Below are positions 1 to 45,123 of a DNA stretch of 45,123 nt, in pieces. The stretch is from a virus. The stretch spans positions 1-45,123 of the IMG/VR virus record IMGVR_UViG_3300030101_004497; one strand, 5' to 3'. Numbering within the stretch: position 1 is the first letter of the stretch; each line of letters opens with the position of its first letter. Position numbers and translations under genes: made by a program. The notes under the pieces were generated by a model. The model saw only the letters and a program-made list of their open reading frames with translations. It was not told the origin of the DNA and searched no databases.

Positions 1-69
1 AGCGTCCTTGGCTTGGAGTGCGTTTTCAAGGTCGGCTTCAAGGTCTTTCATTAAATCAGGATTGGGCAT
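1..69 (-). CDS. Partial small acidic protein, second copy of the 44419-44688 gene start
   Basis: The first 23 codons of a leftward gene beginning MPNPDLMKDL run off the window edge. Bases 1-86 are identical to 44620-44705, so this is the same gene start seen again. Its leader (TAGGAG before the ATG) lies inside the preceding 44-residue gene's stop region. The duplication could be a real extra or alternative copy, or an assembly fork at the repeat shared by the two MPNP-type genes. Function unknown. Confidence 0.55.
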   Translation of the reverse strand, partial: MPNPDLMKDLEADLENALQAKDA

Positions 70-86
70 GGTTGCTCCTAGTAGTA
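1..86. repeat. Direct copy of 44620-44705
   Basis: Base-by-base reading shows identity from 1 to 86 with 44620-44705; position 87 (g) then differs from 44706 (a). The inner part, 56-86, occurs a third time at 45046-45076. The window therefore begins with a junction joining the 44419-44688 gene directly to the 44-residue gene, skipping the 44709-45059 gene. Confidence 0.95.
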
Positions 87-212
87 GCTAGATGATTTCT
101 TTTTACGATTCTTGTTCGCCATGCTGAGAGCGATGGCAACGGACTGCTTTTGAGGCTTTCCTTCTTTTTTCAACTTCTTGATTTTTTTGGACACGCTTTT
201 ACCGTAGGCCAT
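78..212 (-). CDS. Small basic conserved phage protein, 44 aa
   Basis: A 44-residue ORF beginning MAYGKSVSKKIKKLKKEG and ending KKKSSSYY, with a strong ribosome site (GGAGG, 4 nt before the ATG). The centre reads KEGKPQKQSVAIALSMANK, which resembles a short lysine-rich segment found in many small phage proteins and in DUF6496-type proteins (KQAIAIALSEARK); this similarity is from memory. No enzyme motif; the charge suggests nucleic-acid contact, which is inference. It has its own promoter at 239-267 and is followed leftward by the MPNP-type genes. Its 3' part is repeated at 45068-45123 through the terminal overlap. Confidence 0.75.
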   Translation of the reverse strand: MAYGKSVSKKIKKLKKEGKPQKQSVAIALSMANKNRKKKSSSYY

Positions 213-238
213 TCTACCTCCGAAGATTCTGTAAACTT

Positions 239-267
239 ATCTTACTAATAACAAATCTAGTTGTCAA
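239..267 (-). promoter_or_regulatory. Leftward sigma70-type promoter
   Basis: On the minus strand TTGACA (262-267) is followed after 17 nt by TAAGAT (239-244). This would start transcription near 232 and drive the 44-residue gene and the acidic-protein cluster. The -35 sits inside an 11-bp odd palindrome, AGTTGTCAACT (259-269), which could be an operator half-site or chance. Confidence 0.6.
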
Positions 268-350
268 CTTGAAATAACTCAACTAAGCTACTAAAGCACA
301 GAAAGTCTGTGTAATACTAACCACGGTGTGTGGGGTTAGGATATGAGTTG

Positions 351-372
351 AAGGGGTGGCTTGCCGCCCCTT
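351..372 (-). terminator. Hairpin just after groEL
   Basis: AAGGGG (351-356) pairs with CCCCTT (367-372), with an inner GGC/GCC pair. It lies three bases past the groEL stop in the leftward direction, where a terminator or 3' stabilising hairpin is expected. There is no T-run after it on the minus strand, so factor-independent termination is doubtful. Confidence 0.4.
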
Positions 373-374
373 CT

Positions 375-1976
<1,602 letters not shown>

Positions 1977-2057
1977 TCATCTCTCTTTGCATGCTCCAGC
2001 AGATACACCGGTATATTATCTACAAGAGGGACCACTCCAGTTGTCTCTGGCCCCTCT

Positions 2058-2089
2058 GCACACAGACTGATTCGGGAAGGTCTGTGTGC
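2058..2089. other. Perfect 10-bp hairpin in the groEL leader
   Basis: GCACACAGAC (2058-2067) is the exact reverse complement of GTCTGTGTGC (2080-2089), with a 12-nt loop. It lies in the roughly 215-nt untranslated region upstream of groEL. On the plus strand it is followed by TTTTACTATTTT, so it could stop rightward read-through; on the groEL transcript it would be a stable leader hairpin. Confidence 0.6.
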
Positions 2090-2117
2090 TTTTACTATTT
2101 TCAGACAACTTGAAACC

Positions 2118-2147
2118 AATATACCGCAGTACACTAAAAACTTGCAA
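2118..2147 (-). promoter_or_regulatory. Candidate groEL promoter
   Basis: On the minus strand TTGCAA (2142-2147), an 18-nt spacer and TATATT (2118-2123, five of six consensus bases). It lies between the 112-residue gene and groEL, giving a leader of about 140 nt that contains the hairpin at 2058-2089. A competing TTGACG with a weak TAGTGT lies a few bases further upstream. Confidence 0.45.
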
Positions 2148-2191
2148 CCCTATCGTCAAAAATTGCAAGCCAGTGTATCTACAGTCTAAAT

Positions 2192-2530
2192 CTAGTCCCT
2201 GATCTGGGTAGGAAAGAAACCAACCTTGGCAATCTTCTGAGCCCTCTTCTTGTTGGCAGCAACCATCTTGTGTGCCTCTTCCATAAAGTACTCAAAAAAC
2301 GCCTCAGGACTTGGCATCTGTTTCATCCTATTCGCCTTACGACCAAAATACGTGATTATACCACTGCCTTCGCTGTCTGAATAATCCTTCCTAATCTCGA
2401 ATATACACTCTCCAGCATATATCCTGTCGTAAATACTCAACATGTCGTACCTGGTTTGAGTATCTGCTCGTAACATTGCATTTAACCAAATACTGATGGT
2501 TAAACGGTCTTCTCTGGAATCAAATTCCAT
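2192..2530 (-). CDS. Hypothetical protein, 112 aa
   Basis: Not recognised. A 112-residue soluble protein, mixed acidic N-terminus (MEFDSREDRLTISIWLNAML) and basic C-terminal third (HKMVAANKKRAQKIAK). No signal peptide or membrane segment. The start is fixed by the leader cacacacGGAGttagtt before the ATG, a close copy of the leader used by the rightward early genes, which suggests shared expression timing. It is the first gene of the leftward groEL block, downstream of the promoter at 2668-2696 and the dyad at 2587-2648. Confidence 0.75.
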   Translation of the reverse strand: MEFDSREDRLTISIWLNAMLRADTQTRYDMLSIYDRIYAGECIFEIRKDYSDSEGSGIITYFGRKANRMKQMPSPEAFFEYFMEEAHKMVAANKKRAQKIAKVGFFPTQIRD

Positions 2531-2586
2531 AACTAACTCCGTGTGTGTGGGAAAAATATGATGACGATAAAAGAGTAAATTGCTTA

Positions 2587-2648
2587 GTTTTGTAATCGCT
2601 TAGGCACACGGCAAACATGTTTGCCAGTGCTGACAGCGATTACAAAAC
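2587..2648. repeat. 62-bp symmetrical dyad (cruciform/hairpin)
   Basis: Outer arms GTTTTGTAATCGCT (2587-2600) and AGCGATTACAAAAC (2635-2648) are perfect 14-bp complements. The exact centre is the 16-bp palindrome GGCAAACATGTTTGCC (2610-2625), and a GCAC/GTGC pair lies between. All elements share one centre of symmetry at 2617/2618. It lies between a leftward promoter and the 2192-2530 gene, so it is either a leader hairpin, a protein-binding operator or a replication structure. No T-run follows, so a terminator is less likely. Confidence 0.85.
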
Positions 2649-2667
2649 CACTGCATACCCCTTGGGT

Positions 2668-2696
2668 AATAGAACAGGTTCGGGAAACTTTGTCAA
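2668..2696 (-). promoter_or_regulatory. Leftward promoter upstream of the 112-aa gene
   Basis: Minus-strand consensus TTGACA (2691-2696), then 17 nt to TCTATT (2668-2673) or 19 nt to TATTAC (2666-2671). Transcription would start near 2660 and run through the 62-bp dyad. The -35 is perfect, the -10 moderate. Confidence 0.45.
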
Positions 2697-2877
2697 GGAA
2701 AAAAGTTGTAATCTTTTTATAAAGAGCAAAACTCCCGAATGTCCAAAAAATCTTCGAAGGGGTCCAATACATATATAGCCGGCGCCATGGGGGGGGGCAC
2801 ACCGCGCACCACACCCCGTGGGACAATAGGGTCAGATTGTGAACGAGGATGGGACAATGTCGCGCGCGCGCCAGGTT

Positions 2878-2898
2878 TAACAATCCCTTGGATTGTTA
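2878..2898. promoter_or_regulatory. 21-bp operator-like inverted repeat
   Basis: TAACAATCC and GGATTGTTA are perfect 9-bp inverted arms separated by CTT. Size and symmetry match binding sites of dimeric HTH repressors. It lies in the long non-coding region that controls both the leftward groEL block and the rightward RNA/early operon. The phage's own HTH proteins (37646-37999, 43535-44011, 43842-44120) are candidate binders; that link is inference. Confidence 0.5.
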
Positions 2899-3042
2899 CT
2901 CGGATTTTGTGTTCAGAATGGCATCTCTAGCCTCGTTTCGTTGTCAGTAGGTAGGATGGGAGCAACGACAACAGAGCAAGCGAGCAGAGCCCATTTGGCT
3001 ACATATCAACCAAAACTTTTTTTCCCCATATAAATAGCCTTG

Positions 3043-3077
3043 GAGATAATCCGTTCAAAATGATTATCCATTATCTC
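3043..3077. promoter_or_regulatory. AT-rich inverted repeat, operator-like or hairpin
   Basis: GAGATAAT (3043-3050) pairs with ATTATCTC (3070-3077); inside, GATAATC (3045-3051) can also pair with GATTATC. The four overlapping GATAAT-type half-sites in 35 bp look like a multi-site operator or a switchable hairpin. It lies about 180 bp upstream of the promoter at 3232-3261. Confidence 0.4.
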
Positions 3078-3188
3078 AACTCCAGACGGCCCTTTTTCAC
3101 CGCTTGCACTGGGTTCGGAGCTTTTATTATCCGAAAAGATGAAATATTTTTGATTGTAATTACATCCAGTAATGATGGGGCTTTTACG

Positions 3189-3250
3189 GTATTCTTTACG
3201 GGTTGATTATCGATTAATTGGTGGGTATCGGTTGACATTGTAAAGAATAC
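3189..3250. promoter_or_regulatory. Inverted repeat overlapping the structured-RNA promoter
   Basis: GTATTCTTTAC (3189-3199) and GTAAAGAATAC (3240-3250) are perfect 11-bp inverted repeats 40 bp apart. The right arm occupies the spacer between the -35 (3232-3237) and -10 (3256-3261). A protein bound there would block RNA polymerase, and the two sites could be bridged by looping. Confidence 0.55.
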
Positions 3251-3261
3251 TGGGATATAGT
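3232..3261 (+). promoter_or_regulatory. Strong rightward promoter for the structured RNA / early operon
   Basis: Perfect TTGACA (3232-3237), 18-nt spacer, TATAGT (3256-3261, five of six). Predicted start near 3268, immediately before the block of stable hairpins. No other strong rightward promoter was found before the first early gene at 3998, so this one may serve both. Confidence 0.7.
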
Positions 3262-3267
3262 GGAATT

Positions 3268-3970
3268 GTCAACGAGACGAAAGCATACTGAAACAGGATT
3301 GTTAGACTTTGCCACTTACCACGGAATACGAGGTAAGCCCAAAAGGGCCCTACGGGGTTGCTCCGCGACATTCCGTGCGCTTAATAGGCGTAACGGTCAA
3401 GAGAATGAGCTAGTGGTCGCACTGGTACGTTTCAGGGGAATTTTCCCTCCTTCAAAGCTGCGAATTTTGCGGGACGTAATCCACGAAAGCCAAGTACCTA
3501 GTCTGAGCATAGGTAGAATGATACACTCCTCACGTCTCTTTTCCGGCGGGGCGGTTTTGGCTTCAATCTAGGGATTGAAGGGGCTTGGGAAGATACCCGA
3601 GTCCGTAATAAAAAGGGCAGCTTGTTATGTCGACATCCGAACGTCGGCGGCCAAATATATCAGTCAAGCAGCTACGTTATCACGGTATTCTTAAAGGGTA
3701 CTCGGAGCATAAAAATTGATAACATAAGCTCGTGGATGATTGACGGATATATGGAAGCCACTAACAACTAGCTAACACTTTTAAGAGCTACCCTTTTCAT
3801 TGTAATATTTATCTCTCTAGTATAGAGGGATAGACACCGAGCTAGACTTCAGGCACTCCCGACCTTTCCGCCTCATATTTCGAACAGGATTATACCGTGG
3901 ACATGCTGCGAACAAAGCTCAACGTCTATCCCTCCTTACACTATGAACACAAGACAAGCTTGTGTTGATA
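3268..3970 (+). ncRNA. Large structured non-coding RNA, about 700 nt
   Basis: No credible protein gene lies here, yet stable helices follow one another. Examples: CACGGAAT/ATTCCGTG (3320-3327/3370-3377) enclosing hairpins GCCC-AAAA-GGGC (3337-3348) and CGGGG-TTG-CTCCG (3353-3365), a three-way junction; CTAGTG-GTCG-CACTGG (3410-3425); AGGGG/TCCCT (3434-3448); TACCTA/TAGGTA (3495-3500/3510-3515); CTTCAATC-TAGG-GATTGAAG (3561-3580); a 9-bp helix 3581-3589/3596-3604; GCTTG/CAAGC (3620-3624/3665-3669); GTTATC/GATAAC (3676-3681/3718-3723); an 11-bp long-range helix 3825-3835/3924-3934 with inner GAGCT/AGCTC (3839-3843/3916-3920); and AACACAAG/CTTGTGTT (3946-3953/3959-3966). Several helices use G-U pairs that would be A-C mismatches on the other strand, so the RNA is the plus strand. 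Size, ornateness and phage setting recall the GOLLD and ROOL families, but I cannot confirm membership. It may double as the 5' leader of the early operon. Exact ends are estimates. Confidence 0.75.
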
Positions 3971-3978
3971 CTGCAAGT

Positions 3979-3997
3979 AAACACACGGAGATAACCA
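3979..3997 (+). promoter_or_regulatory. First copy of the repeated early-gene leader
   Basis: The sequence aaacacacGGAGATAACCA precedes the ATG at 3998. Near-identical leaders precede the genes at 4330, 4706, 5014, 5929, 6317, 6532, 6959, 7191, 7390, 7718 and 7790, and leftward at 2530. GGAG is the ribosome site; the A/C-rich bases before it and the ATAAC after it are conserved beyond what ribosome binding needs. Confidence 0.8.
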
Positions 3998-4252
3998 ATG
4001 AGCGTATTTATGATAGACCTGAGCACGGGAGCCACCCTTGAGCTTCCATCAACACAGCAGACATATCAAACGAAAGTAGACACGGACACAGGAGTAATAA
4101 CGCTTGTTTCGTTACCTGCTCAAGATATGAAAGCTCAGTATGGTAGCTGCTGGATATGTCCAGTGGTAGCCATGCGTGAAACAAGACAATCATATAAAAG
4201 CTGGATGCTTGACCAGATAACTGAAAACAGACGCATATTAGGCATTGCATGA
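3998..4252 (+). CDS. Hypothetical early protein, 84 aa
   Basis: Not recognised. 84 residues beginning MSVFMIDLSTGATLELPSTQ; the first half has alternating beta-type residues (QTYQTKVDTDTGVITLVSLP) and the rest is helical and basic. One Cys pair, CWIC, near residue 51. No membrane segment. The leader acacacGGAGATAACC fixes the start. First gene after the structured RNA; its stop codon TGA opens the hairpin element at 4250-4305. Confidence 0.75.
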   Translation: MSVFMIDLSTGATLELPSTQQTYQTKVDTDTGVITLVSLPAQDMKAQYGSCWICPVVAMRETRQSYKSWMLDQITENRRILGIA

Positions 4253-4305
4253 CCCTTGCGAACGGGTGACCCGTCACCCGTTACCACGGCTTATTCAATC
4301 CTGAA
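4250..4305 (+). repeat. Intergenic hairpin element, copy 1
   Basis: Starts at the stop codon (TGACCCTTGCG), then AACGGGTGA (4261-4269), loop CCCG, TCACCCGTT (4274-4282), then ACCACGGCTTATTCAATCC. Copy 2 at 4931-4985 has the same flanks and a hairpin of the same shape in which the G-C pair at stem position 8 is replaced by A-T. It sits between two early genes, upstream of a leader, so an mRNA processing, stability or translation role is likely. Confidence 0.8.
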
Positions 4306-4329
4306 TGAGACAATCATGGAGATATAACA

Positions 4330-4683
4330 ATGACACAAGAACACAGAAGACTATCAAAGACTAGCACCACCGAGTTTATCCTGAAGTCGGGAACCAACAA
4401 AGGCCACCGTCGAATATGGATTGAAAAGCGAGTGCTAGCTCAGTACGGGTTCACACCTAAAACCATGATGAAAAGGCGTTTTGTGAGTGACCTGAACACA
4501 CGAATGGTACTTGAAACAACCACTGACCGTAAGCTCAAAAAGCATACTGTATCTCAAAAGAAAGGGGTCCCAGTGATTGACATGGTAGGCAAGCAGATAA
4601 CCGCTTTCATGGGCAAGTATCCACGGGTACGTGTTGAAGTAAGGCACGGACGTATTTTGATAACCCCAACCTTTGACCAATAG
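4330..4683 (+). CDS. Hypothetical early protein with SymE/AbrB-like strand pattern, 117 aa
   Basis: 117 residues, very basic. The stretch RRIWIEKRVLAQYGFTP is like the GxRLxxxGFxxG-type beta pattern of SymE/AbrB-like folds, followed by a basic linker and a second module PVIDMVGKQITAF and VRVEVRHGRILITP. Such two-part proteins occur in phages and plasmids with unknown function; this is recollection, not a search. Likely nucleic-acid binding. The leader is catGGAGATATAACA before the ATG. Lies between the two copies of the intergenic hairpin element, with one gene between it and the second copy. Confidence 0.75.
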   Translation: MTQEHRRLSKTSTTEFILKSGTNKGHRRIWIEKRVLAQYGFTPKTMMKRRFVSDLNTRMVLETTTDRKLKKHTVSQKKGVPVIDMVGKQITAFMGKYPRVRVEVRHGRILITPTFDQ

Positions 4684-4705
4684 CCTTAACGCCGGAGATA
4701 TAACA

Positions 4706-4933
4706 ATGACTATTAAGTACACGCCAGAATGGGCACTAAACCAAATGAAATGGTTCTACTTAAACAACATGAAAAATTTTGCACGGAATATGATGTGGGA
4801 TTTTGAAAGAGTTGCAAGCGACTGGAATAACCCTCATAACGTACGCGGCCTTTATTTTGACTGGACGCGGGAAGATTTTGAAAACACAGCCCGATTATAT
4901 GAAGAGTGGCGAAACAAAAAAGAGTCTGAATGA
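4706..4933 (+). CDS. Hypothetical early protein, 75 aa
   Basis: 75 residues, rich in Trp, Asn, Phe and Met (MKWFYLNNMKNFARNMMWDF) and ending with a charged helix. Not recognised. An in-frame upstream TTG exists at 4673, but the leader GGAGATATAACA supports the ATG at 4706. The stop TGA begins the second hairpin element. Confidence 0.75.
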   Translation: MTIKYTPEWALNQMKWFYLNNMKNFARNMMWDFERVASDWNNPHNVRGLYFDWTREDFENTARLYEEWRNKKESE

Positions 4934-4985
4934 CCCTTGCGAACGGGTAACACTCGTTACCCGTTACCATGGCTTATTCAATCCA
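4931..4985 (+). repeat. Intergenic hairpin element, copy 2
   Basis: TGACCCTTGCG, then AACGGGTAAC (4942-4951), loop ACTC, GTTACCCGTT (4956-4965), then ACCATGGCTTATTCAATCC. Compared with copy 1 the flanks differ by about one base, the loop is two bases longer, and one base pair has changed on both sides. This supports selection for an RNA hairpin rather than for the sequence itself. Confidence 0.8.
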
Positions 4986-5013
4986 GAGTAAACCAAACAC
5001 ACGAGATATAACA

Positions 5014-5859
5014 ATGAGATACATGAAAGTATGGAATTTAATCCAGAAAGGTAGACACCTGTCAACACGACGACGTGACCCCATCAAGTACATGACGAAA
5101 CATGAAACACCGGAAGAAGCCAGTTTGGCCTGGCTGCTTGGGACAAAAAGTATCATTGGAACGTCATCTAAAGTAGTAATGGGTGAGTTTTATCAATGGT
5201 TGACAAAGGTCATGTACTTTGCTCCCTTTAACCTGTCCGGTTTTCAAGTGTGCCCATTTGCCACGCCAGCTTGTAAAAAAGACTGCCTTGGCCATAGTTC
5301 GGGCAACCTTGTATTTCAAGGTCAAACCGAGGTACTAAGAACATGGTCTTACTATCTACACAGTGAACTATTCCACACCAAGCTGGACATGGCTATTAAA
5401 ATGCTAGGCATGGAAGCTGTGGTCAAGGGCATGCAAGCTGCCGTTCGATTGAATGGGAGCTCTGACTTGGACTGGTCTGACGTAATAGAACGACATGCTG
5501 AATCAGGTGTGCAGTTTTATGATTACACAAAAGACTTTGAACGGGCTGTGGCCAGTATTGGAACGAACTACCATCTAACGTATTCCATCAGTGAAAAACC
5601 CGAGTCATGGGAAAAGGGTATATACCTTGTCCAACGTGGTGGCACTGCCGCCGTGGTGACTCACCGAAACAAAAAGAAAGCTGCTGCCTTTGGCCAGTTG
5701 TTATCTGACAGGTTCGGTGTGGGTGTTGCCGATGGCGACCGTCATGACCTGCGCTTCTTGGACAAGGGTAAGCTTGTAACTCTGACTGCAAAGGGCAGCA
5801 TGAAAGAGGAATCAAAATTTGTCTGGACGCGAGAACAGTTCGATAAACTTGCAGGATAA
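5014..5859 (+). CDS. Gp88-family phage protein
   Basis: 281 residues resembling the phage 'gene product 88' family, function unknown. Diagnostic block: NLSGFQVCPFATPACKKDCL with Cys80, Cys87 and Cys91, a small Cys cluster that could bind metal. It is followed by an Arg-rich helical region, VRLNGSSDLDW near 150, FYDYTKD, and YHLTYSISEKPESW; the pattern of a Cys cluster, RLN..SD..W and FYDYTK is what I recall of the family. Longer in-frame starts exist from 4969, but the leader acGAGATATAACA before the ATG at 5014 decides the start. Largest gene of the early operon. Family assignment fairly firm, role unknown. Confidence 0.8.
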   Translation: MRYMKVWNLIQKGRHLSTRRRDPIKYMTKHETPEEASLAWLLGTKSIIGTSSKVVMGEFYQWLTKVMYFAPFNLSGFQVCPFATPACKKDCLGHSSGNLVFQGQTEVLRTWSYYLHSELFHTKLDMAIKMLGMEAVVKGMQAAVRLNGSSDLDWSDVIERHAESGVQFYDYTKDFERAVASIGTNYHLTYSISEKPESWEKGIYLVQRGGTAAVVTHRNKKKAAAFGQLLSDRFGVGVADGDRHDLRFLDKGKLVTLTAKGSMKEESKFVWTREQFDKLAG

Positions 5860-5870
5860 TCGATGGTGCG

Positions 5871-5913
5871 CACCGAGCTTCTGTTCGGTGTCCACAATGG
5901 GCAATCCTGCCCA
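5871..5913 (+). promoter_or_regulatory. Double hairpin upstream of the 5929 gene
   Basis: CACCGA (5871-5876) pairs with TCGGTG (5885-5890), and TGGGCA (5898-5903) pairs with TGCCCA (5908-5913) around loop ATCC. The second hairpin ends just before the leader catGGAGATAACA. Position and shape parallel the hairpins before other early genes although the sequence differs. Confidence 0.6.
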
Positions 5914-5928
5914 AACATGGAGATAACA

Positions 5929-6297
5929 ATGACTAATAAAATGCGTGAGTCGAAAAAGGCTTTAAGGGCTCGTGGCGTTGAGTTTGGACGCGAGATGAAG
6001 TCCCGCTTTGAAAAAGTAATTTCAACAGAAGGGCGTCCTCGAAAAGGTGGTTTTTTCAGATTCGAGTGGGACGTGTTGGAGGGGAAAAAACTCCTGCACG
6101 GCTACAGTGCCGAGGTAAGTGTTCTAAACTCTGAAACCGACGAGGTAGAAGTTCTTTGGACTTGGATTGACCACACTCAAAAACCTGCCGTATTAGTTAC
6201 GGACAAAACTAAGACGACTTTGGACCGAGTAACCATAGGTTTTCTTGAGCCTCTCAAGATGAATAAACTTGTTCAAAACACTGCAAAGTCTAAATAA
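5929..6297 (+). CDS. Hypothetical early protein, 122 aa
   Basis: 122 residues. The basic N-terminal helix (MTNKMRESKKALRARGVEFG) is followed by a beta-rich domain (GGFFRFEWDVLEGKKLLHGYSAEVSVLN, VLWTWIDHTQKPAVLVTD) suggesting a small OB- or barrel-like fold; this is inference from the strand pattern. No known motif. The leader GGAGATAACA fixes the ATG at 5929 rather than the upstream in-frame ATG at 5863, which lies inside the hairpin region. Confidence 0.75.
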   Translation: MTNKMRESKKALRARGVEFGREMKSRFEKVISTEGRPRKGGFFRFEWDVLEGKKLLHGYSAEVSVLNSETDEVEVLWTWIDHTQKPAVLVTDKTKTTLDRVTIGFLEPLKMNKLVQNTAKSK

Positions 6298-6316
6298 GAC
6301 ACACACGGAGCTAACA

Positions 6317-6439
6317 ATGAAGATTGTATTTACAACACTAATACTTGAAGAAGCTATCGCATATTGCGACAAGCGAAAACTACAAGACTTAATCATCGAC
6401 CGCACTATTTGTCGACGGTACAACGTTCTAAGAGCGTAA
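6317..6439 (+). CDS. Small early protein, 40 aa
   Basis: A 40-codon ORF with a full copy of the early leader (acacacacGGAGCTAACA) directly before its ATG. The peptide begins MKIVFTTLILEEAIAYCDKR and ends RRYNVLRA; it reads like a single amphipathic helix with a short beta start. Not recognised. The leader makes translation very likely despite its size. An orphan leader copy follows its stop. Confidence 0.7.
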   Translation: MKIVFTTLILEEAIAYCDKRKLQDLIIDRTICRRYNVLRA

Positions 6440-6440
6440 C

Positions 6441-6458
6441 AACACACACGGAGATAAC
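6441..6458 (+). promoter_or_regulatory. Orphan early leader without a start codon
   Basis: aacacacacGGAGATAACA is present but is followed by TCATCAAAGC, not ATG, and the next start codon is at 6532 behind its own leader copy. The gene that once followed may have been lost or replaced by the hairpin sequence at 6471-6515, or the leader acts as RNA rather than only as a ribosome site. Confidence 0.65.
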
Positions 6459-6470
6459 ATCATCAAAGCT

Positions 6471-6515
6471 GCCCACTAGGTTTCGACCCGGTGGCCACCT
6501 TGGGCGATGTTGCCC
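6471..6515 (+). promoter_or_regulatory. Competing hairpins upstream of the 6532 gene
   Basis: CCAC/GTGG (6473-6476/6491-6494) with inner GGT/ACC forms one hairpin; GGGC/GCCC (6502-6505/6512-6515) forms another. GCCCA (6471-6475) can alternatively pair with TGGGC (6501-6505), which would break the second hairpin. The leader of the next gene follows directly. This could be a simple translation switch; only the pairing is seen. Confidence 0.5.
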
Positions 6516-6531
6516 TAACACGGAGATAACA

Positions 6532-6942
6532 ATGAAAGATAGAATACTAAAGGCTGCCATCATGGCGGCTCTAAATGAAATGACACAAAGTGAACTTGAT
6601 AACATGCCTGATTCTCATTTTGAGGGCTCGGGGCCTGTCTTCATCGTAAAACATGAGGAGTGGCTTGACCGTTGTCGTGACACAGTAGAGGAACATTTCA
6701 ACCCATGGGACGTCTTCGACCTGTGTAAGTCTTCCCCTTCTATGTTCCCAAATGAGATTTTGCAGGACCACTTGCAACGTCAGGGTGTGATAACGATACC
6801 CCATAGTGACTACTATCATGACAAAGGTAAAAAGGAGTGGATAAACGACATGAAAATCATTCTTGACATGATGTGGCGTCGGATAGACTGCCCATCAACA
6901 AAGACAAAAGCCGTCGCCGAGTGGCTGGCGGAACAACTATAA
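6532..6942 (+). CDS. Hypothetical early protein, 136 aa
   Basis: 136 residues, acidic, mostly helical (MKDRILKAAIMAALNEM, WLDRCRDTVEEHFNPWDVFD, WINDMKIILDMMWRRID). Not recognised. The leader acacGGAGATAACA sets the start at 6532; the longer frame from 6364 runs back through hairpins and the 40-residue gene and is rejected. Next gene starts 17 nt downstream. Confidence 0.75.
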   Translation: MKDRILKAAIMAALNEMTQSELDNMPDSHFEGSGPVFIVKHEEWLDRCRDTVEEHFNPWDVFDLCKSSPSMFPNEILQDHLQRQGVITIPHSDYYHDKGKKEWINDMKIILDMMWRRIDCPSTKTKAVAEWLAEQL

Positions 6943-6958
6943 ACACACGGAGATTACA

Positions 6959-7201
6959 ATGACACAAGAACAAGCAGCAGGACGTATCATTTGTGTGTCG
7001 TCAGCAGAAATCCGAACTCAATCGAACAACCTGTTCCTACTGGTTGAGGACTTCGATGACAACATAGCACTGCTGAAGGCTGACAGTCCGGCAACTGAAC
7101 GCATAAACCAACTGCTAGAACAACTCATGGACATAACATCCGAGCTAGACATGATTGGACAAACACTAACAACACACACGGAGATAACCAATGACCCTTG
7201 A
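6959..7201 (+). CDS. Hypothetical early protein, 80 aa
   Basis: 80 residues with a long amphipathic helix in the middle (ALLKADSPATERINQLLEQL) that could form a coiled coil. Its last residues, THTEITNDP, are simply the next gene's leader translated, and it overlaps that gene by 11 nt, which couples the two. The first codons (ATGACACAAGAACA) match those of the gene at 4330. Not recognised. Confidence 0.7.
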   Translation: MTQEQAAGRIICVSSAEIRTQSNNLFLLVEDFDDNIALLKADSPATERINQLLEQLMDITSELDMIGQTLTTHTEITNDP

Positions 7202-7370
7202 GTTTAAACAAAGATACATGGATCCCCTTAAAAGTCAATGGATAACATTCAGGTTTGAAAATGAAACTTGGTTTGTTTATCCTGACGGGCAGGTAGCTGA
7301 CAGTTGCTTTTGGAACTTAGCTGACATCACGTATAAAAGTCTTTACGACTTCATAAATAGTAACCTTTAA
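7191..7370 (+). CDS. Small early protein, 59 aa
   Basis: 59-codon ORF beginning MTLEFKQRYMDPLKSQW and ending DFINSNL, with a perfect leader (acacacGGAGATAACCA) before the ATG. Aromatic-rich (TWFVYPDGQVADSCFWNLAD), probably a small globular fold. Not recognised. It overlaps the end of the preceding gene. Confidence 0.7.
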   Translation: MTLEFKQRYMDPLKSQWITFRFENETWFVYPDGQVADSCFWNLADITYKSLYDFINSNL

Positions 7371-7389
7371 ACACACACGGAGATAACCA

Positions 7390-7695
7390 ATGAACTACTA
7401 CAATATAAAACAATCAATACGAGAAGCAGCAGAAGCCTGTGGCATGGAACCCATTCCCACGGGTGGAGGCTGTGACTACATGGTACTGGAGTGGGAACAC
7501 CTTAACCTGGTACTGTGTGACGACATGCATGAGAGTGGCGTCGCTTGGAATGAACCATGCTGCATCGTCTTCTACGACAGTTACTTTGGAAACTGTGATG
7601 TTGGTTCCCCACAACCAATCTACGAAAAGGCTTTTCCCAGCCCACTGGAGGCTTTACTCTTCATCAAGAACTTTAATGGAACAGTCAAACTATAA
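7390..7695 (+). CDS. Hypothetical early protein, 101 aa
   Basis: 101 residues, acidic, with six cysteines, including CC near residue 57. Begins MNYYNIKQSIREAAEACGMEP. A pattern of short strands and helices without a known motif. Start set by the early leader ending 2 nt before the ATG. Not recognised. Confidence 0.75.
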   Translation: MNYYNIKQSIREAAEACGMEPIPTGGGCDYMVLEWEHLNLVLCDDMHESGVAWNEPCCIVFYDSYFGNCDVGSPQPIYEKAFPSPLEALLFIKNFNGTVKL

Positions 7696-7717
7696 ACACA
7701 CACGGAGATAACCTAGA

Positions 7718-7771
7718 ATGCTAATCATATTTATCATCGCACTCTTTTACTTTATCTGGTACACAACCTAA
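7718..7771 (+). CDS. Putative 17-aa membrane micropeptide
   Basis: A complete early leader (acacacacGGAGATAACC) precedes an ATG that opens only 17 codons: MLIIFIIALFYFIWYTT. The peptide is one hydrophobic segment long enough for a short membrane helix. The only support is the leader and the composition; it could also be a remnant of a longer gene. If real it would be a tiny inner-membrane effector, as several phages use against host or competing phages. Confidence 0.5.
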   Translation: MLIIFIIALFYFIWYTT

Positions 7772-7789
7772 CAACACACGGAGATTACA

Positions 7790-8104
7790 ATGATTGAAGA
7801 AACCGCATCCACAAATGCAGAAACAAAATCGACAGAAGAACTTCGTGCGGAGTATGCCCAGCAACACGCATGGTGGAACGATACCCTTGGTCTTTGCCTG
7901 GAACACATATACAAATGTGCTTGGGAGAACAACGTGTACTTGACCGCTCATCAGTTGTATAACAAATGCCGCACGATGGCCGTGGACGTACTTACGAAAG
8001 AGGGCGACCCTCTCATGCTCAGTAGGTATGCAAAAGTTATTCTAGGCGTGATTACGCTCGAGGAATACCATGGATACCAACCACCAACCGAACCACCATT
8101 CTAG
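7790..8104 (+). CDS. Hypothetical early protein, 104 aa
   Basis: 104 residues, mainly helical, with an acidic Thr/Glu-rich N-terminus (MIEETASTNAETKSTEE) and a Trp/Cys-containing core (WWNDTLGLCLEHIYKCAW). Not recognised. Last gene with the standard leader (acacacGGAGATTACA); the following genes use other ribosome sites and may be a separate acquisition. Confidence 0.75.
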   Translation: MIEETASTNAETKSTEELRAEYAQQHAWWNDTLGLCLEHIYKCAWENNVYLTAHQLYNKCRTMAVDVLTKEGDPLMLSRYAKVILGVITLEEYHGYQPPTEPPF

Positions 8105-8112
8105 GAGCCAAC

Positions 8113-8523
8113 ATGAATGAATACGCATGCCGGATGCACGTCAGACCATCGGACAACTTTCACAAGGGCGGGCCAAAGTGTACCTTCCTTACGAGAAGAA
8201 TACGAAACTTCCTGTACTGCTGTCAGGGTAGGCAGATAGTTATTCGCCATTACCTGAAACAGGATGAGGTGTTCTTGTATGAACTGGGACAACACCAGTG
8301 GACAAGAACACCCAATCCAACCAAACCAATTGGACTGGACACGTCTCGCTTTGACTGCGGCCTGACTTGGGTTGCAGAACGCAACCAGCCTCAAGTAAGA
8401 CCCTTGGGTCACTGGCGAGACGGGAGCCGACCTGGTCGATGGGTTATCTACGTTCCTGAATCATTTGACCCGTACGTAAAACTAAAATATCTAAAAGCAA
8501 AATACCACACTTACATTCCATAG
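8113..8523 (+). CDS. Hypothetical protein, 136 aa
   Basis: 136 residues, basic, rich in Arg, Tyr, Trp and Pro. Begins MNEYACRMHVRPSDNFHKGG; four Cys residues do not form a recognisable finger. AGGAG 7 nt before the ATG; 8 nt after the previous stop. Not recognised. Confidence 0.7.
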   Translation: MNEYACRMHVRPSDNFHKGGPKCTFLTRRIRNFLYCCQGRQIVIRHYLKQDEVFLYELGQHQWTRTPNPTKPIGLDTSRFDCGLTWVAERNQPQVRPLGHWRDGSRPGRWVIYVPESFDPYVKLKYLKAKYHTYIP

Positions 8524-8531
8524 GAGAAGTC

Positions 8532-8777
8532 ATGGAAGAAATACACATGGATAGAATACAAGTTACCACTCGACTCGGATTGACGTTTGTCATTCCGCTC
8601 GATGACCTGATAACGTGCAGTGAACACGACGAGACAGTAATCACAAAATCCGGCATGGAGTTGAAGCCACTCTGGTCGTGCGAACAAAGCCACAGCGAGG
8701 CGTTCAAACTGTTTACCGATGGACTGGCTTTCGTCTTTTGCTCACTCGTCATTGGAGGTTTGCTATGGATGATGTAG
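8532..8777 (+). CDS. Small protein with C-terminal membrane anchor, 81 aa
   Basis: 81 residues: a soluble N-terminal two thirds (RIQVTTRLGLTFVIPLDDLI) then a hydrophobic C-terminal helix (GLAFVFCSLVIGGLLWMM), giving a tail-anchored topology with the N-terminus in the cytoplasm. Ribosome site GGAG before the ATG. Its end overlaps the next gene by 13 nt. Function unknown. Confidence 0.7.
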   Translation: MEEIHMDRIQVTTRLGLTFVIPLDDLITCSEHDETVITKSGMELKPLWSCEQSHSEAFKLFTDGLAFVFCSLVIGGLLWMM

Positions 8778-8980
8778 ATAACCCAACATTACCAGACGAG
8801 TTCATTGAGAGAATCATCGGGTTGCAAATACATCCTGACCTGAGCAATGAGGAGATTGAAAACTTAGCCAATGAAATCATCATCGAAGCACTACAGTATG
8901 AAGTCTTTCTGACTTGCGTTGACCAGTATCTGTACGAGAAGCGGAACGAATCAATGAGACTTCGGAGGCGGGGAAGATGA
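8765..8980 (+). CDS. Hypothetical acidic protein, 71 aa
   Basis: 71 residues, strongly acidic and helical (PDEFIERIIGLQIHPDLSNE), ending in a basic tail MRLRRRGR. The start at 8765 is chosen for GGAGG 7 nt upstream and coupling to the previous gene. Overlaps the next start by 4 nt (ATGA). Not recognised. Confidence 0.65.
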   Translation: MDDVDNPTLPDEFIERIIGLQIHPDLSNEEIENLANEIIIEALQYEVFLTCVDQYLYEKRNESMRLRRRGR

Positions 8981-9642
8981 AAGCAACACACAAAAGAAAG
9001 CTAACAAGAGAACGTCTGTTGCACATCGTGGCCACTTACCTCGGGCTCGATGGCATCATGAACGCTGGCAGAATACATCGTTGTGCAACAACCGACCGTG
9101 CGAACTGGGACAGGATGATTGCCATGGACCTTCCAATTGGAGCCACCAAAATCAGAGGAGACTACGTTGAAGTCAAGGTTTGGTTGGACCCACAAGCGTA
9201 CCTGTTGTACGAAGGCAAACGTTCTAGACCCAGTTGTGATCACCATGTCAACGTCACCATGTACGGAGAAATCATCAAAGGCCGTGGCCGTGGTCGTAAA
9301 CGAAGCAACATCAATGCTCGCAACGTTTACTGTCGCCTGGATCACAAGTGGTTCCTTGCCACCAAACGGCTTGTTGACCTTACCCGTGGCTCAAGTGCCA
9401 ACGAATACTACAAACTTGGTATACAGACCTTCGTCTGTAAACACCTAGTCAGGCTGCACTTGGAAGACCATTACGTTCTCTGCCTTCCCACAAATGGCGG
9501 CTGGAAGATATGTAGGGCCAATGGTGAGCGCATTTGTGACTGGGATGAAAGCACTGAAACAAAGGCTTGGGTACGAGCATACAAAGAACTGATACCAACA
9601 GTAAGTTTCTTTGAGCTTGGTCTAAGAAAATATCCACTTTAA
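8977..9642 (+). CDS. Hypothetical basic protein, 221 aa
   Basis: 221 residues, basic throughout, with a Gly/Arg stretch KGRGRGRKRSNINARNVYCR near 105-120 that suggests nucleic-acid binding. The region HRCATTDRANWDRMI and several later Cys/His residues are visible but make no standard finger. Translationally coupled to the previous gene through ATGA. Last gene before the terminator at 9676. Not recognised. Confidence 0.75.
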   Translation: MKATHKRKLTRERLLHIVATYLGLDGIMNAGRIHRCATTDRANWDRMIAMDLPIGATKIRGDYVEVKVWLDPQAYLLYEGKRSRPSCDHHVNVTMYGEIIKGRGRGRKRSNINARNVYCRLDHKWFLATKRLVDLTRGSSANEYYKLGIQTFVCKHLVRLHLEDHYVLCLPTNGGWKICRANGERICDWDESTETKAWVRAYKELIPTVSFFELGLRKYPL

Positions 9643-9675
9643 AAACGAACACAATCATTGTGTATCTCACGTGTT

Positions 9676-9711
9676 GGGGTCGGCTTCGGTCGGCCCCTTT
9701 GTGGTTTTTAT
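9676..9711 (+). terminator. Rho-independent terminator of the early operon
   Basis: GGGGTCGG (9676-9683), loop CTTCGG, TCGGCCCC (9690-9697), then TTTGTGGTTTTTA. The two wobble pairs are G-U on the plus strand and A-C on the minus strand, so it works rightward. It lies 33 bp after the last early gene and shields the oppositely directed late operon. Confidence 0.85.
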
Positions 9712-9845
9712 CTTTACTTTGTTTTATATTTATATAATTACACGCGCGTGAAGGCAGATTGCTGGCCGCTTCATGGCTGGCAACTGGTTGTACGCTGTGT
9801 GATTATCTACTTTGTAACTGCAAACCAGTGGTCGTTTGTGGTTGA

Positions 9846-10106
9846 CTACTGGTCTACTTTTGGTTGGATTGTGGTCGAACTGTACTTCATGAAGGTCGCC
9901 CTTACAAAAGCATCCACCGCCGATTGACCACCCAAGTACAACATCTGTGTTGCCCCTGCGGCGTAAATCATGGGAACCAATACCGAAGCTTCAACGTCGT
10001 TTCGGATGCCAACCCAAATCAAAATGAGCCATGCAAAGTTCCAGAGCATTGACGCAATAAACTTTTTGCTTTGAAGCATGCCTTTGTCTTTTATTTTATC
10101 TGTCAT
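9846..10106 (-). CDS. Membrane protein, holin candidate, 86 aa
   Basis: 86 residues from MTDKIKDKGMLQSKKF, with two hydrophobic segments: about 16-32 (FIASMLWNFAWLILIWVG) and 40-60 (VLVPMIYAAGATQMLYLGG), a layout common in small class II-type holins and other phage membrane proteins. The ATG overlaps the previous stop (ATGA). Last gene of the late operon, a few genes beyond the amidase; a hole-forming role in lysis is a reasonable but unproved guess. A longer N-terminus to 10160 lacks a better ribosome site. Confidence 0.6.
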   Translation of the reverse strand: MTDKIKDKGMLQSKKFIASMLWNFAWLILIWVGIRNDVEASVLVPMIYAAGATQMLYLGGQSAVDAFVRATFMKYSSTTIQPKVDQ

Positions 10107-10405
10107 TTCTTCTTTCCTAATAACGATGAAACCGTTTTGTTCTTCTCCCAGAACTTGCAAGACCAGAACCGTGGCTTGGTCTTTGGACCAGGTGTATCAC
10201 AGTTGTGCCTTGCTCTGAAGTTTCTTCTGCGCTCTGGGTTGTCGCGTTTTATCTCCATGTTTGGATCGCCAAACATAACACGTTTAATCTTGCCGTCGTC
10301 TCCGCGTACGAAAACAACACTCTTCTTACGCCCGTGACCAGCCTCTCCCTTGCGTATGGCCCTTGGGTTGTTCAGTGATACCTTTTTACCTTTATACTCT
10401 GCCAC
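10103..10405 (-). CDS. Conserved phage protein of unknown function, 100 aa
   Basis: 100 residues starting at GTG (VAEYKGKKVSLNNPRAIRKG), chosen because AGGAGG lies just upstream; an ATG exists further back at 10441 inside the previous frame. The C-terminal half (KIKRVMFGDPNMEIKRDNPE, then RRRNFRARHNCDTPG, then KPRFWSCKFW) is a pattern I recall in many marine phage genomes. The Cys residues and basic charge suggest nucleic-acid or structural binding; no function is known to me. Confidence 0.75.
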   Translation of the reverse strand: MAEYKGKKVSLNNPRAIRKGEAGHGRKKSVVFVRGDDGKIKRVMFGDPNMEIKRDNPERRRNFRARHNCDTPGPKTKPRFWSCKFWEKNKTVSSLLGKKK

Positions 10406-10413
10406 AACGCCTC

Positions 10414-10860
10414 CTAGGGCTTCTGACCGAATGCCGACATGCATCGCCAAAATTGACTGTTCTGATCCGAACCCGCACCTTCGTTCCAGTAAGGCATACA
10501 GGTTTCTATCTTGATGGTGTTCACCGCCGCAGCACTTATCGATGAACAATCACCTTCGGTTGCGCCGGCTCCACCACCAGAGTTCTGACCACCACCTTGG
10601 CGGTTCATGCGGCAGAACATCTCACGACACAACAAGTCGCCTTCCTTCTCGATGTACTCCGAACTGCATGGCACACGAAGCAAGTCGGGCTCCGTAAGGT
10701 TTACGACAACAGCCGCTTGTGCCTTCTCAAACTCCCCTTCCAGGTCACCAATCGCCGTCAGTATCTCTTCAGTACTGGATGTATTGTTGTTTATCTTCCA
10801 CATGACGCCACCGGTTATCAAACCGCCGCCAAGAAAGCTTGCGAGTATTATCGACCACAT
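10414..10860 (-). CDS. Single-pass membrane protein, spanin-like candidate, 148 aa
   Basis: 148 residues from MWSIILASFLGGGLITGGVM: an N-terminal membrane helix followed by a mostly exported-type domain with a short acidic helix, a Gly-rich linker (GGGQNSGGGAGATEG) and several Cys residues. Position near the amidase and the topology fit an inner-membrane lysis protein such as a spanin, but no lipobox partner was found. The ATG lies 1 nt after the previous stop. Confidence 0.6.
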   Translation of the reverse strand: MWSIILASFLGGGLITGGVMWKINNNTSSTEEILTAIGDLEGEFEKAQAAVVVNLTEPDLLRVPCSSEYIEKEGDLLCREMFCRMNRQGGGQNSGGGAGATEGDCSSISAAAVNTIKIETCMPYWNEGAGSDQNSQFWRCMSAFGQKP

Positions 10861-10861
10861 A

Positions 10862-11122
10862 TCATTTCTTCTTTGCAAAAGTTTTTGCATACTTTGGTTT
10901 CCTTGCTTTTCCACCAGCACTCTCCCCTTTCATGCGCTCTGCCATCTTCTTTCTGCGGATCGCACCTGACCGTTCACTCTTGGTAAGTCGAGCCGCCTTG
11001 TCCGCTGGTAGACACTTCGGGTACCCACGCTTCTCACCTTTACGGCGTCCACATGGTTTCCCGGTTTTGATGTCAACCCAGTTCTCTTTGAACCACTTGC
11101 CAAGACCATCGCTCTTTGCCAT
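10862..11122 (-). CDS. Conserved small basic phage protein, 86 aa
   Basis: 86 residues, very basic. Central motif WFKENWVDIKTGKPCGRRKG then KRGYPKCLPADKA, which I recall as a widespread motif (WVDI..GKPCGR..R.YPKCRP) in aquatic phages and some large viruses, function unknown. The lysine-rich tail ends AKTFAKKK. The start overlaps the previous stop (TAATG). Confidence 0.8.
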   Translation of the reverse strand: MAKSDGLGKWFKENWVDIKTGKPCGRRKGEKRGYPKCLPADKAARLTKSERSGAIRRKKMAERMKGESAGGKARKPKYAKTFAKKK

Positions 11123-11298
11123 TACTCTTCTTTCCAGTACGGGGCTTTCGCGCCACGCTTCTTCATGAGCTTGTTGTACTTCTGAACAGCCCAGCCGTTG
11201 GCGTAGGCACTTGGATACACGTCAAACTTGTCTTTGGCTTGGCGTACAACAGATGCCCACAGTTCTGCATTCTTTGGCTTGTTCTTCTTCTTGGCCAT
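11122..11298 (-). CDS. Conserved small phage protein with YPSAYANGWA motif, 58 aa
   Basis: 58 residues from MAKKKNKPKNAELWASV, containing KDKFDVYPSAYANGWAVQKYNK, a motif common in phage genomes next to the WVDI-type protein. Function unknown, probably virion-associated or DNA-binding; this is inference. A weak ribosome site (GGGG) precedes the ATG; the frame extends upstream to 11382 inside the previous gene but without support. Confidence 0.75.
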   Translation of the reverse strand: MAKKKNKPKNAELWASVVRQAKDKFDVYPSAYANGWAVQKYNKLMKKRGAKAPYWKEE

Positions 11299-11306
11299 GT
11301 CTACCC

Positions 11307-11669
11307 CTAGTGTGTCAAACAGGAAACAACAACGGCGTTGGTTGGGCCAGCATTGCCCGATGTGCCTGGAGTTGTGACGCATGCAAAGCTGAAGTTACTG
11401 AAGGCGACACCGGACGCAAAGGTATATGCAATGGTGTTCTGAGCGGGAGCCACCAATACCATGTCAGGTAAAGTTGTTCCGACAGTCGGACCACTGTTTG
11501 CGTATAACTTTACGTAAGACTTGGCCGTGTTTAAAGTATTGTCTATTAGCACCCCATCAAGAGTTACCGATGAACCGACAGGTAAACTGTTGGCGTTCTC
11601 ATCACACTGGTCGCTTTGATGTCTATCGGTGCTACGCTGTCCATGTATGTCATATGTTACAAAAGCCAT
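11307..11669 (-). CDS. Beta-rich structural-type protein, paralogue 1, 120 aa
   Basis: 120 residues, Ser/Thr/Gly/Val-rich with no charge clusters, typical of a virion decoration or fibre domain. It shares with the upstream neighbour (11669-12064) the pattern of a YxRxF/YVKLY strand, a (V)GTT-PD/E-(V)x(V)(M)AP segment and SFA-V-GT-G-P. Start ATG overlaps the previous stop (TAATG). Confidence 0.7.
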   Translation of the reverse strand: MAFVTYDIHGQRSTDRHQSDQCDENANSLPVGSSVTLDGVLIDNTLNTAKSYVKLYANSGPTVGTTLPDMVLVAPAQNTIAYTFASGVAFSNFSFACVTTPGTSGNAGPTNAVVVSCLTH

Positions 11670-12064
11670 TATCGACTCCCTACCAATGTCAGGGTTACAG
11701 TTGTTGAAGGTGCTGTCGTTCCTGCGGTTCCTGCTTCTTTCACAACCGCGTATGAAACGTTGTTCGTAATAGGTATGCCCGTGGTTATCACAACGCTCGT
11801 GGAACCACCATGAGGAGCCATGATGATCACCTCTGGATCAGTCGTGCCGACCAAGGGATCAAGGCTATCAAAGATGCGCAGATAAACAGTCGAAGATCCA
11901 CCACCTGCGGTGCTGTTCCCTATGTCAATACTTACAACCTGCAAACCGGCTGCGGTATCAATCGCCGCCTTCCTGAAGACACTTCTAATGGCTGTGGCAC
12001 CTGCACCCGTATCCAGCAACAAGTCTGGAAAGTCAACCATCTGTTCATTATTAGTTACCGCCAT
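11669..12064 (-). CDS. Beta-rich structural-type protein, paralogue 2, 131 aa
   Basis: 131 residues starting MAVTNNEQMVDFPDLL. Beta-rich; STVYLRIFDSLDPLVGTTDP and VIIMAPHGGSTSVVITTG match the corresponding parts of the next protein, so the two arose by duplication. The first part (LLLDTGAGATAIRSVFRKAA) is absent from the paralogue. The ATG at 12064 lies within the end of the previous gene behind a GTGAGG ribosome site. Role unknown, virion surface likely. Confidence 0.7.
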   Translation of the reverse strand: MAVTNNEQMVDFPDLLLDTGAGATAIRSVFRKAAIDTAAGLQVVSIDIGNSTAGGGSSTVYLRIFDSLDPLVGTTDPEVIIMAPHGGSTSVVITTGIPITNNVSYAVVKEAGTAGTTAPSTTVTLTLVGSR

Positions 12065-12392
12065 CAGGCACCTCACGTTTCAAGATTACAATCGATTTGA
12101 TTTCTTTAACATCACTCTCTATTGGATTCAGGCGACCATGGACCCCACTGATTGCCTTACGCATCGCTTCAGTTGCTGATGCATTTTGTTCCACCATCGT
12201 CGTACCCATCTGATCCAGGCGATTGCAAATCTGCCGTTGGCACTCCATCTGATCATCAATCTGCTTTAGATGCTTATCAATTATTTGGGGCAAGTATTTG
12301 CTGGCAAACTTTGACAACCCCCAAAGGATGGTTACGGCTAAAGCCAACGCCGACACTGGACCGGTGAGTAGGTTGATCATTTCACTGCTCAT
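12051..12392 (-). CDS. Membrane-anchored coiled-coil protein, lysis candidate, 113 aa
   Basis: 113 residues: an N-terminal hydrophobic helix (LLTGPVSALALAVTILWGL, about 8-26) followed by a long helical region with heptad character (DKHLKQIDDQMECQRQICNRL). Topology and location directly after the amidase fit a holin or inner-membrane spanin. GGAG before the ATG, which overlaps the amidase stop (ATGA), so the two are co-translated. Which lysis role it plays cannot be told from sequence. Confidence 0.65.
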   Translation of the reverse strand: MSSEMINLLTGPVSALALAVTILWGLSKFASKYLPQIIDKHLKQIDDQMECQRQICNRLDQMGTTMVEQNASATEAMRKAISGVHGRLNPIESDVKEIKSIVILKREVPDGGN

Positions 12393-12973
12393 TGTAGCTC
12401 CAAAAAGTTGTGTATTCCAAGAGCCATAGCCTCACCCAATTTTTTCATGCCATCCACAGTAAGTAGTTCCTTGTGAGGTGGGTGGTCAATGAATAAAGGT
12501 TCGCAGCAAATTGCCACAGGATAGCCTATCCGTTTTATACAGTAAAAAGCGTTTTTCGTCCAGTCCTCATTGTGACAAGGAATAGATTTTACACTTTGTA
12601 TTTGTGGTAAATTTAACAAACCCTCATTCATTAAATTTGCAAGTATCTTTCCTGTAGCGCTTCTCGAATCATAGAACTGTGCAGCATAAGATCCACCACC
12701 TGCATTAAGATGACAGGCAATGTAAACCGATGGCGTGTCACTGTTTCGGTTTCGTTCGTCGTAGTAGTTTACTCTGGCATGCCTGTCTTTGTACTGACCA
12801 TCACTTATGTTGATGACTTCATGACCCCTTTGACGAAGGTACATCCCCATCCAAAACGCATACAAAGACGTGTAGTAAGCCTCGGTTTGGTTAATGTCCT
12901 CACCAAAGGCTGCGCCCATACGACCCTTCTTTACGGGGTCACCCATGTGTTGTACGTCTATGTATACTGTCAT
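12389..12973 (-). CDS. N-acetylmuramoyl-L-alanine amidase (Amidase_3), endolysin
   Basis: 194 residues, a single-domain zinc amidase that cuts the bond between muramic acid and L-Ala in peptidoglycan. Zinc ligands and catalytic residues are visible in family order: DVQHMG with His9, Glu31 in NQTEAYY, CHLNAGG with His88, and the catalytic Glu158 in AICCEPLF. The usual first motif DxGHGG is changed to DVQHMG. No signal peptide and no separate wall-binding domain, so release would need a holin. The ribosome site is a weak AAAGAAG. Confidence 0.88.
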   Translation of the reverse strand: MTVYIDVQHMGDPVKKGRMGAAFGEDINQTEAYYTSLYAFWMGMYLRQRGHEVINISDGQYKDRHARVNYYDERNRNSDTPSVYIACHLNAGGGSYAAQFYDSRSATGKILANLMNEGLLNLPQIQSVKSIPCHNEDWTKNAFYCIKRIGYPVAICCEPLFIDHPPHKELLTVDGMKKLGEAMALGIHNFLELQ

Positions 12974-12978
12974 CTTCT

Positions 12979-13806
12979 TTAGTCCCTGCTTTCCACTACA
13001 TATATAAGGTTGAAGTTTATGGTTTGGGCCATACCAGCAGAGCCACCTGTGCGTCGCTGTCCAAAGAACGCTCCTAGTACAAGGTTACCTGTTCCTATTC
13101 TTGTAATTTGTCTTTTGAGATCATGTCGATCACCTAAAAACTTTGCCTTGTTGTCATCTTCATACCATGCAAATGTAATGCTAGCACCCTGCAATCCAGC
13201 ACTCTCAGATCCAGACTCAGTCTTTTGCCTCAAGGTTCCATCCAATCTTATCTGTGCTAAGGCATGTGTATCACCAGATGCATAATCACTGAAAGTGTTC
13301 ATCCCAGTTCCAAGGTTAGTGTCCGTTCCAAAGCGCATAACATTAGACAAAGGACGGAAGAAAAGTCCAGTGCTTCCAGTCATAACCAAACCAGAGGCCG
13401 CACCGTGACTGTTGTTGGCAAAAGTAGTGCTGTCACCAACGTATACCCCAGTGCAAAGAAAAGCGTTTGTGTTGGTGGTATCGTAATCTGATATATTATA
13501 ATCTGTCTCCATCACAACTCCAACAATAGTGTTTTTCTTGGCGGCAAGTGATGCGTATGAAATACCTGTGTCGACGTAGACTGAGGCATATGTAGACTGA
13601 TCCAAAAAGTTTGTGTCACCCCTATCGTTAATAATTATTTTGTGAGCAAACCCTGAGACAGAGCTTGCTTCAAAAGTTGTAGTGTAAGATCCTGCTGCAT
13701 GAGCAACGTCACTTTGTGTTGTTGTAACCCAAGCACTGGTCGGACCACTGTCTGGAGCCACACCACTTCCACGAGCAACTGTAGATGTTGGTCTTGCTAG
13801 TGACAT
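12979..13806 (-). CDS. Putative virion/tail-fibre-type protein, 275 aa
   Basis: 275 residues rich in Ser, Thr, Gly and Asn with alternating beta residues (TSAWVTTTQSDVAHAAGSYT, GLVMTGSTGLFFRPLSNV), like carbohydrate-binding or fibre tip domains. Not recognised by family. Placed between the internal virion proteins and lysis genes, where T7-like phages often carry the fibre. Its ribosome site is again GGGAGATAAC directly before the ATG. Confidence 0.6.
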   Translation of the reverse strand: MSLARPTSTVARGSGVAPDSGPTSAWVTTTQSDVAHAAGSYTTTFEASSVSGFAHKIIINDRGDTNFLDQSTYASVYVDTGISYASLAAKKNTIVGVVMETDYNISDYDTTNTNAFLCTGVYVGDSTTFANNSHGAASGLVMTGSTGLFFRPLSNVMRFGTDTNLGTGMNTFSDYASGDTHALAQIRLDGTLRQKTESGSESAGLQGASITFAWYEDDNKAKFLGDRHDLKRQITRIGTGNLVLGAFFGQRRTGGSAGMAQTINFNLIYVVESRD

Positions 13807-13807
13807 G

Positions 13808-14221
13808 TTATCTCCCGAAGGTGGCGCGTATCAAGATTCTTGTAGACACGTTGTTGCTGGAACCAGCATCTGGCTTGGCGCGAATGAAGAACTTGCTGGC
13901 TCGGTAGTATGTGGCTGGCTCTGGCGTAACGTCCACTATTTCCGCAGCAGTACCATTTTCCAAGATGACGTTGATACCTGATGGATTGGTCGCTGAACCA
14001 ACGATTGGATCGACTGTTGCACCGGCTCCGGTAGCACCAGGGTTGGTGAGAACGGATGTGTATCGTAGTATCCTACCTGCTGATGGTATCTGCACGCCTG
14101 TTGTTGGGTCACTGAATACTTCCACTTCAGATGATGTTCCAACGTCCGTCTCTTCTATTGTTACCAGATAGTCCGCATCACTGCTAACCTTCTGTACTGT
14201 AACGGTTGATGTGTAAGCCAT
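13808..14221 (-). CDS. Putative virion protein, 137 aa
   Basis: 137 residues, beta-rich and acidic (MAYTSTVTVQKVSSDADYLV), ending KFFIRAKPDAGSSNNVSTRI. No known domain. AGGAG precedes the ATG. One base separates it from the next gene, so they are probably made together, perhaps as parts of a tail or fibre structure. Confidence 0.65.
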   Translation of the reverse strand: MAYTSTVTVQKVSSDADYLVTIEETDVGTSSEVEVFSDPTTGVQIPSAGRILRYTSVLTNPGATGAGATVDPIVGSATNPSGINVILENGTAAEIVDVTPEPATYYRASKFFIRAKPDAGSSNNVSTRILIRATFGR

Positions 14222-14230
14222 TTTTGTCTC

Positions 14231-17200
14231 CTAATCTTTGATAGGTTTTGTTTGATAATCAAGTTTCATTTGTTCTATAGAACGTTCAAACCGATCCCGC
14301 ATCTCAGGATCGCTAAGATCTTGTTTTATTCTTATACCACTGAAGGTTGTTACTTTTCTCCAACCTGCCATACCTTTTGGTGTAATAGCAGGTTTTCCTT
14401 CTAATTTAGCTTCAGGAGTTAGCATCATTGTCTGGTTCAAATCATTAACGGTTGCCGCCTCTCGTATCAGTCTTTCACCCGGATACATCTTTAATGCTCG
14501 TAAAGCATTCAGTTTGTCAACCGGAACGTAATAATGTTGCAAGTTTTTTTCATGATCCTTGATAACCTGTATGTCTAAAGTATCCATAATGTATTGTGCC
14601 ATCCAAGGGCCTTTGCCTTGCTTGATGAACCTAGCGACATCTTCGGGCGTTTCAGCTTGTAGTTCAGGATTAAACTCATTCATTAACTCATGAACCAAGT
14701 TGCCAATCTCGTTAGCCATCAAGTATTGATCTTTGATGTCGTTTGGCCGGTCTGAATCTCTAATGCTTTGCCCCCTGAACACATCAACGTCCATACCCAA
14801 CTCAATCGCGGCTCTAAACAGTACGTGAGTCTGTGCAAAGTAGGGAGCAAAATATTCAATGTTGTCCGTACGGGGTGTGCCTGTTTCACCAAATGCAGTT
14901 TTATAACTTTCAAATAGGGCAAGCATAATCGCTTGTGCTGTACCAACGTTCTGTGCAAAACTTTCCAATGGTAGGCCAAACCCTGATATGTACATGTTGT
15001 CTTCAGGCAATGGTACCGTAATCCTGTAAGCCTTGTACATTGGGTTTTTCATAATACGTTCTGCTTGCAGGTCGGTCCCTCTGTACTCTGGAAACTCCAA
15101 CCCAGTTTTCTGTTCAAGTTGTTCTCTCTTGTACGACTCTACCAGTTCAGGCATCGCCAGATAAAAAGATTTGTAGAACGAGTTGTAGTATTGCGGGTTT
15201 TTGTTTATCATTTCCAGATGCAGCAATACGTTCTTTTGGTTCCAAGTGAAGAACGGTATGATTGATCGCACCCAAACTTTTTGCCACTGGGTAAGATCAC
15301 CATAGTCAAATAAATATTTGTTGACCTGTTCCACGGCCTCTTCCGTAGTTTTTCCTCTTTTGACATTAGCAATGAAGTTTACCATCCGACCATGGTTTTC
15401 AGCACGACGGGCGATTGTGTTACCGAGCCATTTAGGAACCCCTAATCCAAGTGCTCCGACCATGTAGGGAACGCCAATATAAACCATGTCTTCCACTCCA
15501 GATCCCAAAGTAGAAAGCGTTTGCACCGGTCCAGCCTTTTGGACTTGACCAGTGGCTTCTTGTATACCCATGTCACGAGCCAGCTTCTCGTACTGGTACA
15601 TCACTTGATCTGCATCCACCCTGTAGTTTGCATCACCACTTATAACCCCGCGCCTTGAAAGATCAGACAAAACATTGTCTAATGACCTAAGTGCTCCATC
15701 TCCCAAGTCAATCAAAGATTCGCCATTCTTGACGTCTTTACCGAAGACTTTCATTGCAAATTCAAGCGCACCTAAATCAAGCTTTTCACGGGCTGCAACA
15801 TCGGCTCTATTGTAGCCACTACCTGCTCTGAACCTATCCCTAACGGTGATTCCACCTGGGCCACGAGTAATGATTGGCTGGCTTAGAATCTCTTGTGCTT
15901 TGGTGATGCTACCATACTTGGCATGATAGTCCACAAGACATCCGATGGCCCATGCTTTTACGTTTGTATCCAAACTTAATGCACCGCCAACACCAACGTC
16001 CAACACGTTGGTAAATACGTTACCGACAACGTTACGAGTAGTGAAAGCCGTAGACAACACCGTTATACGAGACTTCCAAAAATTATTCACCGCATCAAAC
16101 GCTTTCTTACTGTACATCCCAAGTGCTGATGTAGGACCAACGTCTGCAAATATTCTGGTCAAAGATTCTTGAACCTGTGCTGGCATGTAAAGCCTAAATA
16201 TTTCTTGGTCTTTTGCAAAGTAAGTTTTCAGTGACTTGACGCTGACATTTGGTAGACGACCAAACTCTGTCGTAACCTTGAGTGCTTTGTTCGTAGGGTT
16301 GTTAGCAACCGCCACCGCTTGATTTATTTCTGACGAAATAGAGTTCCATGCATCTTTCTCTGCCGTCTGGACAAGCCTGTTGTATTCTTCTGTGTCTTGG
16401 ACCAAACGCCGCTCGAGCTTTTCTATCCTCTCTAGTATTTTTTCTTTCTTGGATGCTTTTTTTGCAGCCTCCAAAGCCTCTCTTAAATCAGCAACTTTTA
16501 CATTGAGCTTGGCTTGCTCGGCTTCTATCGCAGTCCTCATCCGAGTTTCAAACATAGTTCTGATGTCAAAGGTATCTTGACCTTGTCTTGCTCTGAATAA
16601 GTTCAGACCAGAAACGGCTTGCTCCACTGAGTCTATGTCGTTTATCTCTCGTATGTCTGATGACCAACTTTTAAAAGGTCGATCAGCAGCACCGATACGT
16701 TTACCGGATTCTTGGGCTTCCGTAATCTTTTGTCTGAACTTAAACAGTATGTCCGTGGCCTCGTCTCCGGATGCGGCAATCAATTCATCGATAGCATTTT
16801 TGTTACCACCCATAAGTATTTGCATTTCTGCTGTGAAGTTTCCATTGTCAAAGAGTGGAACGTACTGCTTGGCAGCAGCCTCACCCAAGGTATTGAATTG
16901 CCTTATGACTCCACTTTTTAAAAAGGTAGAAATCATATCTCTGTTGGTGATTGCTTTGGATCCGGTCTGGAACTGCGCTGCCATACTTATGGGGCTAGCA
17001 GAGAACTCCCAGTTACTTGTTCTATTTCCTCTTGGTAAAGCGTTGATTTCTTCGATGGTTCCAATGATTGCCCTTCTTCTGGCCACTGGTGTATCTAAGA
17101 ATAATTGTCTATCCAAACTACCACGTGAAACATCTTGAAACGAATCTAATATTTTGCGCCTACTTTGTGCATTTTTAAATTGATCGAAACTTACAGTTAT

Positions 17201-20200
17201 CGGGTTGAGTGAGTCTTTCCTCATGTGGGGGAAGTAATCTATGGCACCCCATATCTTCATACGGTCTACAGGGTTCTTAACAAAATCCATCCCCCTGCTT
17301 TTGTATAGATCCTCATACTTTGCAAACATCTGCACAATCGATGTTCTGATGGCTTCTAGTTCAGGATCGAGCAAGTCTTCAGCAAACCTTTGCCCAACGG
17401 GCTGTGGCACGAACTCTGTGTATGTCTGCAACAAAAGATTATCTTGCTCAGACCTTAGTTGTGACAACCGTGTATTTTGCTGAGGCGTTCTGTTTGGCAT
17501 CATTACCAAACTGTCTAGCTCGTCTTGTATAACTTGTATTCTTTCTGTAACTTCTGGTGGGGGCTCTACAGCCGCTGTGCGTGAGTTGTTCAATCTACTG
17601 TAGCGATCAGCCAGTTGACGGAAAGCATCCGGGTCTTTACGTGCACTCGGTGTTTCACCCATTATTGCAAACACACCACGCAAGACCGCTGCTTCAGTCA
17701 TGGGCTCAAGATCCTGTGCAATCCTTTCCTGATTGAGTTTTGCCAAGATACCGTTGAACTCCGTAAACAGTTCTTCTTCCCAGTTAAGCAATCTACGATT
17801 GAATACATTTTGCGAACCACCAACAGGGAATGTTTCCTCTGGTGCCTTGATTACGATTTCAGGAATACCTGCTTCTACTATTTCTTCCAACTCATCAACT
17901 TGATCTTTTATTCGAGCCTCAAACTTTATGATTGCATCTCTGTCTTTCGCAGCCAATACTGACATTGACTCTTCGGCTGATTGCGCAAGCTTTCTGTTGT
18001 TCAAAGCCTCTCGTATTTCTTTGATGGCTTTTATTTCTGCCTTCAAAGCTTTGGATCCTTTCTTGCCTAGCTTCTTTTGCAATGCAGCCATGCGGTTTGC
18101 CAAACGACTCCTAACCTGCTTTGTAACTTCTTTCTGGGCTGGTCTAGTAAGTTCAAGTAGTTCATGGTACCTGCGAAGGGTTGCAACTTTTTGGTCCACT
18201 GCCGCTGTATCTAAATATCTGACCATTGCAATCAAGCTTTGACGTACACGTTCTTCGGCATCCTGTACTTGTCTGTCTTGTGCAATCCTCTGGACAAGGC
18301 CGTTTATCTCATCTCTGAGAGCCCTTTCCGAAGTGGTAAGTTTGTTTGCCGTACCAGACTCAATGGCGTTGATTACGTCTTGCATTACTTGTAACGGTGT
18401 TACTTCTGTGCCAAGCGCTTTGGTTTTATTGGTTGCGACTCTCTGTAAGTCAGCAGAAATCTGATTCATAAATTGATTGATTTCATTTGAGTAACCGCGT
18501 TGCAGTCGTAAAAGTTGTCGTGTTGCGGAAGTATAAGCATTCCAAATACCATCAGGCGCATTTACAAGTTTGATGATTGCTGTTTCATTTGGATTCATCA
18601 CTTTTCTTATTGTGGTAACGCCACGATCAGCATAGTATCTCATCGCCTCTTGCAATTTTTCTGCCGCTACGATTGGTCGCACCCATCTCGTACCTAAAAT
18701 CTTGAGCACAGCATCTTCACCTCTTGAGTAAATACGAGAGGGCAGTGAATCGAAAATGTATTTTGTGATACGGTCACTGTTGGAAAGTTGGCCTGTATTT
18801 TTTAAATTTCTAATGCGTTGTAGGTTTGCAGGACTGGTTACATTCCGTGGTATACCAGCAGTTTCAAGTACCCGAATCAAAGGCTCCTTGAATATGCCTT
18901 TGGTATAGTTGTATGCCAAACCACCCGGTATAAACGATTTTGCTATATCACCACCTGATATACCTTTCTTACCAAGTTGAAAGATAATAGGCTTCTGATC
19001 TTGTATCATTTTTTCCAATACAGGAAGTGCTTCATCTGCTGGCCCTTTGATACCATTCAACCGTGCCAGATCCATTTCATCAACGCCTATCCGGTTGGAG
19101 ATGCTGACAAGGTCATCACCAGGTAAAGGCTTGATTTTCAAGCCGTTCGTGTATGCTGGCAATCCAACGCTTACTGCCTTTTGTGTGAATGGTATATGGA
19201 AGTTGTAACCCCGATTTATTCTAGCAACTTTCTGTGCATCCATACCATTTTCAATGGACTGTGTAACAAAGCGAACATCTTCTGCACCTTGCGAAAATAT
19301 TCTTGATTGTGCAAATCTTCTTTTTGACAAACCAGTTAGGATCTTACTGGCCTCCGCTTTGTCTTGTCCAACGGTTTCTGCCAAAGTTCGCAATTTGTTT
19401 AGGCCCTCTTCCGATGACTTTGACAATACTTCTAAGGTTTGCTGTGCTTTGGCAACGGCTCTTTGGCTGCTTTGAGGAGATGCTATAATTTTGTTGGCGT
19501 CTTCTATAATAAGATCTATACCCTTGGCTTGGTCTTCGATTTGTTTAGTTACAAATTGCAAAGCTGCTTGACGCGGATCCGCTTCTGCTGCTGCTTTTCC
19601 GGCGTCTTTTGCTAAATCAAGTGCCCTTTCTGATTGTGTCGCAAGTGTATCTGCCATTGAATCCAACTTGCCCAATGCTTGGTTATCTCCAAGTGCCGCT
19701 TCTGAAACAAGCTTCTGAGCGGACTTAAGATCAACAACTAAACTATCTACCTTGGTGACGGCTCTAGCAGCCTTGACGCCAGCCTCACTCATTTGTACGG
19801 CTTTGCCACCATAGTAAAATACTTGGCCACCCTTGGCTGGACCAAAGAACCAAAGAGGGTCAAGAACAATTTCTGGCAACATGAAGACAATAGACCTGTA
19901 AAAATCGTCTGTTGCCAACCGTTGTATATCTTGAGCCAGTTCTTTTTTACCAGCGGCTTCCGCTTCTTTAGACAAACGCAGCAAAGTTTCTTTTGGTAAT
20001 ACCTGATTGCCCACGTCTATTGAACTTATGTAAGGTACATTGGTTGCATCCACAGTTGGTACAATGTTGAAATGAGATTTTTTCGCAAGGTCTGAAAACG
20101 CCCCTGAAGACACTGAATCATACAAGTTTTCAAATAAGGTTTCACCGATTCCAGTGTAGTTCTCATCTGGCTTTTCCGCTTCCTCAGCCCTTCGTTTTAG

Positions 20201-20944
20201 TTCTGCTATCTGTTCTCCCACTTTAACTGCGGTATCGTAACCAGCCCCTGCCAAGCTAACTCCGCTAAAATACTTGCTTGGATCTAATGGATTACCAAGC
20301 GCTGCTTCAATAGCAGACCCCACTTCACCGGATGCTTCTTTAAGGAAGTCACCAGATATGGTTTGTGAATCTGGTAACAACTGACCTGCTTCACCGAAGC
20401 CATAAAACAACAATCTTTGCGGATAGGTCAATGGCTCCAACAAGCCGAGTGCGCTTATTGCCAAGTTGCCTGCTGATTTAGCGACGGCTTTACTTGTATC
20501 CAATATGTTGGAACTACTGAGATTTTCATTGATGTTACGCTGATGGGCATCAATCTCATCTGGTGTAGTAATTTCACCACGCTCTGCCCTTTCCAAAAAA
20601 TCAAGAGAAGATGTCATAGAATCTTTAAACACTGGCTCAAAATAATCTGATGGTAAATTTGACAAAGTTATATCTGTGGCGTCTGCCTCAGGTTCTACTT
20701 GTGCTTCTGGTGCAACAGGTTGCTTTTCGGGCGGTTCAAAGTCGAGAACTTTTCCCAAGGCAGAGACTCTAAGTTCTTGACGTTTCTCCTCTGGCATCGT
20801 TTGTACGTTTTGCCAAGCCTCATAATGACTAGGCATTAAAAGATCAGGGACAAATGTAAACCCACCATCTATCAGTTGTTCATTTGATAGATCTTTGAGG
20901 TAAGCATGTTTGCTTCTTAGTTCTGTTAGTTTGTCTTCACTCAC
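14231..20944 (-). CDS. Giant internal virion / ejectosome protein with LysM-like segment, 2237 aa
   Basis: 2237 residues, by far the largest gene. It has the position and relative size of T7 gp16, the protein that leaves the capsid ahead of the DNA and lines the channel through the host envelope. Visible parts: acidic N-terminus; helical regions with coiled-coil stretches (residues about 450-550 and 900-1000); a LysM-like peptidoglycan-binding segment near 600-640 (PGDDLVSISNRIGVDEMDLA); and near 1890-1970 a conserved large-phage-protein motif, FDYGDLTQWQKVWVRSIIPF then FTWNQKNVLLHLEM. No clear transglycosylase motif was found. It starts with GTG overlapping the previous stop. Function by analogy; domain reading moderate. 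Confidence 0.75.
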   Translation of the reverse strand: MSEDKLTELRSKHAYLKDLSNEQLIDGGFTFVPDLLMPSHYEAWQNVQTMPEEKRQELRVSALGKVLDFEPPEKQPVAPEAQVEPEADATDITLSNLPSDYFEPVFKDSMTSSLDFLERAERGEITTPDEIDAHQRNINENLSSSNILDTSKAVAKSAGNLAISALGLLEPLTYPQRLLFYGFGEAGQLLPDSQTISGDFLKEASGEVGSAIEAALGNPLDPSKYFSGVSLAGAGYDTAVKVGEQIAELKRRAEEAEKPDENYTGIGETLFENLYDSVSSGAFSDLAKKSHFNIVPTVDATNVPYISSIDVGNQVLPKETLLRLSKEAEAAGKKELAQDIQRLATDDFYRSIVFMLPEIVLDPLWFFGPAKGGQVFYYGGKAVQMSEAGVKAARAVTKVDSLVVDLKSAQKLVSEAALGDNQALGKLDSMADTLATQSERALDLAKDAGKAAAEADPRQAALQFVTKQIEDQAKGIDLIIEDANKIIASPQSSQRAVAKAQQTLEVLSKSSEEGLNKLRTLAETVGQDKAEASKILTGLSKRRFAQSRIFSQGAEDVRFVTQSIENGMDAQKVARINRGYNFHIPFTQKAVSVGLPAYTNGLKIKPLPGDDLVSISNRIGVDEMDLARLNGIKGPADEALPVLEKMIQDQKPIIFQLGKKGISGGDIAKSFIPGGLAYNYTKGIFKEPLIRVLETAGIPRNVTSPANLQRIRNLKNTGQLSNSDRITKYIFDSLPSRIYSRGEDAVLKILGTRWVRPIVAAEKLQEAMRYYADRGVTTIRKVMNPNETAIIKLVNAPDGIWNAYTSATRQLLRLQRGYSNEINQFMNQISADLQRVATNKTKALGTEVTPLQVMQDVINAIESGTANKLTTSERALRDEINGLVQRIAQDRQVQDAEERVRQSLIAMVRYLDTAAVDQKVATLRRYHELLELTRPAQKEVTKQVRSRLANRMAALQKKLGKKGSKALKAEIKAIKEIREALNNRKLAQSAEESMSVLAAKDRDAIIKFEARIKDQVDELEEIVEAGIPEIVIKAPEETFPVGGSQNVFNRRLLNWEEELFTEFNGILAKLNQERIAQDLEPMTEAAVLRGVFAIMGETPSARKDPDAFRQLADRYSRLNNSRTAAVEPPPEVTERIQVIQDELDSLVMMPNRTPQQNTRLSQLRSEQDNLLLQTYTEFVPQPVGQRFAEDLLDPELEAIRTSIVQMFAKYEDLYKSRGMDFVKNPVDRMKIWGAIDYFPHMRKDSLNPITVSFDQFKNAQSRRKILDSFQDVSRGSLDRQLFLDTPVARRRAIIGTIEEINALPRGNRTSNWEFSASPISMAAQFQTGSKAITNRDMISTFLKSGVIRQFNTLGEAAAKQYVPLFDNGNFTAEMQILMGGNKNAIDELIAASGDEATDILFKFRQKITEAQESGKRIGAADRPFKSWSSDIREINDIDSVEQAVSGLNLFRARQGQDTFDIRTMFETRMRTAIEAEQAKLNVKVADLREALEAAKKASKKEKILERIEKLERRLVQDTEEYNRLVQTAEKDAWNSISSEINQAVAVANNPTNKALKVTTEFGRLPNVSVKSLKTYFAKDQEIFRLYMPAQVQESLTRIFADVGPTSALGMYSKKAFDAVNNFWKSRITVLSTAFTTRNVVGNVFTNVLDVGVGGALSLDTNVKAWAIGCLVDYHAKYGSITKAQEILSQPIITRGPGGITVRDRFRAGSGYNRADVAAREKLDLGALEFAMKVFGKDVKNGESLIDLGDGALRSLDNVLSDLSRRGVISGDANYRVDADQVMYQYEKLARDMGIQEATGQVQKAGPVQTLSTLGSGVEDMVYIGVPYMVGALGLGVPKWLGNTIARRAENHGRMVNFIANVKRGKTTEEAVEQVNKYLFDYGDLTQWQKVWVRSIIPFFTWNQKNVLLHLEMINKNPQYYNSFYKSFYLAMPELVESYKREQLEQKTGLEFPEYRGTDLQAERIMKNPMYKAYRITVPLPEDNMYISGFGLPLESFAQNVGTAQAIMLALFESYKTAFGETGTPRTDNIEYFAPYFAQTHVLFRAAIELGMDVDVFRGQSIRDSDRPNDIKDQYLMANEIGNLVHELMNEFNPELQAETPEDVARFIKQGKGPWMAQYIMDTLDIQVIKDHEKNLQHYYVPVDKLNALRALKMYPGERLIREAATVNDLNQTMMLTPEAKLEGKPAITPKGMAGWRKVTTFSGIRIKQDLSDPEMRDRFERSIEQMKLDYQTKPIKD

Positions 20945-23193
20945 TGTGAGGAACCGCCAAATCTATTTGCTAAATTTGTTGATCGGTTGTCTGAGGCTGG
21001 TTTCATTTGGTTTATACCAAGTGGGCTATCAGTTGGGGTAGGGCCGGTTGTTTCAACGGGTGAAACTGAGGTTGGCATTCCTGAAAATGTCTGTACCGTT
21101 TGTCCAGATTTGTCTACATAATCTATGGTACCTGTTTTGGTATCCCTTATTATAGCAGAGTACTTTTTGAGTCCTTCTTTTGTGGGTATAGTTGCTACCC
21201 CAGACCCAACAGAACTTATTCTAGGAAAACTTACAGCAAAGCCACTTTCTTGTGCTTCATCAATTCTTTTTTGTAGTGAAGCTGCCTCTCGTCTTGACTT
21301 GTCTAAGGTTCCTGATCCAGCAGCACCTAGGTCTACAAGCCTTTTAGGCTGGATGCTTTTTAAGTCGGGCATCGTAACCGGTGGCTTTTTCTCTTTTGAT
21401 GTTGGTGCTACTGGTGGTATGAAATCTTTGGTTTCTTTGAACCCTGTGACTTTCACTGGATCTGTAAATACGACTTCATCACCAGGCCTCATATATTGAG
21501 CCACGTTTGCTGTTTCTAAGGTCGGGGGCTGTTTTCCCAAAAGAGTAAGTTGTGCAATGTTTGATGTAACTTCTGAAAGCCTATTTTTATCTGCTTGGGC
21601 TTGTGCTGCTTGTGCATCTGCGTCTGCTTGGGCTTGTGCTGCTTGTTGGACTTGTGCTGCCGCTTGGGCTGATGGTGCAGTAGGTGGTGGTGCAGCGGCT
21701 GTAGTATCTTCTTTCTGTTGGGCTGCATCTTCATCAGTATCAGCAGTTTTAACAGCCGATTGATTTTGTTCTTCTAGTTTTGCCTTAGCCACTGCATTTT
21801 CTATTGCATCAACATTAAGGTCTACCTTACCATCATCTTCAAGGTACGCTCTGATTTGGTCTTTGGTATCTGCTCTGCCTTCTCTTCTCAACAACCGTCT
21901 CAACCTTCTTGGATTTCGCGCTACACGTATGGCTTTGCCAACGTTCTTCTCACCGTTACGGCGCATTGTCAAAGACCCAGCGACCAGAGCAGACATACGA
22001 GTTGGATCAAAATCAGATATAGTTGAATCAGTAGAAGCATTGGCAGCTTCGTTGACCGTGCGCATTGCTGTGGCAAAAGCATTTGGACTACGGCTCACGT
22101 ATGCAGCGAAAGCAAAGTCGTCCTCCAATCCCAACGCACGACGCATGTTCTTGGATCCGGGTATTTTTTGTATTTCTAACATTCCACGCTGAAACGCATC
22201 CATCTTGGCTTCATCATCTTTGAGAGTACTCTTAAGTTCTTCTATTGTTTCATCTGTCTGTGGAGTAAAGGTTGTATCTTCTAGTTGCTTTGCAAGACCT
22301 TTGATGCCGTCTGGACCCACGAGGTTTTCCATATCGCCCATATCAAGAAGGCCAAGAAAGTATTCTGCATTCGGCAATCCTGATACAGAATCAAACCGTT
22401 GAAGTGCATCTTGCATTAGTTGTTTTTTCTGCAATTTTTCGTCGTCAATCTGCGCTCGTTCTTCTTTTGTAAATTGACCAGACATGCCCAAATCAATAGT
22501 GTTGACTTGTTGCAAAAATTGATCCTCCATCATTTCTAGTTGACCAGGTGGTAAAGGACCAACCGCTTCTCTCAAACCTTGTAACAAAGCATTCTGTGTC
22601 AATATTGTGGCTGAGGATGCGGTTCTCATTCTATCGGATGGTGCGGATTCCAAAGTATCTCTTGTATTTTGCGCCAACCGTATTCGCGATGCTTGCGCTC
22701 CTGTTGCCGCTGTTGGGTCTGCAAGACCCTGTTTTAGATTTTGCAAGTATTGATTTACAAATTCTTTCGGCGGTATTTGTGAAGGATCACCAACCTGACG
22801 TGCAACAACACTTGCTGCTCCAGCCAAAGCATTTGTTTCGTTTTCTATTTCTTTTACAAAATCAGACTGGTTATCGTACAATTCACCAATCAAACTAACA
22901 ACTATGTTTGCGGCCTCAGCATTTTTTTGATTTGCTGCTGCACCCAATTGACCTCTTGCGCCGACGACAGCTTCAATAACTGAAGCTTGTGCTTGCAGTA
23001 TATTATCTTGAATCATTCCATAAGTCTCTATGGCCTCCATCCCAGTTTGCGTACGTGTCTTTTCCAGTTCAGCAATCATTTTCATGATTTCTAATCTGTA
23101 TTCTGGGTCGAGTGTTTGAACCTGTGGAGTTCTAAGGGCTCGCTGTTGTGCTATAAAAAATGTTGAGAATGGATCGGCTTGAATACTGCCCAT
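20941..23193 (-). CDS. Internal virion protein, gp15-like by size and order, 750 aa
   Basis: 750 residues, almost the same length as T7 gp15 and in the same place, between a roughly 200-residue protein and the giant one. Mostly helical N-terminal half (LEIMKMIAELEKTRTQTGME), then a low-complexity Ala/Gln hinge near 490-530 (AQAAAQVQQAAQAQADADAQ), then a Pro/Lys-rich and beta C-terminal part. No sequence motif was recognised; the call rests on gene order and length. Confidence 0.65.
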   Translation of the reverse strand: MGSIQADPFSTFFIAQQRALRTPQVQTLDPEYRLEIMKMIAELEKTRTQTGMEAIETYGMIQDNILQAQASVIEAVVGARGQLGAAANQKNAEAANIVVSLIGELYDNQSDFVKEIENETNALAGAASVVARQVGDPSQIPPKEFVNQYLQNLKQGLADPTAATGAQASRIRLAQNTRDTLESAPSDRMRTASSATILTQNALLQGLREAVGPLPPGQLEMMEDQFLQQVNTIDLGMSGQFTKEERAQIDDEKLQKKQLMQDALQRFDSVSGLPNAEYFLGLLDMGDMENLVGPDGIKGLAKQLEDTTFTPQTDETIEELKSTLKDDEAKMDAFQRGMLEIQKIPGSKNMRRALGLEDDFAFAAYVSRSPNAFATAMRTVNEAANASTDSTISDFDPTRMSALVAGSLTMRRNGEKNVGKAIRVARNPRRLRRLLRREGRADTKDQIRAYLEDDGKVDLNVDAIENAVAKAKLEEQNQSAVKTADTDEDAAQQKEDTTAAAPPPTAPSAQAAAQVQQAAQAQADADAQAAQAQADKNRLSEVTSNIAQLTLLGKQPPTLETANVAQYMRPGDEVVFTDPVKVTGFKETKDFIPPVAPTSKEKKPPVTMPDLKSIQPKRLVDLGAAGSGTLDKSRREAASLQKRIDEAQESGFAVSFPRISSVGSGVATIPTKEGLKKYSAIIRDTKTGTIDYVDKSGQTVQTFSGMPTSVSPVETTGPTPTDSPLGINQMKPASDNRSTNLANRFGGSSQ

Positions 23194-23209
23194 GGGTTAC
23201 CTCGCAAAG

Positions 23210-23797
23210 TTATCTTCCAAAAGTTGTTGTACGACCGGCTTCAGCAGAGACATCCAAACCTTGTTGTGTGCGTTTATCAGCACCGCTTAACAATCCTGCT
23301 TCAGCAGCGGCTTGGGTTGTTTTTTCAAGACGTCGAGCGGCCTTATCTCTGGCTACTTCCTGTTGTGCAGATGTTCTCTGTAACGCTGCCATGTACTGTG
23401 CTTTCAATGCATCTCGCATTGCTAAGTCCTGTTGTGTTACCGCAGTAGCAACTTTACCTCTTGCCACCTGTCTGGCCTTTGAAAGATCCCTGATTGCCTG
23501 TTGGCGCATTCCTGAGCCTCCAGCACCTGAGGCAGCACCACGAGCCAGCATGGCCTGTTGTTGTGCAGCCTCGGACTCAATCTGTTGTGCGCCTGTCGCA
23601 AGTGCTTGTTGCTTTTCAGTATCAGACAAACCGCCTTCGCCTCGTGCAAGTTGCTTGCCCATTTCTTTTACTTGTCTACGGTATTGTCTTTCAAATCGAT
23701 TTGGTATCAAACGAGATCCAGCGTATACTGCACCAGCACCTGCACCTACTTTCAAACCCGTAGCCAATGCGGTCAAACCGACTGTTGTTCCAAACAT
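23210..23797 (-). CDS. Internal virion protein, gp14-like by size and order, 195 aa
   Basis: 195 residues from MFGTTVGLTALATGLKVGAG, matching T7 gp14 in length, in its hydrophobic Gly/Ala-rich N-terminus (a possible membrane-inserting segment) and in its helical Gln/Ala-rich remainder. T7 gp14 forms a pore in the outer membrane during ejection; the same is inferred here. GAGGT upstream supports the ATG at 23797 over the earlier frame start. Confidence 0.65.
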   Translation of the reverse strand: MFGTTVGLTALATGLKVGAGAGAVYAGSRLIPNRFERQYRRQVKEMGKQLARGEGGLSDTEKQQALATGAQQIESEAAQQQAMLARGAASGAGGSGMRQQAIRDLSKARQVARGKVATAVTQQDLAMRDALKAQYMAALQRTSAQQEVARDKAARRLEKTTQAAAEAGLLSGADKRTQQGLDVSAEAGRTTTFGR

Positions 23798-23799
23798 AA

Positions 23800-24558
23800 T
23801 TACCTCAATGCAAGCACCCAAATGGTGCCACTTAAAATTTTATTCTTAGCTATAAACTGATCGTTTCTATCTGCCGCTGGCGCTCCTGAACCTGTACCTT
23901 GTGTCGGTGGCCTAAGAATATTTGCACTCAACTCAAGTTTAAAATCATAGTATCCACGCGATAGGCTTTCACTTAACAAACCTGTTTTATGTACGTAATA
24001 CCACCTGGCTTCTTCCATGTTACCGTTGTTTTCATTAAAGTCTTCATCAATAAGATGTCGCCCATATGGAAGTCTGCCTGTCAATGCGGAGTTTGCTTTA
24101 GTAATAGCAGCACTTGTCGTGTTACTCAATAGGCTAAATTTGTACCGCCAAAATTCATAATTTACTGCTGCTCCGGCCTCGTTTTGATAAGCCGAGGCAT
24201 CATGGTTAAACCACGCTTGCCAGCCATATTGAAGACACCGGCAATCAAATGGCAAAAATATGCGTGTTGATAGACCACACACAGCAATCGGTTGTTCCGT
24301 ACGATTTGAGTTTAGTTGCTTTGCATACACAAACTCTCTACGGCTAAAGCTGGCAGAGTAACCACGAGCAAAAGTACCAATGTCCATCATGTATGGTTCT
24401 ATTGAGTTTGGACCACCGGTATAGTTTGCTTGTTCCATACCACCATTTAAAATTTCAGCACTATTTGGGGGATTGGCTGGAGCAAACAAACCATTTTCAT
24501 AGATCTCTTGTGCATCAATAGAATTGCTTGTTAATGTCATGTTTGGTATTGTTGGCAT
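23800..24558 (-). CDS. Putative tail/virion protein, 252 aa
   Basis: 252 residues starting MPTIPNMTLTSNSIDAQEIY. Rich in Asn, Tyr and aromatic residues with a beta-type pattern (GYYDFKLELSANILRPP). Not recognised. The ATG overlaps the previous stop (TGATG). One of three similar-sized genes between the tail-tube-like protein and the ejection proteins; probably fibre, spike or collar components. Confidence 0.6.
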   Translation of the reverse strand: MPTIPNMTLTSNSIDAQEIYENGLFAPANPPNSAEILNGGMEQANYTGGPNSIEPYMMDIGTFARGYSASFSRREFVYAKQLNSNRTEQPIAVCGLSTRIFLPFDCRCLQYGWQAWFNHDASAYQNEAGAAVNYEFWRYKFSLLSNTTSAAITKANSALTGRLPYGRHLIDEDFNENNGNMEEARWYYVHKTGLLSESLSRGYYDFKLELSANILRPPTQGTGSGAPAADRNDQFIAKNKILSGTIWVLALR

Positions 24559-25247
24559 CACACCCTCTCAAATACGTAACATCCAGATGTTCCACGTTCT
24601 ACAAATATTTGATTTGGTAAATTCGTTGCTCCAGCAGAACCTTTTAAGATTGCACTATAAATTCTGATACGATCTATTATTTTAGAACCTGTAAAACTAA
24701 AGCTGCACCATATTGCTACGGGTATCTCTTGCTTTTCCCAACTTGTTGTCAATGGATTCGTTCCGTAAAGCCCATAACACATAATACTAGAATCAATAAC
24801 AGTAATAGTTCCTGAATTATCCTCATGGGCAATTGCAAAAGCTGCATGCACATTTGGATCTGCGGCAATGACAGTACCGCTTTGCTTTACAACATCTATT
24901 CTACATGTGAAAAATACTACGTAGGCGCTGTCATTAGTAGTAATGAAAGTAGATCCATTATTGTCTAATCTAAAAGCTGTAAGTTCCTGCCATGGATCAC
25001 CTGTAACATCGGAAGCCTGATCACCCGTTCCAAAACTTGTCACCGCTATTGGCGAAGTACCATCTCTATTAACAGAATCAAATGCCACCAAAGGCGAGGC
25101 ACCTGTAGACATTTGGTCAAAACTAAAACTAGATGGACCTATAAAATTCTCATCACAGTTGTTTATGTTTTGACGAACCGTATCATGCATCTTTATTACA
25201 GATTGTTTTGTTATTTTTTCTCCGCTCTTTGGTTGTTGTACGCTCAC
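24558..25247 (-). CDS. Putative tail/virion protein, 229 aa
   Basis: 229 residues starting at GTG (MSVQQPKSGEKITKQSVIKM) behind GGGGGGAT; the start overlaps the previous stop (TAGTG). A short basic helical head is followed by a beta-rich jelly-roll-like domain (TNDSAYVVFFTCRIDVVKQS, IPVAIWCSFSFTG). The head-plus-beta-domain form resembles phage fibre or adsorption accessory proteins. No family recognised. Confidence 0.6.
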   Translation of the reverse strand: MSVQQPKSGEKITKQSVIKMHDTVRQNINNCDENFIGPSSFSFDQMSTGASPLVAFDSVNRDGTSPIAVTSFGTGDQASDVTGDPWQELTAFRLDNNGSTFITTNDSAYVVFFTCRIDVVKQSGTVIAADPNVHAAFAIAHEDNSGTITVIDSSIMCYGLYGTNPLTTSWEKQEIPVAIWCSFSFTGSKIIDRIRIYSAILKGSAGATNLPNQIFVERGTSGCYVFERV

Positions 25248-26044
25248 TATCCCCCCAAAATAGCGCCACGTGCAAAGCGCATAACAATTAGATTTCTGTT
25301 ACCAATTACAAACCCTTTGAAAGACTTTCCGTCTTTGTCTCTAAAATAGTCATAAATGGCTGCTATATTATTGATTGTTGCATTAACGCCAGTAATTGTT
25401 TTATCTGGGCGCCCTATGTTAGCCACAACCGTCGCGAAATGCGCCCCTGCCTCTAAATACTGTATGGTTGTTCCTGAAACCCCTAGACTGGTGTGGGCGA
25501 AACCTGTGCCTCTAATTCCAGCAACAGAATTTTCAATACCGAAAGGGCCGGTGCCCAGTATGTTGTTACCGTCAATTTGAATAGAAGATTGAAATCGCAC
25601 TCTAAAGGTACCCGTCAAAACACCAGAGGCAGGACTAAATAGATCGTTGACAACTGTTTGACCTGGCATGTAGTATTGCATTGAATAACATATCATGACT
25701 AGTTCAGGATCCTCTGCAACCCATTCTGCCCTGATGTCACCATCACCTACTTCCTGTAAACCTCTATCTAATTTTATCTGATGCAAGTTTGCATCTGGCG
25801 TTCCACTTCCACGACCGACAATGGGATCTGATCCATTTGATATTTGTAATCTAGCAGCAACGGTTTTGTTGATAACATTTATATGTGTACCTGATTTCAG
25901 GTTGACTCGTTGATCAAACGTATCGTTTGCCCACTGGTAGTGTGATGTGTTTGATACCACTCTATTTGGTTCGACAAAATCTTGTGCGAGTTTACTAGGG
26001 TCAACCACTTCACCATTTTTAACTCCTTTTGGTAAAAACAGCAT
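25247..26044 (-). CDS. Putative tail/virion protein, 265 aa
   Basis: 265 residues with a short helical N-terminus (VDPSKLAQDFVEPNRVVSN) and a beta-rich body (GVLTGTFRVRFQSSIQIDGN) like its two downstream neighbours. GGAG before the ATG. Not recognised. The three consecutive head-plus-beta proteins may form a hetero-oligomeric tail appendage; that is inference. Confidence 0.6.
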   Translation of the reverse strand: MLFLPKGVKNGEVVDPSKLAQDFVEPNRVVSNTSHYQWANDTFDQRVNLKSGTHINVINKTVAARLQISNGSDPIVGRGSGTPDANLHQIKLDRGLQEVGDGDIRAEWVAEDPELVMICYSMQYYMPGQTVVNDLFSPASGVLTGTFRVRFQSSIQIDGNNILGTGPFGIENSVAGIRGTGFAHTSLGVSGTTIQYLEAGAHFATVVANIGRPDKTITGVNATINNIAAIYDYFRDKDGKSFKGFVIGNRNLIVMRFARGAILGG

Positions 26045-28221
26045 TATGGATCTCCTGTTGGTGTTCTGCCTCCAGGTCTTGCGACTGTTGGTCCAAACAT
26101 GTCTACATTATACAACTGAAAGTAACTTCTTGTTGTAATAGATATACTTTGTACTGACTGGCTTGGCAAATCAACTGCTAACTTATCACCATATATTCTT
26201 TCAGATCTGTAAACAGAACTATCAAACAACGCCGTGCCAAAGAAAGGTACATCCGATGCTGACTCTGGATTGTATGCGACTATGCTAGCTGTGGTGCCAA
26301 TAACATCGTCAAAGTTCCAATCCTGAAAAACACTTACATCAGCGGTGCCGTTTGAGCTTTCTTGCGCAGTTAAAATAGATTGATTGGTTCTGTGTGATGA
26401 GTGTAGTCTGGGTCCACCACCGCTAAAGTTATTCCATGACGTTCGATAAATTGATGTAGGACGAGGTGCTGAGTAACCAGGATAGCCCCTGTTTAATACA
26501 AAACAACCCTGAGTTTGATTACGCCCTTCCCCTAAAACTCCACCTACTAACACAGTGTTAATTTCTGGTATGGATGTCGCACCACCTGTTACAATCAATC
26601 CACTTTTTATTCGCCACCCTTTGTTTTTGTAATCCCATACAAACTGCATATCTGGAACCGCACTGTCATCAAACGGTAATATAAATACTACTTCACTTGA
26701 TTCTCTATCAATCCATGAATGACCAAACTTTGATCTTACATGGTTTATACGTTGCAAACGTTTACGTATGCTAAATCCAATGTCTATAACTTCACCACTG
26801 GTATTCATCAGCCAAAAGCTGCTTGCACCATACCAGACCACACTGTTATCAGGCGCAATCTGTACTAAGTTTGGCCCAGCACATCCGGCACGTTTATGAA
26901 TGGTTCCTACTTGCCATTGTGGGTACTGACCGCCGATGTAATGTACGGCTTCTTTCTTAAACACCAACATCACTGGATCTGAAGTGTACTCTAAGAAGGC
27001 CGAAGTGGTTGCCGTAATCTCACCAGTGTCTGGGAAAACATCCAAGTAGTGACCCTCAAGAACACTCTCTGCGATTGGTCCTATGACAGAAGTTTGTTCG
27101 GACCACCATACTCTAAATGGATACTCGTCTGTACGAATCAACCATAGAGATCCGCTAAAGCCCCTAATAAAATAAAAGCCTACGGGTATTGACAGCCTTG
27201 GCTCCCATCTAGCTCCTAGTTCACCATCTGGTATGTCGTCTATGTATTCAGTAGCGATGTTGTTTGGGATTCTGTGTAAAAACCTCATCTCACCTTCGCT
27301 AAAGGCTGGTAAATTTTTTATATTAAAAGTTCGCAAAAGTATTCGGGCCACTGTCTCTATAGGCCCAGGCGGTATATCTTTGACACGAAACCGCCGGAGC
27401 ATTTTTGCAACACCACCACCATCTTGATCTGCTGTGTCTTGTTCTATTTTAACCGAGGAGCCGATGGGACTAGTTGCGCTGTATGCGCCATCACAGTTCT
27501 CATAAACCACTGAATACTGATACTCACAGTCTAGTATTCCACCTAATGTAACTAAGTCACCACTACCATCTTTTCCTGTTCGATTGGGATCTGTGCTACC
27601 TACACGACCCTTTACTGAAAATCCACCATTATTTGGTTTGTCACCACTACGTTCTGGACCATTAGCGCTTGGTGCAGAAGGTGGAGCCGTATACCCAAAC
27701 GGTCTTAGACGAAAGCCATCCCACACCCATGCAGCGCCACCATCAGCAAATGTAAAGTACATTCGGTTACCGAATACCTGTATCTGCGCTGGATATGATT
27801 GTCTTGATGTTGGCCTTATGGATGACAGAGTGTTGGATTCATCATAATACTTTTGCTCATCCAAGCCTTTGTAGGTGGGTGTTGCAAGCCTGTTGCCTGG
27901 TGTATATCGAAACACACCTGTCTTTGTCAAGAAAAGTATTTCTGGTTTTTGCCCATAGAACATACCGTAGCCGATAGCCAGTACGCCGGATTCAGGATTA
28001 GAACCAATGGTCAAAATATTTTGAAATGGTTGAGGTTGAGCGTTACCGTTCCATTCATCTGGTATGAGCGGCATGATACGATACTTTGATGACATCATGC
28101 CGTTTTCGTCAACGGTCCAGTTCTCTATGAGGTTTGCAGATGTACCCTGTGAAAAAGGCATCTCACCCATAACACGTGCCAGACCAACCGATACGCCCTT
28201 ATACCCTTTCCAAGTTGCCAT
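26044..28221 (-). CDS. Tail tubular protein B / nozzle-like, 725 aa
   Basis: 725 residues, close to T7 gp12 (about 790) in length and placed directly after the adaptor candidate, as in T7. Beta-rich throughout with many Trp and Gly, as expected of a beta-propeller-like tail nozzle: GILDCEYQYSVVYENCDGAY and DTGEITATTSAFLEYTSDPV. Ribosome site AGGAGG. The call rests on order, size and composition, not on a diagnostic motif. Confidence 0.65.
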   Translation of the reverse strand: MATWKGYKGVSVGLARVMGEMPFSQGTSANLIENWTVDENGMMSSKYRIMPLIPDEWNGNAQPQPFQNILTIGSNPESGVLAIGYGMFYGQKPEILFLTKTGVFRYTPGNRLATPTYKGLDEQKYYDESNTLSSIRPTSRQSYPAQIQVFGNRMYFTFADGGAAWVWDGFRLRPFGYTAPPSAPSANGPERSGDKPNNGGFSVKGRVGSTDPNRTGKDGSGDLVTLGGILDCEYQYSVVYENCDGAYSATSPIGSSVKIEQDTADQDGGGVAKMLRRFRVKDIPPGPIETVARILLRTFNIKNLPAFSEGEMRFLHRIPNNIATEYIDDIPDGELGARWEPRLSIPVGFYFIRGFSGSLWLIRTDEYPFRVWWSEQTSVIGPIAESVLEGHYLDVFPDTGEITATTSAFLEYTSDPVMLVFKKEAVHYIGGQYPQWQVGTIHKRAGCAGPNLVQIAPDNSVVWYGASSFWLMNTSGEVIDIGFSIRKRLQRINHVRSKFGHSWIDRESSEVVFILPFDDSAVPDMQFVWDYKNKGWRIKSGLIVTGGATSIPEINTVLVGGVLGEGRNQTQGCFVLNRGYPGYSAPRPTSIYRTSWNNFSGGGPRLHSSHRTNQSILTAQESSNGTADVSVFQDWNFDDVIGTTASIVAYNPESASDVPFFGTALFDSSVYRSERIYGDKLAVDLPSQSVQSISITTRSYFQLYNVDMFGPTVARPGGRTPTGDP

Positions 28222-28230
28222 TGCAGCCTC

Positions 28231-29745
28231 CTATGGTGGGGTTATGTCTGTAATTTTACGGTTTCTCGATGGGCCGAACCTGTGGCCTCGTGCTGAAATA
28301 CCGTTACCGAAACGACCAGTTTGATGTCCAGCAACGTTGTATGCTCTTCGTAACCTGGTCAAGTGCATCTTGTACTCGTCCATGTAAAATGCTTTGCGGC
28401 TCGGTTCGCCATCTCTATCACCCACTACCATGCTCGAAACCAATGCGTAGAGTGCGTCAAAACAATCTGGCGGTAGTCTGGGTGTATCAGTATCAAAAGT
28501 CAACTGAGGGGGCCTACGGAACATTCTAAGTAGTATTGGTGTTTCGTTAGAAATGCTTCTGTCAAACCGTATGTGAAAATGACCATTTGTAGCTTTTAAG
28601 GTAAACCTTCTATCTACAGGATCATCTTCACCTCTATCTTCAGTTTCTGTTACGTGACCATCGACTACACGCCATAAATAGTATGTACCATCATTTTCAA
28701 TTTCTCCACCATGATCTGACCTTGTATTTAGTTCTGTATCAGTACGTCGTCTAAATATAAACTTTTCAATACCATTATGATGATATGACAAAGCCGTTTT
28801 ATCAGGTCCATATCCGTACACATAATCAATGTCTGGAGTCACAATTTTAATTGCTCCACTACCCCATGTAGTAGATATAGAATCTGATGTCTGGCTAGGA
28901 GCACTTTGATAGTACGGTAATAATATACCTTCATTAGTATTTAAGTATTTTTTTTGACGCCCCCAAACATGTACAACTTTGTATTGAAAAGTTCCTGCTG
29001 GCCCAAAACTAGTTTGCTCGGCACCAGAATCGTCGTGGCCCCAAGCGTTTGTAACTTGCTTGTCTTCAACTTTAAGAAGACTTACTTTTGGTTTGTAGTG
29101 AGGTGATTGTAGTTGAAAGAAAGAACCTCTAGCATACAGTTCTGGTTGGCCTTCTAATCTAAACCCAACTGAGTTTCTGTAGTTAGTAAGATCGCCTAGA
29201 AAGGTGCTTTCTAAAATAGGAAAAGGACTATTGTCAGGGTCACGTATGACATCTACAATAGATTGAGCATCAGCAGGATACGGGTACTCTTCCGTGAATA
29301 CACGGTACCCAGACATTTCAGTACCTACGGCAGCACCTGTTGCATGGGGTGAGTCGAGAACTATTCTCTGAGCATTGTTTAATGCATTATTATATACATC
29401 TTGTATACGACGATAAAAGAACCTACCATTGAATTGGTATTCAAGTGTACGAGCACGTAGAGTACCATCTGTGGCTAATACCGGGTCAGGTATTTTTTGT
29501 CCAGAACCAAACGGCAATTTCATTACCCTGTTATCTGCTGTAGTGGATATAACACCACTAGAAATTGATGGCTCGGCCATGATGCGGGTTTCTTCATAAA
29601 GAAGTTGCTTAGGCAAATCCGTCCACATCCTACGGATTGCCGTGTTGATAAATGTATTGAGGCGAGTGTCGCCTGAGGTTCCCCTATCGGGGAGCCCCAG
29701 ACGAACTCGGACCTCGTTACGAATGTCGGCTAATGTGCCAAACAT
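28231..29745 (-). CDS. Head-tail adaptor / tail tubular protein A-like, 504 aa
   Basis: 504 residues. The N-terminus (IRNEVRVRLGLPDRGTSGDT, LNTFINTAIRRMWTDLPKQL) is the short helical core typical of podovirus adaptor proteins that bind under the portal; a conserved LPPDCFDALYALVSSMV-type helix returns near 410-430. Between them is a long beta-rich insertion, which makes it much longer than T7 gp11 (196). AGGTG before the ATG. Confidence 0.65.
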   Translation of the reverse strand: MFGTLADIRNEVRVRLGLPDRGTSGDTRLNTFINTAIRRMWTDLPKQLLYEETRIMAEPSISSGVISTTADNRVMKLPFGSGQKIPDPVLATDGTLRARTLEYQFNGRFFYRRIQDVYNNALNNAQRIVLDSPHATGAAVGTEMSGYRVFTEEYPYPADAQSIVDVIRDPDNSPFPILESTFLGDLTNYRNSVGFRLEGQPELYARGSFFQLQSPHYKPKVSLLKVEDKQVTNAWGHDDSGAEQTSFGPAGTFQYKVVHVWGRQKKYLNTNEGILLPYYQSAPSQTSDSISTTWGSGAIKIVTPDIDYVYGYGPDKTALSYHHNGIEKFIFRRRTDTELNTRSDHGGEIENDGTYYLWRVVDGHVTETEDRGEDDPVDRRFTLKATNGHFHIRFDRSISNETPILLRMFRRPPQLTFDTDTPRLPPDCFDALYALVSSMVVGDRDGEPSRKAFYMDEYKMHLTRLRRAYNVAGHQTGRFGNGISARGHRFGPSRNRKITDITPP

Positions 29746-29752
29746 CTTTCAC

Positions 29753-30256
29753 CTAGAGTACGTTGATGTATGCTTTAATGGTGTTGTCAGAGGCTTTTGT
29801 TGACAGACCAATCCCGCAAAGCTGCGCTTCATCACCATGAGCGCTGAACGTAAGGACTGCAACTTCACCAGCAGTACCACCGGTTGCAAGTAAAGCACCT
29901 ATACCACCACCGTATCCACCAGCAACGTTTACCTTATCAACAACTCCACGACAAACAACAAATCCAAAAGAACCTGATGCTATATCGGCAATCGCTACAC
30001 CAGCAACTTTAATGGCTTCATTCTCGGCAGCACCCAATGGAGCCGCTTCGCCTGTTGAATACAATGCATTTGCGTTTGCTGCTGCGACTTGACATATGTC
30101 GCCAGTCGTAACAGTGGCGGTTGCTTTGATCAAACGTACATACCGGACAGAAGTGTTGCCACTTTCGTCTGTATGAAGGTCTTCATAAATTTTACCAACA
30201 ACTGCTTGTTTGTCGGTAGCGCTGTAAAAAGCGCTTGCTCTTATTACATTTGACAT
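29753..30256 (-). CDS. Head decoration/stabilisation-type protein, 167 aa
   Basis: 167 residues, Gly/Ala/Val-rich beta protein immediately downstream of the capsid gene. The middle reads like small trimeric capsid-decoration proteins: TGDICQVAAANANAL, then AVAGVAIADIASGS-type strands and GFVVCRGVVDKVNVAGGY. AGGAG 6 nt before the ATG. Such proteins cement the shell after expansion. Family not certain. Confidence 0.6.
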   Translation of the reverse strand: MSNVIRASAFYSATDKQAVVGKIYEDLHTDESGNTSVRYVRLIKATATVTTGDICQVAAANANALYSTGEAAPLGAAENEAIKVAGVAIADIASGSFGFVVCRGVVDKVNVAGGYGGGIGALLATGGTAGEVAVLTFSAHGDEAQLCGIGLSTKASDNTIKAYINVL

Positions 30257-30265
30257 TTTAAACTC

Positions 30266-31345
30266 CTATGCAGGGTCAGAGGTGCATGCTTGAATAAGTA
30301 ACTGATGTACAGCCAACTGAGATTCAAGGAAAACATAACCAACGTCAGCATCCATGTTGCCATGCAAAGTATGATCGGTGAACTTGGTCACTCGGAAGTC
30401 ATTGTTTGCATTGACATAGTATTGGATACCGTTTGGATTTAGCAGGTAGACAAACTTGGAATCGGTGGCTTGTGGGCCTCCAATGGCTTGAATACGAGCA
30501 TCGGTCATGAAACGACTGTTGTAGTACTGAACACCGTTGATAACATGAATGGTCTTTTGGGCCTTTCCTTGCTCAAGGTCTTCTGGTCTGTACATAATAC
30601 CATTTCCATTGTTACCATAGATACGTACTGCATCCCCAATCGCCACATGATTGGCAATAGAAGTCAATCCAATAGAGATACCTTCATTGTCTTCAGCGTA
30701 TGAATCAGCGGTAATTTTAAGCTGTTCACAAGTTGTTAAGAAGGTGTTTGAAAATCCAGAGTGCTCAGCGTACTGATTGTACCAGTTGTTTTCGTCATCA
30801 ACAGTATCTTCATTACGGGAGAGGTTCATGTAAGTTCCTGATTGTGCTCCTGGTAAGGCAAATTGTAGAGCCCCACTTTCAAAACCAGACGCGGACAAAC
30901 TTGTTTGTTCACCACATAATGTTCCAAATCCACTCAAAGCACCAACATCTCCAACATACATTTGACGTGCTACAGCGTTTTGGAACGACTGCATTACTGC
31001 CATTGTTGTATCTTGGACCCAACGCTTCTTGTCTTCGTTTGACTGCATGCGGTCACGGTCGATGTGAGGCAGAATAATCGGCTTCACAAATCGTGCCCAG
31101 TCACCGAAGATAAAGTCGAAAGTCTCTTTCTTGGCTAGGGGGATTTCAAGGTTGGTTCCATTCAGTTCAGAAATGTCTGAATGACCGGATTTGATACGAG
31201 GTACACGTACGTTCGTACCACCACTTCGGATTACCTTGTTACGCTTTCGCATGGCATCCAGAAGTGGGTTTTGTGAGTAGAAAGAAGGAATACTCTTCTT
31301 AACTACATCTGGAACTGTAAAGTTCGCAAATTCTAACAGACCCAT
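30266..31345 (-). CDS. Major capsid protein
   Basis: 359 residues, the expected size for an HK97-fold capsid protein, located after the scaffold gene. Features typical of the family: an N-terminal arm (FANFTVPDVVKKSIPSFYSQ), NVRVPRIKSGHSDISELNGT, FIFGDWARFVKPIILPHIDR, a long helix with TMAVMQSFQNAVARQMYVGD (backbone helix), and a C-terminal strand region ending LAVHQLLIQACTSDPA. Strong ribosome site AAAGGAG. Late operon, high expression expected. Confidence 0.85.
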   Translation of the reverse strand: MGLLEFANFTVPDVVKKSIPSFYSQNPLLDAMRKRNKVIRSGGTNVRVPRIKSGHSDISELNGTNLEIPLAKKETFDFIFGDWARFVKPIILPHIDRDRMQSNEDKKRWVQDTTMAVMQSFQNAVARQMYVGDVGALSGFGTLCGEQTSLSASGFESGALQFALPGAQSGTYMNLSRNEDTVDDENNWYNQYAEHSGFSNTFLTTCEQLKITADSYAEDNEGISIGLTSIANHVAIGDAVRIYGNNGNGIMYRPEDLEQGKAQKTIHVINGVQYYNSRFMTDARIQAIGGPQATDSKFVYLLNPNGIQYYVNANNDFRVTKFTDHTLHGNMDADVGYVFLESQLAVHQLLIQACTSDPA

Positions 31346-31364
31346 GACGGTTCTCCTTTAGTTG

Positions 31365-32264
31365 TTACATATCAAGTAAATACTCGCCACGTGTCAGGAT
31401 GTCATCAAATGACATGTCTGAAACGGGAACGGCGGGCATGTTGGGAGCAAGTTCGCCCCCTGAAACGAGTGCTTGCTTACCAGCGCTGGGGTTTTGTTGT
31501 CTGACAGCAGATTGAGGCTCACTTGAAGAAGGAGTTTTAGCAGACGATGGGGCAGTACCACCATGTCTATAGATTGCCAATTTGTAAGCGTCAACCATTT
31601 TGTCATACAACGAATCCCCGATATATCGGCTATGAAACCCATCGTGCTGCATAGCTTCTATAAACGCTGCCTTCACGGCATCGTTTTGTGTATCATACTC
31701 CGGAAACTCAATCATGAACAGACGATGACACAAGTCCACGTTCTCCGTAGACATGATGTCAAAACTGTCATTAAGTGCATTGTATTCAGTAATGATCGGC
31801 TCTACATTGCCTTTTTGTGCTTCAGTAAGATTATCTATAAGTGTTGTAAAGTGTTCACTTAATTCTTTGTACTGTGAAATTTGGTCATCCAACTCAGTTT
31901 GTGTTTCGAGCACAAGGTTTAGTATGGGCTCTATTTCAGAACGAGCTTCATCACTGAGATTACTAAGATCGACTTCTTCCCAGTTCTCATATTTCTTTGG
32001 TTCATTATTTTGCGGCTCTGTATTTTCTACAGACTCGACTTCTGTATTGGCGTCTTCTTGATCAGACGGTTGGGAATCCACCTGCTGGGGCTGCTCCGGC
32101 TGGGGCTGCTCCGGCTCCAGTTGGGGCGAAGACTCCACCGGGGACAAATCCTGCTGAGGCTCCGATTGGGACACCGGCTCCGGTTGGGATTGGTTGGGCT
32201 CCGCTAAGTTCACGGGCTCTGTTGGCGGCGATTGCGAGATCGATTGCTCCTGAGTTGACTCCAT
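31365..32264 (-). CDS. Capsid scaffold protein, 299 aa
   Basis: 299 residues, very acidic. The N-terminal 90 are low-complexity Pro/Gln/Glu/Ser (EPEQPQPEQPQQVDSQPSDQ), then a helical coiled-coil core (LNLVLETQTELDDQISQYKE), then a flexible tail. This composition and the position just before the capsid gene are typical of scaffolds that template procapsid assembly. The first 203 nt overlap the previous gene in another frame; AAGGAG 7 nt before the ATG supports this start. Confidence 0.8.
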   Translation of the reverse strand: MESTQEQSISQSPPTEPVNLAEPNQSQPEPVSQSEPQQDLSPVESSPQLEPEQPQPEQPQQVDSQPSDQEDANTEVESVENTEPQNNEPKKYENWEEVDLSNLSDEARSEIEPILNLVLETQTELDDQISQYKELSEHFTTLIDNLTEAQKGNVEPIITEYNALNDSFDIMSTENVDLCHRLFMIEFPEYDTQNDAVKAAFIEAMQHDGFHSRYIGDSLYDKMVDAYKLAIYRHGGTAPSSAKTPSSSEPQSAVRQQNPSAGKQALVSGGELAPNMPAVPVSDMSFDDILTRGEYLLDM

Positions 32265-32640
32265 CGATAAACTCCTTAAGTTGTTCGGGTTGTGAAAGGT
32301 CGTAAAGACCTGGATCTATGGCATCAATGATAACTTGCATGGATGCCAAAATTTCGGGTGTAATTTCTGATACGGCCTCAGTGAACAAACCCATGGCTAC
32401 CATTCTTGCTGTTGCCTGTTGCACAAGTTCAGGTGGGATTTGGCCCATCATACCAGTAGGCGGGGTCATCATTGGCGCTGGAGCAGCGGCTGGAGCAGCG
32501 GCTGGGGCGGCAGCGGCTGGGCTCAGTGCAGTTTCTAGGTTTCCAAGTGCGCTATCCAACGCTGCCATTAACTCTGCATCTGACATATTTTCCAGTTCAT
32601 TCTGTCTCGTCATCGCTTGGTCTGCTTGATTCATACTCAT
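32062..32640 (-). CDS. Virion-morphogenesis protein, Ala/Pro-rich, 192 aa
   Basis: 192 residues: acidic helical start (NELENMSDAELMAALDSALG), an AAPAAAPAAAPAP linker near 45-60, a helical middle (QVIIDAIDPGLYDLSQPEQL) and an Ala/Pro/Gly tail. The last 67 codons are read in a second frame by the scaffold gene. Position between portal and scaffold suggests a head assembly role. No family recognised. A GGAAGTGA ribosome site precedes the ATG. Confidence 0.65.
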   Translation of the reverse strand: MSMNQADQAMTRQNELENMSDAELMAALDSALGNLETALSPAAAAPAAAPAAAPAPMMTPPTGMMGQIPPELVQQATARMVAMGLFTEAVSEITPEILASMQVIIDAIDPGLYDLSQPEQLKEFIDGVNSGAIDLAIAANRARELSGAQPIPTGAGVPIGASAGFVPGGVFAPTGAGAAPAGAAPAGGFPTV

Positions 32641-33070
32641 CGTTCACTTCCTTCCATCTATTGTATTGACTGTCTGTCCAGCCGGTTTTACTAATAATTT
32701 CTTGCTTGTCACCATGGTCGTACCATGCTTCTACCCCACCGGTAGCAATAATTTTTTCTTGGTCAACTATTTGATCTGTAGCATACTCTCTGGATTCTCG
32801 CATTTCTTTGGCTGTACAAGGAACAATTCCTTGTTCTTTTTCCCAAGCCTCTTTGTCTTTGGCATCTCGGAAAGACCGTTTGCGATTTTTACCAAGTATA
32901 TCGTCTTCACTTCGTGCCAAGTCAAAAAAAACTTCGCTACCCAAAACAAAAGTAGACATCTTCCTGTGGGCATCCAAACCGCAGTGACAAGGCACCTGAT
33001 CAGGTATGTCTAAGTACATTATACGGCGTACCTTGTGGCCTGATCTACAGGTATAGTTGATGATTGGCAT
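32597..33070 (-). CDS. Small zinc-ribbon-like protein, 157 aa
   Basis: 157 residues. The N-terminus MPIINYTCRSGHKVRRIMYL with a later VPCHCG resembles the FmdB-type zinc ribbon (MPxYxYxCxxCGH) although the first Cys pair is reduced to Cys plus His. The rest is charged and helical (EKEQGIVPCTAKEMRESREY). The start overlaps the preceding stop (TAATG), and the end overlaps the next gene by 44 nt. Function unknown; head module. Confidence 0.65.
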   Translation of the reverse strand: MPIINYTCRSGHKVRRIMYLDIPDQVPCHCGLDAHRKMSTFVLGSEVFFDLARSEDDILGKNRKRSFRDAKDKEAWEKEQGIVPCTAKEMRESREYATDQIVDQEKIIATGGVEAWYDHGDKQEIISKTGWTDSQYNRWKEVNDEYESSRPSDDETE

Positions 33071-33435
33071 TACATTAACCTACTGGCGTCATGCTCTTCT
33101 ACAACTTCTATTTCAATTTCCCCTGCGGCACCTTCATGTTCGACATCCTCTCCAAGCATAAGCACTGGACCATCTTTGTACATCATGAAATGAAAACCTT
33201 CAGGGGCAGGTATTTTCATTGTTTTTTTTGAGCCATCCATCTTCACTTCGTAACCTTTATCAGACATGTGCATGGTATCATGTTCCATACTCATTGAATC
33301 ATCAATCATTTTCATTGCGTAATCTTCTGGTCGCATTTTCATTTCTTTTGGCATGTCAGGTGCCTCAAGTAAAATCAAAGCTATTGATTCTTTGTCGCCT
33401 TTACGTGCTTTATGACATGTTTCTTTTTCATACAT
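33070..33435 (-). CDS. Hypothetical head-module protein, 121 aa
   Basis: 121 residues from MYEKETCHKARKGDKES, rich in Met, Glu and Asp (EDYAMKMIDDSMSMEHDTMHM) and with a small beta part ending EGAAGEIEIEVVEEHDASRLM. Not recognised. The start at 33435 is preferred because GAGG lies 10 nt upstream; an earlier ATG at 33450 overlaps the portal stop. Lies directly downstream of the portal gene. Confidence 0.65.
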   Translation of the reverse strand: MYEKETCHKARKGDKESIALILLEAPDMPKEMKMRPEDYAMKMIDDSMSMEHDTMHMSDKGYEVKMDGSKKTMKIPAPEGFHFMMYKDGPVLMLGEDVEHEGAAGEIEIEVVEEHDASRLM

Positions 33436-33446
33436 GGTATTTATCC

Positions 33447-35162
33447 TCATTGTGGTGGAAATTGTAATTGTTGTGCCAGCGCCGCTTCCCCTGCGGCAAC
33501 GGCTTCGTCTTCTACTTCTAAATCATCTTTTAAAATACTTGGACGAACTGAGAACATATCTATGATTTCTTTGGTGATCTCACGCCAGTTCACCTCATCG
33601 TTAGATGGCGTAGCGGAAATTTGTCCCAGCAACGCAACCAACTGCTCTCTTCGAACAATCTTGTCTTCCATTAGAGGACTGAATGGTAGTATTCTAAATT
33701 GTGGACTGTTCTCAATAATCTCTCTGGATATAACATCGCTACTTACATCCATTTGCGTTTGTCTGGTTATCATTTCCATATCAACGCCCGATGTTTCAGT
33801 GTTTGTTATTGCCCATCGCAAAACTTCCAAAGCCTTGTCAAACCCACGCTTCACAAACTTCGTCAACACTCTTGTCCGTACTTGCATACGACCTTGCACT
33901 GAAGCCTGTACCATGTTGGCTTCTGCTGCTGTACGGATGTTCTTGACTTGGCCTCGTTGGTAATCAGCCATACCTGCAATGTTCTTAATGTTGATTGTGG
34001 CTTGATCAAGATGTCTGTTAAAATCAAATGTCGTTGGCATGTCAGGTGTAACGTACACCATGTCTCCAACTAAATTTTGACCATCCGTTTCAACTGGAAC
34101 CGGCTCCCAAGTTTGACTATTCATAAAACGTGCTGCATCTTCCTCGTTCGGGAACATGGCCTTGTCATAGAACATTCGTTTGGGTAATCTTCGTACTATC
34201 TCTCGTCGGGCTGAAACCAGTTCATTGATGTCCTGCTGCAATGGTGCAAGTAAAGAGACATCCGGTATACCTCTCAATCGACCTACACCATCGTGGAACA
34301 CAAGTTGGTCGTATGGGTTGCCGTAAGGTAACTCTGTTACCATCAGTATTTGATCTGTGCCAGTATGCACATGATATAGCAATCTCTTTCTGAAGTCCCA
34401 ATACTCATGCAGGGTAACATACTCTTTCAGCATTTCCTGTTCATACTGTTTGTCGTCGTATCCGTCGTTCATGTAATCGGCTATCAACGATCTTGGAAAA
34501 GTGTCTGGCTTGATTGCTTTACCATTTTGCAAAACGTAACTACCGTTCTCGATCCTTTCACGAAGAACTGATTCATGCAAAATGAATCTTTCACTTGCCC
34601 AACTTATGTCTGTCAATCTTCTTGCTGATGGATCAAACTGAACTTCCCATGGCATTTTCATACGCCAAATCACTTGACCTTTTTCCATTGACCAGGTAAT
34701 TTTGCGAACAGCACCGATTGAAAACAACATCGCATGCAGCGTTGCTTCTCTCGTTGTTTCATCTAGGTTGTCTCGTTCTGCCATCCAATTTAGAACAGAT
34801 GCAATACGACGGCCCACAAAAGTAGAATCTTCATATCTGTCAGGTATATCGTAAGTCCTCTGGCGTACGTCCAATACCTCACACTGTGGTAGATCCAAAG
34901 CCAAACTACTTGTTATGGTATCTATGATAGGAAAGATTTCATTCTGTTGAGCATTGTAATTTTCAAGGTCTGAGAGAACGGCATAACCATCACCCTCCCA
35001 AAACTTACCACGCCAATATGAAAGGTTCCTTGCATCTTCTCTGGCTATGTTTTTTTTGTAGTATTCTTCAGCCTTTTTTATGATGCCAATAATCTTCTTA
35101 GAAGTCTTTTGAAGCTTCTGTTTTTCGGACATTTCTTTTGGTTGGTCGTTACCATAACTCAT
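33447..35162 (-). CDS. Portal protein
   Basis: 571 residues, the size and position of a podovirus portal, the dodecameric ring through which DNA is packaged and ejected. Helical N-terminus (KIIGIIKKAEEYYKKNIARE), YWRGKFWEGDGYAVLSDLEN, a central wing/stem region (QDINELVSARREIVRRLPKR) and INIKNIAGMADYQRGQVKNIRTAAE-type helices near the crown are typical. The ATG overlaps the terminase stop (ATGA). Confidence 0.82.
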   Translation of the reverse strand: MSYGNDQPKEMSEKQKLQKTSKKIIGIIKKAEEYYKKNIAREDARNLSYWRGKFWEGDGYAVLSDLENYNAQQNEIFPIIDTITSSLALDLPQCEVLDVRQRTYDIPDRYEDSTFVGRRIASVLNWMAERDNLDETTREATLHAMLFSIGAVRKITWSMEKGQVIWRMKMPWEVQFDPSARRLTDISWASERFILHESVLRERIENGSYVLQNGKAIKPDTFPRSLIADYMNDGYDDKQYEQEMLKEYVTLHEYWDFRKRLLYHVHTGTDQILMVTELPYGNPYDQLVFHDGVGRLRGIPDVSLLAPLQQDINELVSARREIVRRLPKRMFYDKAMFPNEEDAARFMNSQTWEPVPVETDGQNLVGDMVYVTPDMPTTFDFNRHLDQATINIKNIAGMADYQRGQVKNIRTAAEANMVQASVQGRMQVRTRVLTKFVKRGFDKALEVLRWAITNTETSGVDMEMITRQTQMDVSSDVISREIIENSPQFRILPFSPLMEDKIVRREQLVALLGQISATPSNDEVNWREITKEIIDMFSVRPSILKDDLEVEDEAVAAGEAALAQQLQFPPQ

Positions 35163-36781
35163 CTGTGCCTTCCCCAGCGTGTATTTGCTTCCGTTTGACT
35201 TGACGCATCTATTCTTCTTTGTAACCTTAACATGGCTTCTGCCGCCAACAATTTAGGGTCTTTACGCCTTGAGCGCCATTGCGAACCTCTCTTTTGCATG
35301 TAAGCCCATGCCGCTCCAGCCCATGCTGATGCCAAGTCATAGTGGCCTCCTTCTTGATCGCGTGATCTTGCACCCCAAGTACCCCTGTAAGACATCAGTT
35401 GCCTGAGTGATCTTACACTATGTATGGTAACAGATTCATCTTCAATAAGCTGTTGCATAAATCCTTCAGCTTCTTTTTTTGTTTTGGTGTTTGAAAACCA
35501 ACCTGCAATGCGGCGTTTGCTTTTACCATATCTGCTTGATGGTCTATGATAAACTCTTCGATAAGCAATGTTTGGATTGTCCACCAGATGAGACAATACA
35601 GATTCACCAACACCATTCGACTCGACGTATATCATCGCATCATTGTACTTACGTCCCCATTCTGCAAGCCTTTGTGCCATCTGGTATGCGGATATGTGGC
35701 CAAGGTATTCTGCCGCCTGTTCACAGGTGCTGATGTTTAAAACAACCACACCAAAGTTATCACGATTCGACCAAGAACCAGCAGGGTCACAAAATATTAT
35801 GTACTGACTTTGTGGGTCGGGCTCTTCAAACTGTACCCATGGGTCTGATATAACCGAAACACCAGTACCACCATCTATCTCTTGCAACATTTGACGCAGT
35901 ATGTTTTGGTCATATACGGCGTCACCGGTCATAGCCCAGCACTCGACGTCATTGATGGGATACTCTTGTTTAAACTTCTCCATGTTTCGATTACACTTTG
36001 GTAACCCACTGGTCTGCAACCAATATGCTTGACCTGGTGTAATAAACTTGTACTTGTCCCAATACTCGGTGACACTTCTGTTGGGAATCCAACCGGGTGG
36101 CGGCTCAATGCTGTACTCTTTCACCATTGTCCATGGAATAAATACCTTCATCCACTTGCTGTCTGGTCTTTCAGAATCCATACAAAGCATATGCAGTTGG
36201 TCGCCATGATGTTTTGGCGTTGACTCTGCTACCATGAATCCACCATTTTGTGGTATGGAGTTTAACACTGAAGCCCATACTTCGTCGCCCCCTTCTTCCT
36301 GCCACGAAGAAAGCTCAGTACCCAGTACAACCTGACACGTTTCACCACGTAGAGGCTCATCGTCTTGCACTGACGCCACACTAAGTTTGCTGTCAATGTC
36401 AGGAAACTCCAGTGTTCTTTTGACTGCACCCTTTCTGTATGGCTGTATTTTTTTCGGTGTTGATTTGTAAAATCGGTTTGCAATCTCAGCCAAAGATTTA
36501 GCCGTTTGTTTTTTGTGACCAATGATTGCAGCATGACAACCAGAACGAAAGGCAGCATGTTGGTACGTTATACCGGTAAAGAAAGTTGATGAACCCTCTT
36601 GTCGTGGCTTGATGTGGACTATCCACTTCTCTTGTGCATACGCATTGACCACTGCTTGTGCCAACAGCTTTTGATGGTCCCAAAGATGGAAAGGCTGCAA
36701 ACCCTCAGACTTGGTTCTTATCTGAAGCATAGGCAAAAACAACTCTGGGTTCCAAAATCTGCTGTCGGATGGTAGTATCAT
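35159..36781 (-). CDS. terL: Terminase large subunit
   Basis: 540 residues, the ATP-driven packaging motor with a nuclease domain. Walker-A-like KPRQEGSST at 58-66; a Walker-B/glutamate segment VVLGTELSSW with Glu156; the C-terminal RNase-H-like nuclease has Asp in IIFCDPAGSW (about 333), Glu in IYVESNG and Asp in GGHYDLASA. These fit the terminase family well. In the Walker A the usual Gly after Gln is Glu (PRQEGSS), a variant seen in some phages. Start overlaps the previous stop. Confidence 0.93.
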   Translation of the reverse strand: MILPSDSRFWNPELFLPMLQIRTKSEGLQPFHLWDHQKLLAQAVVNAYAQEKWIVHIKPRQEGSSTFFTGITYQHAAFRSGCHAAIIGHKKQTAKSLAEIANRFYKSTPKKIQPYRKGAVKRTLEFPDIDSKLSVASVQDDEPLRGETCQVVLGTELSSWQEEGGDEVWASVLNSIPQNGGFMVAESTPKHHGDQLHMLCMDSERPDSKWMKVFIPWTMVKEYSIEPPPGWIPNRSVTEYWDKYKFITPGQAYWLQTSGLPKCNRNMEKFKQEYPINDVECWAMTGDAVYDQNILRQMLQEIDGGTGVSVISDPWVQFEEPDPQSQYIIFCDPAGSWSNRDNFGVVVLNISTCEQAAEYLGHISAYQMAQRLAEWGRKYNDAMIYVESNGVGESVLSHLVDNPNIAYRRVYHRPSSRYGKSKRRIAGWFSNTKTKKEAEGFMQQLIEDESVTIHSVRSLRQLMSYRGTWGARSRDQEGGHYDLASAWAGAAWAYMQKRGSQWRSRRKDPKLLAAEAMLRLQRRIDASSQTEANTRWGRHR

Positions 36782-37038
36782 GAGCGTCCGATAAGTTTAG
36801 GAAAAGGACCGTTCGGTGTAACGGCTGAAGTATTTTTTGTAGAATCAACAGCAGCGTTCTGATTTTTTCTGGCGTCATCGCTTTCTGCCTGTACAATCAT
36901 TCTTGCCTCTCTAATCAAAGCAACCGCTGTCTTAACCGTGTCTGTTTCAATTTCTTCGCTTAATAACTTCATGAACAGATCCTGTATTGCAGATCTCTGC
37001 CCTTCGTAAGTTTGTAAGGTTAATCTACCATCTAACAT
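36778..37038 (-). CDS. Possible terminase small subunit, 86 aa
   Basis: 86 residues, helical (GQRSAIQDLFMKLLSEEIET, KTAVALIREARMIVQAESDD), immediately upstream of the large subunit with a 4-nt overlap. The place and helical character fit a DNA-recognition small subunit, but it is short and lacks a clear HTH. First gene of the late operon; CAAGGAG before the ATG. Confidence 0.5.
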   Translation of the reverse strand: MLDGRLTLQTYEGQRSAIQDLFMKLLSEEIETDTVKTAVALIREARMIVQAESDDARKNQNAAVDSTKNTSAVTPNGPFPKLIGRS

Positions 37039-37039
37039 G

Positions 37040-37066
37040 TTGACTCCTTGTGTATTGATGTATAAT
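37040..37066 (+). promoter_or_regulatory. Rightward promoter before the 37101 gene
   Basis: TTGACT (37040-37045), 15-nt spacer, perfect TATAAT (37061-37066). The spacer is short, so activity may be modest or regulated. It overlaps the oppositely directed promoter at 37072-37100. Confidence 0.45.
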
Positions 37067-37071
37067 TGATT

Positions 37072-37100
37072 ATCATATTAAATAGTCACTAGGAGGACAA
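37072..37100 (-). promoter_or_regulatory. Leftward promoter, candidate for the late operon
   Basis: On the minus strand TTGTCC (37095-37100), 17 nt, TATGAT (37072-37077). It would start near 37065 and read terminase through lysis genes, about 27 kb. The non-consensus -35 is what one expects of a promoter needing an activator. Confidence 0.45.
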
Positions 37101-37424
37101 ATGCCCCGAGCAAAAAAAACAGAATCAAAAGTAACTGGCGCTACCGCCGCAAAACCAAAAGCCGCACCAAAGGCTGCACCAAAGGCTGCACCAAAGGCTG
37201 CACCTAAAGCATCAGGCGAAGAATCATACAAATACATGATTGACTTGGTACATGGGGCTGGTGAACAGACAGTGTATCTATCAGAAAAAGGCCAGTTAGA
37301 TAGGTTTATTAACAACGTAACCAAAAGAAATCTAAACGCATATCCATACATCTTTACTGATGATAGTGGACAAACTTTCATACTTCGTGAATTCATGTTT
37401 TGTCGGATTCGTGAAAACCGCTAA
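37101..37424 (+). CDS. Histone H1-like tailed protein, 107 aa
   Basis: 107 residues. The N-terminal 37 are a Lys/Ala/Pro tail made by four near-identical 12-bp repeats (APKAAPKAAPKAAPKA), like histone H1 or bacterial nucleoid tails. The C-terminal domain (YKYMIDLVHGAGEQTVYLSE, YPYIFTDDSGQTFILREF) is small and beta-rich and was not recognised. AGGAGGACAA before the ATG. A lone rightward gene opposite the late operon; DNA compaction or DNA-binding role is inferred. Its 3' end overlaps the leftward 37393-37755 gene. Confidence 0.7.
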   Translation: MPRAKKTESKVTGATAAKPKAAPKAAPKAAPKAAPKASGEESYKYMIDLVHGAGEQTVYLSEKGQLDRFINNVTKRNLNAYPYIFTDDSGQTFILREFMFCRIRENR

Positions 37425-37755
37425 GTCTCTGTAGGAAGTCCTCACCCTGCTCAGAAGCCATCGCTGCTAGATCGGCGATGGCATCTCTGCGTTCGCGTGC
37501 AGTTTCCAGCAACAGTTCGATTCTGCCTATACAAAATATCATTGGCTCTATGTGGTGCAAGTTTAATACTTTGACCCACTTTCCATCACGCTTGTATTGT
37601 AGTCCACCAATGTAGTACCACATGAAATCGTAAGGGCAATCGTCATCACCTTCTACGATTACCGTTTCGTGTAAGCCTTCCCCTTTGAACCATTTTTGTA
37701 TCCGTAGTAAGACATCGTAAAGATGTTTGGCCTGTTCCTTGTACTGTTTGTCCAT
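37393..37755 (-). CDS. Hypothetical protein, 120 aa
   Basis: 120 residues from MDKQYKEQAKHLYDVLLRIQ; a helical start, then a beta section (ETVIVEGDDDCPYDFMWYYI) and a helical, charged end. Not recognised. AGGAGACAAC before the ATG fixes the start; the longer frame to 37896 overlaps the regulator gene. Convergent with the preceding rightward gene, overlapping by 32 nt. Confidence 0.65.
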   Translation of the reverse strand: MDKQYKEQAKHLYDVLLRIQKWFKGEGLHETVIVEGDDDCPYDFMWYYIGGLQYKRDGKWVKVLNLHHIEPMIFCIGRIELLLETARERRDAIADLAAMASEQGEDFLQRLSGFHESDKT

Positions 37756-37999
37756 GTTGTCTCCTGATGGCGCTGTAATAAATTTCGGGTTGTGAAAAAA
37801 ATAACTCGTGAGTAACGCCTGCCCACTCGAGAAATCTTTTAAGCATTTTCGGGTACGGTATGTGTTTATTACCAAAGAATGCTTTGTAATGCACAAGATC
37901 GAGTTCTATTTGCTCGCAAAATGAAACCATGGTAGTCTGTTTAAGAGACAACAACAAGCGCCACCTGCGCCAAAACTCTTCGGGTGTGATCTTATCCAT
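37646..37999 (-). CDS. Possible HTH regulator, 117 aa
   Basis: 117 residues. The first 75 look like a small HTH protein: LKQTTMVSFCEQIELDLVHY then KAFFGNKHIPYPKMLKRFLE. The last 40 residues are the following gene read in another frame and may be a passive tail. It is divergent from the rightward gene at 37998, the two start codons sharing CATG, a layout seen at phage switch regions. A -10 (TATGAT, 38005-38010) sits only 5 nt from the ATG, implying a leaderless message. Moderate confidence. Confidence 0.5.
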   Translation of the reverse strand: MDKITPEEFWRRWRLLLSLKQTTMVSFCEQIELDLVHYKAFFGNKHIPYPKMLKRFLEWAGVTHELFFSQPEIYYSAIRRQHGQTVQGTGQTSLRCLTTDTKMVQRGRLTRNGNRRR

Positions 38000-38168
38000 G
38001 TCAAATCATAAATCGAAAGACGCGCCTTTGCAAGTCAACCAAGATGTACCGGTGCGTTTGCTACGTCCCAAACCCTCTATTACCATAACCCCCGATATGA
38101 TTCATGGATTTGGAGACTTTAAATGGCCAGCAAAACAGAAATTGAAAGTTGGGAAGAAGGACGCATAG
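37998..38168 (+). CDS. Small hypothetical protein, 56 aa
   Basis: 56 residues, MSNHKSKDAPLQVNQDVPVR and so on, with KPSITITPDMIHGFGDF and a basic tail. No ribosome site of note. It overlaps the next gene by 46 nt in another frame. Could be real and coupled to it, or a chance frame; retained because it fills the space to the divergent start. Confidence 0.4.
   Translation: MSNHKSKDAPLQVNQDVPVRLLRPKPSITITPDMIHGFGDFKWPAKQKLKVGKKDA
38005..38033 (-). promoter_or_regulatory. Leftward promoter of the possible regulator
   Basis: Minus strand TTGCAA (38028-38033), 17 nt, TATGAT (38005-38010). The predicted start falls on or next to the ATG at 37999, as in leaderless phage repressor messages such as lambda cI from its maintenance promoter. 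Confidence 0.4.
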
Positions 38169-39106
38169 TACCTTGCAACTCCTACAAAGATGGCAACTTG
38201 GATCTTAGAAGTGACCATCTACTGGGATTTAGCGTAGGTAGATACCACTTCTACAACGACACCAACAGAAAGGTACGGGCACACATCCTGTACGCAGGGT
38301 CCATCGACATAGGTATGGCCAAGCATGACGTGTTGGTCGTGCAGGGAAAACTGTTTATCTTCCTTGGTAGAGATGGTAAGATCTGGAAAATAGATGGCGT
38401 CAGGCTTCCACATCGTGTACCGTTTGTTAGAAATCTAAGCTTTGAAGGCATGCGCATATGGGCTGACACCATGACCCGGTTTGTGGTTGATCGACTGACT
38501 CCGAAAAGAATAGCGGAGCCGTTGGCGAATGCAAAGCGAAGGTACAGAAGAGTCATAAGAGAGATGACAGAACTGCGCGTTTTGGATGCCGCAACGCAAG
38601 GCAGAGAACGCACAATCAAGTATTTTGCCAAAGCAGTGTCACCAGACTGGGAGATCGTAGACTTGGTGTCACCACGATACCCAGACGTCAAGCATGCAAT
38701 CCTATCGATGCTGGTGTTAGGGCAGGACGTTGACAAAGCCGCAGACGTCATCGAACTGGCAGCGTTCATAGAGCACAAGTTGCCTTTGTTCAATCGCCAA
38801 GCCTGTATTACGATATACCATTCGGCGGTAGAACAACTGAGTCACTTGTGTCCTGCCTGGTGGTCGCAAAGTTATTTATGCCCTTGGCACAGCATCGGTA
38901 GCATAGAGCAATTGTTTGTTGCGCAATTTTGTAGAATCATGAATGACAGTTACCACAGAGAAATACCAGAAGAGGTTGCTGCTGGCATTTTGACCACAAC
39001 AGAGAAGTACACATCTCCGGAGATGGAGATTGCATTGCAGGAAGGCAGTGGATATATCCGTGATTGGGACGCTGAAAAACTCAAGTATGAAAATGACGTT
39101 GAGTAA
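38123..39106 (+). CDS. Hypothetical protein, 327 aa
   Basis: 327 residues, not recognised. The N-terminal 100 are beta-rich (AGSIDIGMAKHDVLVVQGKL, FIFLGRDGKIWKIDGVRLPH), then an Arg/Lys-rich helical linker (LANAKRRYRRVIREMTELRV) and a long helical C-terminal domain with several Trp and Cys (HLCPAWWSQSYLCPWHSIGS). GGAG 8 nt before the ATG. Followed by a strong hairpin. Possibly DNA-binding because of the basic centre; this is inference. Confidence 0.75.
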   Translation: MASKTEIESWEEGRIVPCNSYKDGNLDLRSDHLLGFSVGRYHFYNDTNRKVRAHILYAGSIDIGMAKHDVLVVQGKLFIFLGRDGKIWKIDGVRLPHRVPFVRNLSFEGMRIWADTMTRFVVDRLTPKRIAEPLANAKRRYRRVIREMTELRVLDAATQGRERTIKYFAKAVSPDWEIVDLVSPRYPDVKHAILSMLVLGQDVDKAADVIELAAFIEHKLPLFNRQACITIYHSAVEQLSHLCPAWWSQSYLCPWHSIGSIEQLFVAQFCRIMNDSYHREIPEEVAAGILTTTEKYTSPEMEIALQEGSGYIRDWDAEKLKYENDVE

Positions 39107-39107
39107 G

Positions 39108-39139
39108 AGCCACCTCTCCTATCGTCAAGAGAGGTGGCT
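39108..39139. terminator. Strong hairpin after the 38123-39106 gene
   Basis: AGCCACCTCTC (39108-39118) and GAGAGGTGGCT (39129-39139) are perfect 11-bp complements with a 10-nt loop, beginning one base after the stop codon TAA (39104-39106). Likely a transcription stop or 3' stabiliser between converging genes, though no T-run follows. An orphan early leader begins at the next base. Confidence 0.65.
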
Positions 39140-39157
39140 ACACACGGATATAACAAT
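39140..39157 (+). promoter_or_regulatory. Orphan copy of the early-gene leader
   Basis: acacacGGATATAACAAT, thirty kilobases from the other copies and directly after a hairpin, the same hairpin-plus-leader arrangement as in the early operon. It is followed by ATATG and a 19-codon frame. Confidence 0.55.
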
Positions 39158-39159
39158 AT

Positions 39160-39219
39160 ATGCTACACTACGAGAGTAATGCTAAAAAAACTAAAAGTCA
39201 AACTAGTTTTGCATTTTAG
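39160..39219 (+). CDS. Possible 19-aa micro-ORF
   Basis: ATG opens 19 codons, MLHYESNAKKTKSQTSFAF, then TAG, overlapping the end of the leftward gene by 17 nt. The only support is the leader just upstream. It may be the decayed start of a lost gene. Confidence 0.25.
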   Translation: MLHYESNAKKTKSQTSFAF

Positions 39220-39877
39220 ATAATTTAGTTTCTATCTTCTTAAGAGTATTAAGTTGACTGTTGGTCAAAGTATTATTCCATCTTTGGATTCTGTCATTAA
39301 CATCAGTCAAGAATTTATCTTCCCAATCTGATGTTCCTTGAGTCCGTTGACAATGCAAAATTCTTTCAAGAACAGTTTTATTAGATTGCTTGGCTTCAAT
39401 CTTCTTAGGCGGTGCTTTTTCCTGAGCCGGTTTGGCAGGTGCCTTTTTATTCTGTGCTTTTTTTGCTTTTGGTTGTGGCTGTGCCTGGTGACCTGTGGGT
39501 TTATCTTCCCACTCTGACTCATCGGCTTCAAGCTCTTCTTTGGTGCAAAGTCCCAATCCTGTAAAATCACGTAATGCTCTGGCCTTAGCACGGGTTGACG
39601 CCATGCGCATGGCATGAGGCACTATGTTTTTACCAACGTTCTTTGTTGTTGCGTCTCCATATTCAACAAACGTTTCACCGTCTTTACCAACGACAGTGGC
39701 CTTAAAAACAAAACGACCAGCATCCCAATCGCACAAAACCATTTCTGTCTCGATGCGTTGGAGCCCCTTTTCATGTGCCAAGATTATTAATCCCGTGTAC
39801 AAAATAAACGGTGTCTTTTTATTTCCTCTTAGATGAGCGGTGAAACCCCGCTCGGTTAGTTCTTCTATTGAAATCAT
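39203..39877 (-). CDS. Candidate single-strand annealing (recombination) protein, 224 aa
   Basis: 224 residues. The N-terminal 120 have the pattern FILYTGLIILAHEKGLQRIE, FVFKATVVGKDGETFVEYGD and MRMASTRAKARALRDFTGLG; the last (MAxTRAxARALR) is the hallmark helix of Rad52/Erf/Sak-like annealing proteins as I recall them. A long Lys/Pro/Gln-rich linker follows (APAKPAQEKAPPKKIEAKQS) and a small helical C-terminal domain, like an OB-partner-binding tail. AAGGAG before the ATG. A lone leftward gene with its own promoter, opposite the RusA operon. Family assignment tentative. Confidence 0.6.
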   Translation of the reverse strand: MISIEELTERGFTAHLRGNKKTPFILYTGLIILAHEKGLQRIETEMVLCDWDAGRFVFKATVVGKDGETFVEYGDATTKNVGKNIVPHAMRMASTRAKARALRDFTGLGLCTKEELEADESEWEDKPTGHQAQPQPKAKKAQNKKAPAKPAQEKAPPKKIEAKQSNKTVLERILHCQRTQGTSDWEDKFLTDVNDRIQRWNNTLTNSQLNTLKKIETKLSKMQN

Positions 39878-39904
39878 ACAAACTCCTTCTTTATGATCTT
39901 ATTT

Positions 39905-39933
39905 TACATATTGTACTAGGAAACCCCCGTCAA
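39905..39933 (-). promoter_or_regulatory. Leftward promoter of the annealing-protein gene
   Basis: Minus strand TTGACG (39928-39933), 17 nt, TATGTA (39905-39910), placed about 30 bp before the start codon. Back to back with the rightward promoter at 39948. Confidence 0.5.
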
Positions 39934-39947
39934 GTATAAACTTTTAT

Positions 39948-39976
39948 TTGACAGCCCGTAAAGGATTTGTTACTGT
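39948..39976 (+). promoter_or_regulatory. Rightward promoter of the replication operon
   Basis: Perfect TTGACA (39948-39953), 17 nt, TACTGT (39971-39976, weak). Predicted start near 39983, short leader, then AAGGAG and the first gene of the replication block. Confidence 0.5.
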
Positions 39977-40001
39977 CGTAAAGAACACACAAGGAGTGAT
40001 C

Positions 40002-40331
40002 ATGCCAACAACAGGAAAAATAACAAAAGGCCATAAACTGTTTACCGAGTGGGCCTTGGAATTTACCGAATACCCAAAAGAAAAAAAGCCAACAGTGCAA
40101 ACCGTCAAGAAGGTTCTTAAGGAAATGAACTTGTACGGTATCAATGTTGAAGGATACAAGTTGCGAAAAACCCATCAAGGTCTGTGGCCATACATGGTGC
40201 ATTCAAAAGTACCGTGCGTCCCACCTAAGGCTGTACGCAAAGTGATTGCATACATGTCTAGCAACAAAGTACCCGAAAGCAGTTGGCAAGAAGTATTGTT
40301 CAACGTGAACGAGGAAGCCAAAACATCATGA
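40002..40331 (+). CDS. Hypothetical protein, first gene of the replication operon, 109 aa
   Basis: 109 residues from MPTTGKITKGHKLFTEWALE, basic, with helix-type segments (VQTVKKVLKEMNLYGINVEG, KAVRKVIAYMSSNKVPESSW) that could form a small DNA-binding fold. Not recognised. AAGGAG before the ATG at 40002 is preferred over the TTG at 39948, which lies in the promoter. Overlaps the resolvase gene (ATGA). Confidence 0.7.
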   Translation: MPTTGKITKGHKLFTEWALEFTEYPKEKKPTVQTVKKVLKEMNLYGINVEGYKLRKTHQGLWPYMVHSKVPCVPPKAVRKVIAYMSSNKVPESSWQEVLFNVNEEAKTS

Positions 40332-40726
40332 TACAGTTCTACATACCAGAACAACCGATGGCGTGTCCTCGCCCAAGGGTAACCAAACGTGGTCATGCAT
40401 TCATGCCAAAGAAGTACACTGATTGGAAATCATCCGTCGTGGCTTGGCTGTTTACCGAATGGGATGGGCACAGATTTACTGGTCCTGTGGAAGTAAAGGT
40501 CATCGCTGTATTCAAGCGACTGTCATCCACGCCAAAGAAGCGTCCAGAGAGGGCACTTAAAATTACCAAACCTGACATAGACAACGTTCTGAAAGCATGC
40601 CTTGACAGCCTAGTAGAGTGCGAGATCTTAGAAGACGACAACCTGGTTTGCCGTACCGTGGTTGAGAAATGGTTTGCAGCGCTGAACGAAGAGCCCCACA
40701 TATTCATTGAGGTAAAAGATGCGTAG
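40328..40726 (+). CDS. rusA: RusA-family Holliday junction resolvase
   Basis: 132 residues. RusA dimers cut four-way DNA junctions; phages use them to trim replication and recombination intermediates before packaging. Family marks: CPRPRVTKRG at 13-22 (the Lys/Arg-rich DNA-binding part), KPDIDNVLKACLDSL with Asp83 and Asp85, and LEDDN with Asp104, the three acidic residues that hold the metal. Length is typical (E. coli RusA 120). The start overlaps the previous stop (ATGA); a longer frame from TTG at 40283 is not supported. Confidence 0.9.
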   Translation: MIQFYIPEQPMACPRPRVTKRGHAFMPKKYTDWKSSVVAWLFTEWDGHRFTGPVEVKVIAVFKRLSSTPKKRPERALKITKPDIDNVLKACLDSLVECEILEDDNLVCRTVVEKWFAALNEEPHIFIEVKDA

Positions 40727-41525
40727 TTGGATACCATGTCCAAGAGACATTGTTGCCGAGATTGAAATGCAGGACTTCAGCAAAAAAAGGCCAGCATGTG
40801 ACGCGGCAGGATTTTTGTACGTGTGGAAGTTGAAGTTGGACGGCGTAAAACTTACCGAGCGTAAGATCGCCAACAGAATGGGATGGTCCAGACACAAGTC
40901 AAGGCAACTGTTGAACCGGTTGGATATATTCTGGATTGAGTGGGAGGAGAACATGTGCCGACCAAAATACAACCAGAACCCGACCATGATTCAACCAAAA
41001 ACCAGCCACAAGAAGCGAGTTCCAAACCCGAATACCGACGACATCTCAACCGAAGACGTACCACTGTTCGACCAAGAACCAGCCCCCACGCGCGATAAAG
41101 TAATTAAAAAGAAAGAAAAACAAAAGAAAGAATTTACTCGCCCGTTAGGCGAGGGCTTACAGGAATCTTGGATGACCAAATCCGTCTGTGAAGTATGGGA
41201 CTTCTGGTTCAAGTACAACCCACGAACTAGGAAGATACGCAAGGACCAAGTCAGGGTAATCAAAGCGGCTTTGAAAGCATACAGCGTTCAGCAATGCTGC
41301 AACATCATAGAGTACGCTAACGAAGCTCCGGACTCTGCACCACACGTTGAGTTTTGGCGTGAACAAAACTTTATGGACCTGATCAACTTGTTGAACACAA
41401 AAAACATACCCAGAAACGAAGAACATGCCAGAGCATGGAAAGAAGGTGACTTGAGTCTTGCACCAGCAAAGGTACCTGCATTGCCACCTGAGCCCAAAAT
41501 CAAAACAACCCGTCGCAAATTTTAG
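40719..41525 (+). CDS. Replication initiator (winged helix, DnaD-like C-terminus), 268 aa
   Basis: 268 residues. The N-terminal third (FLYVWKLKLDGVKLTERKIA then NRMGWSRHKSRQLLNRLDIF) has the layout of a winged-helix DNA-binding domain. A charged linker rich in Lys/Glu follows, then a helical domain (VCEVWDFWFKYNPRTRKIRK, IKAALKAYSVQQCCNIIEYA) like the DnaD-type or replisome-organiser C-terminus. This architecture is typical of phage initiators that open the origin and recruit a helicase loader. The origin may lie in this gene's linker or nearby, as in lambda O, but no iterons were seen. Confidence 0.7.
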   Translation: MRSWIPCPRDIVAEIEMQDFSKKRPACDAAGFLYVWKLKLDGVKLTERKIANRMGWSRHKSRQLLNRLDIFWIEWEENMCRPKYNQNPTMIQPKTSHKKRVPNPNTDDISTEDVPLFDQEPAPTRDKVIKKKEKQKKEFTRPLGEGLQESWMTKSVCEVWDFWFKYNPRTRKIRKDQVRVIKAALKAYSVQQCCNIIEYANEAPDSAPHVEFWREQNFMDLINLLNTKNIPRNEEHARAWKEGDLSLAPAKVPALPPEPKIKTTRRKF

Positions 41526-41533
41526 GAGACAAC

Positions 41534-42304
41534 ATGGACCCGACCTTAGAAGAAATAGAGACACGATTGGAAAAGATACCGGACTTGAGGCGCTCTGCGT
41601 TATCACAGCAAGAACGAGACAAGTACGATGAAGAAGCCGCCTGGTTACTGGACAAGAGGGACGACGTTGCGCCACCAACCGATGACGTCATCGAGTACTG
41701 CATTCACATGGTGGCTACGAACTGGAGACGTAAGGCGGCGTTTAATGAAACCCAGTTCCCGACTTACTACGAAGCGTTCAAGATGTTGTCCAACAACGAG
41801 TTGAGGAAAGCCATAAACCAGTTTATTATTGAGTACACCGAGTCATTTCCACCGCCGTTTGGTGTCATTAAAAAATACGTCTTCGAAACCATCAACGTTA
41901 AAAAGCAAAAGCAAGCGAACAGTTCAAGCGATTGTCCTGATTGTGAAAATGGTCAACGGTACACCTCTGTTCTGTGGCAATCTGACGGTGGAGAGTACAA
42001 AATGCAGCAAGCCTACGTCGCATGCATGTGCCCAGCCGGAGCGCAGAGAGTGAAGAACGTGGGAGTGAACCACGAAGGCAACACGCTCACAAATCACGAT
42101 GAGTGGCTTGAAAAGGTAAAGCGAAGTGAAAGGGTTATCAACTATTGGGTAACGGACAGAACCCAGAGAGAACTGCCATACGAGGCTTTTAGAGCCGGTA
42201 ACCACTTCATGTCAAAGCAACTGATGAGAACCAGTCATCGTAAAGACAGGTCATCGGTCAACAGAAGCGTTCGAGAGTTTAAACAAAGTATTTTGAACAG
42301 ATAA
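41534..42304 (+). CDS. Helicase-loader-like replication protein, 256 aa
   Basis: 256 residues following the initiator, as P follows O in lambda. The segment TYYEAFKMLSNNELRKAINQ then FIIEYTESFPPPFGVIKKYV resembles the N-terminal domain of lambda-P-type loaders (fPpP..ei). A Cys-rich part (CPDCENG near 135, then ACMC near 165) could bind zinc. The phage lacks its own helicase, so a protein that hands over the host helicase is expected. AGGAGACAAC before the ATG. Assignment by context and weak motif. Confidence 0.55.
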   Translation: MDPTLEEIETRLEKIPDLRRSALSQQERDKYDEEAAWLLDKRDDVAPPTDDVIEYCIHMVATNWRRKAAFNETQFPTYYEAFKMLSNNELRKAINQFIIEYTESFPPPFGVIKKYVFETINVKKQKQANSSSDCPDCENGQRYTSVLWQSDGGEYKMQQAYVACMCPAGAQRVKNVGVNHEGNTLTNHDEWLEKVKRSERVINYWVTDRTQRELPYEAFRAGNHFMSKQLMRTSHRKDRSSVNRSVREFKQSILNR

Positions 42305-42305
42305 A

Positions 42306-42518
42306 ATGAGATTCGAAGTCAAAGGAAAGTCTGCAACCTACGTTGTCAAGTTTGACAAAGTAAGCCACCACATGTGGCGCATGGGTATTCAAGGATGGTC
42401 GTGTACTTGCCCACGGTATGTAAAGGGCAGGAAGCACCATTGCAAACACATCGAGATGGTGCAGAACTTTTTGAAACTCAAAGTACTTGTTAAGGAGTCC
42501 GTGCGATGCGTTATCTAA
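42306..42518 (+). CDS. SWIM zinc-finger protein, 70 aa
   Basis: 70 residues made up almost entirely of a SWIM zinc finger: WSCTCPRYVKGRKHHCKHIE gives CxC-x10-CxH with Cys33, Cys35, Cys46 and His48. SWIM domains bind DNA or proteins and occur with recombination factors and nucleases. A free-standing one in a phage replication operon is uncommon. Preceding strands (YVVKFDKVSHHMWRMGIQG) complete the fold. Overlaps the methyltransferase start by 13 nt. Confidence 0.85.
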   Translation: MRFEVKGKSATYVVKFDKVSHHMWRMGIQGWSCTCPRYVKGRKHHCKHIEMVQNFLKLKVLVKESVRCVI

Positions 42519-43525
42519 GTTTGTTCAGCGGCATAGAAGCAGCAACAACGGCGTGGCATGATTTTGATTGGGAGTGTGTTGGTGTCTCAGAGATTGACCC
42601 GTTCCCCTGTGAAGTATTGAAGCAAAGATACCCTCACGTCACCAATTACGGTGACATAACAAAAATTACCAAGGAGCAGTTAAATGAAATGGACGCAGAT
42701 GTCATTGTGGGAGGCTCTCCCTGCCAGTCATTTAGTACCGGAGGTAAAGGAGAAGGACTCGCTGATCCTCGGGGAAGACTTATGCTTGAGTACGTTCGAG
42801 TGGTTGAAACAGTACGCCCGACCTGGTTCATCTGGGAAAATGTACCAGGGGTATTGTCAAACGACGGAGGGGTTTCTTTTGGCACCCTACTTAGGGAGAT
42901 GGCTAACATCGGGTACCATCTCTGCTGGAGAGTACTCGACGCTCAACACTTCGGAGTACCCCAACGAAGACGCAGAGTCTTTCTCGTCGGGTATCTTGGA
43001 GCCGATGGGCAGTGTGCCGCAAAAGTACTTTTTGACCCCGAAGGCCGCAGCAGGGATTATACGAAGAGCGGACACCAGACAAAAAAAGTTACCGCCGCTG
43101 ATGAAGCGGGTACTTACTGCGATGTGTACAACGGACTCTTAAGTGACGTGGCACCAACCATGACAACCGCAACTGGAATCACGAACGGTAGTGGACCCAA
43201 AGTGTTGGAACGGTGCTTCACGCAAAGTGGGTTTGCAAGTTACACCGAAGCTTACGGTACCTTGTCTGCCACGGACTACAAGCGACCCGAACAGCACATA
43301 GTGGTAACAGAGGGAAGAATACGGCGTCTAACACCAGTGGAGTGTGAGCGCCTACAGGGCTTCCCTGATAACTTTACCCGGATAAAGTGGCGTGGCAAAA
43401 CCGAAGAGCAATGTCCGGATGGGCACAGATACAAAGCGCTGGGCAACAGCATGGCCGTACCGGTTATGCGTTGGATTGGCAACAACATTAGAACCTACGA
43501 CGAAAGATACTACCTACCATGGTAA
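42506..43525 (+). CDS. dcm: DNA (cytosine-5) methyltransferase
   Basis: 339 residues, C5-cytosine methylase using S-adenosylmethionine. Motif I LSLFSGIEAA (4-13); motif IV GGSPCQSFS with catalytic Cys73; motif VI ENVPG (111-115); motif VIII QRRRRVF (153-159); motif X GNSMAVPV near the end. A target-recognition region lies around 185-280. No restriction enzyme was found, so it is an orphan that likely protects phage DNA from host nucleases or marks it. AAGGAG before the ATG. A second frame is read inside it (42684-43142). Confidence 0.95.
   Translation: MRYLSLFSGIEAATTAWHDFDWECVGVSEIDPFPCEVLKQRYPHVTNYGDITKITKEQLNEMDADVIVGGSPCQSFSTGGKGEGLADPRGRLMLEYVRVVETVRPTWFIWENVPGVLSNDGGVSFGTLLREMANIGYHLCWRVLDAQHFGVPQRRRRVFLVGYLGADGQCAAKVLFDPEGRSRDYTKSGHQTKKVTAADEAGTYCDVYNGLLSDVAPTMTTATGITNGSGPKVLERCFTQSGFASYTEAYGTLSATDYKRPEQHIVVTEGRIRRLTPVECERLQGFPDNFTRIKWRGKTEEQCPDGHRYKALGNSMAVPVMRWIGNNIRTYDERYYLPW
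42684..43142 (+). CDS. Overprinted protein inside the methyltransferase gene, 152 aa
   Basis: 152 codons in the +1 frame of the methyltransferase, wholly inside it. Two things favour translation: a strong ribosome site (AAGGAG, 7 nt before the ATG) placed within the host gene, and a C-terminal pattern, EYSTLNTSEYPN then SVPQKYFLTPKAAAGIIRRA, that I recall as a frequently annotated phage protein (TLNTSEWPN... VPQRYYLSxxAxxGILRRAxxRGKxLP) found in methylase-rich phages. Because the methylase motifs VI-VIII are conserved, the other frame would look conserved anyway, so the family itself could be a by-product. Function unknown. Confidence 0.45.
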   Translation: MKWTQMSLWEALPASHLVPEVKEKDSLILGEDLCLSTFEWLKQYARPGSSGKMYQGYCQTTEGFLLAPYLGRWLTSGTISAGEYSTLNTSEYPNEDAESFSSGILEPMGSVPQKYFLTPKAAAGIIRRADTRQKKLPPLMKRVLTAMCTTDS

Positions 43526-43534
43526 GGAGACAAC

Positions 43535-44011
43535 ATGATTGGATGGTTACTTAGAAAAATATTAGAAGACATAAACATGCAGCACAAGGAATTTGCACGA
43601 AAGCTTGGCTACAGTGCGAGCACGGTACAAAAATGGTTGGATGGCCAGTTCTTGCCTAACAGCGAGGCATGTGAATGTATCGCAACCCTTATAGGAAAAA
43701 AATGCAACTTCGATGATGCTAGGCTATTAAAGTTCAGACAACTGCTTCTCGACTTGAGAGACGATGAATTTAAGATCCGAAAAAACTTGCGTCCCTTCGT
43801 GGCTAAACCCCGAAACCGATCTTTCAAAGAGATGCTACGACATGCGTCAGCGCACCCGATGTACATGGACGGTGATTGGGAAAAAGAATGGTATCAGCCG
43901 AGAGTGGGCTCGTCGTCTGGCCAAGAGGTACGCACAGGATATGAACTTGCCTTGGCCCGTGCCTACGCTCACGAAGGGGTTTCTGTACTACCAGAGCAAG
44001 ATGGACGGTAA
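43535..44011 (+). CDS. HTH (XRE-type) DNA-binding regulator, 158 aa
   Basis: 158 residues. Residues 15-55 (MQHKEFARKLGYSASTVQKW then LDGQFLPNSEACECIATLIG) form a clear XRE/lambda-repressor-type HTH. A helical linker follows (LLKFRQLLLDLRDDEFKIRK). The last 55 residues overlap the next gene in another frame. AAGGAGACAAC before the ATG. Likely a transcription regulator near the end of the replication operon, possibly acting at the dyads around 2878-3250; that link is inference. Confidence 0.78.
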   Translation: MIGWLLRKILEDINMQHKEFARKLGYSASTVQKWLDGQFLPNSEACECIATLIGKKCNFDDARLLKFRQLLLDLRDDEFKIRKNLRPFVAKPRNRSFKEMLRHASAHPMYMDGDWEKEWYQPRVGSSSGQEVRTGYELALARAYAHEGVSVLPEQDGR

Positions 44012-44120
44012 CACCTGGAACCAGATAGCATACGACTTCAGTGAATCGTGCCGTAAGGTTTGGTGTACCGCTTACAGATGGGCAATCAGAAACAAGATGG
44101 AATGGCCGCCGACTAATTAG
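43842..44120 (+). CDS. Tandem HTH-type regulator, 92 aa
   Basis: 92 residues from MRQRTRCTWTVIGKKNGISR. Two similar HTH-like units are visible: TWTVIGKKNGISREWARRLA and TWNQIAYDFSESCRKVWCTA, each followed by a W/P-rich turn (LPWPVP, EWPP). It overlaps the preceding XRE gene by 170 nt in a different frame, so it is likely coupled to it. Position at the end of the delayed operon suits a late-gene activator, by analogy with lambda Q; speculative. Its stop overlaps the opposing stop of the 44117-44410 gene. The frame is open back to 43764 but without a better start. Confidence 0.6.
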   Translation: MRQRTRCTWTVIGKKNGISREWARRLAKRYAQDMNLPWPVPTLTKGFLYYQSKMDGNTWNQIAYDFSESCRKVWCTAYRWAIRNKMEWPPTN

Positions 44121-44410
44121 TTGCTTGGTAAATCCAAAAGAGCATCTTCTCCAGCCTTTTTTAGTTCTTCAATCTTTTTTTGCATGGCTTCTCTTTGCTC
44201 TGCTGTCAATTTTTTTGCTTCAGCAGATGCAACATCTGCTTGGCTTGAACGTAGACTCTCTAATAAAGACCGAATACCTTTTTCATCCATTCCTTTAAAA
44301 GGCTTTGCGGCTTCCATGCCAACTTCGGCTCTTGCCTTTTCAAGACCTGCTGACATGTCAATCAGTTGTTGTCTTTCCTCAGGTGTCAATTTTTTTTGGC
44401 TAGGCTTCAT
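44117..44410 (-). CDS. Small acidic helical protein with AEDALLDLPS-type C-terminus, 97 aa
   Basis: 97 residues, almost all helical and highly charged (KLTPEERQQLIDMSAGLEKA, KKLTAEQREAMQKKIEELKK), a likely coiled coil. It ends ELKKAGEDALLDLPSN, which matches the ends of the next two leftward genes. Otherwise the three differ. ATG preceded by AGGATGTAAA, a moderate ribosome site. Function unknown; last gene of the leftward groEL-side block, convergent with the replication operon. Confidence 0.75.
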   Translation of the reverse strand: MKPSQKKLTPEERQQLIDMSAGLEKARAEVGMEAAKPFKGMDEKGIRSLLESLRSSQADVASAEAKKLTAEQREAMQKKIEELKKAGEDALLDLPSN

Positions 44411-44418
44411 TTTACATC

Positions 44419-44688
44419 CTATTCGCTTGGTAAATCCATAAGAGCGTCTTCTGCTTTGTCAATCAATGAATCCAGCATAGCAGGGTCCATGGCTCTAGCC
44501 TTGGCTCTGTTGGCTTCAGACTCGCCCATACCGTCATCGGCTTCCATCATCATCTTCGTGTCCGAGTCATACTTCTTTTGTTCGTTACGAACCTTGTTGA
44601 TGTAGTCCATCAACTTCTGAGCGTCCTTGGCTTGGAGTGCGTTTTCAAGGTCGGCTTCAAGGTCTTTCATTAAATCAGGATTGGGCAT
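44419..44688 (-). CDS. Small acidic helical protein with shared ends, 89 aa
   Basis: 89 residues starting MPNPDLMKDLEADLENALQA and ending SLIDKAEDALMDLPSE. The start and its leader are shared with the neighbour at 44709-45059, and the last dozen residues with both neighbours. Met/Asp-rich middle (DTKMMMEADDGMGESEAN). Its first 23 codons occur again at 1-69. Ribosome site TAGGAG. Function unknown. Confidence 0.75.
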   Translation of the reverse strand: MPNPDLMKDLEADLENALQAKDAQKLMDYINKVRNEQKKYDSDTKMMMEADDGMGESEANRAKARAMDPAMLDSLIDKAEDALMDLPSE

Positions 44689-44705
44689 GGTTGCTCCTAG
44701 TAGTA
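44620..44705. repeat. 86-bp sequence repeated at the window start
   Basis: Identical to 1-86. Covers the leader and first 23 codons of the 44419-44688 gene. The last 31 bases (44675-44705) also match 45046-45076, so this short stretch exists three times and is the point where the two arrangements diverge. Confidence 0.95.
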
Positions 44706-44708
44706 ATT

Positions 44709-45059
44709 TTAGTACATAAATTTTGGATCAGAAGGCATGTCTAATAAAACATCTTCTGCTTTTTTAATCAATTCATCCAATGGATCATTTTGTGATTTTG
44801 CATCATCGACATTGGAAGTTTTTTTGCCGCCTTGGTTTTCAGCTTGTTCTATCTTTTGCATGCCTTGAACAACTTTCAAAAAATGTCGTACAGCCTCCTC
44901 CCCACCGGATGCCGCCTTTTCCAAATCCTTTTCGAGTTCTGCATTCCTTCTGGCCTTTTCATCTTGCATTGTCGGCGCTGACTCGTAAGGTGCCATAGCC
45001 ACAGCAGTAGCTTTTCTAACTTTAGCTTTTCTAACTGGATCATCTTCAGGATTGGGCAT
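44709..45059 (-). CDS. Small charged helical protein with shared ends, 116 aa
   Basis: 116 residues starting MPNPEDDPVRKAKVRKATAV and ending ELIKKAEDVLLDMPSDPKFMY. Same leader and MPNP start as the next gene and the same KAEDxLLDxPS motif near the end, here with five extra residues. The middle is charged and helical (EKARRNAELEKDLEKAASGG). The gene is absent from the junction seen at 1-86. Function unknown. Confidence 0.75.
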   Translation of the reverse strand: MPNPEDDPVRKAKVRKATAVAMAPYESAPTMQDEKARRNAELEKDLEKAASGGEEAVRHFLKVVQGMQKIEQAENQGGKKTSNVDDAKSQNDPLDELIKKAEDVLLDMPSDPKFMY

Positions 45060-45123
45060 GGTTGCTCCTAGTAGTAGCTAGATGATTTCTTTTTACGATT
45101 CTTGTTCGCCATGCTGAGAGCGA
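45046..45123. repeat. Terminal overlap with 56-133
   Basis: 78 bases identical to 56-133, including the 3' part of the 44-residue gene (stop at 45068-45070). This closes the sequence to a circle or permuted molecule of about 44,990 bp, leaving 1-55 as an alternative junction. Confidence 0.95.
45068..45123 (-). CDS. 3' part of the 44-aa basic protein (terminal duplicate)
   Basis: Same reading as 78-133, cut by the window end: the last 18 codons ending KKKSSSYY plus the stop. It is the terminal overlap copy, not a second gene. Confidence 0.85.
   Translation of the reverse strand, partial: ALSMANKNRKKKSSSYY

Follow-up and report, generated by a model that had tools for sequence, protein, structure and literature searches.

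What kind of element occupies the long stretch between the early promoter of this phage and its first early gene? The earlier note had read positions 3268-3970 as one large structured RNA, recalling GOLLD and ROOL or else a new class, that would also lead the early operon. We analyzed the locus in the window, by which we mean the whole stretch of DNA presented here, a viral record of 45,123 bases whose ends are linear. We propose, giving the reading about an even chance of being right, that 3268-3997 is an untranslated leader of the early operon that ends in a cis-acting switch for the first early gene. That the leader is a single transcript, that it switches, in which direction it regulates and what triggers it are points that we infer rather than observe.

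The phage and its divergent control region

The phage appears to be of a marine type. Its genes include those for head proteins, a C5-cytosine methylase and a Cro/CI-type HTH protein, together with the following:

375-1973, minus strand: GroEL-type chaperonin, ~43% identical to chaperonins of described phages
33447-35162, minus strand: portal protein
35159-36781, minus strand: TerL

TerL is ~24% identical to that of the best described phage, Roseobacter phage CRP-7; the TerL alignment placed it at 45-92% identity to 34 IMG/VR contigs and found no relatives in bacterial genomes. The genome has no tRNA genes (ARAGORN) and no iterons or other repeat families, and the proteins scanned include no integrase. 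Operator-like sites, together with the Cro/CI-type HTH protein, suggest that the phage is regulated and may be temperate.

The locus lies in a gene-poor 1.47 kb between a minus-strand gene, starting at 2530, and a plus-strand gene at 3998. Three features define its control region:

3189-3199, plus strand: operator-like 11-mer GTATTCTTTAC, first arm of an exact inverted pair with 3240-3250
3240-3250, minus strand: second arm of the operator-like 11-mer, an exact inverted pair with 3189-3199
3232-3261, plus strand: early promoter, TTGACA-N18-TATAGT, the sole 11/12 sigma-70 match on either strand of the genome

The near-consensus promoter that had been reported at 3232 is therefore genome-unique at this stringency, with 0.02 such matches expected in the 1.47-kb region, and we infer a transcription start at ~3268. 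The GTATTCTTTAC pair is among the few perfect inverted repeats of at least 11 nt in the genome, where perfect inverted repeats are concentrated in 2587-3934. Its second arm sits in the spacer of the plus-strand promoter and shares bases with the -10 of a promoter-like site on the minus strand. Because the pair flanks the promoter and the minus-strand site opposes it, we regard the region as a divergent control region.

The leftward side was also inspected. A 55-aa minus-strand ORF (3071-3238) has its ATG 5 nt past a -10 hexamer and may, as cI does from PRM in lambda, be read without a leader. We also rejected a symmetrical counterpart of ~700 nt, running leftward on the minus strand (3237 to 2531): it is exceptional only in its last 60-120 nt, and the 55-aa ORF may start at the same promoter. 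Directly before the minus-strand gene lies a near-perfect 62-nt inverted repeat (2587-2648) with the inner palindrome GGCAAACATGTTTGCC; the sequence around it (2580-2769) folds with z ~ -7 on both strands, and similar hairpins occupy the same place in two relatives, G007 (45312-45373) and G015.

Coding potential, homologues and folding of the leader

The statement that no protein gene fits the stretch withstood closer scrutiny. Its six read-through frames gave no Pfam or PHROG match above threshold (one sub-threshold Pfam match, E 0.05), and a 103-aa ORF at 3260-3571 has no phage tblastn match and a weak codon score; the six-frame family scans rule out a protein-coding origin. Covariance models of Rfam 15 detected nothing in the window at gathering score and nothing at E<=5 in 2900-4300, so that cmscan rules out membership of GOLLD, ROOL, OLE and HEARO. 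Neither a terminator between 3268 and 3998 nor a GC-rich stem with a T run before the first gene was found in the window's leader, which also contains no BoxA-like sites and no minus-strand promoter of good quality. The supposed likeness to GOLLD and ROOL thus gives way to a stretch that has no Rfam match, lies in a genome lacking tRNA genes and continues, terminator-free, into the Shine-Dalgarno sequence of the next gene.

The search for homologues by sequence was equally unproductive. We found none by blastn in phages and plasmids, no alignable leader in IMG/VR scans with GroEL, GP88, the first two early genes and the 112-aa gene, and none with a 21-mer searched in genome contigs. A search with the paired-arm DNA pattern returned only the window itself, as did single-sequence covariance models of domains III (R1) and II (R2) run over 129 sources, the window and its relatives included.

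Folding of the plus strand of 3268-3970 exceeds that of shuffled sequence, as the earlier note required of a structured RNA, with z ~ -3.5 to -5: -222.1 kcal/mol versus -192.3+-5.9 (z -5.06, 0/20 shuffles), z -4.3 to -5.1 in repeats with other shuffle numbers (-4.3 with 60), and z -3.5 on extension to 3268-3997. The stretch is the most extreme among the sampled 703-nt plus-strand segments of the genome, and a similar z is reached by a few coding segments (29201, 8201). The strand specificity that had been claimed was not borne out. Over the whole region z on the minus strand is -3.3 to -4.5, and in 3606-3802 that strand surpasses the plus strand; since it folds equally well, the strand cannot be told from folding alone.

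The excess is unevenly distributed, with z -1.5 to -1.8 in the 5' half (3268-3604) and z -5.5 in the 3' half (3605-3997). Three domains can be distinguished:

3268-3604, plus strand: leader domain I, a run of hairpins (among them 3409-3426, 3495-3515, 3561-3580 and 3581-3604); z -1.5/-1.8
3606-3802, plus strand: leader domain II; z -3.7 on the plus strand, -5.5 on the minus strand
3809-3994, plus strand: leader domain III; z -6.2 on the plus strand and -5.4 on the minus strand (3809-3997), 0/100 shuffles

The stability of domain I as a whole is within chance. Domain II has an interrupted 16-bp closing helix (3606-3623/3785-3802), an arm (3649-3675/3732-3759) and a hairpin (3629-3648), with pairing probabilities of 0.5-0.98. 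Domain III is bounded by an outer helix (3809-3816/3987-3994) and contains the 11-bp closing helix 3825-3835/3924-3934, at pairing probability 1.0, an inner helix (3839-3843/3916-3920) and a hairpin (3946-3953/3959-3966). The earlier description of about ten helices forming one large RNA was overstated, in that folding is exceptional in 3605-3997 and ordinary in 3268-3604. A three-way junction drawn at 3320-3377 is 2.5-3.5 kcal/mol worse, when forced, than an alternative fold, in a region of z -1.5; the long-range closing helix and the helix inside it were confirmed. The limits need revision at one end, where the structural unit runs beyond 3970 into the Shine-Dalgarno sequence of the gene at 3998.

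Intergenic DNA that has no function and folds well by chance would account for the ordinary 5' half, for the missing homologue and for the few coding segments (29201, 8201) of similar z. Domain III, with z -6.2, and a pairing topology that recurs in G007 (described below) are hard to reconcile with such DNA, and we consider chance highly improbable.

A predicted switch before the first early gene

At its 3' end the leader meets the start of the early operon, and the segments that can pair there are as follows:

3808-3819, plus strand: switch segment A, which can pair with A' or the Shine-Dalgarno region
3823-3835, plus strand: switch segment A', which can pair with A (12 bp) or A2 (11 bp)
3924-3934, plus strand: switch segment A2, which can pair with A' (11 bp)
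3982-4000, plus strand: cassette CACACGGAGATAACCAATG at the translation start of the first early gene; ~10 copies of its core lie in the early operon (0/100 shuffles)
3998-4252, plus strand: first early gene, an 84-aa ORF with a Shine-Dalgarno sequence

The first early gene has no family match, and plus-strand early genes extend to ~9.6 kb. About ten early-gene start regions carry the cassette ACACGGAGATAAC, many immediately 5' of the ATG, and its first copy forms the end of the leader. As a start-associated sequence, ACACACGGAGATAACCAATG, the cassette precedes ~ten early genes (3983-7790), and G007 has its own version, AAGGAGGATAACCAATG. Farther into the operon, at 8260-8440, a strong inverted repeat (GGTGTTCTTGT..ACAAGAACACC) lies within a 136-aa ORF (z ~ -5.7, both strands).

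Segment A can form two mutually exclusive helices, a 12-bp hairpin with A' (3808-3819 with 3823-3834, 3-nt loop) and an 8-bp helix of 3809-3816 with the Shine-Dalgarno region 3987-3994 (GGAGATAA). When growing transcripts were folded in silico, the A:A' hairpin (-12.4 kcal/mol) was predicted up to position 3925, A':A2 by 3940 and A paired with the Shine-Dalgarno region by 3997, the last helix being worth ~4 kcal/mol. The complete A/A'/A2/Shine-Dalgarno topology, which was defined post hoc after looking at the window, arose at native strength in 0/600 and 0/500 shuffles. Pairing of A with the Shine-Dalgarno region is by itself not significant, helices of at least 7 bp occurring in 122/600 shuffles, nor is the accessibility of the Shine-Dalgarno sequence, which is below that of 71/80 shuffles.

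We propose the following course of events. The leader would be transcribed from the repressor-controlled promoter at 3232 as the start of the early, rightward operon, with domain III as the switch, perhaps on domain II as a platform, setting expression of the first early gene. During transcription A (3808-3819) would pair first with A' (3823-3834); the emerging A2 (3924-3934) would then capture A' by strand exchange, forming the 11-bp helix, to whose stability the inner 3839-3920 arm would add, and the freed A would cover the Shine-Dalgarno region and turn the gene off. Binding or opening of the 3835-3924 arm, or holding of A:A', would leave the Shine-Dalgarno sequence free. Candidate triggers are a protein, a metabolite, a ribosome, temperature or transcription speed, and the remaining leader could be a sensor, platform or spacer. 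Two hallmarks of attenuators and riboswitches are found here: an untranslated stretch between the promoter (3232-3261) and the first operon gene (3998), and predicted mutually exclusive helices that include the Shine-Dalgarno sequence. As a structured non-coding transcript between promoter and operon, the leader proposed by the earlier note is well supported.

The same stretch might instead be a stand-alone large RNA of the GOLLD, ROOL or ICP1-lncRNA type, accumulating in infection and acting in trans, its upstream position incidental. Its size, phage setting and strong promoter fit such an RNA, as does the precedent of ICP1, a phage without tRNAs in which an ORF-less RNA of ~800 nt is more abundant than any other transcript (PMC7567579), and the terminator-like hairpin ending the G007 leader would release a discrete RNA. 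We nevertheless hold this to be unlikely, given that the window has no Rfam match and no 3'-end terminator, that its strongest domain takes in the Shine-Dalgarno sequence of the next gene, and that the 5' half is not exceptionally structured and no sequence is conserved in relatives.

We think it very unlikely that the leader is processed into an antisense regulator or an immunity RNA, like those of satellite P4 (cI) and P1 (C4), that pairs with other phage messages. Segment A does match GGAGATAA of the recurring start cassette, and several early genes could be its targets in trans: duplexes of -7.8 to -8.5 kcal/mol are predicted with the starts at 3998, 4330 and 7390, the cassette is repeated ~10 times, and the genome has operator-like sites and a Cro/CI-type HTH protein. 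However, an 8-mer complementary to a Shine-Dalgarno sequence is expected by chance, and there is no Rfam match, no good minus-strand promoter in the leader and no integrase in the proteins scanned.

Relatives and known systems

Upstream of the early operon, relatives share a conserved ~80-base block (window 2740-2830) made up of a T run, GGGG, a TATAGTAT-like element, G7-9 and a C run. This G-block occurs in at least nine phages of the TerL group, down to ~50% TerL identity, mostly preceded, some 250-400 nt away, by the start of a minus-strand gene of 112-211 aa; it is possibly an origin, promoter or packaging element. The plus-strand gene follows it by 456-504 nt in the more distant relatives G016, G017, G021 and G025, where the last 250 nt before the gene are weakly structured (z -1.2 to -2.0), and by 480 nt in G015. 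The first early gene follows it by 1209 nt in the window and 1030 nt in G007, and the extra distance is the promoter-leader stretch.

In G007 TerL is 75% identical and the locus order the same, and the leader sequence is unrelated to that of the window. Its leader (46010-46609) folds with z -3.5 in the sense orientation, against -0.65 for the opposite strand, with structure only in the 3' half, where the switch segments were located:

46514-46523: A of G007
46527-46540: A' of G007
46574-46585: A2 of G007, followed by TTTTT
46610-46614: Shine-Dalgarno sequence of G007

A':A2 of G007 makes a terminator-like hairpin followed by T5. None of 500 shuffles reached the G007 topology, in a test that applied the window-defined topology with the threshold for the Shine-Dalgarno helix lowered from 6 to 5 bp. 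Because G005 is identical in sequence to G007, these are two independent cases, not three. ORF calling at a 60-aa cut-off yields spurious ORFs that mask the G007 leader, and ORF-less gaps in G021, G025 and G031, which by eye resemble interrupted coding sequence, were left out. By eye, too, a short ORF, with three Leu codons in a row (CTC CTC CTA), crosses the A hairpin of G007 (46470-46550, L100) and may be a leader peptide.

The switch would be translational in the window and probably transcriptional in G007. Rather than to a giant RNA of the GOLLD/ROOL type, the findings point to a lineage-specific leader that works as an attenuator or in the manner of a riboswitch. It is doubtful whether the two leaders belong to a fast-evolving new class of large phage early-leader RNAs that keeps its architecture (a structured 3' half and the A/A'/A2/Shine-Dalgarno switch) but not its sequence and responds to some signal as infection begins. 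The new class of the earlier note is not established, with no sequence homologue and only the 3'-end topology recurring, in one relative.

Relatives also bear on whether the inverted repeats act as DNA near the early promoter, as replication origin, protein-binding or recombination sites, with folding on both strands a by-product. Good folding on both strands, the clustering of perfect inverted repeats in 2587-3934 and the conserved G-block in the same intergenic region of many relatives would suit such elements. An iteron-type origin is ruled out by the lack of iterons or other repeat families, in the G007 leader only the sense strand is structured, and the strongest elements of the window adjoin the first gene rather than the promoter. 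We judge DNA-level elements to be distinctly unlikely.

If the proposed switch exists, an RNA switch lies directly behind the main early promoter and commitment to early expression depends on a signal read by RNA; leaders of 600-730 nt are unusual for phage early operons. Should the switch recur in a relative where the sequences are dissimilar, elements of this kind would escape homology searches, those with Rfam among them.

Attenuators and riboswitch expression platforms use mutually exclusive antisequestor and sequestor, or antiterminator and terminator, helices in 5' leaders. The four-strand A/A'/A2/Shine-Dalgarno arrangement of the window, in a long 5' leader beside the first gene, resembles them, as does the A':A2 helix of G007, followed by T5 as in an intrinsic terminator. 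Unlike them, the window's leader has no known aptamer or T tract, is far longer than usual and serves a phage early operon. GOLLD is often found near tRNA genes. The leader shares phage origin, size class and lack of an ORF with GOLLD and ROOL, but it has no covariance-model match or tRNA island, continues into the operon and folds exceptionally only in its 3' half; GOLLD-like action in trans, as distinct from membership of the family, is still conceivable. Satellite P4 and phage P1 encode immunity RNAs in the structured leader of an early operon, whereas here we find no Rfam match, a repressor-type promoter and a predicted helix sequestering the Shine-Dalgarno sequence. GOLLD and ROOL, which are characterised by assembly into homo-oligomeric RNA cages, are giant RNAs of phages and prophages with determined structures (PMC12286853), and the ~800-nt ORF-less transcript of ICP1 illustrates that such regions can yield the most abundant phage transcripts (PMC7567579). 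As in ICP1, the leader lies in an ORF-less region of ~1 kb in a phage without tRNAs, but the ICP1 region adjoins the lysis cluster (PMC7567579), shows no similarity by R1 or R2 and has a smaller folding excess (z ~ -2) than the window's leader. The start-associated sequences (SAS) of cluster K mycobacteriophages likewise repeat directly before the start codons of many genes (PMC3203893), with the sequence GGGATAGGAGCCC in place of the ACACACGGAGATAACCAATG found here.
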